Of a stretch of DNA of 64,000 nucleotides, positions 1-64,000 are shown piece after piece. The DNA is from Asaccharospora irregularis DSM 2635. Its GTDB lineage: Bacteria > Bacillota > Clostridia > Peptostreptococcales > Peptostreptococcaceae. The DNA lies in assembly GCF_900129815.1 (NCBI RefSeq), contig NZ_FQWX01000001.1:62001-126000 (forward strand). Direction: 5' to 3'. The translations under genes and the position numbers were made by a program. Within the stretch, counting starts at the first letter, position 1; each line of letters opens with the position of its first letter. Below the pieces are notes generated by a model. It was given only the letters and a program-made list of their open reading frames with translations, searched no databases and was not told where the DNA came from.

Positions 1-60
1 TAAATAAATATCTTTCATAATCTATAACACTTCCTCTTTGTTATTATTTGTTAAATAGCA

Positions 61-143
61 AAAAAATAAACCCCTAATTTTTATATAGTTTATTAATTTA
101 TAAATATATAAATTAATAAACTATATTTAGAAGGTTTATTTTT
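61..143 (-). terminator. Two-tier terminator hairpin after spoIIA operon
   Basis: A perfect 20-bp inverted repeat (83-102 with 107-126, 4-base loop) sits inside outer arms at 61-72 and about 132-143. On the minus strand the outer 3' arm ends in a T tract. It lies 29 bases beyond the sigF stop, so it most likely ends the spoIIA transcript. The AT-rich inner stem is unusually long for an intrinsic terminator. Confidence 0.7.
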
Positions 144-171
144 TAGTTTTATTATTTCTTTATTTTTGTAT

Positions 172-936
172 TTAACTTATGTACGATTTTAACTTTGATA
201 AAACTTTCTTTTCTATTCTTGATACTTGAACCTGAGATATGTCTAGCATTTCACCTATCTCACTTTGAGTTTTATCTTCAAAGTATCTAAGCATAATTAT
301 CTGTCTTTCCCTTTTTTCTAATTTTCCTAGTACTTCTTTGAGTAATAAATTATCTATTAACTTCTCCTCTTCACTTTCTCCTTTCTGACTAATTTTATCT
401 ATTAGACATATAGGAGCGCCTTCTTCTTCATGTATAACTCCGTGAAGATACTCAACATTAAAATTAGACTCCATAGCCATTACTAGCTCTTCTTTTTCTA
501 CTCCAAGTTCATCTGCAATCTCTTCTATACTTGGATCCCTACCTAACTTTTTTGTTAAAGTTTCTTTTTGTGTTTTAGCTTTTATAGCTATTTGTTTTAG
601 GGATCTAGATACTTTTATCATGCCATCATCCCTTAGGTATCTCTTTATTTCACCTAAAATCATTGGCACTGCATATGTTGAAAATCTTACATTAAATTTT
701 GGATCAAATTTATATATTGACTTCATAAGTCCTATAGAGCCCAGTTGGAATAAGTCATCTCTATCGTATCCTATATTTAAAAACTTTGTGACAACACTTC
801 TAACTAGCCCTAAGTTGCTAGAAATAAGTATTTCCTTTGCCTCCTCATCTCCATATTGAACTCTTTGAATTAAATCTAAAGTTTCCTCATGAGTTAGGAG
901 TGCTTTTTTCTCTTCTTTACTTGCAGTTATCCCCAT
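172..936 (-). CDS. sigF: RNA polymerase sporulation sigma factor SigF
   Basis: Sigma-F directs the first forespore-specific transcription after asymmetric division. The 254-residue product is the usual length for SigF/SigG-type factors. It has the sigma-70 core-binding region near residues 40-110 (NLGLVRSVVTKF, then DLFQLGSIGLMKSIYKFDP) and a C-terminal helix-turn-helix near 220-250 (TQSEIGEMLDISQVQVSRI) for -35 recognition. Its place after spoIIAA and spoIIAB, 26 bases beyond the spoIIAB stop, separates it from the otherwise similar SigG and SigB. The ATG is preceded by AGAGGTT. SpoIIAB should hold it inactive until SpoIIAA releases it. Confidence 0.96.
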   Translation of the reverse strand: MGITASKEEKKALLTHEETLDLIQRVQYGDEEAKEILISSNLGLVRSVVTKFLNIGYDRDDLFQLGSIGLMKSIYKFDPKFNVRFSTYAVPMILGEIKRYLRDDGMIKVSRSLKQIAIKAKTQKETLTKKLGRDPSIEEIADELGVEKEELVMAMESNFNVEYLHGVIHEEEGAPICLIDKISQKGESEEEKLIDNLLLKEVLGKLEKRERQIIMLRYFEDKTQSEIGEMLDISQVQVSRIEKKVLSKLKSYIS

Positions 937-962
937 AATAAAACCTCTATTCTATTTGGTCT

Positions 963-1391
963 TTATTTAGGCAAGTTTATCTTTTTTGTCATTACTATTT
1001 TAGTCCCATCACCCTTTATTGAACTTACCTTTACATCATCCATAAAACTTTCCATAACAGTAAATCCCATACCGGATCTCTCAAGCTCTGGTTTTGATGT
1101 ATAAAGCGGTTGCATAGCCATCTGTATATCTTCTATTCCATTTCCTCTATCCTCTACTACGATTTTTATTGTATTTTTTTGTATTGTACATCTTAAGTAT
1201 ACAAATTTAGATTCATCTTCTTCATATCCATGTATAATAGCATTTGTAACAGCTTCTGATACAGCTGTTTTTATATCAGCTATTTCATCTAATGTCGGGT
1301 CTAGTTTTGCAGCAAAAGATGCAACTATCACTCTTGCTAAACTTTCATTTTCGGATTTAGCAGAAAACTTAACTTCTATAGTATTACTCAT
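963..1391 (-). CDS. spoIIAB: Anti-sigma F factor / serine kinase SpoIIAB
   Basis: SpoIIAB binds and inhibits sigma-F and phosphorylates the anti-anti-sigma factor SpoIIAA. It is a GHKL-type ATPase/kinase of 142 residues, the normal length. The N-box (EAVTNAIIHG, residues 46-55), G1 box (DRGNGI, 81-86) and G2 box (RSGMGFTVM, 105-113) that form the ATP site are all present. It lies 14 bases after spoIIAA and just before sigF, the classic spoIIA order. The ATG has a GGGGGG-rich ribosome binding site. Confidence 0.97.
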   Translation of the reverse strand: MSNTIEVKFSAKSENESLARVIVASFAAKLDPTLDEIADIKTAVSEAVTNAIIHGYEEDESKFVYLRCTIQKNTIKIVVEDRGNGIEDIQMAMQPLYTSKPELERSGMGFTVMESFMDDVKVSSIKGDGTKIVMTKKINLPK

Positions 1392-1405
1392 TATACATTC
1401 CCCCC

Positions 1406-1741
1406 TTACAAAGAACTTTCGGCTTCTTCATATGTGTCATAAATAAAAATTATTTTATTTAGGCCAGATAAATCAAATATCTTTCTAACTCTTGGACTCA
1501 CATTCACTATAGCTACCCTGCCATTTTCATTAGAAATTTTCTTATATCTGCCTATTATGACCCCTATGCCTGAAGAGTCCATAAAACTAATGTTTCTAAA
1601 ATCAAACACTATATTCTTAATTTGTCTAGCGGATAATAACTCATCTAGAGTTTCTCTAATTTCAGTTGAAACATGATGATCTAACTCTGATATCGTGAAT
1701 TCAACTAACAAATTACTCTCGTCTAAAGAATACTTTATCAT
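1406..1741 (-). CDS. spoIIAA: Anti-sigma F factor antagonist SpoIIAA
   Basis: This is a single STAS-domain protein of 111 residues. Unphosphorylated SpoIIAA displaces SpoIIAB from sigma-F in the forespore. The motif FMDSSGIGVIIGRY (residues 53-66) holds the phosphorylatable serine, here Ser57, matching the Ser of the MDSSG motif in Bacillus subtilis SpoIIAA. It is the first gene of the spoIIA operon, with a strong AGGGGGG ribosome binding site. A sigma-H-type promoter lies about 45 bases upstream of the start. Confidence 0.97.
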   Translation of the reverse strand: MIKYSLDESNLLVEFTISELDHHVSTEIRETLDELLSARQIKNIVFDFRNISFMDSSGIGVIIGRYKKISNENGRVAIVNVSPRVRKIFDLSGLNKIIFIYDTYEEAESSL

Positions 1742-1786
1742 CTACATGCCCCCCTACAGTTTATAAAACTTACTCCCTTTCTATCA

Positions 1787-1813
1787 ATTCTATAAGCAAA
1801 TTTCTTATCCTTC
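1787..1813 (-). promoter_or_regulatory. Sigma-H promoter of spoIIA operon
   Basis: Read on the minus strand, GAAGGATAA (1813-1805) is followed by an 11-base spacer and ATAGAAT (1793-1787). This fits the sigma-H consensus RNAGGAWWW, 11-12 bases, RNNGAAT. The position 45-70 bases upstream of spoIIAA agrees with sigma-H control of this operon in Bacillus and Clostridium. Confidence 0.8.
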
Positions 1814-2022
1814 GATGAAATATAACTAGTTTTGTTTTATTATGTCTATTATTAGTTTATTTCTATTTTTGTGCGCCGTTTAACCATAGATATGCTCCTG
1901 TTTGTAAACTATATTTGTATTATGTATTATATTCAGATGCAACCTATCTTTTCCTACATTATTATTTATTTCCAATTTATGAATAATATATTCATTAAAA
2001 ACATAAAAAATCAAAAAAATAG

Positions 2023-2065
2023 CCCTGTTTTTACTACCATATCTAAAATAGCGGTAAAAACAGGG
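2023..2065 (-). terminator. Rho-independent terminator of DEAD-box helicase gene
   Basis: A perfect 12-bp inverted repeat (2023-2034 with 2054-2065) is followed on the minus strand by a T-rich tract. It lies 20 bases beyond the helicase stop codon. Confidence 0.85.
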
Positions 2066-2084
2066 TGTTTATATGATTTTATAC

Positions 2085-3710
2085 TTACTTCTTATTTTTC
2101 TTATTTGCTTTTTCTATATTTATCTTATTACCTTTTATTTTTATATCTTTCATTTTTTCTAATACTTTTTTAGCATCTTTTTTAGGAACTTCTACAAAAG
2201 TATACTTATCATATATATCTATCGTACCTACTAACTTACCTGAAATTCCAACTTCTCCAGCTATAGCTCCAACTATATCTTTGGCTTGAACTCTTTGATT
2301 TCTACCTATGTTTATAAATAGTCTAATCATTCCTTCTTTAGCACCAGTGTCCCCATCTCTATTTCTAGATTTATTTCTTTCTCTTCTTGATGGTTCTTCT
2401 ATTATTTCTTCTTTTAATTCTTCTCCTAATGCTAGCTTTAAAAGAGCTGAAGCTACATCTATAGTTCCATAGTCTTCTTCGTTGCAGAAAGTTTCTAACC
2501 ATTGTAATTGTTTAGTTAAATGACCTTCTTCTATAACTTCTTTTACTTGATTAAAGAAAGCACTTATTTTCTTTTCTTCGACGTCCGATATTGATGGTAT
2601 GCTGTGTTTTACTAACTTAGATTTTGTATATCTTTCTATATCTTTCATTTTTCTAAGTTCTTTTCCGAATACGAAACTAAAAGATATTCCTTCTCTACCA
2701 GCACGACCTGTTCTACCTATTCTATGAACATAGTACTCCTCATCTTGTGGTAAGTCATAGTTGAATACACACTCAACATCATCTACATCTATTCCTCTAG
2801 CTGCAACATCTGTGGCAACCAATATATCTATAGTACCATTTCTGAATTTATCCATTACTATATCTCTTTGAGTTTGCTTTAAATCCCCATGTAGGGCATC
2901 TGCAAAATATCCTCTAGCCTGTAAATCACTTACTAATTCATCTGCCCCTCTTTTTGTATTACAGAATACAACAGATAATTTAGGGTTGTATACATCTACT
3001 AATCTGCATAAAACTTCTAATTTATTGGCAGATTTAGTTTCTATATAATATTGTTTTATATTTGGAACTGTAAGTTCTTTTCTAACTACTTTAATATGTT
3101 CCGGATCTTTTTGGTACTTTTTAGTTAAATCTAATATCCCTTTTGGCATAGTTGCTGAGAAGAAAGTAGTTTGTCTATCCTCTGGAGTCTTGCTTAAAAT
3201 CATCTCTATATCTTCCCTAAATCCCATATCTAGCATTTCATCTGCTTCGTCTAATATAACCATTCTTACATTATCCATTTTAATAGTTTTTCTATTAATA
3301 TGATCTATTGTACGCCCTGGTGTTCCTATTACAACCTGTACCCCCGACTTTAATGACTTTATCTGTCTATCTATAGGTTGACCTCCATAAATAGGAAGTG
3401 TTTTTATCCCGTGCATATATTTAGCTAATTTTCTTATTTCCTTTGAAACTTGTATTGCAAGTTCTCTAGTCGGACAAAGTACAACAGCCTGTAAAGATCT
3501 GTTGTTTGGATCTATCGATTCTAATATCGGTATACTAAATGCAGCTGTTTTTCCCGTTCCTGTTTGAGCTTGTCCTATTACATCCTTTCCTGATAAAATC
3601 ACAGGTATTGATTGTGATTGTATCGGAGATGGCTCCTCAAACCCCATTTCAGCTATTGCTTTCTTTATATTTTCGTTTATTTGTAAATCATCAAACTTTG
3701 TTATATTCAT
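2085..3710 (-). CDS. deaD: DEAD-box ATP-dependent RNA helicase with DbpA-type RNA-binding domain
   Basis: This 541-residue RNA helicase probably acts in ribosome assembly or RNA turnover, as DeaD/CsdA and DbpA do. Visible motifs in order are a Q motif (FEEPSPIQSQ, about 24-33), Walker A AQTGTGKT (48-55), PTREL (80-84), DEAD (154-157), SAT (about 186) and HRIGRTGRAGR in the second RecA domain. The last 80 residues (IRLFINIGRN onward) form a DbpA-like RNA-binding domain ending in a Lys-rich tail. The gene is monocistronic with its own terminator. Whether it is the DeaD or DbpA orthologue cannot be decided from sequence alone. Confidence 0.93.
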   Translation of the reverse strand: MNITKFDDLQINENIKKAIAEMGFEEPSPIQSQSIPVILSGKDVIGQAQTGTGKTAAFSIPILESIDPNNRSLQAVVLCPTRELAIQVSKEIRKLAKYMHGIKTLPIYGGQPIDRQIKSLKSGVQVVIGTPGRTIDHINRKTIKMDNVRMVILDEADEMLDMGFREDIEMILSKTPEDRQTTFFSATMPKGILDLTKKYQKDPEHIKVVRKELTVPNIKQYYIETKSANKLEVLCRLVDVYNPKLSVVFCNTKRGADELVSDLQARGYFADALHGDLKQTQRDIVMDKFRNGTIDILVATDVAARGIDVDDVECVFNYDLPQDEEYYVHRIGRTGRAGREGISFSFVFGKELRKMKDIERYTKSKLVKHSIPSISDVEEKKISAFFNQVKEVIEEGHLTKQLQWLETFCNEEDYGTIDVASALLKLALGEELKEEIIEEPSRRERNKSRNRDGDTGAKEGMIRLFINIGRNQRVQAKDIVGAIAGEVGISGKLVGTIDIYDKYTFVEVPKKDAKKVLEKMKDIKIKGNKINIEKANKKNKK

Positions 3711-3805
3711 ATATTATTCCTTTCCGTTATCAATTAATCTTAACCTATCCATTATACACTTTAAAAATTTATTATGCAATTAATATTTACCAATTCATCA
3801 TTTTT

Positions 3806-3847
3806 CAATTATTATTTTGAACAATTCAATTATTATTTTGAACAATA
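3806..3847. repeat. 21-bp tandem duplication
   Basis: Two head-to-tail 21-base copies (3806-3826 and 3827-3847) differ only at the last base. They lie in the AT-rich gap between the helicase start and the antiporter stop. The likely origin is a slippage duplication. Confidence 0.8.
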
Positions 3848-3892
3848 TGTATAGATCTTATTCTAGTTTTGTGGTACTTAATATATAATTTT

Positions 3893-3936
3893 TATGTTTA
3901 TTATGTCTTATATATATGTTTATTATGCCTTATATA
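3893..3936. repeat. 22-bp tandem duplication
   Basis: Two adjacent 22-base copies (3893-3914 and 3915-3936) differ at one position (T/C). This is a second, unrelated short duplication in the same gap as the 21-bp pair. Confidence 0.8.
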
Positions 3937-3951
3937 ATGGATAGATTTTGA

Positions 3952-4923
3952 TTATACTATGTACATAGTATATAAAACGGATATATATGCAATATATAAT
4001 GTAAGCAATAATATACCTTGTAATCTATAAAGCTTATCTTTTTTAATTGTAGGTATAATTAAAACAACTAATAATAATATCATAAATGGAAAATCTACTT
4101 TTATATTTTGCGTTAATATAGGTATATTGTTTGGTATCGCTGAAAAAGATATAACTGACACTATATTTAATATATTTGCTCCTAAAACATTTCCTACAGA
4201 AATTGCGTGGTGATTCTTTCTTATAGCGGTCAATGAAGATACTAATTCTGGAAGAGATGTTCCAAGTGCTATAACTGTCAAACTTACTATTCCCTGAGGT
4301 ATTCCTATGATTTGGGCTATTTTGACCCCATTATCTATAAGAAGTTTAGATCCCACTACCATCATTACCAACCCTAAAATAAAAAATATAAATATCTTTA
4401 TTACTTCAAATCCTTTTAATGATGCATTTTTTTTACAGCCCGTAGTTTTATTTCTACTTTTTAAATTTTTATTACTACCTACCACGCTTTTGTAATTACT
4501 TACCATATATATAGTAAGAATTAACATTAGAACTACAGAATCCATTTTTTCTATGCTTCCATCTAATCCTAAAATAACGAGTGCTATTACTGAGATTATC
4601 AAAAGGACAGATTTTGAAAAAAACATATCTTTATCTACTTTAAATGGACTAATAACAGATACTAATCCCAATACTAATCCTGTGTTACATATTATAGATC
4701 CTACTGCATTTCCCAAACTCATTGTAGTGTGACCATCTACAGATGCAAAAAACGAAACTGTAAGTTCTGGAAGTGTAGTCGCAAAACTTACTATAGTTGC
4801 TCCCAAAACAAGTTCTGATATATTTGTTCTCTTTCCTATTTCAACAGTATTATTAATAAATATATCTGCTCCTTTACTTATTAGTATAAGACCTATCATA
4901 AATAGTAATAATATAATAAACAT
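3952..4923 (-). CDS. Calcium/sodium antiporter, CaCA family (YrbG-like)
   Basis: This is an integral membrane cation exchanger of 323 residues and about ten hydrophobic segments. It has the two inverted Na_Ca_ex repeats expected of the family. Repeat 1 carries GATIVSFATTLPELTVS followed by LGNAVGSIICN. Repeat 2 carries VIALGTSLPELVSS followed by VGNVLGANILN. The acidic residues in the two LPEL motifs form the ion site in known exchangers. It resembles prokaryotic YrbG more than K+-dependent eukaryotic exchangers. The ATG is preceded by AGGAGGGG. It is monocistronic, and the ion carried is inferred from the family. Confidence 0.9.
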   Translation of the reverse strand: MFIILLLFMIGLILISKGADIFINNTVEIGKRTNISELVLGATIVSFATTLPELTVSFFASVDGHTTMSLGNAVGSIICNTGLVLGLVSVISPFKVDKDMFFSKSVLLIISVIALVILGLDGSIEKMDSVVLMLILTIYMVSNYKSVVGSNKNLKSRNKTTGCKKNASLKGFEVIKIFIFFILGLVMMVVGSKLLIDNGVKIAQIIGIPQGIVSLTVIALGTSLPELVSSLTAIRKNHHAISVGNVLGANILNIVSVISFSAIPNNIPILTQNIKVDFPFMILLLVVLIIPTIKKDKLYRLQGILLLTLYIAYISVLYTMYIV

Positions 4924-5208
4924 TAAATCCCCTCCTATATAAATAAATATTCTTTTGGGATCTAAATATTCAAGTTTATTTTTGTATATTACATTTTGCT
5001 TTGTTGCAAAATCTCTTGCAATTTAGGCTGTATAAATGTATATTTTTTAACTAATTGTTAGAAAATTTAAAATAATTTTAAAAATCTATTTTACTTATTA
5101 TTATGTTTTAGGTTTTAATTTCACGGGTATCAAATAAATATCACCATAAGTATAATAAATACGACATATAATGCTTAATCAAAAAAACAATAAAGGTAAA
5201 TTTAATTA

Positions 5209-5243
5209 TTGTATACAAAATACCCTTTTTATGATATTATAAT
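5209..5243 (+). promoter_or_regulatory. pflB promoter region with TTGTATACAA palindrome
   Basis: A perfect 10-bp palindrome TTGTATACAA (5209-5218) lies 19 bases before a consensus -10 TATAAT (5238-5243), and so covers the expected -35 area. No good TTGACA-like -35 is present at the right distance, which suggests a regulated promoter. The same palindrome occurs before pflA (7756-7765), and a near copy before fhs (34425-34434). Confidence 0.6.
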
Positions 5244-5336
5244 CTTGTTTAAAAGATATCTAGCTAGATTTTAAATATATTTAAATATATATATAATTAA
5301 AATATTAAATTTACCTAACTTAAGGAGGCTATCAAA

Positions 5337-7568
5337 ATGAATGCATGGCAAGGATTCAAAACTGGTAGATGGACTAAAGAAATAGATGTTAGAGAGTTCA
5401 TCCAATTAAACTACACTCCATACGAAGGAGATGACTCTTTCTTAGTTGGTGCTACAGAAAACACTAAGAAATTATGGGACGAAGCTATGGTTTTATTCCA
5501 AAAAGAAAGAGAAAATGGTGGTACTTTAGACGTTGATACAAAAACTGTATCTGGAATAGCTGCATATGCTCCAGGTTACTTAGATAAAGAGTTAGAAACT
5601 GTTGTTGGTTTCCAAACTGATGCTCCTTTAAAAAGAGCTATTATGCCATACGGTGGTATAAGAATGGTTGAAACTTCTTGTAAAGCTTATGGATATGAAT
5701 TAGATCCAGAAGTAAGTGAAATATTCACTAAATACAGAAAAACTCATAACCAAGGTGTATTCGATGCTTACACAGGAGAAATGAGAGCTGCTAGAAAATC
5801 TGGTATAATAACAGGACTTCCAGATGCTTACGGAAGAGGTAGAATCATAGGTGACTATAGAAGAGTTGCTTTATACGGTGTTGACGCTTTAATAGAAGAA
5901 AAACAAAATCAAAAACTTTCTTTAGAAGTTAATTGCATAGACGAAGAAATAATAAGAGCTAGAGAAGAAATATCTGAGCAAATAGTTGCATTAAATGAAC
6001 TTAAGAAAATGGCTGAATCTTATGGATTCGATATATCTAAACCAGCTACTAACTCTAGAGAAGCTGTTCAATGGTTATACTTTGCATACTTAGGTGCTAT
6101 AAAAGACCAAAACGGTGCTGCAATGTCTTTAGGTAGAACTTCTACTTTCTTAGATATATACTTTGAAAGAGATTTAGCTGCTGGAACAATAACTGAAGAA
6201 GAAGTTCAAGAATTAATGGACCATTTCGTAATGAAACTAAGAATGGTTAAATTCTTAAGAACTCCTGAATACAATGATTTATTCTCTGGTGACCCAACTT
6301 GGGTAACTGAAGCAATCGGTGGTATGGGAATAGATGGTAGAACATTAGTAACTAAAAACTCATTCAGAGTTTTAAATACTCTTTATACTCTTGGACCATC
6401 TCCAGAACCAAACTTAACAGTATTATGGTCTAATAGATTACCTCAAGGATTCAAAGATTTCTGCTCTAAAGTATCTATAGATACTAGTTCAGTTCAATAT
6501 GAAAATGATGACTTAATGAGAGAATACTGGGGAGATGACTACGGTATAGCTTGTTGTGTATCTGCAATGAGAATAGGTAAACAAATGCAGTTCTTCGGAG
6601 CTAGAGTAAACTTAGCTAAAACATTATTATACGCTATAAACGGTGGTGTTGACGAAAAATCAGGTGCTCAAGTAGGACCAAGATTTGAACCAATAACTTC
6701 TGAATACTTAGACTTCGACGAAGTTATGGCTAAATTCGAACTATTCACTGACTGGTTAGCAAACTTATATGTAAATACATTAAACATAATACACTATATG
6801 CATGACAAATATTCTTATGAAGCATTAGAAATGGCTCTTCATGATAGAGACGTATTCAGAACTATGGCTTGTGGTATAGCTGGTTTATCAGTATGTGCGG
6901 ACTCTTTATCAGCTATAAAATATGCTAAAGTTAAAACTATAAGAAACGAACAAGGTGTAGCTGTTGACTTCGAAATAGAAGGAGACTTCCCTAAATACGG
7001 AAACAACGATGATAGAGCTGATGATTTAGCTGTATACTTAGTTGAAAGCTTCATGAACAAAATAAGACAAAACAAAACTTACAGAAATGCTTACCACACT
7101 CAATCTGTACTTACTATAACTTCAAACGTTGTTTATGGTAAGAAAACTGGTAACACTCCATGTGGTAGAAAAGCTGGACAACCATTCGCTCCAGGTGCTA
7201 ACCCAATGCACGGAAGAGATACTAACGGTGCATTAGCTTCATTAGCTTCTGTTGCTAAGTTACCATACGAGCATTCTCAAGATGGTATATCTAACACATT
7301 CTCTATAGTACCAGGTGCTTTAGGAAAAGATATGTCTGAAAGAGTTACAAACTTATCTTCTATGTTAGACGGATACTTCGGAGACGGAGCTCATCACTTA
7401 AACGTAAACGTATTTGATAAAGCAACTTTAGAAGATGCTATGGAACATCCAGAAAAATATCCTCAATTAACTATAAGAGTTTCAGGATATGCAGTAAACT
7501 TTATAAAATTAACAAGAGAACAACAATTAGATGTTATAAATAGAACATTCCATGCAAAAATGGCTTAA
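5337..7568 (+). CDS. pflB: Pyruvate formate-lyase (formate C-acetyltransferase)
   Basis: PflB splits pyruvate and CoA into acetyl-CoA and formate by glycyl-radical chemistry in anaerobes. At 743 residues it is close to the 760 of Escherichia coli PflB. The active-site cysteine pair is Cys406-Cys407 ([14 protein letters not shown]). The radical glycine is Gly717 in the C-terminal RVSGYAV motif. The ATG follows AAGGAGG. The codons are strongly biased, as in a highly expressed gene. pflA lies 245 bases downstream but after a terminator, so it appears to be a separate transcription unit. Formate made here can feed the Fhs-FchA-FolD branch encoded at 30.8-34.1 kb. Confidence 0.98.
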
Positions 7569-7605
7569 TTCTAATATTTAATCATCAAAAGTATATATTT
7601 TTTTA

Positions 7606-7639
7606 GGGTGTAAGATTCATCAGCTTGCACCCTTTTTTT
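7606..7639 (+). terminator. Rho-independent terminator of pflB
   Basis: A 9-bp stem (7606-7614 with 7624-7632, one G-U pair) is followed by a run of seven T, 38 bases after the pflB stop. Confidence 0.9.
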
Positions 7640-7755
7640 GTAAGTTTTAACCAAATAATTTTTGGGTATAATTATAAATACATATAACTAATTATTTTAT
7701 AATATTTTATAGACAACATCTATAAAATATCCTATAATCTATTTGTGTTAGTACT

Positions 7756-7765
7756 TTGTATACAA
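7756..7765. promoter_or_regulatory. TTGTATACAA palindrome upstream of pflA
   Basis: This 10-bp palindrome is identical to the one at the pflB promoter and lies 48 bases before the pflA start. It is a candidate operator for a shared regulator. No strong -10 is obvious downstream. Confidence 0.5.
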
Positions 7766-7813
7766 TATATGTTGATTTAGACATATCTCAAAATAAATTT
7801 AAGAGGTGTAGAA

Positions 7814-8554
7814 ATGGTTAAAGGAAGAATTCATTCAATAGAAACATTTGGTACAGTAGATGGCCCTGGTATAAGATATGTATTATTTTTACAAGGTTGC
7901 CCTTTGAGATGTAAATACTGTCACAATAGAGATACTTGGGATCCTAAATGTGGCGAAGAATATACTACAGACGAAATAATCAATCAAGCTCTTAAGTATT
8001 ATTCATATATGAAATTTTCTGGAGGTGGTATAACAGCTTCAGGTGGTGAGGCTACATTACAACCAGAATTCCTAACAGAATTATTTGCTAAAGCTAAGAA
8101 AAATAAAATCCATACTTGTCTAGATACTTCTGGATTTGTAGATATAGACACTATAGATCCAATTCTTGATAATACAGACCTTGTTCTTCTTGATTTAAAG
8201 CATATGATTGAAGAAAAGGCTAAAGATTTAACTGGTGTTGGAATTGAAAAAACACTAAAATTAGCTAAGCACTTAGATGAAAGAAATATACCTGTTTGGA
8301 TAAGACACGTTCTTATTCCTGGTATCACAGATGACGTTGAAAACCTTGAGAAACTAGGTGAATTCGTTTCTACACTTAATAATGTAGAAAGATTTGAGTT
8401 GCTACCATACCACACTATGGGTATCCATAAATGGGAGAACATGGGAGTAGATTATGAACTAAAAGATGTCCCAGATGCAACTCAAGCAGATGTAGATAAA
8501 GCTAGTGAAGTAATATCTAAGTTTGGTGTTACTGTATTTAATAAAACGGCCTAA
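7814..8554 (+). CDS. pflA: Pyruvate formate-lyase activating enzyme (radical SAM)
   Basis: PflA uses S-adenosylmethionine and a [4Fe-4S] cluster to place the glycyl radical on PflB. The 246-residue length is typical. The radical SAM cluster motif CPLRCKYC gives Cys29, Cys33 and Cys36. A GGE-type SAM-binding motif follows (ITASGGEATLQPEF). The N-terminal HSIETFGTVDGPGIRY is characteristic of PFL-activating enzymes. The ATG has an AAGAGGTG ribosome binding site. It sits just downstream of pflB but behind its own upstream region, which carries the same palindrome as pflB. Confidence 0.97.
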   Translation: MVKGRIHSIETFGTVDGPGIRYVLFLQGCPLRCKYCHNRDTWDPKCGEEYTTDEIINQALKYYSYMKFSGGGITASGGEATLQPEFLTELFAKAKKNKIHTCLDTSGFVDIDTIDPILDNTDLVLLDLKHMIEEKAKDLTGVGIEKTLKLAKHLDERNIPVWIRHVLIPGITDDVENLEKLGEFVSTLNNVERFELLPYHTMGIHKWENMGVDYELKDVPDATQADVDKASEVISKFGVTVFNKTA

Positions 8555-8602
8555 AAAATAAAGTAAGAGACTATAAACTCATAATCTCTTACTTTATTTT
8601 TT
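8553..8602. terminator. Bidirectional terminator between pflA and thiI
   Basis: An 18-bp perfect inverted repeat (8553-8570 with 8585-8602) has A and T runs at both ends. It overlaps the pflA stop and lies 11 bases after the thiI stop on the other strand, so it can serve both convergent genes. Confidence 0.9.
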
Positions 8603-8613
8603 ATTATATAAAA

Positions 8614-9786
8614 TTAAAATTCTATGTCTTCTACTTCTATGTTATCTATAGCATCTTGTATAAGTTTCTCAACATCTAATTCAGTTTCTGATTTTTCTAT
8701 TCTCTCTAATCTAGGCTTAGTAACCGGTTTTTTAGGAGAAAATACACTACAACAGTCTTCCTCTGGTATTATAGATGTTTCAAATGTACCTATCTTCTCT
8801 GCTAAACTTACTATATCAGACTTATCCATAGCTATAAGCGGTCTAAATACAGGAAGTGTTACTGAAGCATTTGTACAAGTTAATCCCTGTATTGTCTGAG
8901 AAGCAACTTGTCCTATACTTTCCCCTGTAACTAAAGCATCACAAAATCTCTTTTCTGCGACTCTTTGAGCTATCCTCATCATAAATCTTCTAGATATTAT
9001 AGTTGTCTCCTCTTCTCTACAATTAAGACCTATAGCTTTTTGTATCTCAACTATATTAACTTTATGAAGTTTAATTCTTCCACAATATTTAGATAGTATT
9101 TTAGCTAAATCTCTAACCTTTTCTTGAGACTTTTCACTAGTGAAAGGATAACTATGAAAATGTATAGCCTCTATTTCCATCCCTCTCTTTGCAACCATCC
9201 ATGTGGCTACAGGAGAATCTATCCCACCTGATAAAAGAGACATTGCTTTTCCGTTAGTACCCAAAGGTAATCCTCCATAACCAGGTACTGTATCACTGTA
9301 TACCATTATATGACTTTCTCTCAACTCACACTTAATCTTGATTTCTGGATTTCTTACATCTACTTTTATTCTATCCTTGACCTGAGATACTAGGTATCCT
9401 CCTATATCTAAGCTCATCTCTTGTGATGTTAAACGGAAAGATTTATCTCCCCTTCTACTCTCAACCTTGAAACTTTTAGCACCTTCTTCTATCTTCTCTT
9501 CTAACATTTTAAGTGCTAATTCTTTTAATTTATCATAATCTTTTTCTGCTCTTACTCCTGGACAAACACCTACTATACCAAATACTTTTTTTACTTCTTC
9601 TATTACCTCTTCGTATTCATAATCCTCTAAATCAACATAAATTCTTCCATATTCTTTGTATACTTTAAAAGTACCTATTGGCTTTAACATATTCTTTATA
9701 TTTTTTATAAGTTTATTTTCAAATATATATCTATTTTTTCCCTTTACTCCTATTTCTCCATACTTAACTATTAATACATTATACAA
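8614..9786 (-). CDS. thiI: tRNA 4-thiouridine synthase ThiI
   Basis: ThiI adenylates and thiolates U8 of tRNA and in some bacteria also supplies sulfur for thiamin synthesis. The 390-residue protein has an N-terminal ferredoxin-like/THUMP region (about 1-165) and a PP-loop ATP pyrophosphatase (SGGIDSP, 186-192). It lacks the C-terminal rhodanese domain of the E. coli enzyme, so it is the short Gram-positive form. The start is a TTG preceded by AGAGGTGA. The cysteine desulfurase gene lies 16 bases upstream, as in the Bacillus nifZ-thiI pair, so the desulfurase probably hands sulfur to ThiI directly. Confidence 0.95.
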
Positions 9787-9802
9787 AATATCACCTCTTA
9801 AT

Positions 9803-10951
9803 TTATCTTCTTATTATCATCCTTAAGTCATTTACTGATTCTTTAAGTACATTTACTACTTCTTTTATTTGATCTTCGCTATTTGTATCTGATAGACTAA
9901 ATCTTATCGCTCCCTCTATTTCATCAGGTTTAAGTCCTATTGCATTTAATACATGACTCCCTTTTTTCTTAGATGAGCAAGCAGATCCTGTTGATACATA
10001 AATTCCTTTTTGCTCTAAGTAATGTAGTAAAACTTCTCCTTTTACTCCTCTAAATGAAATATTTAGTATATGACATACGCCATCCTCTGGAGAATTTACT
10101 TTTATATCATCTATATTATTTACTATCTCTCTCTTTAACATATCTTTTAATTTAGATATTTTTTCTATTACTGCATTTAAATCCTGGTTTATTATTTTAA
10201 CAGCTTCCCCTAGACCATATATCCCTGGCACATTTTCTGTTCCTGATCTTATTCCTATTTCCTGGCCTCCACCAGTTAACAATGGTTTTAGTCTATTATT
10301 TTCCTTTATATACATAAATCCTATACCCTTTGGCCCATGGAATTTATGACCACTTACACTCATAAAATCTATATTATATTTTGATGGTCTAAAATTAATT
10401 TTACCGTAAGATTGGATAGCATCTACATGTAAATATACCTTTTCATCTAGTGTTTTTAAGTATTTACCTATCTCAGCTATAGGTTGTATGCTGCCTATCT
10501 CATTATTTACATGCATTATTGTTATTAAACACGTACTAGGTTTAATAGACTCTTTTAATTCATTTAAATCTATTTTACCATTTTCATCAACCTTTAAGTA
10601 AGTTATCTCAAATCCCTCTAATTCTAAGTCTTTAAGAGTATTTAGTACAGATGGATGTTCTATAACAGTAGATATTATATGATTTTTTCTTTTTTTATTT
10701 AAATTCGCTATCCCTCTTATTATGGTGTTATTAGATTCCGTTCCACCAGATGTAAAGTATATCTCCTTATCTTTAGCTCCAATGCTTTTTGCAATGTTTT
10801 GTCTTATTAGTTTTATGTTTTTTTCTACTTCTATTCCTTTTCTATGCAAAGAAGAAGGATTCGCGTAGTCCTCTGTAAGTGCTTGTAGCATTTTATCAAC
10901 TACTTCCTTATAAGGTTTAGTAGTAGCACTATTATCTAAGTATATTTCCAT
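9803..10951 (-). CDS. Cysteine desulfurase (NifS/IscS family)
   Basis: This PLP enzyme takes sulfur from cysteine, here probably for ThiI encoded 16 bases downstream. The product is 382 residues from the ATG preferred here (10951), which has GGTAGGG six bases upstream. A TTG two codons earlier is also open. The PLP lysine is in [10 protein letters not shown] (Lys203) and the persulfide cysteine in STGSACSS (Cys325). [10 protein letters not shown] carries the PLP-binding aspartate. The pairing with thiI resembles NifZ of Bacillus subtilis rather than a general Isc operon, and no iscU is adjacent. Confidence 0.93.
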
Positions 10952-11022
10952 TTTCAACCCTACCTTCTATATCAAATTTATTTGTATATTATTTAATATC
11001 ACGTTCTTAACCCCATCATTAC

Positions 11023-11031
11023 ATTATACCA
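11023..11031 (-). promoter_or_regulatory. Extended -10 promoter of the desulfurase-thiI operon
   Basis: TGGTATAAT reads on the minus strand about 70 bases upstream of the desulfurase ATG. The TGN-TATAAT form can work without a good -35, and only a weak -35 is visible. Confidence 0.55.
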
Positions 11032-11186
11032 CTAAATTAAATATTTTTTAACTTGTTAAACTTAATTTATAATTATCAAGACTAAATCCCTCTATAATTT
11101 TTCTGACTTATTTTTAGATAAATCAAGGTGTATTAAACGTTTTTGTCGATTTTTTTATTTTTTTTTCATTTTTTTAAAAAAATGTA

Positions 11187-11215
11187 TTGATTTACTTGTC
11201 GAACATTGCTATAAT
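11187..11215 (+). promoter_or_regulatory. Sigma-A promoter of the 11.2-kb small RNA
   Basis: TTGATT (11187-11192), a 17-base spacer and TATAAT (11210-11215) give a near-consensus promoter. It predicts a transcript start near 11222. Confidence 0.75.
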
Positions 11216-11221
11216 AATTTT

Positions 11222-11368
11222 ATGGTTATCCCCCTGATAACCTTGATTAAAATCTCTATTCCCAATACCCCTTTTGAACGGATAGATTTTATATCCATTA
11301 TCATTAAATTGACTACGGAAATCAATTTAATACATGAAAAAAAAGAGCTTCCCCAAGCTCTTTTTTTT
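11222..11368 (+). ncRNA. Probable independent small RNA with C-rich loops
   Basis: A near-consensus promoter starts a predicted transcript of about 147 bases that ends in a perfect intrinsic terminator (arms 11339-11350 and 11355-11366, then T run). Three more stems are visible: GGTTATC/GATAACC (11224-11230 with 11236-11242), AAAATCT/AGATTTT, and a 10-bp stem ATTAAATTGA/TCAATTTAAT just before the terminator. C runs lie in loops or unpaired stretches at 11230-11234, 11261-11263, 11268-11271 and 11351-11354. No open frame with a ribosome binding site was seen. The downstream asparaginase gene has its own promoter at 11400, so this looks like a separate RNA rather than a leader. The RNA family was not recognised. 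Confidence 0.6.
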
Positions 11369-11399
11369 ATGTACATCATAGACCTATAACAATTCTTTC

Positions 11400-11408
11400 T
11401 GGTATAAT
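11400..11408 (+). promoter_or_regulatory. Extended -10 promoter of asparaginase gene
   Basis: TGGTATAAT ends 60 bases before the asparaginase ATG and lies beyond the small-RNA terminator. The -35 is weak. Confidence 0.5.
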
Positions 11409-11468
11409 TTTATTATGAAAACTAATTATGTAAGATATATTTTATATGTTTGAATATAGGAGGATGTT

Positions 11469-12464
11469 ATGACAAACAAGAAAAAAGTAGCTATAGTATT
11501 CACTGGTGGAACTATATCTATGACTGTAGACGAAAATATAGGTGCTGCAATTCCCACATTATCTGGTGAACAAATACTATCTATGGTAACTAATATTGAT
11601 AAAGTTGCTAGTGTTGAAGCTTTTAACTTCGATGAAATACCAGGTCCTCACATGACACCTGAAAGAATGATGGAACTAAGAGATTATGTAAATAATTTAC
11701 TAAAAAGAGAAGATATATGTGGTGTTGTAATAACCCATGGTACGGATAGCTTAGAAGAAACTGCATACTTCCTTGATCTAACTATTGACAACAAAAAACC
11801 AGTTGTAGTTACTGGAGCTATGAGAAGTAGTTCTGAACTTGGATATGATGGATCAAGCAATCTTTCTGCCTCTGTTTGTACAGCCGTATCAGAAAAAGCA
11901 GTTGGAAAAGGTGTTTTAGTTGTACTAAATAACGAGGTAATGCTTGCATCTGAAGCTACAAAAACTAATACACTAGCTTTGAATACATTCAAATCTATAA
12001 GCTGTGGGCCTTTAGGTGTAATAGATTGCAACGAACTTGTTCTATCTAGAGATATAGTCCATAGAACAGTTATAGAAACTGACAATGTAGAATCCAAGGT
12101 CGCATTGTTTAAAGCATGTGTTGGGATGGATGAAGAATTCATTAAACTAGCTGTTGATAACGGCTATAAGGGAATTGTCATAGAAGGTATGGGTAGAGGA
12201 AATATACCTCCAAGAATGCTTGATGGTGTTAGATATGCCAGAGAAAGAGGCATCCCTGTAGTTATAGTATCTAGATGTCACTCAGGCAGAGTGTTCGATA
12301 GTTATGGATACTTAGGTTCTGGTAGAGATTTGAGAAACCTAGGATGTATATTTGGCGGTGACCTTCCTGGTCAGAAAGCTAGAATAAAGCTAATGTTAGC
12401 TCTAGGAAAAGCTAATACACTAAATGAAATAAAAGATTTATTTGAAAAAGGTATCTACTACTAA
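11469..12464 (+). CDS. L-asparaginase
   Basis: The enzyme hydrolyses asparagine to aspartate and ammonia. The 331-residue product has the two family signatures: FTGGTISM near the N-terminus with the nucleophile Thr12, and VVITHGTDSLEETAY with Thr92-Asp93. No signal peptide is present, so it is cytoplasmic, like type I AnsA enzymes. Whether it belongs to the AnsA or AnsB lineage cannot be settled here. The ATG follows AGGAGG. The gene has its own promoter and a terminator at 12491, so it is monocistronic. Aspartate released here is also the co-substrate of argininosuccinate synthase, whose neighbouring gene is broken. Confidence 0.93.
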   Translation: MTNKKKVAIVFTGGTISMTVDENIGAAIPTLSGEQILSMVTNIDKVASVEAFNFDEIPGPHMTPERMMELRDYVNNLLKREDICGVVITHGTDSLEETAYFLDLTIDNKKPVVVTGAMRSSSELGYDGSSNLSASVCTAVSEKAVGKGVLVVLNNEVMLASEATKTNTLALNTFKSISCGPLGVIDCNELVLSRDIVHRTVIETDNVESKVALFKACVGMDEEFIKLAVDNGYKGIVIEGMGRGNIPPRMLDGVRYARERGIPVVIVSRCHSGRVFDSYGYLGSGRDLRNLGCIFGGDLPGQKARIKLMLALGKANTLNEIKDLFEKGIYY

Positions 12465-12490
12465 AATCTATAATCTATTAATTTATATAA

Positions 12491-12525
12491 GGGCTATCAC
12501 AATAAAATTTGTGGTAGCCCTTTTT
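12491..12525 (+). terminator. Terminator between asparaginase gene and argH
   Basis: A 10-bp stem (12491-12500 with 12511-12520, one G-U pair on the plus strand) is followed by a T run. It serves the plus-strand asparaginase gene and lies directly after the argH stop on the other strand. Confidence 0.8.
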
Positions 12526-12527
12526 AA

Positions 12528-13910
12528 CTAAAGCTTATAGTTGTTTATAAGCCTCTCTAATTCCTTAATTTGAATTTTTACAGAATAACTTGATGGTCCT
12601 CCAATTACCTTCCTTTGATTTACACAGTTTTCAAGGGAAATTTCGTTGTATACATCTTCTTTAAACACCTTTGAAAATTTATGAAGTTCACACATAGACA
12701 TATCAGAGATACATATACCTTTTTCTATACAATAAAGAACAATCTCACCCACTATCTCGTGGCATTTTCTAAAAGGAATTCCACTTTTTACTAAGTAATC
12801 TGCAAGGTCTGTTGCATTTGTAAATCCTCCATGCGCAGATTTTTCCATTACGTCCTTGTTTACTTTTAGAGTTTTAATCATTCCCGTAAATGTTATCAGT
12901 GAAAGTTTTGTTGTATCTAGGGCATCAAATAAAGCCTCCTTATCTTCTTGCATATCTTTGTTGTATGCTAAAGGTATACCCTTCATTACAGTGAGTAAAG
13001 TCACTAAATCTCCATAAACTCTACCAGTCTTTCCTCTAACCAACTCTGCAACATCGGGATTTTTCTTTTGAGGCATTATACTACTTCCAGTACTATATTC
13101 ATCAGATAATTCTATAAAATTAAATTCATTTGTACACCAAATTATAATTTCCTCTGACCATCTCGAAAGATGCATCATTATAATAGAAAGAATAGATAAA
13201 AATTCAATAACATAATCTCTATCAGACACAGAGTCTAGACTATTTAATGTTATCTTTGAAAAATTGAGCTCTCTAGCAACAAACTCCCTATCAAGAGGAT
13301 AAGTTGTTGTTGCTAGTGCCCCACTTCCTAGAGGCATTTCATCCAGTCTCTTAAAAAAATCCTCTATTCTAGATATATCACGCTTAAACATCTCAGCATA
13401 GGCTAAAAAATAATGAGCTAATGTAATAGGTTGGGCCTTTTGCATATGAGTGTAACCAGGCATTATAGTATCTATGTTTTTTGATGCTTTTTCATGAATT
13501 GCTTTTAAAAGGTCTAAAATATCCTTAATTAATAATTTGGAATTATCTTTTAAGCAAAGTTTTAAATCTAAGGCAACTTGATCGTTTCTACTTCTACCAG
13601 TATGAAGCATTTTTCCTGCCTCTCCTATATGCTCGGTTAGTGCATATTCAACAAAACTATGGATATCTTCAAAATCATCATCAATTTGAATATTATTATT
13701 TTCTATATTTTCAAGTAAATACAAAAGCCCTTCTTCGATTTTTTTACAAGAATCTATTGGAAGTATGTTTTGTGCTTTTAACATCTTAATATGTGCAATA
13801 CTTCCTAAAATATCTTCTTTGTACATTCGTTTATCGACTCTTATCGAAGAATTAAAGTCATTTACATCTTTATTTGTATTCTCATTAAATCTTCCTCCCC
13901 AAAGTTTCAC
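12528..13910 (-). CDS. argH: Argininosuccinate lyase
   Basis: ArgH splits argininosuccinate into arginine and fumarate, the last step of arginine synthesis. It is 460 residues, full length. The fumarase/aspartase superfamily signature [12 protein letters not shown] is intact at 275-286, as are TGRSRNDQ (104-111) and the region around His155 ([11 protein letters not shown]). The start is GTG at 13908-13910, overlapping the argG stop by one base, so the two are translationally coupled. The stop codon is TAG. ArgH looks functional although argG before it carries a nonsense codon, which would leave ArgH without its substrate unless that codon is read through. Confidence 0.95.
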
Positions 13911-15163
13911 TAGATCACATCCTTTTTTAGGGATTCTTTTTTTATAGAATTTTTAAGTTTGGAATGAATAGTTATAGGTAAACCAAAAAGATTTATAAAT
14001 CCTTCAGCATCGTTTTGGTCATAAACATTGTCTTCTCCGAAAGTGGCAAACTCTTCATTATACAGTGAATACGGAGATGAAATCTTTGCTGTAACTATAT
14101 TCCCTTTATATAATTTAAGCTTTACTTCTCCAGTTACATTTTCTTGTGTTTTAGATACAAATGATGATAAAGCTTCTCTAAGAGGCGTATACCATTGACC
14201 ATTGTATACTATATCTGCAAACTTCAATGAAATAACTTCCTTATAATGCATAGTTTCTCTATCTAAACATAAGGATTCAAGAGCTTTATGGGCATAATAA
14301 AGTATAGTTCCTCCTGGAGTTTCATATACACCACGAGATTTCATACCTACAAGTCTATTTTCAACCAAATCAATTATACCAATTGCATTTTCCCCACCAA
14401 TTTTATTTAATGTTTCTATTAATTTTACTCCACCTATCTTTTCGCCATTTAAAAAGGTAGGTATTCCATTTTCAAATCCCAGTGTAATATAAGTCGCCTC
14501 ATTAGGAGCATCTTCTAATGTTTTTGACATTTCTAAAATTTCCTTATAATTTGGTTCATTTTTAGGATCCTCTAAATCAAGGCCTTCGTGGCTTAGATGC
14601 TATAGATTTTTATCCTTACTATAATTAGTTTCAGGTGTGATATTTAAAGGTATTCCTTTGTTTAGTGCATACTCTATTTCTTCTTCACGAGATTTTATAT
14701 CCCAAATTCTCCAAGGTGCAATTATCGGCATATCAGGTGCAAATGATTTTATAGCGAGTTCAAATCTTACTTGATCATTACCCTTGCCAGTACAGCCATG
14801 ACATATAGCATCGGCATTTTCACTTTGAGCTATTTCGACTAATCTCTTCGCAATAATAGGTCTTGCAAAAGCCGTTCCAAGTAGATACTTTCCTTCATAA
14901 ACTGCCCCAGCTTGAAGTGTTTTAAATATATACTCATTTACAAATTCTTCTCTTATATCTTCAATATAAATTTTTGATGCACCTGTATTTATTGCTTTTT
15001 CTTCTAACCCATTAAGTTCTTCATTTTGACCGACATTACCCACAACAGCTATTACTTCTTCACATCCATAGGTCTCTTTTAGCCAAGGAATTATTATAGA
15101 AGTATCAAGTCCACCAGAGTAAGCTAAAACTACTTTATTATATTTTTTATTATGTTTTGACAT
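13910..15163 (-). pseudogene. argG: Argininosuccinate synthase, interrupted by in-frame TAG
   Basis: ArgG joins citrulline and aspartate using ATP. The N-terminal part (14600-15163) has the PP-loop YSGGLDTS and reads 187 residues to NYSKDKNL, then TAG at 14600-14602. The same frame continues without another stop to 13910. It reads [12 protein letters not shown] directly after the TAG, where family members have NLWHxSHEG. The TAG therefore replaces a conserved Trp codon TGG by one G-to-A change. An internal ATG at about 14530 could start only the C-terminal part. The rest of the protein shows no decay, so the mutation is recent, or it is a sequencing error. TAG is an ordinary stop codon for argH and pepD here, which argues against suppression. 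Confidence 0.9.
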
Positions 15164-15209
15164 ACTAAGTCCCCCTATTTATAATATAATCTATATTTTT
15201 GTATCTAAT

Positions 15210-15254
15210 CCCGCCAACTAATCTTATAAATGTAAGAAAGTATTAGTTAGCAGG
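15210..15254. other. Stem-loop between ABC transporter operon and argG
   Basis: Arms 15210-15222 and 15242-15254 pair over 13 positions. On the minus strand two of these pairs are G-U, so the hairpin forms best in the transporter-to-argG transcript. No T run follows on that strand; a T run follows on the plus strand instead. It may stabilise or separate the two messages. A minus-strand terminator is not convincing. Confidence 0.45.
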
Positions 15255-15274
15255 TTTTTAATTTTCATATGAAT

Positions 15275-16000
15275 TTAAATAAGTATTTTATCAAAGAATT
15301 CAATTGCTCTTTTGTTACTAGGATTTATAAATACATCTTCTGGGGAACCATCCTCTAGAATAACTCCCTCATCCATAAATATAACTCTGTCTGCTATTTC
15401 CTTTGCAAATCCCATTTCATGAGTTACTATAACCATAGTCATACCATCTTTGGCCAGTTCTTTTATAACATCTAAAACCTCTTTTACCATTTCTGGATCA
15501 AGCGCAGAAGTCGGTTCATCAAATAGCATCATATCTGGTTGTAGTGCAAGTGCTCTAGCTATTGCCACTCTCTGCTTTTGTCCACCCGATAATTGCGATG
15601 GATATGAGTCTTTTTTATCAAGTAAGCCTACTCTCTCAAGTAAATACTTAGCTTTTTTATTAGCCTCTTCTTTGTTCATTTTTTTTAATTTTACTGGTGC
15701 CAAAGTTATATTTTCTACAATTGTCTTATGTGGAAATAGGTTGAAGTTCTGAAAAACCATTCCTATCTTTTGTCTGACACTATCTATATTAGTTTTTTTG
15801 TCTACTAAATTATATCCTTCAAATATTACCTCTCCAGATGTAGGAACTTCTAATAAATTCATACATCTAAGAAGCGTGCTTTTACCTGAACCACTCGGCC
15901 CTAGTATAACTGTTATCTGTCCTTTATCTATTTCTAGGTTTATATTTTTTAGTACTTCTACCGTACCGAAAGATTTACCTAAATTTTTTATAGTAATCAT
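15275..16000 (-). CDS. Polar amino acid ABC transporter ATP-binding protein
   Basis: This is the cytoplasmic ATPase of an amino-acid uptake system, 241 residues, of the GlnQ/ArtP/HisP group. It has Walker A GPSGSGKS (34-41), Q-loop near residue 84, ABC signature LSGGQKQR (137-144), Walker B MMLFDE with the following PTSALDPE, and the switch histidine in [10 protein letters not shown]. It is third in an operon after the binding protein and permease genes. An arginine-specific T-box leader precedes the operon, so arginine (or a relative such as ornithine) is the likely substrate. That assignment is an inference from regulation, not from the ATPase itself. Confidence 0.93.
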
Positions 16001-16067
16001 AATATCACTTTCCTTTTATATACTTCATTTCATCTATATATATTTCATTTCGCCCTTATATATTTTA

Positions 16068-16739
16068 TTAATTTGATGCAGCCATTTTCTTTTCTAATAT
16101 ACCTACTAATTTTGACAGTGTGAATGTCAATACAAAATATATTAAAGCCGCCACTATCAATGGTTCAAGTGGTCTGTATATAACATTTTTCACTCTACTT
16201 GAAATAAACATTATATCTATTACTCCTATAACAGATATTATCGCTGATTCTTTTACAAGAGTGATAAACTCATTTGCCAAAGCAGGCAGTACGTTTTTTA
16301 TAGCTTGAGGTATAATCACATATGTCATCGTAGCCCAATATCCGAGTCCCAATGATCTACTTGCCTCAGTCTGACCCTTATCTATTGACTGTATACCTGA
16401 TCTAAATATTTCAGCTACATATGCCCCAGAATTTATAGATAGAGAAAATACCCCTGCAATAAATTCGCTCGGTATATTAAATATACTTGGAAATTCAATA
16501 CCTATCTGAGGTAAACCAAAATAAATTATATATATCTGAACAAATAGTGGAGTCCCTCTCAAAACTTCTATATATACACTTGCTATAATTCTAAATACCT
16601 TATGTTTGGATATTTTTAGTAAACATATAAATATCCCTATAATAAACCCGAAAAATAATGATGCTAATGAAATCGATACTGTTACTGATGTTCCCTCTAA
16701 GAACATCTTATAATACTCACCTAAAAAGCTAAAATCCAT
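16068..16739 (-). CDS. Polar amino acid ABC transporter permease (HisM/ArtQ-like)
   Basis: This is a membrane permease of 223 residues with about five transmembrane segments. The EAA loop that contacts the ATPase is recognisable as EASRSLGLGYWATMTYVIIP. A single permease gene is present, so the channel probably works as a homodimer. It lies 25 bases downstream of the binding-protein gene and 67 bases upstream of the ATPase gene. The ATG follows TTGGAGATGGG. Control is expected from the upstream Arg T-box. Confidence 0.93.
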   Translation of the reverse strand: MDFSFLGEYYKMFLEGTSVTVSISLASLFFGFIIGIFICLLKISKHKVFRIIASVYIEVLRGTPLFVQIYIIYFGLPQIGIEFPSIFNIPSEFIAGVFSLSINSGAYVAEIFRSGIQSIDKGQTEASRSLGLGYWATMTYVIIPQAIKNVLPALANEFITLVKESAIISVIGVIDIMFISSRVKNVIYRPLEPLIVAALIYFVLTFTLSKLVGILEKKMAASN

Positions 16740-16764
16740 AATCCCATCTCCAAACTTATTTATA

Positions 16765-17592
16765 CTACTTAGAAGCAGCTTGAGTTGTCGCTTCTTCTAA
16801 AAATTCTTTCATTTTCTCAGAATCTTTTAATTCTTTTATTTTTTTGTTTATTAAGTCTATAAGCTCTTTATTGTTTTCTCCTTTTTTAATTGCAACTGCC
16901 ATACCTTCTTCTAAATCTTCACCTATTGAACTTTTAGACATTTTTATTCCATCATATTGCTTTACATTTATCATACAAACTGACTCATTTGAAACTATTG
17001 CATCTATATTTTTATTTTTTAATTCTAATATAAGATCTGGAGTAGCCGTCAAAGACTTAGCATTATCTAATCCCAAAGTGTTAATAACATAATTTTCTTG
17101 GATACTTCCCTTTTGAACTCCCACTTTTAATTTTTTAAGGTCATCTTCTGTTTTTATCTTATCTTCATCACCATCTCTAACTATAACTGCATTTTTGCTT
17201 ATATAATATAAGTCTGAAAAATCAACACTTTTTTCTCTCTCTTCAGTTGGAGACATACCTGCAAGTACAACGTCAACCTTATCAGCATTTAATGCTCCTA
17301 TTAAACCATCAAAATCTATTTCTTTGTACTCAACTTCTACTCCGATTTCCTTAGCTATCTCTTGTGCCAGTAAATCATCAAAACCTACTATCTTATCTTC
17401 ACCATCTACCATTTTATGAAATTCAAACGGTGGAAAATCTGCACTTGTTCCTATAACTATTTTTGAATTTTTCTTTATTTCCTCTAACTTATTTGCTTCT
17501 TGATTATCCGTAGATTTACCACTACATCCTACTAGTGACACTGCCAACCCCAATACTACTCCATAGCTTAATAATTTTTTTAATACCTTCAT
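16765..17592 (-). CDS. Amino acid ABC transporter substrate-binding lipoprotein
   Basis: This extracellular solute-binding protein of family 3 has 275 residues. Its signal peptide ends in the lipobox SLVGCSGK, with Cys23 as the lipidated residue. The body has SBP_bac_3 features such as IVIGTSADFPPFEF near the start and VDVVLAGMSPTEERE. It is the first gene of the transporter operon. A leader of roughly 520 bases with one T-box Stem I and two terminator modules precedes it. The specifier codon AGA indicates control by uncharged tRNA-Arg, so arginine or a close relative is the likely ligand. Confidence 0.93.
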   Translation of the reverse strand: MKVLKKLLSYGVVLGLAVSLVGCSGKSTDNQEANKLEEIKKNSKIVIGTSADFPPFEFHKMVDGEDKIVGFDDLLAQEIAKEIGVEVEYKEIDFDGLIGALNADKVDVVLAGMSPTEEREKSVDFSDLYYISKNAVIVRDGDEDKIKTEDDLKKLKVGVQKGSIQENYVINTLGLDNAKSLTATPDLILELKNKNIDAIVSNESVCMINVKQYDGIKMSKSSIGEDLEEGMAVAIKKGENNKELIDLINKKIKELKDSEKMKEFLEEATTQAASK

Positions 17593-17702
17593 ATAAATCT
17601 CCCTCTCTTTTTTTATTTTTTAATTTTTATTCATAATATTTTGAAAACCAAAAATATTCTTGAAATTATTTAAAGCATTATTCCATTTATCGCCCTAAGG
17701 CA

Positions 17703-17762
17703 ATTAAAAAAGTCCCTTAGTCTAGACGACTAAGAGACGAATTTTCCGCGTTACCACTCTTA
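17703..17762 (-). promoter_or_regulatory. Second T-box antiterminator/terminator module (no Stem I)
   Basis: This is a near-exact copy of the T-box sequence (17746-17760) plus terminator found in the full leader just upstream. It ends in a T run on the minus strand. The 100 or so bases between the two modules contain no second Stem I or specifier loop. A transcript must pass two tRNA-sensing terminators before reaching the binding-protein gene. Confidence 0.8.
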
Positions 17763-17860
17763 TTGATAAATATAAACATAAATCAAATCAAATAGTTTTA
17801 TCGTCAAATATTCAGATATATAAATCTCTCTAGATATCTACATATCCGGATATTTATATA

Positions 17861-18095
17861 TTAAAAAAGTCCCTTAGTCTAAACGACTAAGAGACGAATA
17901 TTTTCCGCGTTACCACTCTTTTTGATAAGTAAATACTTATCCTCTTAACACCTTAAGGCGGCATACCTATTATCATACTAAAATTTCCGATAATCTCCTC
18001 CGAAGCTCTCTTCACTCCAAATCTCAATACTAGGCTCACACCAACCCTAGCTCGCTGAAAATCAATTTAGGTTACTCTCTTCCTCAATAGATTTA
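17861..18095 (-). promoter_or_regulatory. T-box leader with Arg (AGA) specifier
   Basis: The minus-strand leader has Stem I, the T-box sequence AGAGTGGTAACGCGG (17905-17919) and a terminator with T run (about 17866-17898). Stem I carries an AGAGAGTA loop-E strand. The specifier strand reads GAAG-AGA-GC with AGA at 18007-18009. The pheST leader in this window reads GAAG-TTC-GC at the same place, which fixes the register and supports AGA (Arg). Uncharged tRNA-Arg should favour antitermination and so raise transporter expression. Confidence 0.85.
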
Positions 18096-18115
18096 TTTAT
18101 CAAATTGTTAATATA

Positions 18116-18144
18116 ATTATAATTATATATTTTTTATATGTCAA
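18116..18144 (-). promoter_or_regulatory. Consensus sigma-A promoter of the Arg T-box leader
   Basis: TTGACA (18144-18139), a 17-base spacer and TATAAT (18121-18116) on the minus strand match the sigma-A consensus at all twelve positions. Transcription should begin near 18109, at the base of Stem I. With a perfect promoter, regulation must fall on the T-box. Confidence 0.9.
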
Positions 18145-18176
18145 TAACTTTTTTATTTTTTTATTATTTTTTTATT

Positions 18177-20225
18177 TTATATCTTGTTCACTAAACCACT
18201 AAGTACACAAGTTGCAAAGTCTAGTTCTACTTCTTTATCCTTAAATTTAACCTTAATTTTCTGTCCATTTTTTTCTATAATTTCACCTATTTTAAATTTT
18301 TTGTGGTAAATTTTATCACCTATTACTATGCTATTTAATTCTTTTTCTGTAGGTCTTTTTATATCATCTATAAACGTAGATTTTTGTACCTTTTTACCAT
18401 ACTTATTTAAAGTTGATGATATACATAATCTCTCCTGAGCTCTAGTTATTCCAACATAGAAAAGTCTTCGTTCTTCTTCAATTTGATCATTTTTTATTTT
18501 TTCATCCTCTACATAATAAGACTTCTCATGTGGAACTGTACCTTCATTTACCCCTATTATGTATACATTCTTAAATTCCAATCCTTTGGAACTATGCATA
18601 GTTGTAAAAATAACTCCATCTGAATGAGTACTTTTTTTATTTTCTGATAGCTCAGCCTTTACTCTGTCAATATGACTCAAATACTCATCTATAGTCGTAA
18701 AATTACTAGCTGAACTCTCCAACTCATTTAGTATCTCTATAATTCCATTAGTCTTTATCTTTCTATTTGCACAGTAGTCTAATATGTATCTGTCGTAATC
18801 TAAACTTGTCCTTATATAAGATATTGCATTTTTAGGATTTAAAGTTTTTAAATAGCTTAAATCTATTTCTAAATCATTTATAGTTTTGATTTGTTTTGGG
18901 TGAAGATCGCATTTATTTATAAGTGCATTTATAAAATCTTCTTCGTCCTTTACCATATTTATATTTTCTCTAGATATATACCTAAAAGGTTTGTTTATTA
19001 TTCTGGCCCAGTCCTTATTTGATTTTAAGTTCATTCCTATTCTTAGGTAAGCCAATATATCTTGAGATGTCCAGTGATCATATATAGTTATTACAGAATC
19101 CTTTACTATAAACGGTATTCTCATATCCATAAAAACATCTACAAGTGCTCTAGATTGTATATTTGTTCTATATATAACCGCAAAATCGCTATACTCAACA
19201 TAATCTTTTTTTATCTCTTCAAGTATTTCTTTTCCTATAAACACAGCCTCCTCTTCAGAGTCATGAGGGGATATATAATTTACAGAACCCCCTTCTCCTT
19301 GAGTGCATTTTATTACTTTTTCATGTCTATTTGTATTTTTTTCTATAAGTCTATTTGCTGTGTCAATTATCTCACTTTTTGACCTATAATTTATATCTAA
19401 GACTATTTTTTTAGCCCCTTTGAAGTAAGTTTGAAATTCTAATAAAAAGTCAGGTCTAGCCCCTCTAAACCCATATATACTTTGGTCTTCATCTCCGACA
19501 ACAAATATATTATTCTCCGGGTTAGATATTAATTTTAGTACCTCGAATTGAGCTTTATTTATATCTTGAAACTCATCCACAAGTATGTATTTATATGCTT
19601 TTCTAACTGCATCTAATACAGTTTTATTGTTTTGTAATAAGTAGTAAGTCTTTATTAACATATCATCAAAATCTATCTTATTAATTTGTCCCTTGTACTC
19701 TTCATATAAATTGTATACTTTTGTAAATTCATCCTTAGTTAGAATTTCTGAAGTAAAATCTATATTATCCATAAGTTCATTTTTTACATAAGAGATTTCA
19801 TTAATTACCTGATTGACGATTTCATCATCTTCTCCATTTTCTACATTCAATCCCTTCATTATTCCCTTTATAGCTATTCTCTTAGACTTTTCGTCAAGTA
19901 TACTTTCAGAACTATATCCTCCAAAATACCTCAGTATTCTAAAAAATAATGAGTGAAATGTTCCATATGTAACTTTAGCCATTCTTGGGTCATTATTTAA
20001 AGATAATGCTCTATTTTTCATTTCTATTGAAGATGCCTTTGTAAAACTTACCGCAAGTATCCTTCTTGGATTTATGTTATTATTTAAAACCATATTCTCT
20101 ATTCTATAGGTTATCACCCTAGTTTTTCCTGAACCTGGCCCTGCAAGAACCATACAAGGTCCCTCTATGTGTCTAACAGCCTCCATCTGGCTTTCATTTA
20201 ATTTATTTATAATAGTATTCACCAC
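18177..20225 (-). CDS. UvrD/PcrA-family ATP-dependent DNA helicase
   Basis: This superfamily 1 3'-5' DNA helicase of 682 residues is likely used in repair or replication restart. It has motif I AGPGSGKT (28-35), motif II with VDEFQDIN, motif III GDEDQSIYGFRGARP, motif V HSSKGLEF and motif VI ERRLFYVGITRAQERL. A PcrA-like C-terminal region of about 45 residues ends the protein (VIGDKIYHKKFKIGEI). It is shorter than typical PcrA (about 720-750), so it may be a paralogue. The start is uncertain: a GTG at 20225 is used here, but it overlaps the best ribosome binding site AAGGTGG. The stop is followed directly by the Arg T-box promoter. Confidence 0.9.
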   Translation of the reverse strand: MVNTIINKLNESQMEAVRHIEGPCMVLAGPGSGKTRVITYRIENMVLNNNINPRRILAVSFTKASSIEMKNRALSLNNDPRMAKVTYGTFHSLFFRILRYFGGYSSESILDEKSKRIAIKGIMKGLNVENGEDDEIVNQVINEISYVKNELMDNIDFTSEILTKDEFTKVYNLYEEYKGQINKIDFDDMLIKTYYLLQNNKTVLDAVRKAYKYILVDEFQDINKAQFEVLKLISNPENNIFVVGDEDQSIYGFRGARPDFLLEFQTYFKGAKKIVLDINYRSKSEIIDTANRLIEKNTNRHEKVIKCTQGEGGSVNYISPHDSEEEAVFIGKEILEEIKKDYVEYSDFAVIYRTNIQSRALVDVFMDMRIPFIVKDSVITIYDHWTSQDILAYLRIGMNLKSNKDWARIINKPFRYISRENINMVKDEEDFINALINKCDLHPKQIKTINDLEIDLSYLKTLNPKNAISYIRTSLDYDRYILDYCANRKIKTNGIIEILNELESSASNFTTIDEYLSHIDRVKAELSENKKSTHSDGVIFTTMHSSKGLEFKNVYIIGVNEGTVPHEKSYYVEDEKIKNDQIEEERRLFYVGITRAQERLCISSTLNKYGKKVQKSTFIDDIKRPTEKELNSIVIGDKIYHKKFKIGEIIEKNGQKIKVKFKDKEVELDFATCVLSGLVNKI

Positions 20226-20349
20226 CTTAATCTATCCTGTCATATATACTAATTGTCTGTATTTACATTTATGTTCTCTGTATTATTACAATTATGAGTA
20301 TACCCTATAAATAGAATCTATTACACCAAAATCCACCTTAAATTAAAAT

Positions 20350-20399
20350 AAAGAGCATAAAGTTTGCATTTTCCTTTTGAAAAATACCCTTTATGCCCT
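20350..20399 (-). terminator. Terminator of the 20.4-kb membrane-protein gene
   Basis: A long imperfect stem (outer arms about 20353-20362 and 20390-20399) is followed by a T-rich stretch on the minus strand. It lies directly after the stop of the small membrane protein. Confidence 0.65.
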
Positions 20400-20408
20400 A
20401 AGTAGTTT

Positions 20409-20777
20409 CTATTTATTTAAAAATACTTTGTAAGCTAGATATGCAAATGCCAATATGACTATTACAGCAATCGCTATTTTTGACTTACTCTTTTCTTTAT
20501 ATGCACCATATATTATCAATACTTGCTGTGTTAGTAGTGTTACAAATAATACTATCATCCCAATATCATTTATAACAGGTACCTTTACAACTGTAATCAA
20601 TAGTGCACATACCACTAAAACTAAAGATAATATAACGTTTATATCCTTGATTTGCTTTTGTAAAGTCTTGCCACTGCTCTTTACATTTTTCTCGGTTGTC
20701 CTATTTAAATTTCCTTTATAATTGCTGTTTTTTCTTTTCTTTTTCTTACTGTTTTTTTTGTTTTGCTTTTTACTCAT
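20409..20777 (-). CDS. Small membrane protein of unknown function
   Basis: This 122-residue protein has a very basic N-terminal tail (about residues 1-44, many Lys and Asn). Three hydrophobic segments follow near 47-67, 72-92 and 99-118. The positive-inside rule places the tail in the cytoplasm. No family was recognised. The ribosome binding site TTGGTGA is weak. It lies between the ClC gene and the helicase gene with its own terminator. Long lysine-rich tails of this kind sometimes touch nucleic acid or acidic lipids, but nothing here shows the function. Confidence 0.6.
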   Translation of the reverse strand: MSKKQNKKNSKKKKRKNSNYKGNLNRTTEKNVKSSGKTLQKQIKDINVILSLVLVVCALLITVVKVPVINDIGMIVLFVTLLTQQVLIIYGAYKEKSKSKIAIAVIVILAFAYLAYKVFLNK

Positions 20778-20849
20778 ATGTTCACCAATAATTCAGCACT
20801 AAATAGCTAAATTCCCTTTCCAATTTAAAAATAACATCCCTTACTTAAT

Positions 20850-22412
20850 TTAATCATTTGCTATTTCTATTAAACTTGATAAAATGTCGGGAGAAGTTTC
20901 TTGGTCTGTCATAACTGTCAGGTAATCTCCCCCAATTATTTCTGTCTTTCCTTTTGGAATTATTTCTGAGTGTCCCCTTGTAATCGCAACAACTAGACAA
21001 TTCTTTGGCCACTTAACATCCTTTATTTTCTTTCCGTCAATATCACTTCCCATAGGTACTACTACTTCTAGCAATGTTTTTTTATTTGGAGCCCCTTCGT
21101 ATTTATCTACTCCTTTTTCTAAAACTCTATCTAGTAAACTTTCATATATAGGCTTAGAATTTAGTAAATCTGATGTCACCTGTGCAACCAATACAACTAT
21201 AGAAAGAGCCAACAAGTGTTCTAGTGAACCTGTCATCTCTGATATTAAAATTATTCCTGTTATAGGTGCTTTTACTATCGCTGCAAAGTGACCTGCCATA
21301 GCTAGTACCACAAAATTCATCATATATATCGAAGGGATTCCTAAGTAATTTACTGATATTAATGCTACTACATTTCCAACCAATGCCCCAAGGACCAATA
21401 GCGGGAAAAATATCCCCCCTGGGACTCCTGATCCAAAGCTTATAAATGTAAACATAAATTTAACAAAAATAAATACTAATAAAAGACTAATTGTAAAGTT
21501 CTGATCTTTTAAACTCATTATAAGATCATGTCCTCCACCTAGTAATATAGGAGATATTATACCAATTATTCCAGTTATTATAAATGGTATTATGATTTTT
21601 ATTTCTAAACTCAGCTTACTTTTTTTAAATACACTCTGAGTTCCTAGTATTCCTTTATTAAAAATCACTCCACTTATTCCTATAACTATTCCTAAAATCA
21701 TCAATACCCAATAGTATTTTAGCGGCATAACATCTAATTTTTGAAACTCTAGTGCTGGTACTATACCAAAAAACTGCTTAGATATGAAATCTGCTGTTAA
21801 TGAAGCTATCATGGCTGATAGTAAAACTAACGGTGAGAAATTTTTATGTGTTTCTTCTAGTGCAAACATTACTCCTGATAACGGTGCATTGAATGCAGCC
21901 GATAAACCAGCACTTGCTCCACTAGTTATCAAGTATTTTTCTTCGTTGTCTAACTTTTTCGTTTTTTTTGCTATTCCTTCTCCTACACAGGCTCCCATTT
22001 GAACTGATGGTCCCTCTCTACCTATAGATAGTCCTGCACCTAAACAAATAAGACCCCCGATAAATTTATAAATTAATACTTTAAACCATTTTATATTAAT
22101 TCTTCTGGTTAGTATACCTTCTACCTGTGGTATACCACTCCCTGATATCATAGGTTCCCATTTAACAAATTTAGATACAATATATCCTAAGGCAATCAAT
22201 ACTATAAACACTATAGGAACTATGGTAATATTTTTACTTCCTTTAGAGTAAAAACTTATAAACCACTCACTAAGACTTGCCGCTATAATTCTATGTACAA
22301 CTATTACTATACCAACTAGAATTCCAACCAGAAGACCGTCCAGTATGAGCCTATGTTTTAATTCATGAAACCTCTTTAAAATATTAAATGTTCTGTCCTT
22401 GCTATCCTTCAT
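20850..22412 (-). CDS. ClC-type chloride channel/antiporter with TrkA-C domain
   Basis: This ClC-family anion transporter has 520 residues. The selectivity motifs are all visible: GSGIPQ (91-96), GREGP (131-135) with the gating Glu133, and GGIFFPLL in the later half. About ten or more membrane helices are expected. The final 75 residues (from about 445) resemble an RCK/TrkA C-terminal ligand-binding domain, a fusion known in bacterial ClC proteins. Whether it acts as channel or H+/Cl- exchanger is not decided here. The gene is monocistronic, with a good AAGGAG ribosome binding site. Confidence 0.92.
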   Translation of the reverse strand: MKDSKDRTFNILKRFHELKHRLILDGLLVGILVGIVIVVHRIIAASLSEWFISFYSKGSKNITIVPIVFIVLIALGYIVSKFVKWEPMISGSGIPQVEGILTRRINIKWFKVLIYKFIGGLICLGAGLSIGREGPSVQMGACVGEGIAKKTKKLDNEEKYLITSGASAGLSAAFNAPLSGVMFALEETHKNFSPLVLLSAMIASLTADFISKQFFGIVPALEFQKLDVMPLKYYWVLMILGIVIGISGVIFNKGILGTQSVFKKSKLSLEIKIIIPFIITGIIGIISPILLGGGHDLIMSLKDQNFTISLLLVFIFVKFMFTFISFGSGVPGGIFFPLLVLGALVGNVVALISVNYLGIPSIYMMNFVVLAMAGHFAAIVKAPITGIILISEMTGSLEHLLALSIVVLVAQVTSDLLNSKPIYESLLDRVLEKGVDKYEGAPNKKTLLEVVVPMGSDIDGKKIKDVKWPKNCLVVAITRGHSEIIPKGKTEIIGGDYLTVMTDQETSPDILSSLIEIAND

Positions 22413-22521
22413 TTTATGACTCCTTTTTAATAATACTTCTTTTTTACATACATTTTAATTCTATATGAAAATCGTTCATTTTACAACATCACCTCTAATT
22501 ACATAACTTGTATCAACACAA

Positions 22522-22550
22522 AAATCCCAAGCTCATTTAAACTTGGGATT
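22522..22550 (-). terminator. Terminator of the Bce-like ABC operon
   Basis: A 9-bp perfect stem (22523-22531 with 22542-22550) is followed on the minus strand by a short T run. It lies 19 bases after the ATPase stop. Confidence 0.65.
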
Positions 22551-22568
22551 TATTTATTCTATACTTTT

Positions 22569-23330
22569 TTAAAGTTCAGCCAATTTTTCTAGTACATGAT
22601 TATAAAGTTCTTCTTGACTTTCATCTTTTTTGCATTCACCGTGGATACTCCCATCCTTTAAAAATATAACCCTACTACACTGGCTAGCTATTGACGGATC
22701 ATGAGTAACCATTATAATTGTCTTTTTAAACTTCTCATTTATTTCTTTTATTATTTCCATAACTACCTTTGACGATTTGGAGTCTAAGTTTCCCGTTGGT
22801 TCATCTGCGAGTATAAGATCCGGATCATTAATAATGGCTCTAGATATTGCCACCCTTTGTTTTTCTCCTCCAGATAACTGATATGGATTTTTGTCTAATA
22901 ACTTTTCTATATTAAATAATTTTGCATAGTAATCACATTTTTCCATCATTTTATCGCCTTCTTCATTATTTAATATCATCGGTAAAATAATGTTTTCTCT
23001 AACTGATATACTATCCATTAAATTATAATCTTGAAAAATAAATCCCATTTTATTTCTTCTTATATACGCAAGAACATTACCAGATAATGTTTTTGTATCC
23101 TCTCCTTCAAATAATATCTTACCTTTATTAGGGTTATCTACCATACCTAAAGATTTTAAAAGTGTCGTTTTGCCACAACCTGATTTTCCCATTATAGCTA
23201 CAAACTCTCCTGGTTTTACAGAAAAATTTATTCCTTTTAAAACTTCAAAAATCCTAGCTTTTTCGCCTTTATCTATAGCATCTGTTTTGTAACTACGCTC
23301 TAAATCTATAACTTCTATTATATTTTCCAT
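22569..23330 (-). CDS. ABC transporter ATP-binding protein (BceA-like)
   Basis: This 253-residue ATPase belongs to the MacB/LolD/BceA group that works with FtsX-type permeases. It has Walker A GKSGCGKT (48-55), signature LSGGEKQR, Walker B DLILADEPTGNLDS and the switch region VTHDPSIA. DEPTGNLDS is typical of this group. It starts 12 bases after its permease partner. Bce-type pairs usually detoxify or sense cell-wall-active peptides. No BceRS-type two-component system lies next to it here, so the sensor is elsewhere or absent. Confidence 0.92.
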   Translation of the reverse strand: MENIIEVIDLERSYKTDAIDKGEKARIFEVLKGINFSVKPGEFVAIMGKSGCGKTTLLKSLGMVDNPNKGKILFEGEDTKTLSGNVLAYIRRNKMGFIFQDYNLMDSISVRENIILPMILNNEEGDKMMEKCDYYAKLFNIEKLLDKNPYQLSGGEKQRVAISRAIINDPDLILADEPTGNLDSKSSKVVMEIIKEINEKFKKTIIMVTHDPSIASQCSRVIFLKDGSIHGECKKDESQEELYNHVLEKLAEL

Positions 23331-23342
23331 ATATAACCCCCC

Positions 23343-25871
23343 TTATCTGTCAGTATTTTTAATATACTTGTACAAAATATTTATTCCTACAAAAGAGACA
23401 ACTGATAAAACCATAAGTAATATAAACAATAGTAAACTATAGTTTATTAAGTATTTGCTTAAAAGAGCACCAGACATATTTCTAAGACATAGCTCTTCTA
23501 TTAGTAGAATACTTCCTATCGCTATCCCGGTTATAGACGGAGCCCATATTTCTCTCAAATACTCTCTTTTAATATTAGTTTTTTCGTCTAATGGCGACAC
23601 ACCTATAACTTTAAATAATTTACTTCTATTTCTTATATCTGTTAACTCAGACACACATTTAAGAATAATCATAAATAATGAACTTATTAAAATAATCAAA
23701 CTTATTACTATATATATAACACTACTTAAAAGTCTTTCAACCTTGTCCTTTATAACCAACTCATCCTTGTCATATAAGGAAAGAGTTCCATCTACAAAAT
23801 TTCTCTCTGAATGTTCTTTGGCATACTCTTTAATTTCTTTTTTCGCCACTTCCTTTGACTCATTAGGAATATTCATTGTAACAAGATAATTAGCACCATC
23901 TGCCTTATTTTTTATCTTTTCATAATCTTCATCAGAGAATATTATAATGTTTTCATTTCTATAATCTCTAAAGCTACCAATAATATTATTAGTATATGTC
24001 TTTTCAACGCTGTATTCTTTGGTAAAGTTCTCTGTCATAAGAGTAGAAAGATCTGATCCAAATTTAATCCAATAAGTTTTTTCTCCTTTTCCTATATGCA
24101 TATACGGCTTCTTGTGATCCCAACTAATTCCTAATTGATTTCTCTCTTTTTCTTCACATTGATATACAATATTTATTTCTTTACTCTTAACATCTAAATT
24201 TTCCCCACTCCATCTATTGTACTCACTTTCACTCATTCCTAAATTCTGTGCATACTCTCCAGTAGTAATCCTTATAAAGGGTACAGTTTTATAATCTATA
24301 CTATAAGACTTAGATACTTTTTCTAGAAAATCATCGTCTTCCTTATTGGCCATCCAAACCAAATCATAAGGGTATTTTTCATCTGCTGATGAAATTGTTA
24401 TTTGGTCTAACAACCTAGCTGAGTATACAAATACTAAAATAAAAATAAACACTACAGTACAAAACTGCATATTTATATGGCTAGAGAATCTGTGACTATA
24501 CTTACTAACATAAAAAATCTTCTTATAATACTTACTTGATTTTTTCTTTAAATTTTCAATTCCTATTGCATTTATTGAAAAATATAAAAAATAAATAGAA
24601 AGTACTGATAATACTATAGGTACAGATAGTGATTTTTGTCCAGTAGGTGTACCCATTATACTTATTACCAATAAAAGTATTGCTAACCCAGCAATGAAAA
24701 ATTTATTTTGGTGTTTTGGCCATTTAGTCTTTTGTACATTCTTCATTAGTACTGCATCAGCTCCTAAACAGAAAACAAGCTGGTTAAAAATAATATATAC
24801 CGCTATCCATATAGCTAATGTGTCTCTCGCTACATTAAAATAAATAGTCCATTGCATAATATTTAAAGCTATTAACCCTGACATATAAATGTTTAGTATA
24901 CTTGTAGTAACTCTTGCAATTACCTCTCCTAGAATAAATCCCATCACTAACGATAAAACAAGTACCATTATGTATTCTTTTAATTGTAATAAATCAAGAG
25001 TGTTATCTTCAATACCTAGCATAGATAATAAGCCATATTCTCTTGATCTAGATCTAAAGTAGTTCATCATCGATAGAACTAAAAAGAATATTAATAAAAT
25101 TGTAATTATATTCATAGATCCTACTATTACTTTTCCTACAGTCATATCAATAATTTCTGAATTTCCTATACCAGAAAATAATGCCTTCATATAATAAACT
25201 TGAAAAATAACTGCAACTATAAGGGAACTACTCAAAACAAAGACTGCAAGATTTTTAAAATTCTTAAAAACTCCCTTTTTATAAACTTTATTTAACTCTC
25301 TACTTATTTGAAAACGTTTTCTCTTTTTGTATTTGGAAAATAGTTTTTGAAAATTGCTTTCTAACTTAGACTGATTACTTTTTTTATTTTTCTTTTCTTC
25401 TTCATCTGCGACCCACTCAAAATATTTACTTATCATTAAATCTATACAAACAAGAAACAACATAATAGGCCCTGTGAGTTTATTTCCAAACATATCTGCA
25501 ACTGCTAAAATTACGCATACAATACCACTAGAAGTCACTAACAGCAGATTCTTTATAAATAAACTTTTCTTTTTCAGTATAGTTAATACTAGATTTATTA
25601 TTTCTAGTACTGCAATGCCCAATAACATTTTCATTAGTTTTTCAATAACAAATAAATATATAGATATCTCTCCACCCATACTTGAGATATCAAAAATATT
25701 ATTAACTTTTATATATGATTCCAGACCTCCTGCCGCGCTAACATCTTTTAGCATATCTAAAACTGTAAATTCTTTTTCCCCTATTTGTACCCATGGAAAT
25801 AAAAATGTTCCTAGAATCAATATAATTATTGAAATATTTATAATCCTAAAAATACCTTTTCTATCTTTCAT
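23343..25871 (-). CDS. FtsX-like ABC permease (BceB-like) with extra N-terminal membrane domain
   Basis: This is the membrane partner of the adjacent ATPase, 842 residues. The part from about residue 190 has the BceB layout: an FtsX-like block, further helices, a large extracytoplasmic domain (about 485-710) and a final FtsX-like helix set. Ahead of this lies an extension of about 180 residues with four hydrophobic segments (about 9-28, 73-95, 108-130, 132-150) and a Lys-rich linker. Family members of Bce type are usually near 640-670 residues. Substrate is unknown. The ATG follows AAGGAGGGAG. Confidence 0.85.
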   Translation of the reverse strand: MKDRKGIFRIINISIIILILGTFLFPWVQIGEKEFTVLDMLKDVSAAGGLESYIKVNNIFDISSMGGEISIYLFVIEKLMKMLLGIAVLEIINLVLTILKKKSLFIKNLLLVTSSGIVCVILAVADMFGNKLTGPIMLFLVCIDLMISKYFEWVADEEEKKNKKSNQSKLESNFQKLFSKYKKRKRFQISRELNKVYKKGVFKNFKNLAVFVLSSSLIVAVIFQVYYMKALFSGIGNSEIIDMTVGKVIVGSMNIITILLIFFLVLSMMNYFRSRSREYGLLSMLGIEDNTLDLLQLKEYIMVLVLSLVMGFILGEVIARVTTSILNIYMSGLIALNIMQWTIYFNVARDTLAIWIAVYIIFNQLVFCLGADAVLMKNVQKTKWPKHQNKFFIAGLAILLLVISIMGTPTGQKSLSVPIVLSVLSIYFLYFSINAIGIENLKKKSSKYYKKIFYVSKYSHRFSSHINMQFCTVVFIFILVFVYSARLLDQITISSADEKYPYDLVWMANKEDDDFLEKVSKSYSIDYKTVPFIRITTGEYAQNLGMSESEYNRWSGENLDVKSKEINIVYQCEEKERNQLGISWDHKKPYMHIGKGEKTYWIKFGSDLSTLMTENFTKEYSVEKTYTNNIIGSFRDYRNENIIIFSDEDYEKIKNKADGANYLVTMNIPNESKEVAKKEIKEYAKEHSERNFVDGTLSLYDKDELVIKDKVERLLSSVIYIVISLIILISSLFMIILKCVSELTDIRNRSKLFKVIGVSPLDEKTNIKREYLREIWAPSITGIAIGSILLIEELCLRNMSGALLSKYLINYSLLLFILLMVLSVVSFVGINILYKYIKNTDR

Positions 25872-26000
25872 AACTCTCCCTCCTTAAATTCCCAGTATAT
25901 TCTAAAAAATTAATATTCTTATTATTATATAATAACAGCTTGAATGTATGTTTGTGACATATTTTTTTAATATTATACTTTTCTATCAAATCTATGTCAA

Positions 26001-26038
26001 AAAAATTCCCCAGACTTATAGCCTGAGGAATTTTTTTT
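26001..26038 (-). terminator. Terminator of Ala/Gly symporter gene
   Basis: A stem of about 12 bp (about 26003-26014 with 26022-26033, one non-Watson-Crick pair) has A and T runs on both sides. It lies 31 bases after the symporter stop and could work on either strand. Confidence 0.8.
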
Positions 26039-26068
26039 CAGTATACACTACCTTTATTGTATAAATAA

Positions 26069-27493
26069 TTATTTACTTATCAATTTTTCATTATTATATT
26101 TTAAATCTTCATCTTTCATCACTACTGAATCAGGATCTTTGATATAAGATTTTGTAAGGTTAAATACTATACCAGAAAGGAAGAATAGTGCAATTATATT
26201 TGGTATTATCATAAGGCCATTAAATGTATCTGATATACTCCAGATAAATTCAAGGTTACCAACAGATCCAACAAATACTGTAGGTATCCATAAAATTCTT
26301 AATACCTTAGATACCTTTTCTTCTTTTCCTTTAAAAATATATCTCCAGCTACATTCTCCATAGTATTCCCATCCAAGTATTGAAGAAAACGCAAAGAATA
26401 AAATAGATACAGATACGAACGCTCCACCTAAAGATCCAAATACCTTACTAAATGCTGCAGATGTAAGAACTGCTCCTGTTAAACCAGTATCTAAAACATC
26501 AGCTGTAAGAATAACTAGAGCTGTCATACTACATATACAAATAGTTGTAACGAACACTTCAAATATACCCCACATACCTTGCTTAACAGGGTTATCTGTG
26601 TTAGCAGTTGCATGAAGCATAGGTGCAGATCCAAGACCCGCTTCGTTTGAGAATATACCTCTTGCTACACCAAATCTCATAGCTCTCATAACAGCATATC
26701 CCATTATACCTCCACCAGCAGATTTTAAACTAAACGCACTACTGAAAATAGAACTCATTACAGAAGGTATCTTATCTGCATTTACAAATATAACAACAAA
26801 AGATCCTAAAATATAGAATATAGCCATAAGTGGTACTAACTTTTCAGCTGTTTTTGTAATACGGGATACTCCCCCGAATATTACCATACCTGTAAGTACT
26901 GCAAGAACAATTCCAGTAACATATGTTGGAACTGAGAATGTACTTTGAAGAGCTGTTGCAATTGAATTCGCTTGTGTCATATTTCCTGTTCCAAAACAAG
27001 CTATACCACTGAATACTGCGAATATAACTGCAAGCCATTTACATTTAAGCCCTTTTTCTATATAGTACATAGGGCCTCCGTAGTTAACACCATTTTCGTC
27101 CTTAGATCTAAAATAAACAGAAAGGACAACTTCAGAATATTTTGTCATCATACCAAGTAAAGCTGATATCCACATCCAGAAAACTGCACCTGGTCCTCCT
27201 GATACTATCGCAGTAGCAACCCCCGCAATACTACCTACACCAACACTACTTGCAACTGCAGCTGTCATAGCCTGGTATGGCGATACCCCACCATCATCAT
27301 CTTGTTGTTGCTTCTTATCACTATTTATAACAGTTCCTATAGTATTTTTCATTATGTTGTTAAATTTTCTAAATTGGAAAAATCCGGTCCCTAATGTCAT
27401 GAACAAACCGAATCCAACAAGTAATGCAAGCATTACTGGTCCCCATACGAAATTGTTTACTGCACCATTAATGTTATTAATAAATTCAATCAT
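26069..27493 (-). CDS. Alanine/glycine:cation symporter (AGCS family)
   Basis: This secondary transporter of 474 residues takes up alanine or glycine with Na+. About ten membrane segments are visible. Family signatures include GPGAVFWMWISALLGM and the YGGPMYYIEKGL segment, plus GIFSNEAGLGSAPM. The gene is monocistronic with AAGGAGG before the ATG. It lies near the gcvH-lpd-folD-fchA-fhs genes, so glycine uptake may feed the C1 pathway. That is context only, because a pseudogene region and a tRNA gene separate them. Confidence 0.93.
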   Translation of the reverse strand: MIEFINNINGAVNNFVWGPVMLALLVGFGLFMTLGTGFFQFRKFNNIMKNTIGTVINSDKKQQQDDDGGVSPYQAMTAAVASSVGVGSIAGVATAIVSGGPGAVFWMWISALLGMMTKYSEVVLSVYFRSKDENGVNYGGPMYYIEKGLKCKWLAVIFAVFSGIACFGTGNMTQANSIATALQSTFSVPTYVTGIVLAVLTGMVIFGGVSRITKTAEKLVPLMAIFYILGSFVVIFVNADKIPSVMSSIFSSAFSLKSAGGGIMGYAVMRAMRFGVARGIFSNEAGLGSAPMLHATANTDNPVKQGMWGIFEVFVTTICICSMTALVILTADVLDTGLTGAVLTSAAFSKVFGSLGGAFVSVSILFFAFSSILGWEYYGECSWRYIFKGKEEKVSKVLRILWIPTVFVGSVGNLEFIWSISDTFNGLMIIPNIIALFFLSGIVFNLTKSYIKDPDSVVMKDEDLKYNNEKLISK

Positions 27494-28554
27494 CCTTTTC
27501 CTCCTTGATAACTATAATATTTTATCGATTATACTTTTATTCCTTTGTTCCATAATTTTCAAAGATGTTATACGCCTTATTTAACCGTATATCCAAAATT
27601 GTATTCAGCCAAACCCTTCATATTGCGAGTTAGAAAATATTAATTGCATTTTTATATGCCTATTTCATAAATTTCATAGTATTGTGAATATTTTCAATAG
27701 ACTTTTACATATAAGAATATCGGTTTTTAGTTATTATTTACTTACCTTAAAATTAAATATATATTGCTACATTTTGAAATATTACTTTTTTTATTAGTCA
27801 GATTTGCGTTGTATATGTCTGGAACTTCATAAAATGGCATAATTATATCCATTTCAATTAAAAGGGTGTCCCTATTTATAGGCCTCTGTAAACATCCTTT
27901 AGTCACAACAATATACTCATTTACTAAATTTACATGAAACAAAGATCCATGAGAACAATGTTGATTAATAATATGGAAATATCCAATCCCGAAATTAACT
28001 TTTAAGATTAGATTAATATAGGTAAACTACTGAGTGCTTTTAAGATACAGCGTATGCAAAGCTTAAATGTGCATTTAAATAATTTATAATTTTTGTATTA
28101 AAGTAAAATTAAAAAATTAGATTCACTCTTATAAATATACCCAGATTTCTTTTCTATCCCCCTTATAAGTTAGATAGCCGCATCTCAAATCATTATAATT
28201 TCTATACTTATTCTTACTGTTTCCCTGTGTATATTTACTTGTAAATCACCCATCTACATTACCCTTTTACATAAAAAATAATTATTTTAAGTCATATTAT
28301 AGCATAATAATTTTTCTTAATCAATTAATCACTCTCACATCTAAGTTTAAAACCATATCAAAGTTAACTTGAAATCCTGTTAAAATCAACTGAAAAAGCG
28401 TCTTTAAATTTTTTTAAAAATATATAAAAATTTTTTTATTTAAAATTTTCTGAATCGATATTATAGTCTATAAATATTAGAATTTAACAACCTGTAAAAA
28501 TTAGAATTTAACTATAAATCATAATTTTTTATATATGAAAACTTTTAGATACGC
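27494..28554. other. One-kilobase gene-poor region
   Basis: This AT-rich gap lies between the symporter start and the tRNA-Ser terminator. It holds one decayed-looking open frame (27742-28026). No riboswitch, T-box, repeat or convincing gene was seen in the rest, and in particular no glycine riboswitch signature upstream of the symporter. Confidence 0.6.
27742..28026 (-). pseudogene. Possible gene remnant lacking a start codon
   Basis: An open frame of 95 codons is bounded by TAG at 28027-28029 and ends at 27742. It has no ATG and no ribosome binding site in its first half; the only initiator-type codon is a TTG at 27942. The middle reads like real protein, for example VNEYIVVTKGCLQRPINR and IIMPFYEVPDIYN, with balanced composition unlike random AT-rich translation. 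It may be the 3' part of a lost gene. The family was not recognised. It could also be chance. Confidence 0.35.
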
Positions 28555-28584
28555 AAAAAGCGAACTCAATTGAGTTCGCTTTTT
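28555..28584 (-). terminator. Terminator of tRNA-Ser
   Basis: A perfect 15-bp palindromic stem (28555-28569 with 28570-28584) ends in a T run on the minus strand, four bases beyond the tRNA CCA end. Confidence 0.85.
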
Positions 28585-28587
28585 TAT

Positions 28588-28678
28588 TGGCGGAGAAGGA
28601 GGGATTCGAACCCTCGCACCGGTTACCCAGCCTAATCCCTTAGCAGGGGATCCTCTTGAGCCACTTGAGTACTTCTCC
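28588..28678 (-). tRNA. tRNA-Ser (GCU anticodon)
   Basis: On the minus strand the acceptor stem GGAGAAG/CTTCTCC, discriminator G and an encoded CCA are present. The anticodon loop is CTGCTAA with anticodon GCT (28642-28644), reading AGC/AGU serine codons. The long variable arm and the T-loop GTTCGAATC are typical of tRNA-Ser. It is a single tRNA gene with its own terminator. Confidence 0.96.
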
Positions 28679-28751
28679 GTATTTTTGCTACGTTTTAATT
28701 ATATAACAAAATAAGAATATAGTCAACATTTATTATTTTGTTTTATCTAAG

Positions 28752-28814
28752 AATTAAAAAAGGAGAGTATTTATTTGATCTATTATCATAATAAAGAGTT
28801 CCCCTTTTTTAATT
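28752..28814 (-). terminator. Terminator of the fhs-gcvH operon
   Basis: Arms of about 14 bases (28752-28765 and 28799-28814, one or two mismatches) enclose a long loop. A T run follows on the minus strand. It lies about 55 bases after the gcvH stop. Confidence 0.65.
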
Positions 28815-28867
28815 AATATAAAATCTTTTTTGATTATTATACAATACCGTATTGATTATTTATATTA

Positions 28868-29239
28868 TTATAAACTAGCCTCATAGTCAGTAGCGCTTAA
28901 TAAATCATCTAGTTCACTAACATCTGACATTTTTATTTTTACTATCCAACTTCCATACGGGTCTTCGTTTATAGATTCTGGTGCGTCTTCTAAGTTTTCA
29001 TTTATTTGTACTACTTCTCCAGATATAGGTGATACTAAATCAGATGCAACCTTAGAAGATTCAACTACTCCAAAGTCAGATCCTTTTTCTATTTCATCTT
29101 CAACCTCTGGCATTTCAACAAATAATACTTCCCCTAATTGATCTTGTGCAAAATCTGTTATACCAATAAATGCAAATTCCCCTTCAACTTTTACCCACTC
29201 ATGATCACTAGAGTATTTTAAATTTTCCAAAACCTTCAT
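28868..29239 (-). CDS. gcvH: Glycine cleavage system H protein
   Basis: GcvH is the small lipoyl carrier that shuttles the aminomethyl group between glycine-cleavage enzymes. It has 123 residues. The lipoylation site is Lys63 in GVVESSKVASDL. The downstream GEVVQINENLEDAPESIN matches the family. It is the last gene of the fhs-fchA-folD-lpd-gcvH cluster. No gcvP or gcvT genes are in the window. In acetogens and Clostridioides difficile, gcvH and lpd also sit inside the Wood-Ljungdahl cluster, so the arrangement is a known one. The ATG follows GGGAGGA. Confidence 0.96.
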   Translation of the reverse strand: MKVLENLKYSSDHEWVKVEGEFAFIGITDFAQDQLGEVLFVEMPEVEDEIEKGSDFGVVESSKVASDLVSPISGEVVQINENLEDAPESINEDPYGSWIVKIKMSDVSELDDLLSATDYEASL

Positions 29240-29392
29240 CCTTAATTCCTCCCTTTTATATTTTTATTTAAATTATTATAGTTTTAATTTTATTTTCTTC
29301 ATGCATACATTTTACATCTAAATACCAATTTATTCAATATTAAGAATATTTCTCATAAAATAATTTGTTGCTAATTTATCTATAATTTAACT

Positions 29393-30775
29393 CTATATAT
29401 TTGAAGCAGTGTGAATACATTCACCGTGAACATCATGAAGTGCTTCCATCAGTCCTTCTGATAATGTTGGATGAGCATGTATTACATCCCCTACCTCATC
29501 TACTGTTAATCCTAGGTGAACAGCTAGAGATAGTTCTGTTAATAAATCTGTCGCATGAGGTCCGACAATTGCAGCTCCTATAATTTTATCGTCATTATCT
29601 ACAATAACTTTTATAAACCCTTGGAAATATCCAATAGCCTGAGCTTTTCCAAGTGCTCTAAAATCAAATTGACCTATACTATATTCTACTCCCTCTTCTT
29701 GAAGTTGTTTTTCAGTTTTTCCAACTCCAGCCACCTCTGGTACAGTATACACACATCTTGGAACTGCTGTGTAATCTACTTTTTTGGATTTTCCAAATGC
29801 ATTTTCCGAAGCCACAACCCCCTCTTTAGATGCAACATGAGCTAAAAAAGGAGTGTTTATTAAATCACCAACTGCATATATACCCTCTATATTAGTTTCA
29901 AGATTTTCATTAACCACTATTTTCCCTCTATTCATTTCTATGCCTAGTTCCTCTAATCCACAGTTTGAACTATTAGGTCTTCTTCCAACACATACTAAGG
30001 CGTATTCAGCTATAATTTGCTTGCCATTTGAAAGTGTCGCAACAGCTTTGTTATCAACAATTTCGCAACTTTGTACACCAATACCAGTTATTACTTTTAT
30101 TTTGTCTTTTTTAAATTGTCTAGCTAGCTGTTTAGCTACATCTTTATCTTCATTTATCAATAATTGATCTGCCATTTCTACTATAGTTACATCTGTCCCC
30201 AAACTTCTGAAGAATTGACCTATCTCGCAACCTATTACCCCTCCACCAACTATGAGTATAGATTTGGGTAGCTCTTTTAGCCTTAGAACCTCATCACTAG
30301 TGATTACAACTTTTCCATCATACGGAAAGATTTCAGGTACTACAGGAACGGATCCATTTGCTAGTATTATTTTATCTGCATTGATAATTTCCTTCGTTCC
30401 ATCTTCTTTAGTAACCTCAACAGTATTTTTATCCAATAATTTTCCAAAGCCATTAACTAAGTTAACTCCTCTTTTTTGGAATAAAAATTCTATCCCATTT
30501 ATCAACTGATTGACAATTTTATCTTTCCTCTTCATTATTGCTGTGAAATCTGGTGAAATCTCTCCGTCTACATTTATACCGAAATCTTTTGCCTCTTTTA
30601 GTGACATTAACATAGATGAAGATGCAAGCAATGATTTGGTTGGTATACAACCAAAATTCAAGCAGGTTCCTCCTAATCTCCTTTTTTCTACAACTGTTAC
30701 CTCAGCTCCAAGCATAGCCGCCTTTATAGCTGCCACATAACCTCCAGGTCCGCCTCCAATAATAACTATCTTCAT
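29393..30775 (-). CDS. lpd: Dihydrolipoyl dehydrogenase
   Basis: Lpd re-oxidises dihydrolipoyl groups, here probably that of GcvH, using FAD and NAD+. The protein is 460 residues from the ATG preferred here. An ATG three codons upstream directly abuts GGGGG and is less likely. It has the FAD-binding GGGPGG near the start, the redox disulfide in GGTCLNFGCIPTK (Cys38, Cys43), the NAD-binding GGGVIGCEIGQF and the C-terminal AHPTLSE with the catalytic His. There is no N-terminal lipoyl domain. It lies 57 bases after folD and 153 before gcvH. Confidence 0.95.
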   Translation of the reverse strand: MKIVIIGGGPGGYVAAIKAAMLGAEVTVVEKRRLGGTCLNFGCIPTKSLLASSSMLMSLKEAKDFGINVDGEISPDFTAIMKRKDKIVNQLINGIEFLFQKRGVNLVNGFGKLLDKNTVEVTKEDGTKEIINADKIILANGSVPVVPEIFPYDGKVVITSDEVLRLKELPKSILIVGGGVIGCEIGQFFRSLGTDVTIVEMADQLLINEDKDVAKQLARQFKKDKIKVITGIGVQSCEIVDNKAVATLSNGKQIIAEYALVCVGRRPNSSNCGLEELGIEMNRGKIVVNENLETNIEGIYAVGDLINTPFLAHVASKEGVVASENAFGKSKKVDYTAVPRCVYTVPEVAGVGKTEKQLQEEGVEYSIGQFDFRALGKAQAIGYFQGFIKVIVDNDDKIIGAAIVGPHATDLLTELSLAVHLGLTVDEVGDVIHAHPTLSEGLMEALHDVHGECIHTASNI

Positions 30776-30831
30776 TTTTGTCATCCCCCAAAACCAATAA
30801 TTTTCTCTAAAGCAAATACATAAGTAAAAAA

Positions 30832-31704
30832 CTATCTATTATTTTGTAGTTTACAAGCTTTGACTACATGTTTTGCAAGTATAGATGTAGTAACTGAACC
30901 TACCCCTGCTGGAACCGGAGTTATCATAGATACTTTATCGATTACCCCATCAGTATCAACATCTCCACATAGATTGCCATCTTCCGTAATATTTATACCA
31001 ACATCTACAACTACTGCACCTTCTTTTACAAAATCTGCTGTAGCCATTTTCGCCTTGCCTACTGCTGCTACTAATATATCTGCATCCGATGCTACTTTTG
31101 GTAAATCTATGGTCCTAGAGTGACAAATAGTCACTGTTGCATGTTCTGCTAATAAAAGCATCGCAGCTGGTTTTCCAACTACATTTGACCTACCTAATAC
31201 AGTTACCTTTTTGCCTTTTAATTCAACCTCGTAAAATTTTAATATTTCTAATACTGCTTGTGCTGTACATGGAGGAAATCCACTCTTATCCCCTTCTACA
31301 ACTTTTGCAAAATTTATTGGGTTGAAGCAATCAATGTCTTTTTCAGGACATATTGCATATTTTATAACTTTTTCATCCAATTGTTTCGGAAGAGGTCTAA
31401 AACATAAGACTCCATGTATATTTTTATCATTATTGATCTTTTTAAGAAGATCTATATACTCCTCTTGGGCTATATCCTCGGGTAATTCAAAGACTTCTGT
31501 ATCTATTCCTATATTTTGGCATCTTTTTAGAGCTCCTCTTTCATATGCCAAATCATCCCCTCTTGATCCAGCTCTTACTATTGCCAACTTAGGAGTTATT
31601 CCTTCATTAACTAACTCATCTACTTCTTTTATTAAACTTTCGCTGATTTTATCTGCGACTGGTTTTCCTTTTATTATATTTCCCCTATTAGATGTTAGGT
31701 TCAT
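30832..31704 (-). CDS. folD: Methylene-tetrahydrofolate dehydrogenase FolD, probably without cyclohydrolase activity
   Basis: FolD normally oxidises 5,10-methylene-THF and hydrolyses 5,10-methenyl-THF. This 290-residue protein has the Rossmann site VLGRSNVVGKPAAMLL and PPCTAQAV. The catalytic Lys of the YxxxK motif is replaced: the sequence is YERGALK at 54-60, with Ala58 where E. coli has Lys in YVASK. The cyclohydrolase Gln of VQLPLP is also replaced, by Phe102 in VLCFRPLP. The nearby Asp motif survives as DIDCF (123-127). A dedicated cyclohydrolase, FchA, is encoded 33 bases upstream. The parsimonious reading is a dehydrogenase-only FolD. Confidence 0.9.
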   Translation of the reverse strand: MNLTSNRGNIIKGKPVADKISESLIKEVDELVNEGITPKLAIVRAGSRGDDLAYERGALKRCQNIGIDTEVFELPEDIAQEEYIDLLKKINNDKNIHGVLCFRPLPKQLDEKVIKYAICPEKDIDCFNPINFAKVVEGDKSGFPPCTAQAVLEILKFYEVELKGKKVTVLGRSNVVGKPAAMLLLAEHATVTICHSRTIDLPKVASDADILVAAVGKAKMATADFVKEGAVVVDVGINITEDGNLCGDVDTDGVIDKVSMITPVPAGVGSVTTSILAKHVVKACKLQNNR

Positions 31705-31737
31705 ATCTTATCGCTCCTCTACACAACTTATTTAAAT

Positions 31738-32370
31738 TTATTTTTTAAGAGCTTTTTCTACTTTAGAATAGACTTCATCACAAATTCTAACACCATCTTT
31801 AACTAATTCATCTAATTCTGCTCTAACTTTTTCAACATACTCTTCGTCTTTTATTGAGTTTATATTTATAACTACATTCAGCTCCGCGCTAAGAATAGCT
31901 GCCCTTAGGCATTGTACTCCTACTCCTACATCGCTTATAACAAGTCTTGAACCCTTGTCAACTAAACCTTCATGTAGTTTTATAGCCTTATGACATACTC
32001 TTACTATATTTAGTGGTACTTCACAAGCTACTTTTAAAGCTTTTTCCATTGTCTCTTCTTTTATCTTTTTTTCTTCCTCTGTGTCTTTAGGAAGTCCGTA
32101 AGCCTTAGATAACGGCAAGAAGCATTCTGCATCCTTATCTATCATTTCCAATAATTCTTTTTCTATGTTTCCCGCTTCATCTAATATAACTTTTAAATCT
32201 TCTTCGTACTCTTTGTACTTTTTCTTTCCTATTGTCAAATTACATACCATGCTACCTAGAGCCATACCTATAGAACCGACCAAGGCTGAAACGCCTCCTC
32301 CTCCTGGGACTGGTTCTTTGGATGCTAAACATTCAACAAAATCTACGCAACTTTTTTCTGATATTTTCAT
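31738..32370 (-). CDS. fchA: Methenyl-tetrahydrofolate cyclohydrolase FchA
   Basis: FchA interconverts 10-formyl-THF and 5,10-methenyl-THF. It belongs to the formiminotransferase-cyclodeaminase (FTCD_C) fold. The 210-residue, mostly helical protein has the family start VECLASKEPVPGGGGVSALV and the segment VISDVGVGVQCLRAA. It lies between fhs and folD as in acetogens. Because FolD here lacks cyclohydrolase residues, FchA is probably the only such enzyme of this pathway. The ATG follows GGGAGGA. Confidence 0.94.
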   Translation of the reverse strand: MKISEKSCVDFVECLASKEPVPGGGGVSALVGSIGMALGSMVCNLTIGKKKYKEYEEDLKVILDEAGNIEKELLEMIDKDAECFLPLSKAYGLPKDTEEEKKIKEETMEKALKVACEVPLNIVRVCHKAIKLHEGLVDKGSRLVISDVGVGVQCLRAAILSAELNVVININSIKDEEYVEKVRAELDELVKDGVRICDEVYSKVEKALKK

Positions 32371-32413
32371 AATCTATTCCTCCCAAAACACTAAATGGAT
32401 GTATTTATTATTT

Positions 32414-32451
32414 AAGTAGTAGCAACCAGTACAACCCGGTTGCTACTACTT
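32414..32451 (-). other. Stable intra-operon stem-loop between fhs and fchA
   Basis: A perfect 14-bp stem (32414-32427 with 32438-32451) has a 10-base loop. No T run follows on the minus strand, so it is not a classic terminator. It starts 13 bases after the fhs stop and could protect the fhs message or reduce read-through into fchA. Confidence 0.7.
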
Positions 32452-32463
32452 ATATATAAACTC

Positions 32464-34146
32464 CTAGAATAATCCAGATATTACACCATTTTCATCAACA
32501 TCTATTCTTTCTGCTGATGGAACTTTTGGAAGTCCTGGCATCTTCATTATTTCACCTGTAAGAGCAACTATAAATCCAGCTCCTGCTGAAGCAGTTACTT
32601 GTCTTACAGTTATTCTAAATCCTGTTGGTCTTCCTAGTCTAGTCTGATCGTCAGTTAAAGAATACTGAGTTTTCGCCATACATATTGGCAATTTTGTAAG
32701 TCCTAATTTTTCTATAGTAGCTATTTCTTTTTCTGCTTCTTTAGTGAAGTCAACACCATCTGCACCATATATCTTAGTTACTATAGCATTTATTTTTTCT
32801 TTTATAGATAATTCTTCTTCATAGCAGAATTGTAATTCTTCTTCTTTTTCTTGTTCAGCTAATCTTACTACTTCTTTAGCTAGCTCTAATCCACCTTCTC
32901 CACCTTTTGCCCAAACTTCTGATATGGCAACATTAACTCCTAATTCTTCACATTTTTCTTTTATAAGGTTAAGTTCTGCCTGAGTATCAAGTGGGAATTG
33001 GTTTATAGCAACAACTGCTGGCAATTTAAATACTTGAGTTATGTTTTCCACATGTTTTAATAAGTTTGGAAGGCCTTTTTCTAAAGCCTCTAAGTTTTCT
33101 GTATTTAATTGATCTTTAGGAACTCCTCCGTTGTATTTTAATGCTCTTACAGTTGCTACTATTATAACTGCGTCTGGTCTTAATCCAGACATTCTACATT
33201 TTATATCTAAGAATTTTTCTGCCCCTAAATCCGCTCCAAATCCTGCTTCTGTCACTACATAATCAGCAAAGTGCATAGCCATTTTTGTAGCTATAACAGA
33301 GTTACATCCATGAGCTATGTTTGCAAATGGTCCACCATGAACAAATGCAGGTGTTCCTTCTAAAGTTTGAACTAAGTTTGGTTTTAGAGCATCCTTTAGT
33401 AAAACGGCCATAGCTCCATTTGCCTTTAATTGTTCTGCCGTTACAGCCTCTCCTTGGTAGTTATATGCAACTATTATACGACCTAGTCTAGCTTTCAAAT
33501 CCGCTATATCACTAGCTAAACAAAATGCAGCCATTACTTCAGATGCAACTGTTATATCAAACCCATCCTGTCTAGTTACACCATCAGTCTTTTTCCCCAT
33601 ACCATTTACGATATTTCTTAGTTGCCTATCGTTCATGTCTACACATCTTCTCCAAGTTATCTTCTTAGGGTCTATTCCTAACTGATTTCCTTGGTGAATA
33701 TGGTTATCAAGCATAGCAGCTAAAAGGTTGTTTGCAGCCCCTATAGCATGAAAGTCCCCAGTAAAGTGTAAATTTATATCTTCCATTGGAACAACCTGTG
33801 CATATCCTCCACCAGCAGCTCCACCTTTTATTCCAAATACAGGCCCTAAAGATGGTTCTCTTAATGCAACTAATGAATTTTTCCCTAGTTTACTTAATGC
33901 GTCTGCAACACCAATAGTAGTTGTTGTTTTACCTTCCCCTGCTGGAGTTGGGTTTATAGCTGTAGTAAGTATTAACTTAGGATTTCTGCTAACTCTTTCT
34001 TGCTTAAGCAAATTATAGTCGACTTTAGCTTTATATTTTCCATATAACTCTATATCATCTTCCGTTAAACCTAATTTACCCGCAACTTCTCTTATGTCTT
34101 GAGGTTTAGCCTCTTGAGCTATTTCAATATCTGATTTAAATCCCAT
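32464..34146 (-). CDS. fhs: Formate--tetrahydrofolate ligase
   Basis: Fhs uses ATP to join formate to THF, giving 10-formyl-THF. It is 560 residues from the ATG at 34146, which has GGGAGGAGA at ideal spacing; a TTG six codons upstream overlaps that site and is unlikely. The P-loop-like nucleotide motif PTPAGEGKT is at 66-74. It is the first gene of the C1 cluster. Its formate may come from pyruvate formate-lyase encoded in this window. A copy of the pfl-type palindrome lies about 285 bases upstream, next to a -10 TATAAT. Confidence 0.97.
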
Positions 34147-34402
34147 CTTTATTTCTCCTCCCAATAATTTATATTTTATTTAAAATACTATGTAAAATTA
34201 ACTTCACTCTATTTGATCTAAATAAAATAAATCTTCCAACTTTACAACTTAAGAGTATTATATCTGTGCGAATTTTTATTCATATGCATAATTTTTTATA
34301 CCTTGAATTAATTTATATAGATTTAGATGCTTTTAAAAGATATTTTTACATGATTTTGAAATAAATTTATTATTAAAAATCATTTTTCTATTTTCACCAC
34401 TA

Positions 34403-34434
34403 ATTATAACTATAAAATTTTTATTTGTATACAG
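34403..34434 (-). promoter_or_regulatory. Candidate fhs promoter with CTGTATACAA element
   Basis: On the minus strand CTGTATACAA (34434-34425) is followed after 16 bases by TATAAT (34408-34403). The layout copies the pflB promoter, where TTGTATACAA covers the -35 area. It would give a leader of about 250 bases before fhs. A closer TATAAT near 34260 is an alternative promoter. Confidence 0.5.
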
Positions 34435-34451
34435 TATTTTTCGTTATATTT

Positions 34452-35363
34452 TTATTTAATATTTCTTGCTATTAGAGCCCCATATGCTATTGAATACAAC
34501 TTAGATTCATGCGAATCTGCCCTAGAAACCAATACTATCGGAGCTTTAGCCCCCATAATTATACCAGCGGATTTTGCATTAGCCATATATGTAAAAGATT
34601 TTCCTATACCATTTCCAACTTCTATAGTAGGAACTAATAAAATATCAGCATCTCCTGAAACATCGCTATTAAATCCTTTTACCTCACTTGCCTTTTTAGA
34701 TACTGCTATATCAAACGCCAATGGTCCCTCAACTATTACCCCTTCTCCAAACGCACCTTCTTCACATTTTTTTGATAGCATGTCAGCATCCACAGTTGCC
34801 TGCATTTTAGGATTTACTTTTTCTTTAGCTGCTAGACAAGCCACCTTTACAGTTTCTAAACCTAAAGATTTTGAAGCTGTTATAGCATTTTTTAATATTT
34901 TTTCTTTTTGAAGATAGTCTGGAGATATATTCATCCCGCCATCAGTAAGCATTAGTAACTTGTGATAACTCTCCATCTCATATATCATAACATGGCTTAG
35001 AAGACTATCAGTTCTTAGACCGTATTCCTTGTTTAAAACTTCCTTCAAAAGAACTGATGTATCTAGTATTCCCTTCATCACAAAGTCAGCTTCTTTGCTA
35101 GATACTAACTTTACTGCTATTTTTGCGCACTCTTCTACCCCACACCCTTCAATAACCCTAATGTTATCTAAGTTAAGTCCTATTTCTTTAGATATCTCGT
35201 TTATTTTATCTAATTCTCCCACAAGTATAGGATCTATAATACCTCTATCAAGTGCACTTTTTATAGATGTTAAGACTTCTTTATCATGTGCTGCTGCTAC
35301 AGAAAGTACCACCCTTTCTCCATCTTTAAGCTCATCTAGAATATCCTCTAACTTTTTTATCAA
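34452..35363 (-). CDS. Phosphate acetyl/butyryltransferase family protein
   Basis: Family members move acyl groups between CoA and phosphate, as in butyrate or acetate formation. The 303-residue protein resembles Ptb more than Pta in length. Features include VVLSVAAAHDKEVL near the start, LTDGGMNISPDYLQKE, and the Gly-rich end TYMANAKSAGIIMGAKAPIV. The start is TTG with GGGGGAAT upstream. No butyrate kinase gene is adjacent, so the acyl group is not settled. It precedes fhs on the same strand with a 305-base gap and probably a separate promoter for fhs. Confidence 0.85.
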   Translation of the reverse strand: MIKKLEDILDELKDGERVVLSVAAAHDKEVLTSIKSALDRGIIDPILVGELDKINEISKEIGLNLDNIRVIEGCGVEECAKIAVKLVSSKEADFVMKGILDTSVLLKEVLNKEYGLRTDSLLSHVMIYEMESYHKLLMLTDGGMNISPDYLQKEKILKNAITASKSLGLETVKVACLAAKEKVNPKMQATVDADMLSKKCEEGAFGEGVIVEGPLAFDIAVSKKASEVKGFNSDVSGDADILLVPTIEVGNGIGKSFTYMANAKSAGIIMGAKAPIVLVSRADSHESKLYSIAYGALIARNIK

Positions 35364-35487
35364 GAAAATTCCCCCTCTATATTAAAATACCTTTTCTCTT
35401 ACATAATATCATATTTAATATATCTTGATATATTATATTAATACTACATTTTAACAGAATTTTCAAACTATTTTTAAAAGTTAAAAA

Positions 35488-35515
35488 AAAGATTTTTATA
35501 ATCATAAAAATCTTT
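35488..35515 (-). terminator. Small terminator-like hairpin upstream of the phosphotransacylase gene
   Basis: A 12-bp AT-rich stem (35488-35499 with 35504-35515) is followed on the minus strand by a run of eight T. With the hairpin at 35635 it gives two terminators in the 320-base gap between the TPR gene and the phosphotransacylase gene. Nothing else was seen in that gap. Confidence 0.6.
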
Positions 35516-35634
35516 ATCATAATTTTAATCAAGAGATATTCATTGTAATTATAAAAATATTAAAATCTAGAAACTTTAAAAGATAATTTTTGAAATATAT
35601 ATTAATGAATATAATTTCCTATGCATTATAAAAA

Positions 35635-35670
35635 GTTACTTACAAAATAATTAATTATCTTGCAAGTAAC
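35635..35670 (-). terminator. Terminator of the radical SAM-TPR operon
   Basis: An 11-bp stem (35635-35645 with 35660-35670, one G-U) is followed on the minus strand by a T run. It begins 14 bases after the TPR gene stop. Confidence 0.75.
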
Positions 35671-35683
35671 CCTTAGTTTATAC

Positions 35684-36826
35684 TTATCTATATTTATTTA
35701 GTTCTTTTAAGCAAATTATTGTAACTTCATCTTGTGGATCTAGTTCATATGCTCTCTCTATATAATAGGTAGCATCATCTATGTTTCCGTTGTTTAAATA
35801 GGCCATTCCTAAATTACATAATATTTCTGGGTCTTCCTTTAATTTTGCTGCACTTTCAAAATACTCTATAGACTTATCCAGATTTAAAGTTGCCGCTTCG
35901 CAAAGACCCAATTCTACAATAGTATCTACCTGACTAGGCTTTAGTATTAATATTTTATTAAAATAATTTTTTGCCTCTTCAAATTCTCTCATATTCTTAT
36001 AGGCTAGTCCAATCATAAACAATAGGTTCCACCAATCAGAATGTTGTTCTTCTAATGGCAGTAACTTCTCTAAACCTTCCTCGCTCTTCCCTTGAAGAAC
36101 TAGAGTATACCCTTGTTCATATTGTACCTTAAAGTCCATCTTTCCTATATTCTCTTGGATTTCTGCTACTAAATCGTCATCTAAACCTAATCTTAGAGAT
36201 TCTTCCCACGTTGCCAATGATTTTATATATTGCCCTTGGTTATAGTAGTGATAACCTAAGTGGTAGTATGCCAAAGCAAAGTTTTCATCTAACTGCGTTA
36301 TAAGTTCTAGCTTGTTTAATGCCTCAACTAAGAATTTGTTCATACTTTCTTCATCAGATCCTTTTTGGTATCCTTGGGCTATTTCTTGGCAAACTATAGC
36401 ATAGTGATACAGTCCGTCTATATCTTCTGGATAAATCGTTATAAGAGCCTTTAAATATATTAAAGACGAAGTATGTTCTCCAATATCAAAATATTTTCTA
36501 GACATATAACCCATATATTCTTTTAAATTTAAGTCAAATTTAGATTGAAATACCTTTAAAAACTTTATGTACTCGCAATTGTTCTTAAATTTACTATCTA
36601 TCCCTATCATATACATCATAGCATCTACTATAGACATCAGACTTATATTTTCCTGGGCTGTCTTTTCCTTTATTCCCTTTACAAGAACCTCGTTTTTTAT
36701 AGGAACATCCAATCCACCTCTAGGAATTTCATATCCATCTATATGAAATTCTCCTCTATCTTTAATGGTTATAAATGCTAGTTCATCTGTTTTTCTAAGT
36801 AAGTATTTTTCTATCTTAAAGTCCAT
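35684..36826 (-). CDS. Tetratricopeptide-repeat protein
   Basis: This 380-residue protein has no signal peptide. From about residue 110 it consists of TPR-like helical repeats, for example LAYYHLGYHYYNQGQYIKSL, LLFMIGLAYKNMREFEEAKN and EILCNLGMAYLNNGNIDDAT. The N-terminal 100 residues are not TPR and were not recognised. It starts 9 bases after the DUF4080 radical SAM gene, so the two are co-transcribed. TPR proteins are usually scaffolds; here it may present a partner to the radical SAM enzyme, but that is inference. Confidence 0.8.
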   Translation of the reverse strand: MDFKIEKYLLRKTDELAFITIKDRGEFHIDGYEIPRGGLDVPIKNEVLVKGIKEKTAQENISLMSIVDAMMYMIGIDSKFKNNCEYIKFLKVFQSKFDLNLKEYMGYMSRKYFDIGEHTSSLIYLKALITIYPEDIDGLYHYAIVCQEIAQGYQKGSDEESMNKFLVEALNKLELITQLDENFALAYYHLGYHYYNQGQYIKSLATWEESLRLGLDDDLVAEIQENIGKMDFKVQYEQGYTLVLQGKSEEGLEKLLPLEEQHSDWWNLLFMIGLAYKNMREFEEAKNYFNKILILKPSQVDTIVELGLCEAATLNLDKSIEYFESAAKLKEDPEILCNLGMAYLNNGNIDDATYYIERAYELDPQDEVTIICLKELNKYR

Positions 36827-36835
36827 TGTTACCTC

Positions 36836-38590
36836 CTATATTTCTACTCTGTAGGTTTTTGATTTTTCAAATACCTTTTTGATTTCATATGCAAATAAGA
36901 CCACATTTTCATCTTGTTTTAAGTCGGCAAATATATCTTTCTTTAAATCTATTACATTATACTTAAAAGGCTCAAAATGAACATATTTTATTATATGTTT
37001 TGCTGGCTTATCAATGAAATTAGGTAAATACTTTCTTAAATTATCTTCGTTTTGTAAAAATACATGACTTCTATTTTTTAGGTCGTCCAAATCCAATTTA
37101 TTGAAGAATACTGGGACATTCGATGTTTTGCCTAATGATATATAATCATATTTTACTATATCATTAAATATTTCGTTATCTTTATTTATTTTTTCATTGT
37201 AAAAATCTAACAGTATTTTGTATAGTTGATTTTTTCCTTGAGAAGCATCAAAATATCCATTTGCATCAAAATAAGTAGCAAACTCTTCAAAAAACTTAAA
37301 TGGGCTTTCCTTATAAAACCTATGTATAATATATCTCATAGATAAAGTGAAATTCTTAGAATTATAATATTTCTCTAAAATATCCTCGATATCCTTTAAT
37401 TTTAAAATTTCTCCATAACTTATATAATCATTATATAATACCTCATATGGTGGATAATCTTTATATTTAAAGCCATGCTTGTTTGCATTGTTTCTTATAC
37501 CAGTTCCTTTGATCATCTTCAAAAATCCTAATTGTAGATGTTCTATACCTAAATTAAACACATCATTAAAAGAATTCTCAAAGCTACTATAATCTTCATA
37601 CGGCAGACCAGCTATTAAATCTAAATGTTGGTGTATATTTCTATAAGAGGCTACTTTCTTTACAACATAAGATAATTTTGAAAAATCATCTCTTCTTCCA
37701 ACCTCTTCTAATACTTTTAGATTTGTGGATTGAACACCTATTTCAAATTGGAACAAACCTTCCTTGCAATCAGCTAGAAAATCTAGCATTTCATCATCTA
37801 ACAAATGAGCTGTGACTTCAAAGTGGTATGTAGTATAATTATTATCATTTTCCATAAGAAAGTTCATAATTTCTTTGGCAAATTTCTTGTTTGCATTGAA
37901 AGTTCTATCTATAAACTTTATTTGTGACACCCTAGCTTCTATTAGAGCTTTTAGGTCCTTTTTTACTCTTTCTATACTAAAATATCTCAATCCCTCTATA
38001 GTCGATGATAAACAGTATTGGCAGTTAAATGGGCAACCTCTAGATGATTCATAGTATACTATTCTATTTTCATATTCTTTAGGATTTATATTTTCATAAG
38101 GGCTTGGAATATCATCCAAGTTTTGTAGTAATTCCATAGGCCTATTGATTATTACCTCGTTTTCCTGTCTGTAAACCAGTCCATTTACCTCTTCTACTTT
38201 TTTGTGACCTTGAAGATGTAATACTAAGTCTCTAAATACTAATTCTCCCTCTCCATAAAGTATATAGTCTATAAATGGATATTTTTCCATAGCAGTCTTG
38301 CTATCATAACTAACCTCTGGACCTCCTAGGGCTATCTTTATTCCTGGTTTGAATTTTTTTATACAATCACAAAGTTTTTCTATATCATTTATATTCCATA
38401 TGTATGTAGAAAATAATATTATATCGTAGTCATTTTTGTATATGTCTTTTAAAATATAATCCAATTCATTGTTTATAGTATATTCTTTTAAATCAACTTC
38501 TACTAAATCCTTTACAAATTCTTTTAGATATCTTATTGCCAAATTAGTATGTATAAACTTTGAATTCAAAGTTGTCAGTAATATCTTCAA
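36836..38590 (-). CDS. B12-binding radical SAM protein with DUF4080 domain
   Basis: A cobalamin-binding-like domain (about 1-135) is followed by a radical SAM domain whose cluster motif is CPFNCQYC (Cys186, Cys190, Cys193). A C-terminal region (about 390-560) resembles DUF4080. The substrate is unknown. The start is set at TTG 38590 because GAGGTGA lies at the right distance; a GTG three codons upstream lies inside that site. It forms a two-gene operon with the TPR gene. Relatives are often annotated as MiaB-like or BchE-like only by domain. The reaction cannot be named here. Confidence 0.85.
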   Translation of the reverse strand: MKILLTTLNSKFIHTNLAIRYLKEFVKDLVEVDLKEYTINNELDYILKDIYKNDYDIILFSTYIWNINDIEKLCDCIKKFKPGIKIALGGPEVSYDSKTAMEKYPFIDYILYGEGELVFRDLVLHLQGHKKVEEVNGLVYRQENEVIINRPMELLQNLDDIPSPYENINPKEYENRIVYYESSRGCPFNCQYCLSSTIEGLRYFSIERVKKDLKALIEARVSQIKFIDRTFNANKKFAKEIMNFLMENDNNYTTYHFEVTAHLLDDEMLDFLADCKEGLFQFEIGVQSTNLKVLEEVGRRDDFSKLSYVVKKVASYRNIHQHLDLIAGLPYEDYSSFENSFNDVFNLGIEHLQLGFLKMIKGTGIRNNANKHGFKYKDYPPYEVLYNDYISYGEILKLKDIEDILEKYYNSKNFTLSMRYIIHRFYKESPFKFFEEFATYFDANGYFDASQGKNQLYKILLDFYNEKINKDNEIFNDIVKYDYISLGKTSNVPVFFNKLDLDDLKNRSHVFLQNEDNLRKYLPNFIDKPAKHIIKYVHFEPFKYNVIDLKKDIFADLKQDENVVLFAYEIKKVFEKSKTYRVEI

Positions 38591-38754
38591 ATATTTCACC
38601 TCTTTTGAAATTGTTGTGTATTTTTTTTGCTACTTTTAGGTTAAAATAGTAGATACAGTAGTAAATTTTACTATTTATATATTTTAAGAAGGTTTTTACC
38701 TATTTTTTGTAGAAATATAAACCTTAATTACTCTTATTAGAAAGGAAGTTATTT

Positions 38755-38955
38755 ATGGAATTAATTGACACAGTATCTATCGACTCTCTATCAAAAAGAG
38801 ACCTACTACTTATTATCAAGTCATTAGAATATGCCAATAAAGATACCAATATTCAAGACTTTATCGATCTTAGAAATAGTATAGTAAAAGAACTATGTTT
38901 TTTAACTAATACTAGCGAAGAAACTTTTTTAAACTATTTAGAAACTAATAGTTAG
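38755..38955 (+). CDS. Small protein of unknown function
   Basis: This 66-residue soluble protein (MELIDTVSIDSLSKRD start) has one of the few plus-strand starts in this part. AGAAAGGAAG before the ATG is a good ribosome binding site, and the composition is protein-like, predicted mostly helical. No motif was recognised. It is divergent from the radical SAM gene and converges on an unknown minus-strand gene, with 3 bases between stops. Confidence 0.6.
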   Translation: MELIDTVSIDSLSKRDLLLIIKSLEYANKDTNIQDFIDLRNSIVKELCFLTNTSEETFLNYLETNS

Positions 38956-38958
38956 TAT

Positions 38959-39882
38959 TTATGATTTTTTAAATTTTAGTACGTGAGTACCTGATTTCGA
39001 TTTAATCTTTATACTAAGTATATTATTTATAAAATTCTTAGATATAACAGTCACCTTATTAAATATAGGGTCTACTATGTTGTCACCTTCATTAAGATTT
39101 ATAAATAATCTAGGATTCGCATTGTTTTCATATAGTTTTTTATTTATCTTATAAATTCTTAACTTGATAATGTACTCGGCCATAGATAAAATGAAGTCTA
39201 TATTATCTGTATTTAAATTAGGTTCTTCTCCTAATACAGATAGTATAGATTTTTTTATGCTTAGCATTCCGTCGTTCTTTACTTGTCTATCCTCTATGTA
39301 TATATCATAAAGTATATTTAATACTGTAGATATAATCTCATTGTCATCATAATCATCAACCTTCAAATCTATATAATTGTCTATTTTCTGAATTACCTTT
39401 ATCCTAACCATCTGAAATTTTATAGTATCCTGTTTATCAAGTTCCATAGAAAAACAGATTATTTTTTCCTTTATTTTCTGAAGTAGCTCTTCATACCCAA
39501 TGTTTTTATCATCTATAATATTGTGCATTATACCATTATATAATACACTAGCTAATATATATTCAAATAATTGCCCGTCTTTCTTAAAATACTTAACATA
39601 CTTTTCTATCAGTGCTATACTCTCTTCTTCACCTTTTTGGATGCTAGTATTTGATAGTATAACAGGTAGTATAATATTCAACATAAAATTATATTTAGGA
39701 GTCTCTCCATAACATCTATAATAAATTAATTCATCCTTTAATCTATTGCTATCTACAAATACAAAACGCTGTTTATAATTATCTACCAGACACTTAGTAT
39801 TTATTATAATTAAATCCTTAAGTGACTTATCTTCTATATCAAACGATGCAATGTATGCTTTTTTTATTATATCATCCTTCAT
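38959..39882 (-). CDS. Hypothetical cytoplasmic protein
   Basis: This is a 307-residue protein without signal peptide or membrane segment. It is rich in Lys, Ile and Asp and predicted mainly helical, ending in a basic segment. The ATG at 39882 is preferred because GAGGAAGG precedes it; an ATG six codons upstream lacks a ribosome binding site. No family was recognised. It converges on the 66-residue gene with no terminator between them. Confidence 0.6.
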   Translation of the reverse strand: MKDDIIKKAYIASFDIEDKSLKDLIIINTKCLVDNYKQRFVFVDSNRLKDELIYYRCYGETPKYNFMLNIILPVILSNTSIQKGEEESIALIEKYVKYFKKDGQLFEYILASVLYNGIMHNIIDDKNIGYEELLQKIKEKIICFSMELDKQDTIKFQMVRIKVIQKIDNYIDLKVDDYDDNEIISTVLNILYDIYIEDRQVKNDGMLSIKKSILSVLGEEPNLNTDNIDFILSMAEYIIKLRIYKINKKLYENNANPRLFINLNEGDNIVDPIFNKVTVISKNFINNILSIKIKSKSGTHVLKFKKS

Positions 39883-39990
39883 AAAGCCTACCTTCCTCAT
39901 TTACTATTTTACTTATAAAATATACCCTGTCTTTATTGTAAACATATTTTTAAGTTATTAGAATATATTTTATAAATTAATATGCATACT

Positions 39991-40019
39991 AAAAAAAAGA
40001 GACAGCCTTTTAAGCTGTC
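39991..40019 (-). terminator. Terminator of the mutS2-argS gene group
   Basis: A stem GACAGC/GCTGTC (40001-40006 with 40014-40019) is followed on the minus strand by a run of eight T. A second stem GATAGTAG/CTACTATC lies just before it (about 40031-40066). Both lie about 75-150 bases after the argS stop. Confidence 0.8.
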
Positions 40020-40138
40020 ATATATAGGGGGATAGTAGTGTACAAAAATCGAATGTATTCTACTATCTACCTTTATTATACGATACTATTTTTTTATATG
40101 TAAAGCATCAGTTTTCGACATTTCACATTTTTTTTGAT

Positions 40139-41839
40139 TTACATTCTTGTCGGAGCGTGCATTCCCAATAGTTTAAGGCCATTTTCTAAACTTTGTCTTG
40201 TAGCTTCAACTAGTGCTAATCTTGCATTTTTTAATTCGACATCATCCACTAATATTGGATTATCATGATAGAATTTGTTGAATGCTTGTGCTAAATCTAA
40301 TATGAATCTTGTCACTATATGAGGCTCATTTTTATTTAATGCTAAAACTATATTTTTGTTGAAAGAAGCTATTACCTTTAGTACTTCTGTACTATCCTCA
40401 TTTGTCAATAAATCATAGTTTATATCTGTAGTAACCTCTTGTTCTGCTTTTCTAAGTACTGCACAACATCTAGCATGAGTATACTGAACATATGGACCTG
40501 TTTCACCATCAAAGCTTAAAGTCTTGTCCCAAGAGAATGTATAGTCCTTTATTCTACTATTTGATAACTCTTGGAATACTACAGCTCCAACCCCTACTTG
40601 TTTAGCTATCTCTTCTACATTCTTAGCATTAGGGTTTTTAGATAATATTATATCCTTTGTTTTTTCTATTGCTTGATTTAAAGCATCTTCTAAGAAAACA
40701 ACTCTTCCCTTTCTTGTAGACATAGTTCCTTCTTCTAGCGCAACCATACCAAATCCAACATGAACTAAATCCTTTGCCCATTCAAATCCCATTAGTTCTA
40801 TAACTTTGAACCACTGTTGGAAGTGTAGGTTTTGTTGTGATCCAACTACATATACACATTTGTCAAAATCATAAGTTTCTTTTCTATATATAGCTGCAGC
40901 TAAATCTCTTGTCATATATAAAGTCGAACCATCATTCTTAGTTATAAGAGCTGGTGGCATTTTATATTCTTCTAAATCTACTATTCTTGCTCCTTTAGAT
41001 TCTTGTAATAGATTTTTTTCTTCTAGCATTTCTATAACTCTACCCATTTTATCAGAGTAGAAACTTTCTCCTGCTAAAGAATCAAATTCTATGTCTAGTA
41101 AATCATAAACTCTACTAAATTCTTTTAGACTTTCATCTCTGAACCATTGCCATAATTCAGTAGCTTCCTCGTCTTTATTTTCTAACTTAGTAAACCACGC
41201 TCTAGCTTCGTCCTCCATTTCTGGATATTTTTCTGCCTCATCATGGAATTTTATGTATAGTTTTAATAGTTCTGGTATTGGGTTAGCTTCTACCAAAGCT
41301 TTATCTCCCCATTTTTTGAAAGCTACTATTAGCTTACCAAATTGAGTTCCGTAATCTCCTAAATGGTTTATTCTTATTGTTTTGTATCCTTGAGATTCGT
41401 ATATTTTATATAGTGAGTTTCCTATAACTGTAGTTCTTATATGACCTATATGGAAAGGCTTTGCTATATTTGGAGATGAGTACTCTACTATAACAGTTTG
41501 ATCTTTTCCCATTTCACTACGACCGTAGTTTTCTTTTTGTGTTAATACATTCCTTATTACAGATTCAGCTAACTGAGATTTGTTTACAAAAAAGTTAACA
41601 TATCCACCTAATGGTGCTACCTTTGTTATCTCTCCTTTAGCCTCTATACTTTCTGATAATTCATTGGCTATCATGTTCGGTGCTTTTCTAAATACCTTGG
41701 CTAACCTAAAACATGGAAAGGCATAGTCACCCATCTCTTTATTTGGTGGAACTTCCAAAAGTGCTTTTATTTCTTCTACAGATAAGTCCTCTATCTTTTC
41801 CTTTAGGCAATTTGCTATTACTTGCTTGAAATCTTGCAT
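40139..41839 (-). CDS. argS: Arginyl-tRNA synthetase
   Basis: ArgS charges tRNA-Arg, the sensor of the Arg T-box at 18 kb. It is a class I synthetase of 566 residues. It has the N-terminal Add-1 domain, the HIGH-type motif in FHIGHIRTT and MSTRKGR in the KMSKS position, followed by a DALR anticodon-binding domain. No T-box precedes argS itself. It lies after DUF523 and mutS2 genes on the same strand with gaps of 83 and 58 bases. The ATG follows GAGAGGAG. Confidence 0.97.
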   Translation of the reverse strand: MQDFKQVIANCLKEKIEDLSVEEIKALLEVPPNKEMGDYAFPCFRLAKVFRKAPNMIANELSESIEAKGEITKVAPLGGYVNFFVNKSQLAESVIRNVLTQKENYGRSEMGKDQTVIVEYSSPNIAKPFHIGHIRTTVIGNSLYKIYESQGYKTIRINHLGDYGTQFGKLIVAFKKWGDKALVEANPIPELLKLYIKFHDEAEKYPEMEDEARAWFTKLENKDEEATELWQWFRDESLKEFSRVYDLLDIEFDSLAGESFYSDKMGRVIEMLEEKNLLQESKGARIVDLEEYKMPPALITKNDGSTLYMTRDLAAAIYRKETYDFDKCVYVVGSQQNLHFQQWFKVIELMGFEWAKDLVHVGFGMVALEEGTMSTRKGRVVFLEDALNQAIEKTKDIILSKNPNAKNVEEIAKQVGVGAVVFQELSNSRIKDYTFSWDKTLSFDGETGPYVQYTHARCCAVLRKAEQEVTTDINYDLLTNEDSTEVLKVIASFNKNIVLALNKNEPHIVTRFILDLAQAFNKFYHDNPILVDDVELKNARLALVEATRQSLENGLKLLGMHAPTRM

Positions 41840-41922
41840 TATGTTGCTCCTCTCTCTATTTCTTATTCCTTTATGTTAAATCAAATTTCGAGTTTTTTCA
41901 AGTTATTTGAAACATTTATAAT

Positions 41923-42336
41923 CTATAGTTCTTTCTCGCTTACAACCTCTATCTGATTGTTTTTTAGTAAGCTTGCAGTAACTCCCATTTTTTCTACTTT
42001 AGTACCTGAAAAAGTACCATCATATATAAAGTTGGAACCACACGATGGACTTCCTTCTTTTAAAATTGCCTTTTTACAACCTTGAAGTTTTGCAATTTTT
42101 AGTGTTTCCTCTGCACCTTTTATAAAATTTGTTGTTACATCCTTATTGTCCTTTGTGATAACTTTATCCCCGTTTATTTCTGCAGGGGGTCTTGGCGTTG
42201 ATAGCCCCCCTAATTGTTCTGGACAAACGGGAATAAACACTTTACCTTCAAGATATTTTTTTACCCTATCATTATCGTTATTATCACCATTATATTTGCA
42301 ATTTATTCCAAGTAAACACGCTGATACTAATATCAT
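41923..42336 (-). CDS. DUF523 family protein
   Basis: This 137-residue protein begins MILVSACLLGINCKYNG, the hallmark of DUF523. It also has PVCPEQLGGLSTPRPPAEI, a conserved Cys motif, and KEGSPSCGS. The start is moved to the ATG at 42336 because AGAAGGGA lies 8 bases before it; an ATG eight codons upstream has no ribosome binding site. The conserved cysteines suggest metal or thiol chemistry, but the family function is unknown. Confidence 0.9.
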   Translation of the reverse strand: MILVSACLLGINCKYNGDNNDNDRVKKYLEGKVFIPVCPEQLGGLSTPRPPAEINGDKVITKDNKDVTTNFIKGAEETLKIAKLQGCKKAILKEGSPSCGSNFIYDGTFSGTKVEKMGVTASLLKNNQIEVVSEKEL

Positions 42337-42394
42337 ATTTACTATCCCTTCTAAAAACATATTTTTATTTTTGTTTTAATGCTTATGTTAATAT

Positions 42395-44773
42395 CTACTT
42401 TAATTTAACTATTGTAACTCCGGCTCCACCTTCTCCGTACTGTCCACCTCTTTGTGATTTTACATGATGGTTTCTCTTTAAAAGATCTTTTATACCTGTT
42501 TTTAAAACTCCTGTACCTATACCATGTATAACTGTAACTTGTTCTAATCCTGCTACATATGCATCATCTAAGTACTTTTCAACTTCCATTATAGCTTCTT
42601 CTAGATTCATTCCTCTTAAATCTACTTCACTCTTTACTGCCCCAGATTTGGACCTAATTATACTTCTTGTAGACTTAGTAACTGTATTCTTTGTATCTTT
42701 TTTAGTTTTTTGCAATGACTTAAATGGTAGGGTCATTTTCATTATTCCAATTTGAACTACAGCTTCCTTTTTGTTCTTGTCAACTGATACCACACTACCT
42801 TTTTGATTTAAGGTTATAACTTTAACTTCTTCACCTGGTTTTAGATCTTTTATTTCCTTTGTAGATACCTTAGGAACTATCATACTTTTAACTGTAGGTT
42901 GAAGACTTCCCATAGAACTACTCAGTTCTTTTCTAAGTTCTTCAATTTTGCGGTTCTTTTCTTTGGATGCCCTCTCTTCTTCCAACACTCTCAGTTCTTT
43001 TATTATAGTTTCCACTTCTTCTTTTGCCTGTCTTACTATAGAAAAGGCCTCTGATTTAGCTTTTTCTATCATTTTATCTTTTTGAGAAGAGAATTTTTCT
43101 ATTTTCTCATTGTATTCCTCTTTTAATCTTTCTATTTCTTTTCTTAGCTTTTCTGCTTCTTCTCTTTCCTCAATTGCCTTAATTCTATTTTTTTCAACGT
43201 TTTGAAGCACGTCTTCTATTTGTATATTATCTGTATTTATAAACTCTTTGGCTCTTGATATTACATAGTCACTAAGGCCAAGTTTTTTTGATATCTCAAA
43301 GGCATTTGATTTTCCCGGAACTCCTATAAGAAGTCTATACGTTGGGCTTAGTGTTTCTAAATCAAATTCAACAGCCGCATTTTCTACGCCTTCTTTTGTA
43401 AGAGCATAGTTTTTAAGTTCACTGTAGTGAGTTGTAGCTATACATTTAGCCCCAGCCATATTTACATCTTCAAGTACCGCTATTGCAAGTGCAGCCCCTT
43501 CTATAGGATCAGTACCAGCACCCAACTCATCAAATAAAACAAGCGAATCTTCTGTTACATCCCTTAGTATAGAAATTATATTTGTCATATGCGATGAAAA
43601 TGTTGATAGACTCTGCTCTATACTCTGCTCATCTCCTATATCTGCAAACACATTGTCATACACACACATACTACTTCCAAAATCTGCTGGTATATGAAGT
43701 CCACTTTGTGTCATAAGTGCAAACAGTCCAACTGTTTTTATTGTGACAGTTTTTCCTCCTGTATTCGGTCCAGTTATAAGTAAAGTATGAAAATCTCTTC
43801 CCAAATAAATAGTACTCGGTACAACTTTATCAGTTTCTAAAAGTGGATGTCTTCCATTTTTTATATTTATATATTTATCTTCATTTAATTTAGGTTCTAT
43901 CCCTCTCATTTTTATAGATAGCTTTCCTTTAGCAAATGCAAAATCCAATCTTCCTAGTACCTCTTGATTTGAAAGAAGTTCACTACTTATCTCCCCAACC
44001 ATAGAGGATAGTTCTGCTAGTATTCTTTCTATTTCCTCTTCTTCCTTTATTTTTAGCTGTCTTAACTCATTATTCATATCCACTATACTCATAGGCTCTA
44101 TAAACAAAGTTGCTCCTGATGAAGACTGGTCATGTACTATACCTGAGACTACGGATCTATATTCGGCCTTGACAGGAACAACAAATCTATCTCCTCTGAC
44201 AGATATTATTGCGTCTTGCAGATATTTTTGATATGTAGTAGAAGAGATTATCGAGTTTAACTTAGATCTTATCGATTGATTTTTTTGCACTATCCTTCTT
44301 CTAATACTTCTAAGTTCAGTTGATGCATTATCTGATATTTCTATATCGCTGATTATTGCATTAAATATTGCATCCTCTATGTCTCTAAATGTATATAATG
44401 AGCTTGATAAAGACTGTATTATAGGGTAATTAAAATCCTCTTCTTCATTAGATGATAGGTTGTTCTTTAAAATCCTAGCTACTCTTAGCGTGTCTGCCAC
44501 CATTATTAAACTACCTGGATCTAAAGATGCTCCTACACTAGCTCTCTTGGCTTTATCCTCTATATCATGTATTCCCTGTAGTCCAATTGAACCTCTTTTT
44601 ATGATTATTGCCTGTGCTTCACTAGTTTCCGCAAGCATAGATTCAACTTCAGCAAAATCTGAACTTGGGGCTAGTTTTTCTATATGTCTTTTTCCTAATA
44701 TAGATGAAGCTTTTTCCTTCAATAAATCTACTATTTTATTAAATTCTAAAACTCTTATTGCTTTTGAATTCAT
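42395..44773 (-). CDS. mutS2: Endonuclease MutS2
   Basis: MutS2 is a MutS-family ATPase that lacks the mismatch-binding domain. In bacteria it acts on recombination intermediates or on stalled ribosomes. At 792 residues it is full length. It has Walker A GPNTGGKT, Walker B SLVLFDELGAGTDP, a coiled-coil region near 520-620 and a C-terminal Smr domain (DLRGMNLEEA, HGIGTGVLK) with nuclease potential. It leads the group mutS2-DUF523-argS. The ATG follows AGGAGG. Confidence 0.96.
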   Translation of the reverse strand: MNSKAIRVLEFNKIVDLLKEKASSILGKRHIEKLAPSSDFAEVESMLAETSEAQAIIIKRGSIGLQGIHDIEDKAKRASVGASLDPGSLIMVADTLRVARILKNNLSSNEEEDFNYPIIQSLSSSLYTFRDIEDAIFNAIISDIEISDNASTELRSIRRRIVQKNQSIRSKLNSIISSTTYQKYLQDAIISVRGDRFVVPVKAEYRSVVSGIVHDQSSSGATLFIEPMSIVDMNNELRQLKIKEEEEIERILAELSSMVGEISSELLSNQEVLGRLDFAFAKGKLSIKMRGIEPKLNEDKYINIKNGRHPLLETDKVVPSTIYLGRDFHTLLITGPNTGGKTVTIKTVGLFALMTQSGLHIPADFGSSMCVYDNVFADIGDEQSIEQSLSTFSSHMTNIISILRDVTEDSLVLFDELGAGTDPIEGAALAIAVLEDVNMAGAKCIATTHYSELKNYALTKEGVENAAVEFDLETLSPTYRLLIGVPGKSNAFEISKKLGLSDYVISRAKEFINTDNIQIEDVLQNVEKNRIKAIEEREEAEKLRKEIERLKEEYNEKIEKFSSQKDKMIEKAKSEAFSIVRQAKEEVETIIKELRVLEEERASKEKNRKIEELRKELSSSMGSLQPTVKSMIVPKVSTKEIKDLKPGEEVKVITLNQKGSVVSVDKNKKEAVVQIGIMKMTLPFKSLQKTKKDTKNTVTKSTRSIIRSKSGAVKSEVDLRGMNLEEAIMEVEKYLDDAYVAGLEQVTVIHGIGTGVLKTGIKDLLKRNHHVKSQRGGQYGEGGAGVTIVKLK

Positions 44774-45116
44774 ATTTCCTCCTAAATTTTTTATATTGTT
44801 ACGGTATTTTGTGTATATTCACACTTTACTATTTATCTAATTATAGTCACTATAAATATATTTTTTATAGTAAATAGTAAAATATATTATTATTATTTTA
44901 ATTTTTAATGATTTCACACGATATATTATACACTATATATTTCCTATAGATTATAGAAAATTCATTATAACATTTTTTAAACTTCTATCCTAATCTAGTT
45001 TGGTTAAAAAAACCCTTAATATACAGGCTATATGTTGCTTTTTTTAGATAAAGCAATACTTACAAATACAATACTTTTTAAATATATTTATAATACATTT
45101 TTTTGTTTAATTGTTT

Positions 45117-45144
45117 TTGAATAAATAACCGTGAGTGATATAAT
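45117..45144 (+). promoter_or_regulatory. Promoter of first pepD gene
   Basis: TTGAAT (45117-45122), a 16-base spacer and TATAAT (45139-45144) lie about 65 bases before the start. The rest of the 434-base gap to mutS2 is AT-rich with no other recognisable signal. Confidence 0.6.
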
Positions 45145-45207
45145 AATATTAGTGTTAATACACAAAATTAAACTAATTATTATTGGTTGAAAAAGGAGAT
45201 TAAATTT

Positions 45208-46659
45208 ATGGAGAATGTATTAAAAGGATTAAAACCAGAACTTGTTTTCAAATATTTTCACGAAATCTCACAAATACCTCGTGGATCTGGAAATGAAAAA
45301 GAAATAAGTGACTACCTTAAATCTTTTGGTGAAAACTTAGGTCTTGAAACTATACAAGATGATGCTTTAAATATAATAATAAGAAAACCTGCTACAGAAG
45401 GATACGAAAACTGCAAAGGTGTAATACTTCAAGGTCATATGGATATGGTTTGTGAAAAAAACAAGGATACTCAACATGACTTTACTAAAGATCCTATAAA
45501 ATTAAGAGTAGATGGAGATATGATTTATGCTACTGGAACTACTCTTGGTGCTGACAATGGTATAGCTGTTGCTATGGGCTTAGCAGTTTTAGCTTCTGAT
45601 AATCTAAAACACCCTGCCTTAGAAGTACTAATAACTTCTAATGAAGAAGCTGGTATGACTGGTGCTATGGCACTTGACGGTTCTTTACTTAAAGGTGAGT
45701 ACATACTGAACCTAGACTCAGAAGAAGAAGGATTTTTACTAGTTAGCTGTGCCGGTGGTGTTACTGCCCTATCTGAATTAAATATAGAAAAAAAACCAGT
45801 TGCCGCTGACAAACAAGCCCTATCAATAGATGTAAAAGGTTTACTTGGTGGACACTCTGGCATGGACATAATAAAACAAAGAGCAAACTCAAACGTATTA
45901 ATTGGGAGAATCTTAAATTCATTATGTGTAAAATTTGATTTAGCTAAAATAGATGGTGGTTCTAAAAACAATGCTATACCTCGTGAATCTGAGGCTATAA
46001 TAGTTGTTGATAAAGCAGACGTAGAAAATACTAAGCAATGTATAGAAAAAATGGCAGCTACACTTAAAAATGAATTTTCTACATCAGATCCTGGCTTAAT
46101 TGTTGAATGTGTAGAGACTACTGTTGACTCTACTTTTGACTGTGATAGCACTGCTAGAGTAATCAAAATGTTAAACCTAATACCTAATGGAATCCAAACT
46201 ATGAGTATGGATATAAAAGGATTAGTTCAAAGTTCAACTAATATAGGTGTTGTTAAAACTAATGATAACAGTGTATTGTTTGAGTCTGCTGTTAGAAGTT
46301 CTGTTAAGAGCTTAAAAACTGATATAACTAATAAGATTTCTTTATTAACTGAATCTTTAAATGGTGATTTTAAACTTAAGAGTGATTATCCAGCTTGGGA
46401 ATATTCTAAAGGTTCTAAATTGGAAGAAATATGCATAGAAGCTTATGAAAATCTAACTGGTAAAAAACCTACTATAATGGCTCTACATGCTGGTCTTGAA
46501 TGTGGACTTTTACTTGATAAGATGCCTCATGCACAAGCTATATCTCTTGGACCTGATATGTTTGAAGTCCATACACCAAATGAACATTTAAGTATTTCTT
46601 CTACTGAAAATGTATGGAATTTCTTGGTTGCTATATTAGAGTCTATGAACAAACATTAA
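45208..46659 (+). CDS. pepD: Aminoacyl-histidine dipeptidase (PepD), copy 1
   Basis: This M20-family zinc peptidase cleaves dipeptides such as Xaa-His. The 483-residue product starts at ATG 45208 with AAAGGAGA upstream; a TTG seven codons earlier overlaps that site. Metal-site motifs are GHMDMVCEK, LGADNGIAVA and NEEAGMTGA, in the expected order. It has no signal peptide, so it is cytoplasmic. A paralogue of identical length follows 312 bases downstream. A terminator and a separate upstream region split the two, so they can be expressed independently. Confidence 0.95.
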   Translation: MENVLKGLKPELVFKYFHEISQIPRGSGNEKEISDYLKSFGENLGLETIQDDALNIIIRKPATEGYENCKGVILQGHMDMVCEKNKDTQHDFTKDPIKLRVDGDMIYATGTTLGADNGIAVAMGLAVLASDNLKHPALEVLITSNEEAGMTGAMALDGSLLKGEYILNLDSEEEGFLLVSCAGGVTALSELNIEKKPVAADKQALSIDVKGLLGGHSGMDIIKQRANSNVLIGRILNSLCVKFDLAKIDGGSKNNAIPRESEAIIVVDKADVENTKQCIEKMAATLKNEFSTSDPGLIVECVETTVDSTFDCDSTARVIKMLNLIPNGIQTMSMDIKGLVQSSTNIGVVKTNDNSVLFESAVRSSVKSLKTDITNKISLLTESLNGDFKLKSDYPAWEYSKGSKLEEICIEAYENLTGKKPTIMALHAGLECGLLLDKMPHAQAISLGPDMFEVHTPNEHLSISSTENVWNFLVAILESMNKH

Positions 46660-46687
46660 TTTAATAGATATTTAATTAAATAGGTAA

Positions 46688-46730
46688 AAGTCAATCTTTA
46701 CTTACTAAAAGTTTAAAGATTGGCTTTTTC
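46688..46730 (+). terminator. Terminator of first pepD gene
   Basis: A 13-bp stem (46688-46700 with 46714-46726, one G-U) runs into a T tract, 29 bases after the stop. Confidence 0.85.
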
Positions 46731-46885
46731 TTTATTTTAGCAATTTATCTATTTTTTTATTTAGTTTTTTTATTTTACCTTTTATCTTTATTAAAAATTT
46801 ATATAGATTTAAGTTTATAAATAGATTTATCGCTAAGTTTTTGTAAATATACTCAATATACCTTTATTTATAAATTTCAAACATA

Positions 46886-46891
46886 TATAAT
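46886..46891 (+). promoter_or_regulatory. Possible -10 of second pepD gene
   Basis: TATAAT lies 80 bases before the start, with only a weak -35 (TTTATT at 46863). The 312-base gap otherwise holds the copy-1 terminator and nothing else seen. Confidence 0.4.
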
Positions 46892-46971
46892 CTATTATGT
46901 ATGTTGAGTTTTTATTTTAAGGTAAATTAACTCTAAAAAAACTTAATATTTTAAATTTATGGAGGTATGTT

Positions 46972-48423
46972 ATGGAAAGTGTATTAAAAGGATTAAAACC
47001 AGAATGTGTATTTAAAAACTTCGAAAAAATTTGCCAAGTTCCTAGAGAATCTGAGCACGAAGAAAAAATAAGCGCTTTTTTACTTGATTTCGGTAAAAGT
47101 TTAGGTCTTGAAACTATTCAAGATGAAAACTTAAATATCATAATCAGAAAACCTGCTACAAAAGGATATGAAAATTGTCCTGGTGTAGTACTTCAAGGTC
47201 ATATGGATATGGTCTGCGAAAAAGATAGTGGTGTAGAACATGATTTTACTAAAGATCCTATAAAATTAAAAATAGATGGAGACATGATATCTGCTCAAGG
47301 AACTACTCTTGGTGCTGATAATGGTATCGCTGTTGCTATGGCAATGTCTATTTTAGAATCTAATGACATAGATCATCCTAGTTTAGAGGTTCTAATTACA
47401 TCTAACGAGGAAAACGGTATGACTGGTGCATTTGCTTTAGACGGTAGCTTAATTAAAGGTAAATACATATTAAACCTTGATTCTGACGTAGAAGGTGAAT
47501 TATTAGTTAGTTGTGCTGGCGGAAGAGCAGCTGTTTCTAAATTCCCAGTTGAATATGTTGATGCTTGCTCTGAAAAACAAGCTTTAGTTTTAGAAATATC
47601 AGGTCTTGCTGGAGGACACTCTGGTGTTGAAATCGGCGAACAAAAAGGTAATGCTAACAAATTGATGGGTAGACTACTAAGTCTATTAAATGTAGATTAT
47701 GATTTAGCTAAAATCGAAGGTGGAACTAAACATAACGCTATACCTAACAACGCTAAAGCTACTATTCTAGTTGCAAAAGAAAACGTTGCCAAACTTAGTA
47801 AGTGTGTGTCTGAAGTTGAATCTATATTCCAAGGTGAATTTAGTACTTCTGATCCTAACGTGAAAATATCTTGTACAGAAACTACTGCTAATAAAGTTTT
47901 CACTAACGATTTAAAAGATAAGGTTATGCAAATGTTAACTTTATTACCTAATGGTGTACAAACTATGAGTATGGACATAAAAGGACTTGTTGAATCTTCA
48001 GCTAACATAGGTGTTGTTGAAACTACTGAATCTGAGGTTACTTTTTTAACATCTGTTAGAAGTTCTGTTGCTTCTTTAAAAGATGAAGTAATCAATAGAA
48101 TAGTAATATTAACTGAAGCTTTAGCTGGAACTGCTCAAACTGAAGGAGATTATCCTGCTTGGGAATACGTTAAAGACTCTAAATTAGAGAAAATATGCGT
48201 TGAAAATTACTCTAAGGTGTTTAATAAAGATGTTAAGGTAAGTGCTTTACATGCAGGTCTTGAGTGCGGTGTGTTATTAAGTAAGATAGCTAATGCTGAG
48301 GCAATTTCTTTTGGACCTAACTTATATGATATACATTCTCCTAGAGAACGTATGAGTATATCTTCTACTCAAAATATCTGGGAATATTTAGTGGCTGTAT
48401 TAAAATCTATGAATCAATACTAG
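46972..48423 (+). CDS. pepD: Aminoacyl-histidine dipeptidase (PepD), copy 2
   Basis: This second M20 dipeptidase has 483 residues and is clearly paralogous to copy 1 along its whole length. It begins MESVLKGLKPECVF, against MENVLKGLKPELVF in copy 1. GHMDMVCEKD, LGADNGIAVA and NEENGMTGA keep the metal ligands. Several regions differ, such as the segment after CAGG, so substrate range may differ. The stop is TAG. The first copy of the 48/50-kb structured repeat begins five bases after this stop. The ATG follows ATGGAGG. Confidence 0.95.
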   Translation: MESVLKGLKPECVFKNFEKICQVPRESEHEEKISAFLLDFGKSLGLETIQDENLNIIIRKPATKGYENCPGVVLQGHMDMVCEKDSGVEHDFTKDPIKLKIDGDMISAQGTTLGADNGIAVAMAMSILESNDIDHPSLEVLITSNEENGMTGAFALDGSLIKGKYILNLDSDVEGELLVSCAGGRAAVSKFPVEYVDACSEKQALVLEISGLAGGHSGVEIGEQKGNANKLMGRLLSLLNVDYDLAKIEGGTKHNAIPNNAKATILVAKENVAKLSKCVSEVESIFQGEFSTSDPNVKISCTETTANKVFTNDLKDKVMQMLTLLPNGVQTMSMDIKGLVESSANIGVVETTESEVTFLTSVRSSVASLKDEVINRIVILTEALAGTAQTEGDYPAWEYVKDSKLEKICVENYSKVFNKDVKVSALHAGLECGVLLSKIANAEAISFGPNLYDIHSPRERMSISSTQNIWEYLVAVLKSMNQY

Positions 48424-48428
48424 GGATT

Positions 48429-48613
48429 TCCTTGATAAATTGGTGTATTGACCGCTCCGGTCTGGCTATATATAAACCTTGCTCCAGACAGGCAAGCTGC
48501 TATGTCGCTAAGGTTTATATATACGCCATCCCTTCGCTAGATAATACTAACCATTCTTATCAGCGTCAATAAGGGGAAAAATATGAGGCTTATATCTTCG
48601 CCACCCCTTCGCT
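48429..48613 (+). repeat. Structured repeat, copy A plus 3' fragment
   Basis: A full copy (48429 to about 48576) is followed by a partial 3' copy (48587-48613). It shares TCCTTGATAAATT at the left end, the apical segment AAGCTGCWATGTCG and CCATCCCTTCGCT with copy B at 50.1 kb. Nested stems are visible: TTGAC(C)GCT/AGCGTCAA outside (48448-48456 with 48562-48569) and a perfect 14-bp inner stem (48467-48480 with 48510-48523). Stem sequences differ from copy B while pairing is kept. It is richer in G+C than its surroundings. Confidence 0.8.
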
Positions 48614-48673
48614 GGATGATAGTTTAACCTAATTTGTATTGATTAATCGATTTTTAATACTTAAAAATTATTT

Positions 48674-48697
48674 AAGGAGCTATTTTTATAGCTCCTT
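48674..48697. terminator. Short hairpin after nitroreductase gene
   Basis: A perfect 10-bp stem (48674-48683 with 48688-48697) lies 22 bases after the nitroreductase stop. T tracts on both sides are poor, so its terminator role is uncertain. Confidence 0.5.
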
Positions 48698-48718
48698 GTT
48701 GTTATTTATTTAAATTTT

Positions 48719-49546
48719 TTATAGAATTTCAACATTTGCTTCGTTTCTATTTACTGTTCTTTTGTAGTTTACGTCTGGGTATCCTAATGTAAATGTTGCT
48801 AGTATTTTTTCATTTGGATTTATTCCTAGTATTTCGTTTATTTTTGGTACGTACTTTGATGCAGATACAAAAAATCCTATATAGCAAATTCCTAAGCCTT
48901 GTGCATTAGCCATTAGCTCCATATTAGATGCAGCTAGACCAGCATCTATTTGTACTGTGGATCCTTTTGATACATCACCTATTATAGCTATTACAGTAGG
49001 AGCGCCAAAAAATAGTGTATCATTTTGATTGTTTTTATAGTCGTCATACATCTGGATAAATCTTTCTTTGTATTTAGGAACAGATTTTAGTGGTTCCATG
49101 TCGTCATGATTTATCGCTAGATCATATAGTCCATTTATAGCAAGTTCCTTTATTTCCTCTAGTTTATCTTTTATTACTATATATCTAAGTGGCTGTCTAT
49201 TCCCTCCCGTTGGGGTATATCTGGCTGCTTCGATTAAATTGTTTATTTTTTCTTTTTCTACATTTTGCGTTTTATATTTTCTAATACTTCTTCTAAATTT
49301 TATGAAGTTTAATAAGTTTTCATGATCCACTTCAAATTTTTCCTTATTGTACTCTATTATTTCTTCCTCTTTTACTCCTATCATTTTTATTGCTCCCTGT
49401 GGGCATATAGCTACACAATGTCCACACATAAAGCATTTTTCATTATAAAAATCGACTTCTTCGCTTCCTACTTTTATTGCATGTGCTGGACAGTCATATT
49501 CACATAATCCACATAAAACACACTTATCTAATCCTATATTTATCAT
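48719..49546 (-). CDS. Ferredoxin-domain nitroreductase family protein
   Basis: This 275-residue fusion has an N-terminal two-[4Fe-4S] ferredoxin domain (CVLCGLCEYDCP and CFMCGHCVAICP, within about 1-55) and an FMN-binding nitroreductase domain (about 80-260). SIRKYKTQNVEKEKI begins the flavin domain. Such fusions reduce nitro or quinone compounds with electrons from the clusters; the substrate here is unknown. It lies 64 bases after the Nudix gene on the same strand. Copies of the structured repeat bracket the two genes. The ATG follows CGGGGG. Confidence 0.93.
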   Translation of the reverse strand: MINIGLDKCVLCGLCEYDCPAHAIKVGSEEVDFYNEKCFMCGHCVAICPQGAIKMIGVKEEEIIEYNKEKFEVDHENLLNFIKFRRSIRKYKTQNVEKEKINNLIEAARYTPTGGNRQPLRYIVIKDKLEEIKELAINGLYDLAINHDDMEPLKSVPKYKERFIQMYDDYKNNQNDTLFFGAPTVIAIIGDVSKGSTVQIDAGLAASNMELMANAQGLGICYIGFFVSASKYVPKINEILGINPNEKILATFTLGYPDVNYKRTVNRNEANVEIL

Positions 49547-49610
49547 TTTATTATCCCCCGTTTATTTATTAATAATAGAGTGAATCCAATTTTTCTTATT
49601 AATTATTACT

Positions 49611-50087
49611 TTATGTGTGGAATACTACATTATAATCTTTTAATTTTTTACCTTCATAGGTCATTTTTGCACTGAAGATTCTGTTTGTTTCAACCCATTT
49701 TAAGAATAGTTTGTCCCCTTCCCACATATTCAAATCGAGTAATTTATCATTATCCACCCAAACTAATTTTCCCTCTGGACAATTTTTCATGTCCTCTTTA
49801 GTTAAATCTCCCTCAAATTCGTCTGATGAGTAAATAAACATATACCAATCCTCATTATTTTTAAATTTAGGGAATGTTATTAATCCACTGTATTTTGTGG
49901 ATTTTAGTGTTAATCCAGTTTCTTCTTTTACTTCTCTAAGTATACATTCTTCTGGTGTTTCGCCTTCTTCAAACTTTCCACCAACTCCTACATATTTACC
50001 TTCATGCATGTCATTTTCTTTTTTATTTCTGTAAAGCATTAGTGTTTTATTGTCTTTTTTTATGTAACATATTGTTGTTAACTTCAT
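49611..50087 (-). CDS. Nudix hydrolase (MutT/8-oxo-dGTPase-like)
   Basis: This 158-residue Nudix protein probably hydrolyses a nucleotide such as 8-oxo-dGTP. The Nudix box runs from GGKFEEGE to REVKEETGL with the GX5EX7REUXEEXGU spacing intact. TTICYIKKDNKTLMLYRNKK at the start resembles MutT-type enzymes annotated as 8-oxo-dGTP diphosphatases. The ribosome binding site AGGAGG abuts the left edge of repeat copy B. It is probably co-transcribed with the nitroreductase gene. Confidence 0.93.
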   Translation of the reverse strand: MKLTTICYIKKDNKTLMLYRNKKENDMHEGKYVGVGGKFEEGETPEECILREVKEETGLTLKSTKYSGLITFPKFKNNEDWYMFIYSSDEFEGDLTKEDMKNCPEGKLVWVDNDKLLDLNMWEGDKLFLKWVETNRIFSAKMTYEGKKLKDYNVVFHT

Positions 50088-50093
50088 AAGTCC

Positions 50094-50238
50094 TCCTTGA
50101 TAAATTAAATATATCGACGCTTCGGGATGGCTTGATATTAGTCTTCCTCCAGGCAGTCAAGCTGCAATGTCGGGGCGACTTATATCTTCACCATCCCTTC
50201 GCTATAAATATATGCTATCGTTAGCGGCGTCGGTTAAG
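50094..50238 (+). repeat. Structured repeat, copy B
   Basis: This is a full copy in the same orientation as copy A. Nested stems are CGACGC/GCGTCG (50115-50120 with 50227-50232), GGGATGG/CCATCCC (50124-50130 with 50191-50197) and GATATTAGTC/GACTTATATC (50134-50143 with 50177-50186, one mismatch). The apical loop carries AGTCAAGCTGCAATGTCG. The left edge overlaps the region just before the Nudix ribosome binding site on the other strand. Confidence 0.8.
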
Positions 50239-50306
50239 TTAAAACCCTTTTTAATTATCAAATACCTCTTTCTTATCAGGTATTTTACCCTTTTAACAGC
50301 TTATAT

Positions 50307-50336
50307 CATTGATAAATTGGATGTATCAACGCTCCG
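50307..50336 (+). repeat. Structured repeat, 5' fragment C
   Basis: CATTGATAAATTGGATGTAT followed by CAACGCTCCG matches the left end of copy A. The rest of the element is missing. Confidence 0.65.
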
Positions 50337-50494
50337 AGAGTTATTGATATAAGTTATACTTAACACGATTATAAACCTATCTATATTTGATATCAAGTAA
50401 CATATCCGTTACGTTAAGCAGAAGTTTAGATTACAATATTATAATTATTTTATTTTTATTTTCATCTCTGGATATTTTGTAATTGTGATGTTTA

Positions 50495-50541
50495 TTTATA
50501 AATTATATATAACTTAATATATGTTATATATAATTTATAAA
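50495..50541. repeat. 19-bp perfect AT-only inverted repeat
   Basis: Arms 50495-50513 and 50523-50541 are exact complements with a 9-base loop. They lie 80 bases before the small-membrane-protein/YidC pair. It could be a terminator remnant or a cruciform-forming site; no T run follows. The remainder of the 533-base gap is the repeat copies and AT-rich sequence. Confidence 0.7.
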
Positions 50542-50620
50542 CTGTAATCTATTAAACGTTTACATAAAATATTATATATATTATAATCATATAAACATAA
50601 AATTCAAATGAGGTGAATAA

Positions 50621-50845
50621 ATGAAGCTAAACTTAGATAATATAATTTTTATATTATTATATCTAGCATTCTTTCTATCAGCAGTTGGATGTCTAGTTTG
50701 CTTTTTAAAAAATAAATTCTCTCATAAAATTGAATTCTTTAAAAAAATATTTCTAAACTTGTTTAGGTATTCTGAGATACGCCATCCTAAACAGTATTTT
50801 AGTTATTTAAAATACGATATTTGGAGATATTGTAGCTTATTTTAA
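50621..50845 (+). CDS. Small single-span membrane protein next to YidC
   Basis: This 74-residue protein has one hydrophobic segment (about 8-28, [18 protein letters not shown]) followed by a basic, aromatic tail with many Lys, Tyr and Phe. GAGGTGA before the ATG is a good ribosome binding site. It lies 49 bases upstream of the accessory yidC gene on the same strand, so the two probably form an operon. A plausible guess is that it is a client or partner of that insertase. No family was recognised. Confidence 0.6.
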
Positions 50846-50894
50846 TTTGAATGAACCATTTATAAACAAAACTTAAATTTAAAGGAGAATAAAA

Positions 50895-51545
50895 ATGGAT
50901 TTCATTTCAAATATATTACAAGAGTTACTAAATTTATTGTTCAATTTTACAGGAGACTTTGGAATTGCTATCGTGATTGTCACATTATCAGTAAAAATAA
51001 TTTTAATGCCTTTTTCAATAAAACAAAAATTATCTATGAAAAAGCAACAAGATCTAGCTACAAAAATAGATTTAATAAAAGATAAGTATAAAGATAGTCC
51101 TAAAGAACTTGAAGAACATTTACAAAAACATTCGCTTGAAAGTATGAAAAGTATGTTGGGTTGCTCGACTATTATACTTCAGATGCCAATTATTTATGCT
51201 TTGTATAATACTTTTTCAAATATGAAATATACTTCTTCGAGTATAATTCTTCCATGGATTAGCAATTTAAGCGTCTCTGATAATTTATTTATAATTCCTT
51301 GTATATATGCAATAACTATGTTGGCTCCAAATTTTATAAATTCAATTCCTTATTTTAAAGCCAATACACAGGTTAAATTTAATAAACAAATAGCAGTATC
51401 TACAGTTATAATGAGCTTTTTATTTACAGCCAAAACTCCTGTTGCAATAGGGCTATACTTTATAACTAGTAGTATCTACTCTTTAATAGAAGATATCTGT
51501 TTTAGAATATATATAAAACAAAATACTAATCCTATTCAAAGTTAA
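50895..51545 (+). CDS. Accessory YidC/Oxa1/Alb3-type membrane insertase
   Basis: YidC proteins insert and fold membrane proteins. This 216-residue copy has about five hydrophobic segments. The first helix opens the insertase core (FGIAIVIVTLSVKIILMP), followed by a charged cytoplasmic hairpin (KQKLSMKKQQDLATKI). Then comes MLGCSTIILQMPIIYALYN, the conserved segment after the hairpin. It has no lipobox cysteine at the N-terminus. The housekeeping yidC normally sits beside rnpA, jag and trmE, none of which is here, so this is an extra copy. It pairs with the 74-residue membrane protein. The ATG follows AAAGGAG. Confidence 0.88.
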   Translation: MDFISNILQELLNLLFNFTGDFGIAIVIVTLSVKIILMPFSIKQKLSMKKQQDLATKIDLIKDKYKDSPKELEEHLQKHSLESMKSMLGCSTIILQMPIIYALYNTFSNMKYTSSSIILPWISNLSVSDNLFIIPCIYAITMLAPNFINSIPYFKANTQVKFNKQIAVSTVIMSFLFTAKTPVAIGLYFITSSIYSLIEDICFRIYIKQNTNPIQS

Positions 51546-51633
51546 TAAAACAATTTTCTATCTAAAACTTTAAATAATAATTTTTTTGAAATGCATATAC
51601 AGAAATTATTAAAAAATAAACTTAGTGTAATAA

Positions 51634-51684
51634 AACGGGAGTGTACTTAGATTTGTATAAAACAATCTTATGTACACTCCCGTT
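51634..51684 (-). terminator. Hairpin between accessory YidC and regulator gene
   Basis: A perfect 13-bp stem (51634-51646 with 51672-51684) separates the convergent genes. The minus-strand side ends CGTTTTATT, so it serves the regulator gene better than yidC. Confidence 0.7.
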
Positions 51685-51733
51685 AAAATATAACTATGCT
51701 AACACTTAATAATACATTAATTACCAATTTTTC

Positions 51734-52867
51734 TTATTTCTTTTTAGATTTAAAATTCACTTTTGTTACGTTACTTCCTTTAGTTTTTTTATCTTCAGAC
51801 AATTTTCCTTCTTTAAATCCCAGTAAATCTTCTACGTCATCTGGGTAGATATATAATCCCCACTTTTCTAAGTTTAGGATTAAACTTGCTTTGCTCATTA
51901 TATTATTTTCTAATAACATTTCAACTGCTTTTTTTAGTAGTATTGGGCTTGTTGCTTTTATATTGTCATCTAATGGTTCTTTTTTTAACCAACCCTTTTT
52001 GTCCATTTCATTCATTAGATGCATGTATTTCTTATAGCTTATCTCTCCTAATTGATATGCTCTTAGTATCATTGCTGATATTGGAACTATCCATTTTTTC
52101 TTTAGTTCTATATAGTCTTCTAAGTCATTTACTAATTTCAAATCTTTAGTAAATGTTTCTTTTGGTAGTAAAAATGCACATGCGAATTCATCTTTTGAGA
52201 ATTTTTTGGCTTGTATATTAGCTTCTGCTGATACGATATATGCCAGTTCATATGCTAGGTCATAGTTTCTTATACATGCTGATTTTTTATCATTCCCAAG
52301 CGATATAAAGTATCTTGTACTATCTTGGATAGTTTGTTTTTGTGAAAATGATAGTGCTCCTTTTTTGTTTACGTTAAAATCGGATACTACTATTCCGTTT
52401 ATTTCAAGTAAAGTTAGCATATTTCCTATTATCCCATCACCTAACTCCCAGTATCTTCTTACTTTTGTTGCCAGGTCTTCTATTTCATCATTTTTGTTTA
52501 GATTATCAGGTAAGTTTGTTTCAGGAAATTGTATATATCCTTCTATAAATGACATTAGTTTATGAGCCATAACCAGTTTTTCTCTATACGATATTTGCTC
52601 TACTTTTGGGATTGTACACTCCGGTCTTATATGTGTATTTTCTATAGTTATTTTTGTATTATCTGCTTGTTTAAAAAATTCCTTTGGAAAGTTCAATGCG
52701 TTTGATAATTTCATTTCATTTTCTAGTGTAGGCTTGTACTTTTCTTCTTCAAATGCTATTATATCTTTTTTATTTATATTGGTTTCCTTTGCTAAAACAT
52801 CTATTGTCTTTCCTCTATACATTCTAGCTTCTTTTAGCTTTCTTCCTATAAATACTTTTTTATTCAT
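51734..52867 (-). CDS. XRE-family regulator with degenerate ImmA/IrrE (M78) domain
   Basis: This 377-residue protein has an N-terminal helix-turn-helix of XRE type (about 8-62, IGRKLKEARMYRGKTIDVLA). A middle domain has the layout of the ImmA/IrrE peptidase family, and a C-terminal region extends past that. Where active members have HELGH, this has YELAY (206-210, after NYDLA). The flanking FACAFLLPKETF and KKKWIVPISAMILRAYQLG are well kept. Both zinc histidines are therefore lost, and it should not cut proteins. It may still bind a ligand or partner. No phage or ICE genes adjoin it. The ATG follows GAAAGAGAG. Confidence 0.85.
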   Translation of the reverse strand: MNKKVFIGRKLKEARMYRGKTIDVLAKETNINKKDIIAFEEEKYKPTLENEMKLSNALNFPKEFFKQADNTKITIENTHIRPECTIPKVEQISYREKLVMAHKLMSFIEGYIQFPETNLPDNLNKNDEIEDLATKVRRYWELGDGIIGNMLTLLEINGIVVSDFNVNKKGALSFSQKQTIQDSTRYFISLGNDKKSACIRNYDLAYELAYIVSAEANIQAKKFSKDEFACAFLLPKETFTKDLKLVNDLEDYIELKKKWIVPISAMILRAYQLGEISYKKYMHLMNEMDKKGWLKKEPLDDNIKATSPILLKKAVEMLLENNIMSKASLILNLEKWGLYIYPDDVEDLLGFKEGKLSEDKKTKGSNVTKVNFKSKKK

Positions 52868-52914
52868 AAATATATCTCTCTTTCTTTATTTATCTAAATC
52901 TATTTTAAATTAAT

Positions 52915-52947
52915 AATGCTCTGGATACATCTAATACCCAAAGCATT
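52915..52947 (-). terminator. Weak hairpin after HD-domain gene
   Basis: A 10-bp stem (52915-52924 with 52938-52947, one G-U) lies 80 bases after the HD gene stop, with a poor T tract. Confidence 0.35.
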
Positions 52948-53028
52948 GTTAATAAAACAATCTATTACACAGTTGTCTATATTTTATAAATTTATCATAT
53001 TTATTTAGTATAGTCAATTTTAGTATTT

Positions 53029-53598
53029 TTATAATCCTAATTTATCGCTTATCTCTTGCATCGCTTCTAATGATATTTGGGCAAACTCAGCAAATGGTAT
53101 ACCTATCTCTTCTATACTCATCATTGCCTCTCTATTTGCACCTGCTGCAAATCTTTTTTCCTTCATACGCTTAGTTATTGATTTTACTTTTACACTTGAT
53201 ATTTTCTTGTCCGGGTATACAAGAGTTATTGCATTTATAAAACCTGTTATCGGATCTGCTGCATATATTGCTGTGTCTATTACATTAATTCTTTTTGTTC
53301 CATTTGATTCATTGTGTGCCTTTATTGCTTGGTACATATATTCATTTCCAAAACCTTCTTCTTTAAGAAGTTCTACCCCCTTAAGGGCATGTAGCTTTTC
53401 CTCTTCTGGGTCTTCCTTATAATTTAGCATATCTGCATCTAGGTCGTGAAGTAGACCTGTTATTGCCCATTCCTCTTCTTTTTCTGGCTCTAGTTTTCTG
53501 GCTAAAGCCCTCATGACAGCTTCAACTGCATAAGAATGTGTAATTAAATATTCTGACTTTAGGTATTTCTTAAGTATTTCTTCTGCTCTGTCTCTCAT
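53029..53598 (-). CDS. HD-domain hydrolase
   Basis: This is a 189-residue HD-superfamily protein. Metal ligands are visible as His21 (THSYAVEAV), the His51-Asp52 pair (LLHDLDAD) and His70 (LHALKGVELL). KAHNESNGTKR supplies a further His. Substrates of such small HD proteins are nucleotides or phosphate esters; this one is not assigned. It lies 30 bases downstream of the U32 gene on the same strand, so they are likely co-transcribed. The ATG follows GGAGG. Confidence 0.85.
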   Translation of the reverse strand: MRDRAEEILKKYLKSEYLITHSYAVEAVMRALARKLEPEKEEEWAITGLLHDLDADMLNYKEDPEEEKLHALKGVELLKEEGFGNEYMYQAIKAHNESNGTKRINVIDTAIYAADPITGFINAITLVYPDKKISSVKVKSITKRMKEKRFAAGANREAMMSIEEIGIPFAEFAQISLEAMQEISDKLGL

Positions 53599-53628
53599 AA
53601 ATATACCTCCAAATGTAATATAGTTTAA

Positions 53629-56046
53629 TTATTCGACACCTTTATAAAAATGTCCTGCCCCTACTCCAATTTGTTCTAGCTTTGAGTATAATTTTTGCGC
53701 TTTGCTTCCCAATCTATAATTATTTTTTAATACTTCTATATATGCTTGTACAACTTCTTTGGTAATTTCGGCATCCTCTAGTGTAAAATCTAATCTAAAT
53801 ATATTTACACCTATATCGTTTAATTCGTATAGATTATCTAACATACTTGTAACTTTAGAGTTATATATTGTACTTCTACAAAACATATCTTGAGATATCC
53901 TGTATTCTTCTCCTCTGAAATCTTTTAGTAAATACTGACTTTCTTTGCATTTTGCTACTTTTTTATCCTTTTTACAATCTCTAACTATTACTCCCATTGG
54001 ACAATATTCAGTTATCATCATAGGGGTATATCCATATACAACCGATTCAACCTCTACATCTGTATATAACAGAGTTTCTTTTATCTCATTTAGATTTAAC
54101 TCCTGAGATATGCACACAGTCCCGGCTCCTATACTTTTAAAGTAATTTATACTCTCACTATTAAAAGCATTTAAGTAGTAATCTATATTTAAATTTATAT
54201 CTTGGTTTTTAAAGTACTCTATTGCTCCCCAGCTTCCAACTTGAATCTTATCTAACTTTGTATTGTCTAGCTTTTCTAATTGAGTGTACTCTTTATTTCT
54301 AATTATTCTTGGAGCGGAGTATATTATTTTTTTATTGTATTTTATTCCTAGTTCTATAGCCCTATCTATGCTGTTTATATCTTCATAATAAATTGAATCT
54401 ATCTCTAAATCTAAGATGGCCTCCAATTGTTCTATATTCTTTACTTTAGCTCTAAGTTTTGAAGTGGTACCTATTCTAACTTTTTTAGGATTATATTCTA
54501 ATTTATTTTGTTTATAGCCTCTATCTTTTATTTTTACTCTTTCTTCACTTAGTTTGTCTATTGCATCTCTTCTCATTTGATTTAAAATGCTTATAGGTAA
54601 ACTTACATTATCGTCTAGTTCTATTTTTATATTTCTTAATTCATACGGAGTGTTGCCAAACTTTTGTAGTTGTTGTTTAACTTTTTCCTCTGATAGGGCC
54701 ACCTTTAACGCCTTTTCTACCTCTTTTTCTCCCTCAACTATTACTCTATTTCCATGTTCATCTTTTAGTTGAAGAATTGGATTTTTGCCTAATTTTATCT
54801 TTATATCTGCATCTATACCTGCTTTTATAAATTCTTTGTCATTTTTAAATGTCGATTGAACTCTATTCATTAACTCAGAATCCGATGTTTTAAATACAAT
54901 TTGATTTCTTCTAGCCTCTCCTATAAAATCTAATTCTATTAAATCACCTTTGTGTGCAATTGTAGTTATTTCTCCGCCTTTTATAATTCTTCCTATAGTA
55001 CCTCCGCCTAGATTTATCCCGTCTCCTTTTTTAAGGGTATTCTCTAATTGGATTTTTAATCTCTTAGCTTTTTTGTTATAATCTAATACTCTTCCCACAT
55101 AAAGGCCTTGGTTGTTTGGAATCTCAGAGTTCATTAAATCTTTTCCAACTTCACCTAATATATATCCTTTAGTGAACTTTCTATTAAAAATAGTATATAA
55201 ATCATTTTTAGTTTCATCTGATACATAGAGTTTATTTGTGTTTAAATAATCATTAATAGCCTCTCTATAGCTTCCTATAACTGTAGCTACATACTCTGGC
55301 TTTTTCATTCTACCTTCTATTTTTAGAGATAAAACTCCTGCGTCTATTATCTTATCAATATCATCTATTGTGCATAAGTCTCTAGGGCTTAACAAGTAGT
55401 CCCCATTATTGTTTATTATTTCACCTGTATTTACATCTACAAGTTGATACTTTTGTCTACATGGTTGGGCGCATCTTCCTCTATTTCCCGATCTGTTTCC
55501 TATCATACTACTCATCAAACACTGACCTGAGTAGCACACACATAATGCCCCATGCACAAATACTTCTATATCTACATCTGTGTTATCGCAAATATATTTA
55601 ATCTCTCCTACATTTAGTTCTCTAGCTAATACTACTCTGTCAAATCCTAATTTTTGAAGGTATTTTACATCTTCTAGAGAATGGGCTACCATCTGCGTAC
55701 TTGCATGTATTTCAAAGTCTGGAAGCAAGTTTTTTACTAGTTTAGCCATACCTACATCCTGAAGTATTATGGCATCTATATCTATATCGTATAAAAATTT
55801 TACATACTCTATAAAATCTTTTATTTCATTTTGTTTTATTAGTGTATTTGCCGTTACAAATACCTCTACATCTCTTATATGTGCGTAGGCAACTGCCTGC
55901 TTTAATTCTTCTCTGTCAAAATTATTCGCTGATGCCCTTGCGCTAAAATCCTTTCCTCCTAAATATACTGCGTTAGCCCCATTTTGAACTGCTGCTTTTA
56001 GTGCTTCAAATGAACCAACTGGAGCTAATAATTCTATATTTTTCAT
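53629..56046 (-). CDS. U32-family protein, RlhA-like (probable 23S rRNA hydroxylation enzyme)
   Basis: This 805-residue protein of the U32 'peptidase' family starts with a barrel domain (MKNIELLAPVGSFEALKAAV). The family Cys cluster is visible in CVCYSGQC and CAQPC, with EVFVHGAL before it. The middle has the long DUF3656-like region and a further U32-like segment near the C-terminus with CPMGVIVRDC. E. coli RlhA, which has U32 and DUF3656, hydroxylates C2501 of 23S rRNA. By domain layout this is the more likely role than proteolysis. The HD-domain gene follows it. The ATG follows AAGGAGG. Confidence 0.85.
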   Translation of the reverse strand: MKNIELLAPVGSFEALKAAVQNGANAVYLGGKDFSARASANNFDREELKQAVAYAHIRDVEVFVTANTLIKQNEIKDFIEYVKFLYDIDIDAIILQDVGMAKLVKNLLPDFEIHASTQMVAHSLEDVKYLQKLGFDRVVLARELNVGEIKYICDNTDVDIEVFVHGALCVCYSGQCLMSSMIGNRSGNRGRCAQPCRQKYQLVDVNTGEIINNNGDYLLSPRDLCTIDDIDKIIDAGVLSLKIEGRMKKPEYVATVIGSYREAINDYLNTNKLYVSDETKNDLYTIFNRKFTKGYILGEVGKDLMNSEIPNNQGLYVGRVLDYNKKAKRLKIQLENTLKKGDGINLGGGTIGRIIKGGEITTIAHKGDLIELDFIGEARRNQIVFKTSDSELMNRVQSTFKNDKEFIKAGIDADIKIKLGKNPILQLKDEHGNRVIVEGEKEVEKALKVALSEEKVKQQLQKFGNTPYELRNIKIELDDNVSLPISILNQMRRDAIDKLSEERVKIKDRGYKQNKLEYNPKKVRIGTTSKLRAKVKNIEQLEAILDLEIDSIYYEDINSIDRAIELGIKYNKKIIYSAPRIIRNKEYTQLEKLDNTKLDKIQVGSWGAIEYFKNQDINLNIDYYLNAFNSESINYFKSIGAGTVCISQELNLNEIKETLLYTDVEVESVVYGYTPMMITEYCPMGVIVRDCKKDKKVAKCKESQYLLKDFRGEEYRISQDMFCRSTIYNSKVTSMLDNLYELNDIGVNIFRLDFTLEDAEITKEVVQAYIEVLKNNYRLGSKAQKLYSKLEQIGVGAGHFYKGVE

Positions 56047-56365
56047 CTACATCCTCCTTCAAGGTTTTATCTATTTTTATCTACTCTTATCTACTCTACA
56101 TTATTTATGTTATCCATTATTAATGTCTATAAGTCCTTGTAACTATACTAATAAAGTATTACATACTATAACTAATTTTACTATATATAAACATTGTTTG
56201 GTGCAATTTAATATTATTTGTAGATAAATAAATCTAATAAAACTATGTCAAAAATAAAATTATTCAAAGCTATTTAGTTCTTAAAGAACATGTCGATATA
56301 TTAATTATAGACATGCGGTCTATGATTAAAAATAAATTATTATCTCTTTATAAGGAGGCCTACCA
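56047..56365. other. Upstream region of chemoreceptor gene
   Basis: This AT-rich 319-base gap lies between divergent U32 and chemoreceptor genes. A small stem ATAGACATGCGGTCTAT lies near 56307-56323, and GTCGATAT near 56291 resembles a sigma-D -10, but the spacing to a TAAA-like -35 is poor. No riboswitch was seen. Confidence 0.4.
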
Positions 56366-58060
56366 ATGAAAAAGGCAATAAAGCAGTCAACACTTATGTC
56401 AATTCTAAATTTGACAGCCGTTATACTTACAGTTTTTCTAGCAATTTTCTTTTTTATCGTAACATCTTATAACAACAAAATAGTTGTTATGCAACAAGAT
56501 AAGTATAACCTTACAGAAAATGCAAAACGTTTTATAGACGGATCAGCTTATTTGACAGATGAAGTTAGAAGCTATGCTGCAACTGGTGATAAAGAGCACT
56601 ATGACAATTACTACAACGAAATTAATAATTTGAAAAATCGAGAAACTGGAGTAAAAAATATGAAAGAAATAGGTATTACTCCAAGCGAAGCCAACAAAAT
56701 TGAAGAAATGTCACAGTTATCCAATAACCTTGTTCCATTAGAACAAAATGCAATGAAAATGGTGGAAGATGGCAAAAACTCAGATGCTATATCATATGTT
56801 TTTGGAAAAGATTATCAAGGAAATTTAATCAAAATTAGAGAATTACAAAATGACTTTTTAAATGAGATTGAGTCAAGGATGCAAAATACCATTAATAAAC
56901 AAAAAATGTTAATAAATATACTAGAAGTAATTTCATATACGTTTGTTTTATTAGTAATTTTATCTCAAGTTTTAACTGCAATCATAACAAAGAAAAAAAT
57001 AATTATACCTATTAAACAAGTTCAAAATGAAATGGAAGAGCTTTCTAAGGGGAACTTATCCTCTGACTCAGACCTAGAACCTGATACATCTGAACTTGGT
57101 ATGCTAGTATTCTCATTAATGGAAACAAAGGGTCAATTAAAAAAATATATTAACGATATAAAAGAAAAACTGGCTCAAGTGGCCTCTGGAAATATGGACT
57201 TAAAAATAGATTTAGAATATATTGGCGAGTTCTCTGAAATAAAAGATGCAATGGAAACTATTATAGATTCTCTTAATGTAACATTAGCTCAAATTAACCA
57301 AGCATCTGATCAAGTATCTGCTGGAGCCGATCAAATGTCAGAGGGAGCCCAAGCTCTATCTCAAGGTGCAACAGAACAGGCATCTTCTATAGAGGAATTA
57401 TCTGCTACAATATCAGATATATCTACTGAAATAAAAGAAACTGCCAGCAATGCCCAAACTGCTAGCCTAATTTCAAGGGGTATGAGCGAAGGAATGATTA
57501 CTAGCAACGAACAAATGGTAGCATTAACTCGTGCTATGAACGAAATTACTACTACATCAAATGAAATTGAAAAAATAATTAAAACTATAGATGACATAGC
57601 ATTCCAAACTAATATCCTAGCTCTGAATGCCGCAGTAGAAGCTGCACGAGCTGGAGATGCTGGAAAAGGATTTGCAGTTGTAGCTGATGAAGTGAGAAAT
57701 TTAGCCCAAAAATCCTCAGAGGCTGTAAAAAATACAACACTACTTATTGAAAATACTATGAAGGCAATAGACTCTGGAACAAAAATTGCTGATGAAACTG
57801 CCCTATCTCTAAATGATGTGGTCGAAAAAGTTGAAGCTGTATCTAAAAAAGTTCAAGAAATTTCAGATGCTACAGATAGAGAAGCTGCTGCGATTACTCA
57901 GGTAACAATAGGAATAGACCAAATATCATCTGTAATTCAAACAAATTCAGCAACTTCAGAAGAAAGTGCAGCCTCTTCAGAAGAATTAAGTGGACAGGCT
58001 CAAATATTAAAACAGTTAGTAAATGAATTTAAACTTAAAGAAGAACCATTTTTTAATTAA
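56366..58060 (+). CDS. Methyl-accepting chemotaxis protein
   Basis: This chemoreceptor of 564 residues has TM1 (about 13-33), an extracytoplasmic helical domain of about 150 residues, TM2 (about 185-208), HAMP, and a signalling coiled coil with the tip [20 protein letters not shown]. The periplasmic-side domain looks like a four-helix-bundle ligand domain, and no ligand can be inferred. The C-terminus has no CheR pentapeptide. It signals through CheW-CheA, whose genes are not in the window. The ATG follows AAGGAGG and the gene has its own terminator. Confidence 0.94.
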
Positions 58061-58188
58061 ATTATTTAATTAGTTCCTTTAATTATACTTTATAATTATA
58101 CAAAAGCAAGACTCTAGTTTATTTTGTAAATATTATTAATAAGTTTTTAGCTATTATAATAATTTGATATACAAGGACAAAAAGCGGA

Positions 58189-58220
58189 TAGGCTAATTTA
58201 CTTAGGCCTACCCGTTTTTT
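58189..58220. terminator. Terminator between chemoreceptor gene and zapA
   Basis: An imperfect stem (about 58189-58201 with 58204-58216) has A and T runs at its ends. It lies 130 bases after the chemoreceptor stop and directly after the zapA stop on the other strand, so it may serve both. Confidence 0.65.
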
Positions 58221-58232
58221 ATTTTAATTTAG

Positions 58233-58826
58233 TTATTCCTTTAGATTGTCTACTTTGTTTTTAAGTTCTGTATACTTTAACTGTAGGTCATAAGCCTTAT
58301 TTTGGAATTCAGATGACAAACTTTCCGCTATAGATGCTCTCTCGTTTGCCTCTTCTATCTTAGATAATAGTTCTTCTACCTCAAGTTTATGCTTGTCAAC
58401 TTCTTCTTGAAATTTCTCTGCTGTATCGCTTAACCCAAATATTTCATTTTTCTGTTTATCTATTATTTGAGTTAATTCATTTATCTTTGCCTTACTATCA
58501 GATAGTTCCTTTTCTTTCATTTCTAATGATTTTTTTAATTCTTCTAGTTGTAGCTTCAATTCTTCATCTGGAGTCACAGTGTTGTTTTTTAAAGCCTCAT
58601 TTTCCTTAGTCAGTTGATCATTAGCTTCTGAACATTCAAACAAGAGATCTGTTATGTTTAATGCAGTCAGTATTGCAGAAACAGACAAACTAAGTCTTGG
58701 ATTACTTTCTGTTACCTTGGTCATCTCTTTGTCAACAAAAGAAGCCACCTTTATCATAAGCTCTTCTGGCTTATCGCCAACCATTGGATACTCTGATCCA
58801 TGGATTTTTACCATTACTCTGTTCAT
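58233..58826 (-). CDS. zapA: Cell division protein ZapA with extended coiled coil
   Basis: ZapA promotes FtsZ ring assembly. The N-terminal 90 residues are the ZapA domain (MNRVMVKIHGSEYPMVGDKP start, SVSAILTALNITDLLFECSE). A long charged coiled coil of about 100 residues follows, so at 197 residues it is roughly twice the length of Bacillus ZapA (85). Extended ZapA forms occur in other Clostridia. It lies 24 bases after pheT, a conserved neighbourhood in Firmicutes, so it may also respond to the Phe T-box by read-through. The ATG follows GGGGGG. Confidence 0.9.
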   Translation of the reverse strand: MNRVMVKIHGSEYPMVGDKPEELMIKVASFVDKEMTKVTESNPRLSLSVSAILTALNITDLLFECSEANDQLTKENEALKNNTVTPDEELKLQLEELKKSLEMKEKELSDSKAKINELTQIIDKQKNEIFGLSDTAEKFQEEVDKHKLEVEELLSKIEEANERASIAESLSSEFQNKAYDLQLKYTELKNKVDNLKE

Positions 58827-58850
58827 ACTAACCCCCCCTTATCAGTTTAG

Positions 58851-61241
58851 TTAGTTTGATCTTAAGTTAGCGTTTAGTTTTTCACTTAACTCACTTAATA
58901 TCTTTTCATGTACTTTTGCTACATCTTCATCTGTTAGAGTCTTGTCTTTACTTCTATATGTTATAGAGTAAGCTATTGACTTATACCCCTCTTCTATTTG
59001 AGAACCTTTATATACATCAAATAATTTGTATCCTTCCACAAGACCAGCCCCGTTTAGTTCTATTATATCTTCTATTTGTTTAACGAAAACTTCATCTTTA
59101 ACTATCAGCGCTATATCTCTTGATGTAGATGGATATTTTGGCAATGGATTGTATACTACAGTTCTATTACAATTTTCAAATACTAAGTCCAAGTTTATCT
59201 CAGAAACATAAACTCTCTGACCCAAGTCATAATTTTCTATCACACTTGGATGTAGTTCTCCCAAAGTACCTATATATATATCATTATACATTATTTTTGC
59301 ACATCTGCCAGGATGAAATGTTGAATTACTGTTTTCTGGTAGTATTTCATATCCCTTAAATCCTACATTATCAAGTATAGTTTCTAAAGCCCCTTTAAGC
59401 ACAAAGAAATCTACATCTTTACCATACATTCCTACACATAGATGAGTCTCCTCTACTGGAATACCTGACTTTGTAGCAAAAGTATGTCCACACTCAAATG
59501 CTAATGCCTCATCCACCTTACGAGAGATGTTAGTTGATAAAACTTCTAACATATTTGGCATCATAGTAGTTCTCATTACTGATGTCTCTTCACCTAATGG
59601 GTTTATTAATTTAATAAATTCTCTCTTTGGGTCCCCTTCAGGTAATCTTATTTTATCTACTCCTTTTGGACTTACAAATGAATATGTTAATATTTCATTT
59701 AGTCCTATGGAAGTTGCATTGTTTTTTATACTATCCATAAATTTTTGCTTTGAAGTCTTAGCACCTGCTGTTGCATTACCTTCTAATTGGGCAGATGGTA
59801 TATTTTCAAATCCATATATTCTAGCTATCTCTTCAAGTATATCTGCTTCTTGCTCTATATCTAATCTAAAGCTAGGGACCTCTATTTCCAATCTATCACT
59901 AGATTTTAAGTCACACTTAAATTCTAAAGACTCTAATATCTGTATAAATTGTTCCATAGAAACATCTACACCTAATAGTTTGTTTATTCTTTGTGGATTT
60001 ACAGACATCTTCTTAACTTCAGACTTAACTGGATACTCATCTACTACACCTTTAAGAACAGTTCCCGCCCCTAACATTTCTATTAACTGAGCAGCTCTAT
60101 TTACTGCTTCTTCTACAAGATTTTTGTCTATACCTTTTTCATATCTTGATGACGCTTCAGTTCTAAGACCTAATTTTTTAGATGTCGCTCTTATATTTTC
60201 CTGCTTAAAGTTTGCACTCTCTATAAGTATTGATGTTGTATTACCCTTTATTTCAGAATTAGCACCACCCATTACACCAGCTATAGCAAGTGATTTTTCT
60301 CCATTTGTTATAACTAGCATATCCTTATCAAGTGTTCTTTCAACTTCATCTAAAGTAGTAAATTTTTCACCTTCTGATGCATTTTTTACTACTATCTTCC
60401 CTGTTTTTATATCATTTAGATCAAAAGCATGAAGCGGTTGACCTAGTTCTAGCATAACATAGTTAGTTATATCAACTATATTGTTTATAGGTCTAATACC
60501 AGCTTCCATAAGCTTTCTTCTCATCCAATAAGGAGACTCCTCTATTTTTATATCTTTTACTACCCTAGCTGCATATCTTTCGCAAAGGTCTGTGTTTTCT
60601 ATTTTTATATTGAAATCTATTGGTTCTTGACTTTCTTTTACTGTTATTTCAGGGTATTTTAATTTTGCACCTATAGTTACAGCTGCTTCTCTAGCTATAC
60701 CTACCATAGATTTACAATCAGGTCTATTTGAAGTCAATTCAAATTCTATTAGTGCATCATTTATTCCTAAAACTTCTTTTACATCTTTTCCTAGTTCAAA
60801 AGTATCTTCATGGTCAAGAATATATATTCCATCTCTTTTGTATTCTTCTACATATTGAGATTCTATTCCTAACTCCTCAGAAGAACACATCATTCCCTCA
60901 GAAGTTTCTCCTCTTAGCTTACCTTTTTTAATTTTTATTCCACCAGGTAACTTAGCTCCTACTCTTGCTACTGGTATATAATCTCCCTCAGATACATTTT
61001 TTGCACCTGTAACAACTTGTATAACTTCACTACCTACATCAACTTTAGTTACTATAAGTTTGTCCGCATTTGGATGTGCTGTTATTTCTAATATTTTTCC
61101 AACAACAACATTCTCTATTTCTTCACCATAAAAATCTACCTTTTCAACTTTAGTCCCTGTCATTGTCATCTTGTCAGCGAACTCTTTTGTATCCATATCT
61201 ATATCAACATAATCTCTAAGCCATTTTAAAGATACTAACAT
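58851..61241 (-). CDS. pheT: Phenylalanyl-tRNA synthetase beta subunit
   Basis: PheT is the beta subunit of the alpha2-beta2 PheRS and carries tRNA-binding and editing parts. The 796 residues include an N-terminal EMAP-type tRNA-binding domain (about 40-150, KILEITAHPNADKLIV), B3/B4 editing domain, B5 domain and C-terminal anticodon-binding FDX-ACB domain (PLPKYPSTSRDIALIV). It starts 15 bases after pheS. Control is by the shared Phe T-box leader. The ATG follows AGGAGGG. Confidence 0.97.
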   Translation of the reverse strand: MLVSLKWLRDYVDIDMDTKEFADKMTMTGTKVEKVDFYGEEIENVVVGKILEITAHPNADKLIVTKVDVGSEVIQVVTGAKNVSEGDYIPVARVGAKLPGGIKIKKGKLRGETSEGMMCSSEELGIESQYVEEYKRDGIYILDHEDTFELGKDVKEVLGINDALIEFELTSNRPDCKSMVGIAREAAVTIGAKLKYPEITVKESQEPIDFNIKIENTDLCERYAARVVKDIKIEESPYWMRRKLMEAGIRPINNIVDITNYVMLELGQPLHAFDLNDIKTGKIVVKNASEGEKFTTLDEVERTLDKDMLVITNGEKSLAIAGVMGGANSEIKGNTTSILIESANFKQENIRATSKKLGLRTEASSRYEKGIDKNLVEEAVNRAAQLIEMLGAGTVLKGVVDEYPVKSEVKKMSVNPQRINKLLGVDVSMEQFIQILESLEFKCDLKSSDRLEIEVPSFRLDIEQEADILEEIARIYGFENIPSAQLEGNATAGAKTSKQKFMDSIKNNATSIGLNEILTYSFVSPKGVDKIRLPEGDPKREFIKLINPLGEETSVMRTTMMPNMLEVLSTNISRKVDEALAFECGHTFATKSGIPVEETHLCVGMYGKDVDFFVLKGALETILDNVGFKGYEILPENSNSTFHPGRCAKIMYNDIYIGTLGELHPSVIENYDLGQRVYVSEINLDLVFENCNRTVVYNPLPKYPSTSRDIALIVKDEVFVKQIEDIIELNGAGLVEGYKLFDVYKGSQIEEGYKSIAYSITYRSKDKTLTDEDVAKVHEKILSELSEKLNANLRSN

Positions 61242-61256
61242 TTAAATCCCTCCTAA

Positions 61257-62276
61257 TTAAAATTGATCCAAAAATCTCATATCATTTTCAAATAATAATC
61301 TTATATCATCTATTTCATATTTCAGCATAGCAAGTCTTTCAACCCCCATACCAAAAGCAAATCCACTATAAACCTCTGGATCTATTCCACAGTTTCTAAG
61401 TACATTTGGATGAACCATACCTGAGCCTAATATTTCTATCCATCCTTCTTGCTTACACATTTGACATCCTTCGCCACCGCACTTAAAGCAAGTAACATCA
61501 ACCTCTGCACTTGGCTCTGTAAATGGGAAGTTATGAGGTCTAAATTTAGTTTTAGTTTTGTCCCCAAATAGTTTTTGGACAAAATTGTCTAATGTTCCTT
61601 TAAGTTGTGCCATTGTAACGTCTTTTCCTACAACTAATCCCTCTATTTGATGGAACATTGGTGAGTGAGTTGCATCAGGAGAGTCGTATCTAAAACATCT
61701 TCCTGGAGATATTACCTTGATTGGTAACTCTTCATTTTTCATAGTTCTTACTTGAACTGGAGATGTTTGAGTTCTAAGTAATAATTCACTATTTACATAG
61801 AATGTATCACTCATATCTCTTGATGGATGGTCCTTAGGAGCATTTAGTGCATCAAAGTTATTTTCTATAGTCTCAACTTCTGGACCCTCTGCAACAGAGA
61901 ACCCTAGTCCCATAAATATTTCTGTAACCTCATCTATTATTTGAGTTATGGGATGTTTTTTCCCTACTGTAAATACTTTTCCTGGCATAGTTACATCTAT
62001 AATCTCGCTTGCTAACTTTCTTTCCTGTTCTAAAGCCTTTAATTCTTCTTTTTTATTGCTTATCCCTGTTTCCAGTGCCTCTCTTACCTCATTTGCCACC
62101 TTACCTATTATAGGTCTTTCCTCACTAGATAACTTCCCCATTTCTTTAAGTATAGAAGTTAATTCACCTTTTTTGCCTAGATATTTAACTCTCAAGTTTT
62201 CTATCTGTTCTATGCTTTGTGCATCTTTTATTTCACTTAAAGCTACTTCTTGTAAATTAAGTAATTTTTCTTGCAC
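61257..62276 (-). CDS. pheS: Phenylalanyl-tRNA synthetase alpha subunit
   Basis: PheS is the catalytic subunit, 339 residues. The N-terminal coiled-coil arm (about 1-85) precedes the class II core. Motif 2 is seen in the [20 protein letters not shown] segment and motif 3 in [14 protein letters not shown] zinc-like cysteine set ([12 protein letters not shown]) lies within the core. The start is GTG with AAAGGGTGA upstream. It is the first gene of pheST and directly follows a T-box leader with specifier TTC. Confidence 0.97.
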
Positions 62277-62305
62277 TACTAATCACCCTTTCACGTTTTA
62301 TTAAA

Positions 62306-62549
62306 AAAATATAAAAAAAGCCCTTCATCCCTATCTAGGGACGAAAGACTATATTCGCGGTACCACCCTAGTAGTTTAATAAAAATATATTAAACCACCT
62401 CGTACAAACTTAACGCGTTTTGACGTTAAAGCCTACTGTAATTTCAGCTTTAATACTCCAGAGCGAACTTCTTTTGAATAATTAGAAAGTACTTACAGCC
62501 TAGGTACTTCTCTCTGAACTAAATTTGTCCAAAATACTTTTCTCCTTCA
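62306..62549 (-). promoter_or_regulatory. T-box leader with Phe (TTC) specifier
   Basis: The minus-strand leader has Stem I with specifier GAAG-TTC-GC (TTC at 62465-62467), the canonical T-box AGGGTGGTACCGCG (62356-62369) and a terminator with T run (about 62312-62348). Uncharged tRNA-Phe should allow read-through into pheST. TTC matches the regulated synthetase, so this leader is a reliable internal standard for reading the Arg leader at 18 kb. Confidence 0.95.
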
Positions 62550-62567
62550 TTGTATATTTACTATGAA

Positions 62568-62596
62568 TTTTTAACATTATTTTTATAAAATGTCAA
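62568..62596 (-). promoter_or_regulatory. Sigma-A promoter of the pheST leader
   Basis: TTGACA (62596-62591) and TAAAAA (62573-62568), 17 bases apart on the minus strand, precede Stem I of the Phe T-box. Confidence 0.7.
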
Positions 62597-62638
62597 ATAA
62601 TTATAACATATAATGCCCTTATACTACAAGGCATTAAG

Positions 62639-63436
62639 TTAAATTATATGCTTTTTTATCTCATACATTAATATAGCTGAGCTTATTGCAGCATTTAGTG
62701 ATTCTGCTTTTCCGTAAATAGGTATCTTTACTAGAATATCCGATTTAGATATTAATTCATCATTTATTCCATTAGCTTCATTCCCTATTACTAAAGCCAC
62801 TTTATTGTTATAATCTACAGTATTGTAGAAGTTATCTGTGTCTAAATAGCTAGATACTATACTAAAACTATTAGCTTTAAGATTTTCTATCGCTTCTTCT
62901 TGTGTACACTGAATTATATTCATGTCAAATATTGAACCCATTGTCGATCTTATAACCTTTGGATTATATATATCTACACATCCCTTTAGCACTATTATAG
63001 CATCTACTCCAGCTGCATCTGCAGTTCTTATTATTGTACCCATGTTTCCTGGGTCTTGAATTCTATCCAGTACAAGAACAAATTTTTGACTACTGTCTAT
63101 GCTTTGTTCTATATTTTTTTCCTTAAAGTTTATAACACCTATAATACCCTGGGTATTTTCAGTGTCTACCAATTCTTTAAAGTTTTTATTTGTTGTTTTA
63201 TATACTTTTACTTCATTATTTTCCAACATTCTCAAAAGTTTTAAATGTTCATTTTTCATTTCAAAATCTTCATTTATAAATACATAATCAATATCTGCAT
63301 TACACTCTAAAGCTAATGTAAGTATTCTATAACCTTCTATTATAAACTTAGACTCTTTCATTCTATTTTTAGATTTTAATAAGGATTTTGTGTATTTAAT
63401 TTTCTCGTTATCCTTACTTGTTATCATTATACTCAT
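62639..63436 (-). CDS. TrmH-family RNA 2'-O-methyltransferase
   Basis: This 265-residue SpoU/TrmH-family (SPOUT) enzyme methylates a ribose in rRNA or tRNA with SAM. The N-terminal L30e-like substrate-binding part (about 1-95) is followed by the SPOUT domain with VLDRIQDPGNMGTIIRTA, VIGNEANGI and the C-terminal SLNAAISSAILMYE motif. It resembles 23S rRNA guanosine-2'-O-methyltransferases, but the target is not certain. The ATG at 63434-63436 overlaps the K+ uptake gene stop by one base (TAATG). Its position upstream of the pheST leader is common in Firmicutes. Confidence 0.9.
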   Translation of the reverse strand: MSIMITSKDNEKIKYTKSLLKSKNRMKESKFIIEGYRILTLALECNADIDYVFINEDFEMKNEHLKLLRMLENNEVKVYKTTNKNFKELVDTENTQGIIGVINFKEKNIEQSIDSSQKFVLVLDRIQDPGNMGTIIRTADAAGVDAIIVLKGCVDIYNPKVIRSTMGSIFDMNIIQCTQEEAIENLKANSFSIVSSYLDTDNFYNTVDYNNKVALVIGNEANGINDELISKSDILVKIPIYGKAESLNAAISSAILMYEIKKHII

Positions 63437-64000
63437 TATTTTCTCCTACTTACATCTTTATTTTCTGATGTTATAGCACTTATACTAGTATTTTCTCCAA
63501 TCACAACTAATATACTACCAGCTCTAAGTTCTTCTGTTGGAGAAGGTGTTACATCTATTGATTTTCCTGATTTTATTGCAAGTACAGTAATACCATATCT
63601 CGCTCTTAAATCTAAGTCTATCAATGTTTTGCCTGCCCATCTACTCGGTGTAACTACCTCCACTATAGAGTACTCAGGATCCAATTCTATATGATCTAAT
63701 ATATTATCAGATACCAAGTTGTGTGCAACCCTTACACCCATATCTCTCTCTGGGAATACTACTCTATCCGCGCCTATCTTGTACAGAACTTTGGCCTGTA
63801 GTTCATCTTTAGCCTTGCAAACTATTTGAGATACTCCCATTTCTTTGGCTATAAGAGTAGCCATTATAGAGGCTCTTATATCTGAACCAATCGCTATTAT
63901 AGCTACATCAAAATTTCCTAGACCTAATGATCTAAGGGCCTGCTCATCAGTCACATCTACTATTGCTGCATGAGTTACCTTATATGATAAGCTTTGAATT
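63436..64000 (-). CDS. K+ uptake regulatory subunit (KtrA/TrkA RCK protein), N-terminus beyond window
   Basis: This is the cytoplasmic RCK subunit that gates a Ktr/Trk K+ channel through nucleotide binding. The reading frame stays open to the window edge. In-frame codons upstream of the first GTG read SYKVTHAAIVDVTDEQAL, which continues the family sequence, so the gene is cut and the GTG at 63954 is not the start. About 30 residues, with the first GxGxxG, are missing. FDVAIIAIGSDIRAS and the second RCK half (VVTPSRWAGKTLIDLDL) are visible. It is translationally coupled to the methyltransferase gene. Confidence 0.92.
   Translation of the reverse strand, partial: IQSLSYKVTHAAIVDVTDEQALRSLGLGNFDVAIIAIGSDIRASIMATLIAKEMGVSQIVCKAKDELQAKVLYKIGADRVVFPERDMGVRVAHNLVSDNILDHIELDPEYSIVEVVTPSRWAGKTLIDLDLRARYGITVLAIKSGKSIDVTPSPTEELRAGSILVVIGENTSISAITSENKDVSRRK

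Follow-up and report, generated by a model that had tools for sequence, protein, structure and literature searches.

A T-box leader with one Stem I and two antiterminator/terminator modules that may share a single Stem III 5' arm

We consider it probable, with a probability of about 0.6, that the leader preceding a set of ABC transporter genes in the window (the whole 64,000-nucleotide stretch of DNA analysed here) functions as a T-box riboswitch of the transcriptional class whose output part is duplicated, and in which one tRNA would be tested at antiterminator 1 and then, after an exchange of Stem III 3' arms, once more at antiterminator 2. The repeated unit appears to begin at the Stem III 3' arm, and one 5' arm is predicted to serve both modules in register. 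The features of the leader and of the neighbouring genes are collected in Table 1.

Table 1. Features of the leader and its surroundings, in window coordinates; here and in the text, articles given by PMC number are cited from the parts available to us.
Feature	Coordinates	Strand	Basis or remark
Sigma-A type promoter, TTGACA-17-TATAAT	18116..18144	-	12/12 consensus matches
Complete T-box: Stem I, Stem II, IIA/B, Stem III, antiterminator 1	17887..18096	-	RF00230
Specifier AGA (Arg), complementary to anticodon UCU	18007..18009	-	Infernal alignment register
Single purine string AAGAG (RRRxG) preceding Stem III	17942..17946	-	Sequence; motif per PMC7583486
Single, putatively shared Stem III 5' arm GAUAAGUAU	17933..17941	-	Last two bases are loop in Stem III of module 1 (Stem III-1)
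Stem III 3' arm, module 1	17924..17930	-	7 bp with 17941-17935; same helix in relatives
Antiterminator 1, T-box bulge UGGU at 17915-17912	17890..17919	-	RF00230 alignment and helix assignment
Terminator 1	17863..17895	-	Hairpin 17895-17869, 11 bp, then U6
Linker between modules, 89 nt, without Stem I	17774..17862	-	Sequence, RF00230
Stem III 3' arm, module 2	17765..17773	-	9 bp in register with the putative shared 5' arm 17941-17933
Antiterminator 2, T-box bulge UGGU at 17756-17753	17733..17760	-	Partial RF00230 match
Terminator 2	17706..17738	-	Hairpin 17738-17712, 11 bp, then U6
First controlled gene, amino-acid ABC solute-binding protein	16765..17592	-	PF00497, 114.4 bits
ABC permease	16068..16739	-	PF00528
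ABC ATPase	15275..16000	-	PF00005
UvrD/PcrA-like helicase gene	18177-20225		Promoter of the leader located downstream of this gene

The original prediction had described one Stem I followed by two antiterminator/terminator modules and had proposed the Rfam T-box model in Infernal as a check. That search returned a full RF00230 match only at module 1 (18096-17887; whole model, 1-219 of 219; 134.1 bits, gathering score 93) and a partial one at module 2 (17802-17733; model positions 164-216 only; 26.6 bits, below the 93-bit gathering score), with no second Stem I between the modules, where the model matched solely with the end that belongs to the second module. Together with the two 11-bp terminators, this bears out the predicted anatomy. 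The full-model match and the specifier place the leader among T-box riboswitches, and a single Stem I with more than one antiterminator/terminator places it among the partially tandem ones. By sequence and helix assignment, both modules contain the UGGN bulge and a mutually exclusive antiterminator and terminator, their GTGG motifs being spaced 159 nt apart. The two terminators are terminator-like hairpins with 11 pairs and a T run each (shuffles of the region contain 0.2 on average), and the promoter announced as perfect matches the sigma-A consensus at all 12 positions (18144-18116), the only perfect one of five promoter-like sites in the leader region, compared to 8.6 in shuffles. One possible Stem III 5' arm lies within the linker (17802-17797), preceded by UUGAC and not by RRRxG, and the module 2 arm could form a local 6-bp alternative with it. 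An RF00230 search of the organism's own genome (E <= 0.001) found 21 full T-boxes and a single partial one, the second module of this leader. We rejected the assignment as a complete tandem T-box, since neither the window leader nor any of 20 relatives and 14 loci outside the family that were scanned has a full RF00230 match at module 2, and likewise the assignment of module 2 as a self-sufficient discriminator (RRRxG - Stem III - AA - antiterminator), since it has no Stem III 5' arm of its own that follows RRRxG. A complete tandem T-box, with two full RF00230 matches, is found (contig C28 of the same genome, 6840-7385; L003, L005) before a gene that reads like homoserine dehydrogenase; such a tandem has been reported for C. 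difficile CD1580 (homoserine dehydrogenase; PMC11477304).

The predicted AGA specifier (18009-18007) held as well. In the Infernal alignment it stands in the same register (GAAG-NNN-G) as the UUC of the window's leader at 62559-62334, 3' of which lies a frame that reads like PheS, and a tRNA with UCU is present in the genome. This tRNA was called 'Pyl, cta' by ARAGORN on the organism's own draft genome (L221:539-615, contig C9). Its 7-nt loop CUUCUAA, within an ACGCC/GGCGU stem, places UCU at the anticodon position, and its 3' end is A-CCA (A73), complementary to the UGGU of both modules; by the standard reading of a 7-nt loop it is a predicted tRNA-Arg(UCU), the partner of the AGA specifier. 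A pattern search for tRNA-Arg(UCU) gave 16 noise-like matches, with 17 in the reversed control, and the gap range of that pattern excludes the tRNA at L221:539-615, which was found by covariance model. Among the controlled genes, the solute-binding protein has lysine/arginine/ornithine TIGR01096 and the ABC ATPase has GlnQ as best NCBIfam match, both under cut-off; the transporter can be called arginine-like only by family, no equivalog cut-off having been reached. The transporter genes are followed by argG (13910-15163, reverse strand), in which an in-frame stop at 14600-14602 leaves separate N-terminal and C-terminal frames. Given this interruption, the strain may depend on imported arginine; alternatively, the stop could be a sequencing error. 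Between the ABC ATPase gene and argG (15210-15254, reverse strand) a hairpin of about 13 bp, CCTGCTAACTAAT...ATTAGTTGGCGGG, is visible by eye, without a T run. Inside the helicase gene, 18406-18506 (reverse strand) matches RF03531 (n00280), a C. difficile sRNA; the same family was found near the leader in 6 of 20 scanned relatives, in 4 of them above the gathering score.

The original prediction had called such a half-duplication unusual, a judgement that did not stand: the architecture, which we refer to as half-tandem, is common in the family of the source organism, it recurs elsewhere, and partially tandem T-boxes are in print. A search with the leader DNA gave matches in at least 69 of 71 family genomes, a match alone not being equivalent to a half-tandem. 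Of the 90 family leaders that we fetched, 64 contain a pair of strict T-box motifs separated by under 230 nt, a fraction biased upwards by their selection as top matches to a half-tandem query; the other 26 comprise 23 with one motif, two with a second motif at 259 and 357 nt, and one with none. L112 joins the half-tandems under relaxed criteria. L106, in which the surroundings of the first motif differ and appear to be rearranged, was dropped before counting, and identical module stretches (L052, L055, re-fetched copies) were removed. Scanned with RF00230, 20 of 20 relatives matched this leader in full only at module 1, with one additional full match elsewhere in L043. Judged by short sequence signatures and not by family models, the genes behind the family leaders include binding-protein-like genes, argG, argH, argF, argC and others; the C. 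difficile T-box list in PMC11477304 contains amino-acid transporters, the argC product, and both argininosuccinate synthase and argininosuccinate lyase. This list and the match to a C. difficile-type sRNA point to Peptostreptococcaceae as the family of the window. By eye, the linker hardly aligns between genera, and no conserved hairpin was found in it.

As UGG was part of the search motif, its conservation is circular and carries no weight as evidence for a sensor in module 2. At all 64 family loci both modules have U as the N of UGGN, AA follows both Stem III 3' arms at all 54 distinct loci, and a terminator stands behind both motifs in 63 of the 64 half-tandems. No second terminator without a T-box-like motif was found among the 23 family leaders with a single strict motif; the only one of them with a second terminator, L112, has a T-box-like variant preceding it. 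In the family leaders compared, a second terminator comes with a second T-box.

Pairing statistics were computed for the 54 distinct loci among the 64 half-tandems. The helix that the 3' arm of module 2 (arm 2) can form with the shared 5' arm has a median length of 8 bp, compared to a mean of 6.2 bp for Stem III-1 itself and a median of 3 bp for the best local partner. Six or more contiguous base pairs were found for the shared helix at 44 of 54 loci and for a local helix at 4; the shared helix exceeds Stem III-1 in length at 42 loci and equals it at 3, and the local helix exceeds the shared one at 3. Following RRRNG, a local stem of at least 5 bp occurs at 0 of 54 distinct loci and one of at least 4 bp at 0 of 64. 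Poor in-register pairing (3 of 6) was seen for L073 and L080. When the register was slid from -3 to +3, each displacement yielded 6 contiguous bp at 0 of 54 loci. This comparison points to one 5' arm complementary to two 3' arms in a single register, with a local substitute being rare in the family.

The two strands also appear to covary. In an alignment of 32 loci, in which each combination of genus and 5'-arm class is represented once, the helix of arm 2 was paired in 96.2% of 208 cells, as opposed to 29-51% in slid registers, with changes on both sides at 6 of 7 pairs (23 such cells) and a covariation value of 0.400 vs 0.213 in shuffles, none of 500 of which reached it. Canonical Stem III-1 gave 98.4% paired cells and both-side changes at 5 of 6 pairs in the same alignment. 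In-register pairing exceeded that of permuted partners (0 of 5000 permutations reached it), equally so in the reduced set of 32. The first three loop positions of Stem III-1 were paired with arm 2 in 72% of cases, compared to 49% with permuted partners (0 of 5000) and to the 43% expected if arm 2 merely copied arm 1; the larger set gave 69% vs 48%. Differences between arms 1 and 2 fall on 4 of 141 cells opposite A and on 40 of 166 opposite G or U (Fisher p 2e-8), avoiding the former, where any change breaks the pair. The covariation is three-way: arm 2 seems to have originated as a copy of arm 1, so that similarity by itself says little and part of the signal reflects shared ancestry. The permutations leave relatedness in; reducing the set to a single locus for each genus and arm class did not alter the outcome. 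Other measures were less favourable. Free-register RNAduplex energies showed nothing beyond dinucleotide shuffles (mean z -0.23, the same as a control segment); across clusters, the free-register duplex was weakly positive relative to permuted arms (mean -2.2 kcal/mol, p 2e-5), the family cluster being unexceptional in this comparison (percentile 0.435). Changes between the 3' arms kept the pair in 35 of 49 cases, compared to 14.7 expected under uniform chance, but this was not significant under a transition-biased null (29.3 expected, p 0.06), under which other lineages gave 41 of 91 with 45.4 expected.

Folding estimates, all of them equilibrium values with the tRNA absent, were in part dependent on what was included. 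As isolated duplexes, arm 2 was more stable on the 5' arm than Stem III-1 at 43 of 54 loci (mean -6.2 vs -4.1 kcal/mol). With terminator 1 formed and the RNA extending up to the second T-box, the arm-2 helix had a mean pair probability of 0.61, compared to 0.25 in the case of Stem III-1, the former exceeding the latter at 36 of 54 loci and reaching 0.995 in the window leader; arms 2 swapped in from another 5'-arm class reached a mean of 0.07, with 9 of 162 above 0.5. With terminator 2 included and nothing forced, the arm-2 helix and Stem III-1 stood at 0.39 and 0.35 in the family and at 0.24 and 0.25 elsewhere. For the window, the local 6-bp stem was favoured when only hand-set helices were counted (-27.7 vs -22.4 kcal/mol), and the shared helix when the rest was left free to fold (-77.0 vs -75.4 kcal/mol).

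A T-box-pair pattern run on 391 genomes of the class matched 20, of which 5 belong to the family, 3 were false and 12 were others; the reversed control matched 8 of 391, counted by rows. The window's own genome was missed, its spacing lying beyond the pattern range, and L122, L123, L131, L138, L141 and L142 were dropped by eye as non-T-box matches (GC-rich or repeated coding-like). At the 14 T-box loci of the 12 other genomes, RF00230 matched at module 1 only, 13 times above the gathering score, and by frame reading the genes behind them look like trpE, ilvN, asnS, symporters, a serC-like aminotransferase and argG, one being unclear. A stricter pattern that was not specific to arginine, run on named genomes, yielded 70 stretches, and 68 leaders were read after omission of loci at record ends (L157, L162, L170, L200, L207) and of identical stretches. 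The 68 leaders came from Clostridium, Paenibacillus, Lysinibacillus, Priestia, Alicyclobacillus, Veillonellaceae, Dialister, Pyramidobacter, Dethiosulfovibrio, Chloroflexi and others; six leaders have three modules and three have four, and L115 from the class-wide search also has three. The half-tandem architecture is found in further families, and in phyla other than that of the window, and can comprise as many as four modules.

A total of 146 loci were grouped into 48 sequence clusters at an alignment score of 0.70. Over 7 positions, in-register pairs averaged 4.88 with the own arm vs 3.15 with foreign arms, the own arm exceeding the permuted ones in 41 of 48 clusters (p 8e-7). With a wider choice of 5' arm, granted to foreign arms likewise, contiguous pairing was 4.58 vs 1.97 bp; the own arm was ahead in 35 of 48 clusters and beat 95% of foreign arms in 22, while in 7 clusters a candidate 5' arm was missing. 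At least 6 of 7 pairs were formed in 21 of the 44 non-family clusters, compared to 2.25 expected by permutation, and the loop extension was weak there (49% vs 42%, a value reached by 90 of 3000 shuffles). Clusters outside the family are mixed; the shared arm is common, if not universal. At eight Bacillales loci with 3-4 modules each later arm fits the single 5' arm at no fewer than 6 of the 7 positions; in L115 and L163, which complete the ten loci with three or four modules, the fit in this register is poor. These eight leaders (L154, L180, L183, L186, L199, L204, L209, L213), from Paenibacillus, Lysinibacillus and Priestia, have one Stem III 5' arm each, and the gene behind them looks like a sodium-dependent transporter. 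A local stem of at least 4 bp after RRRNG was detected at 4 of 82 non-family loci (L113, L117, L178, L189), and the modules of L113, L178 and L189 that have their own RRRNG stem form just 0-2 bp with the upstream arm. A second half-tandem architecture is seen in L113, L178, L189 and L202, in which module 2 has apparently retained an RRRxG and a Stem III of its own; the Stem III of L202 was judged by eye and failed the automatic test, which L117 passed. The Stem III region is unusual in nine Veillonellaceae/Dialister leaders (L159, L161, L163, L176, L185, L195, L197, L214, L216), where, by eye, the second arm fits the upstream arm and loop in another register, as in L197 (GGUGUUCC against GGAACACC), outside the register test used.

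Considering the anatomy and the pairing together, we propose that one Stem I/II platform would hold one tRNA-Arg(UCU), with the single RRRxG and 5' arm beside it, and that the repeated unit would consist of a Stem III 3' arm, AA, an antiterminator and a terminator. In the first test, 3' arm 1 would sit on the 5' arm, and uncharged tRNA would stabilise antiterminator 1, while with charged tRNA terminator 1 would form. Polymerases that pass terminator 1 would then make 3' arm 2, which could pair with the same 5' arm and displace arm 1, since arm 2 usually has more base pairs because the loop of Stem III-1 also pairs with it. Stem III would thereby close around module 1, leaving it as a loop, and the same discriminator, anchored by the tRNA, would be rebuilt on antiterminator 2, allowing a second test ahead of terminator 2. 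When the tRNA is charged, the few polymerases leaking through terminator 1 would meet terminator 2. We infer that the arm exchange would be co-transcriptional, that the same tRNA would stay bound, and that leak at plentiful arginine would be reduced; tighter repression through two modules is plausible on this model. For the partially tandem T-boxes at large, we regard the odds as even that they operate by toehold-type strand exchange, with two to four successive 3' arms taking one 5' arm in turn and a single anchored tRNA being passed along as a form of serial proofreading, a device that would have arisen repeatedly in Bacillota, Chloroflexota and Synergistota.

The original prediction had left two readings side by side, one Stem I serving two antiterminators in turn or the second module sensing the tRNA acceptor end alone. 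The former is favoured because module 2 in the family has no RRRxG of its own and only rarely a separate Stem III 5' arm, and because module 2 can complete a discriminator with the upstream arm. That the second module should recognise the acceptor end of free tRNA without Stem I is very unlikely in our view: it does keep the T-box bulge and the antiterminator, but 5'-RRRxG-Stem III-AA-3' is required ahead of the antiterminator in a T-box discriminator, and tRNA binding by an antiterminator that lacks Stem III is very poor (Li et al. 2019, via PMC7583486), none of the 64 family loci has a local stem of at least 4 bp following RRRNG, and a module without specifier could not distinguish tRNA-Arg from other A73 tRNAs. 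It is also conceivable, if unlikely, that the anatomy is as we describe it and that the first tRNA leaves after the arm exchange, a second one binding the Stem I platform, so that two uncharged tRNAs would be needed. The platform is in principle free to rebind, and two uncharged tRNAs are the published view for contiguous T-boxes (PMC12452182), yet transcriptional T-boxes are reported to keep their tRNA without exchange once they are long enough (PMC7583486).

Three further explanations do without a second tRNA-dependent test. Module 2 might serve passively as a backup terminator against leak, with a T-box that is merely inherited from the duplication. A leak-catcher needs no sensor, and terminator 2 of the window equals terminator 1 in pairs; against this stand the 0 of 23 single-motif family leaders with a second terminator lacking a T-box-like motif, the constancy of AA and of the N of UGGN and the shared pairing of at least 6 bp at 44 of 54 loci while the linker hardly aligns, and the consideration that a second terminator which cannot be opened would block expression under starvation, all of which makes a mere backup decidedly unlikely. 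Alternatively, the module could be a decaying by-product of duplication, arm 2 resembling arm 1 by ancestry alone, as its copy-like appearance and the non-significant substitution compatibility under transition bias would allow. Covariation over many genera, a loop extension beyond that of a copy (72% vs 43%) and the occurrence in unrelated lineages, with up to four consecutive modules, render this very improbable indeed. We attach the least credence, as to something extremely improbable, to a tRNA-free relay in which antiterminator 1 frees the 3' strand of terminator 1, which then opens terminator 2 via its 5' strand. The window terminators do have identical arms, and at the 37 loci with both terminators the upper stems match at 2.43 of 3 positions vs 2.23 when permuted (3 of 3000 reach it), but this effect is small, relatedness alone could produce it, and the upper stems of terminators 1 and 2 differ in many loci. 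We retain the reading of one tRNA tested in succession at two antiterminators. A shared Stem III arm provides a concrete and cheaply testable model for partially tandem T-boxes; if true, it would show that a single RNA sensor can operate serial expression platforms by strand exchange in nature, and would be useful for the study of co-transcriptional folding, for leak suppression and for synthetic switches.

The window leader has the elements of a transcriptional T-box (RF00230), namely Stem I with its specifier, Stem II, the RRRxG...AA Stem III, UGGN, and an antiterminator competing with a terminator, but has two output modules after one platform. Vitreschak et al. 2008 (RNA 14:717) reportedly described a class with a duplicated terminator-antiterminator and an expansion of the arginine regulon in Clostridium difficile. 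We know of no repeated antiterminator for the c-di-GMP riboswitch Bc1. This riboswitch is similar in having one sensor and two terminators in one expression platform, and differs in its ligand (PMC11218506). Two T-box/terminators in series before one gene are found in contiguous T-boxes, including those of artQ-glnQ-artP transporters (PMC12452182), and two in series also in the homoserine dehydrogenase T-boxes of C. difficile (PMC11477304); unlike the window leader, both are described, in the parts of these papers available to us, as complete units, each with its own sensor. In the open-licence literature searched, as far as its texts were available to us, we found no mention of a shared Stem III arm. 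The same overall architecture as that of the window leader is known from partially tandem T-boxes, whose modes of action a 2020 review calls unknown, none being given in the part of it available to us (PMC7583486). The partially tandem architecture is therefore already known, and what we add to it is the proposal of a shared Stem III 5' arm, from which two successive modules could consult the same tRNA.
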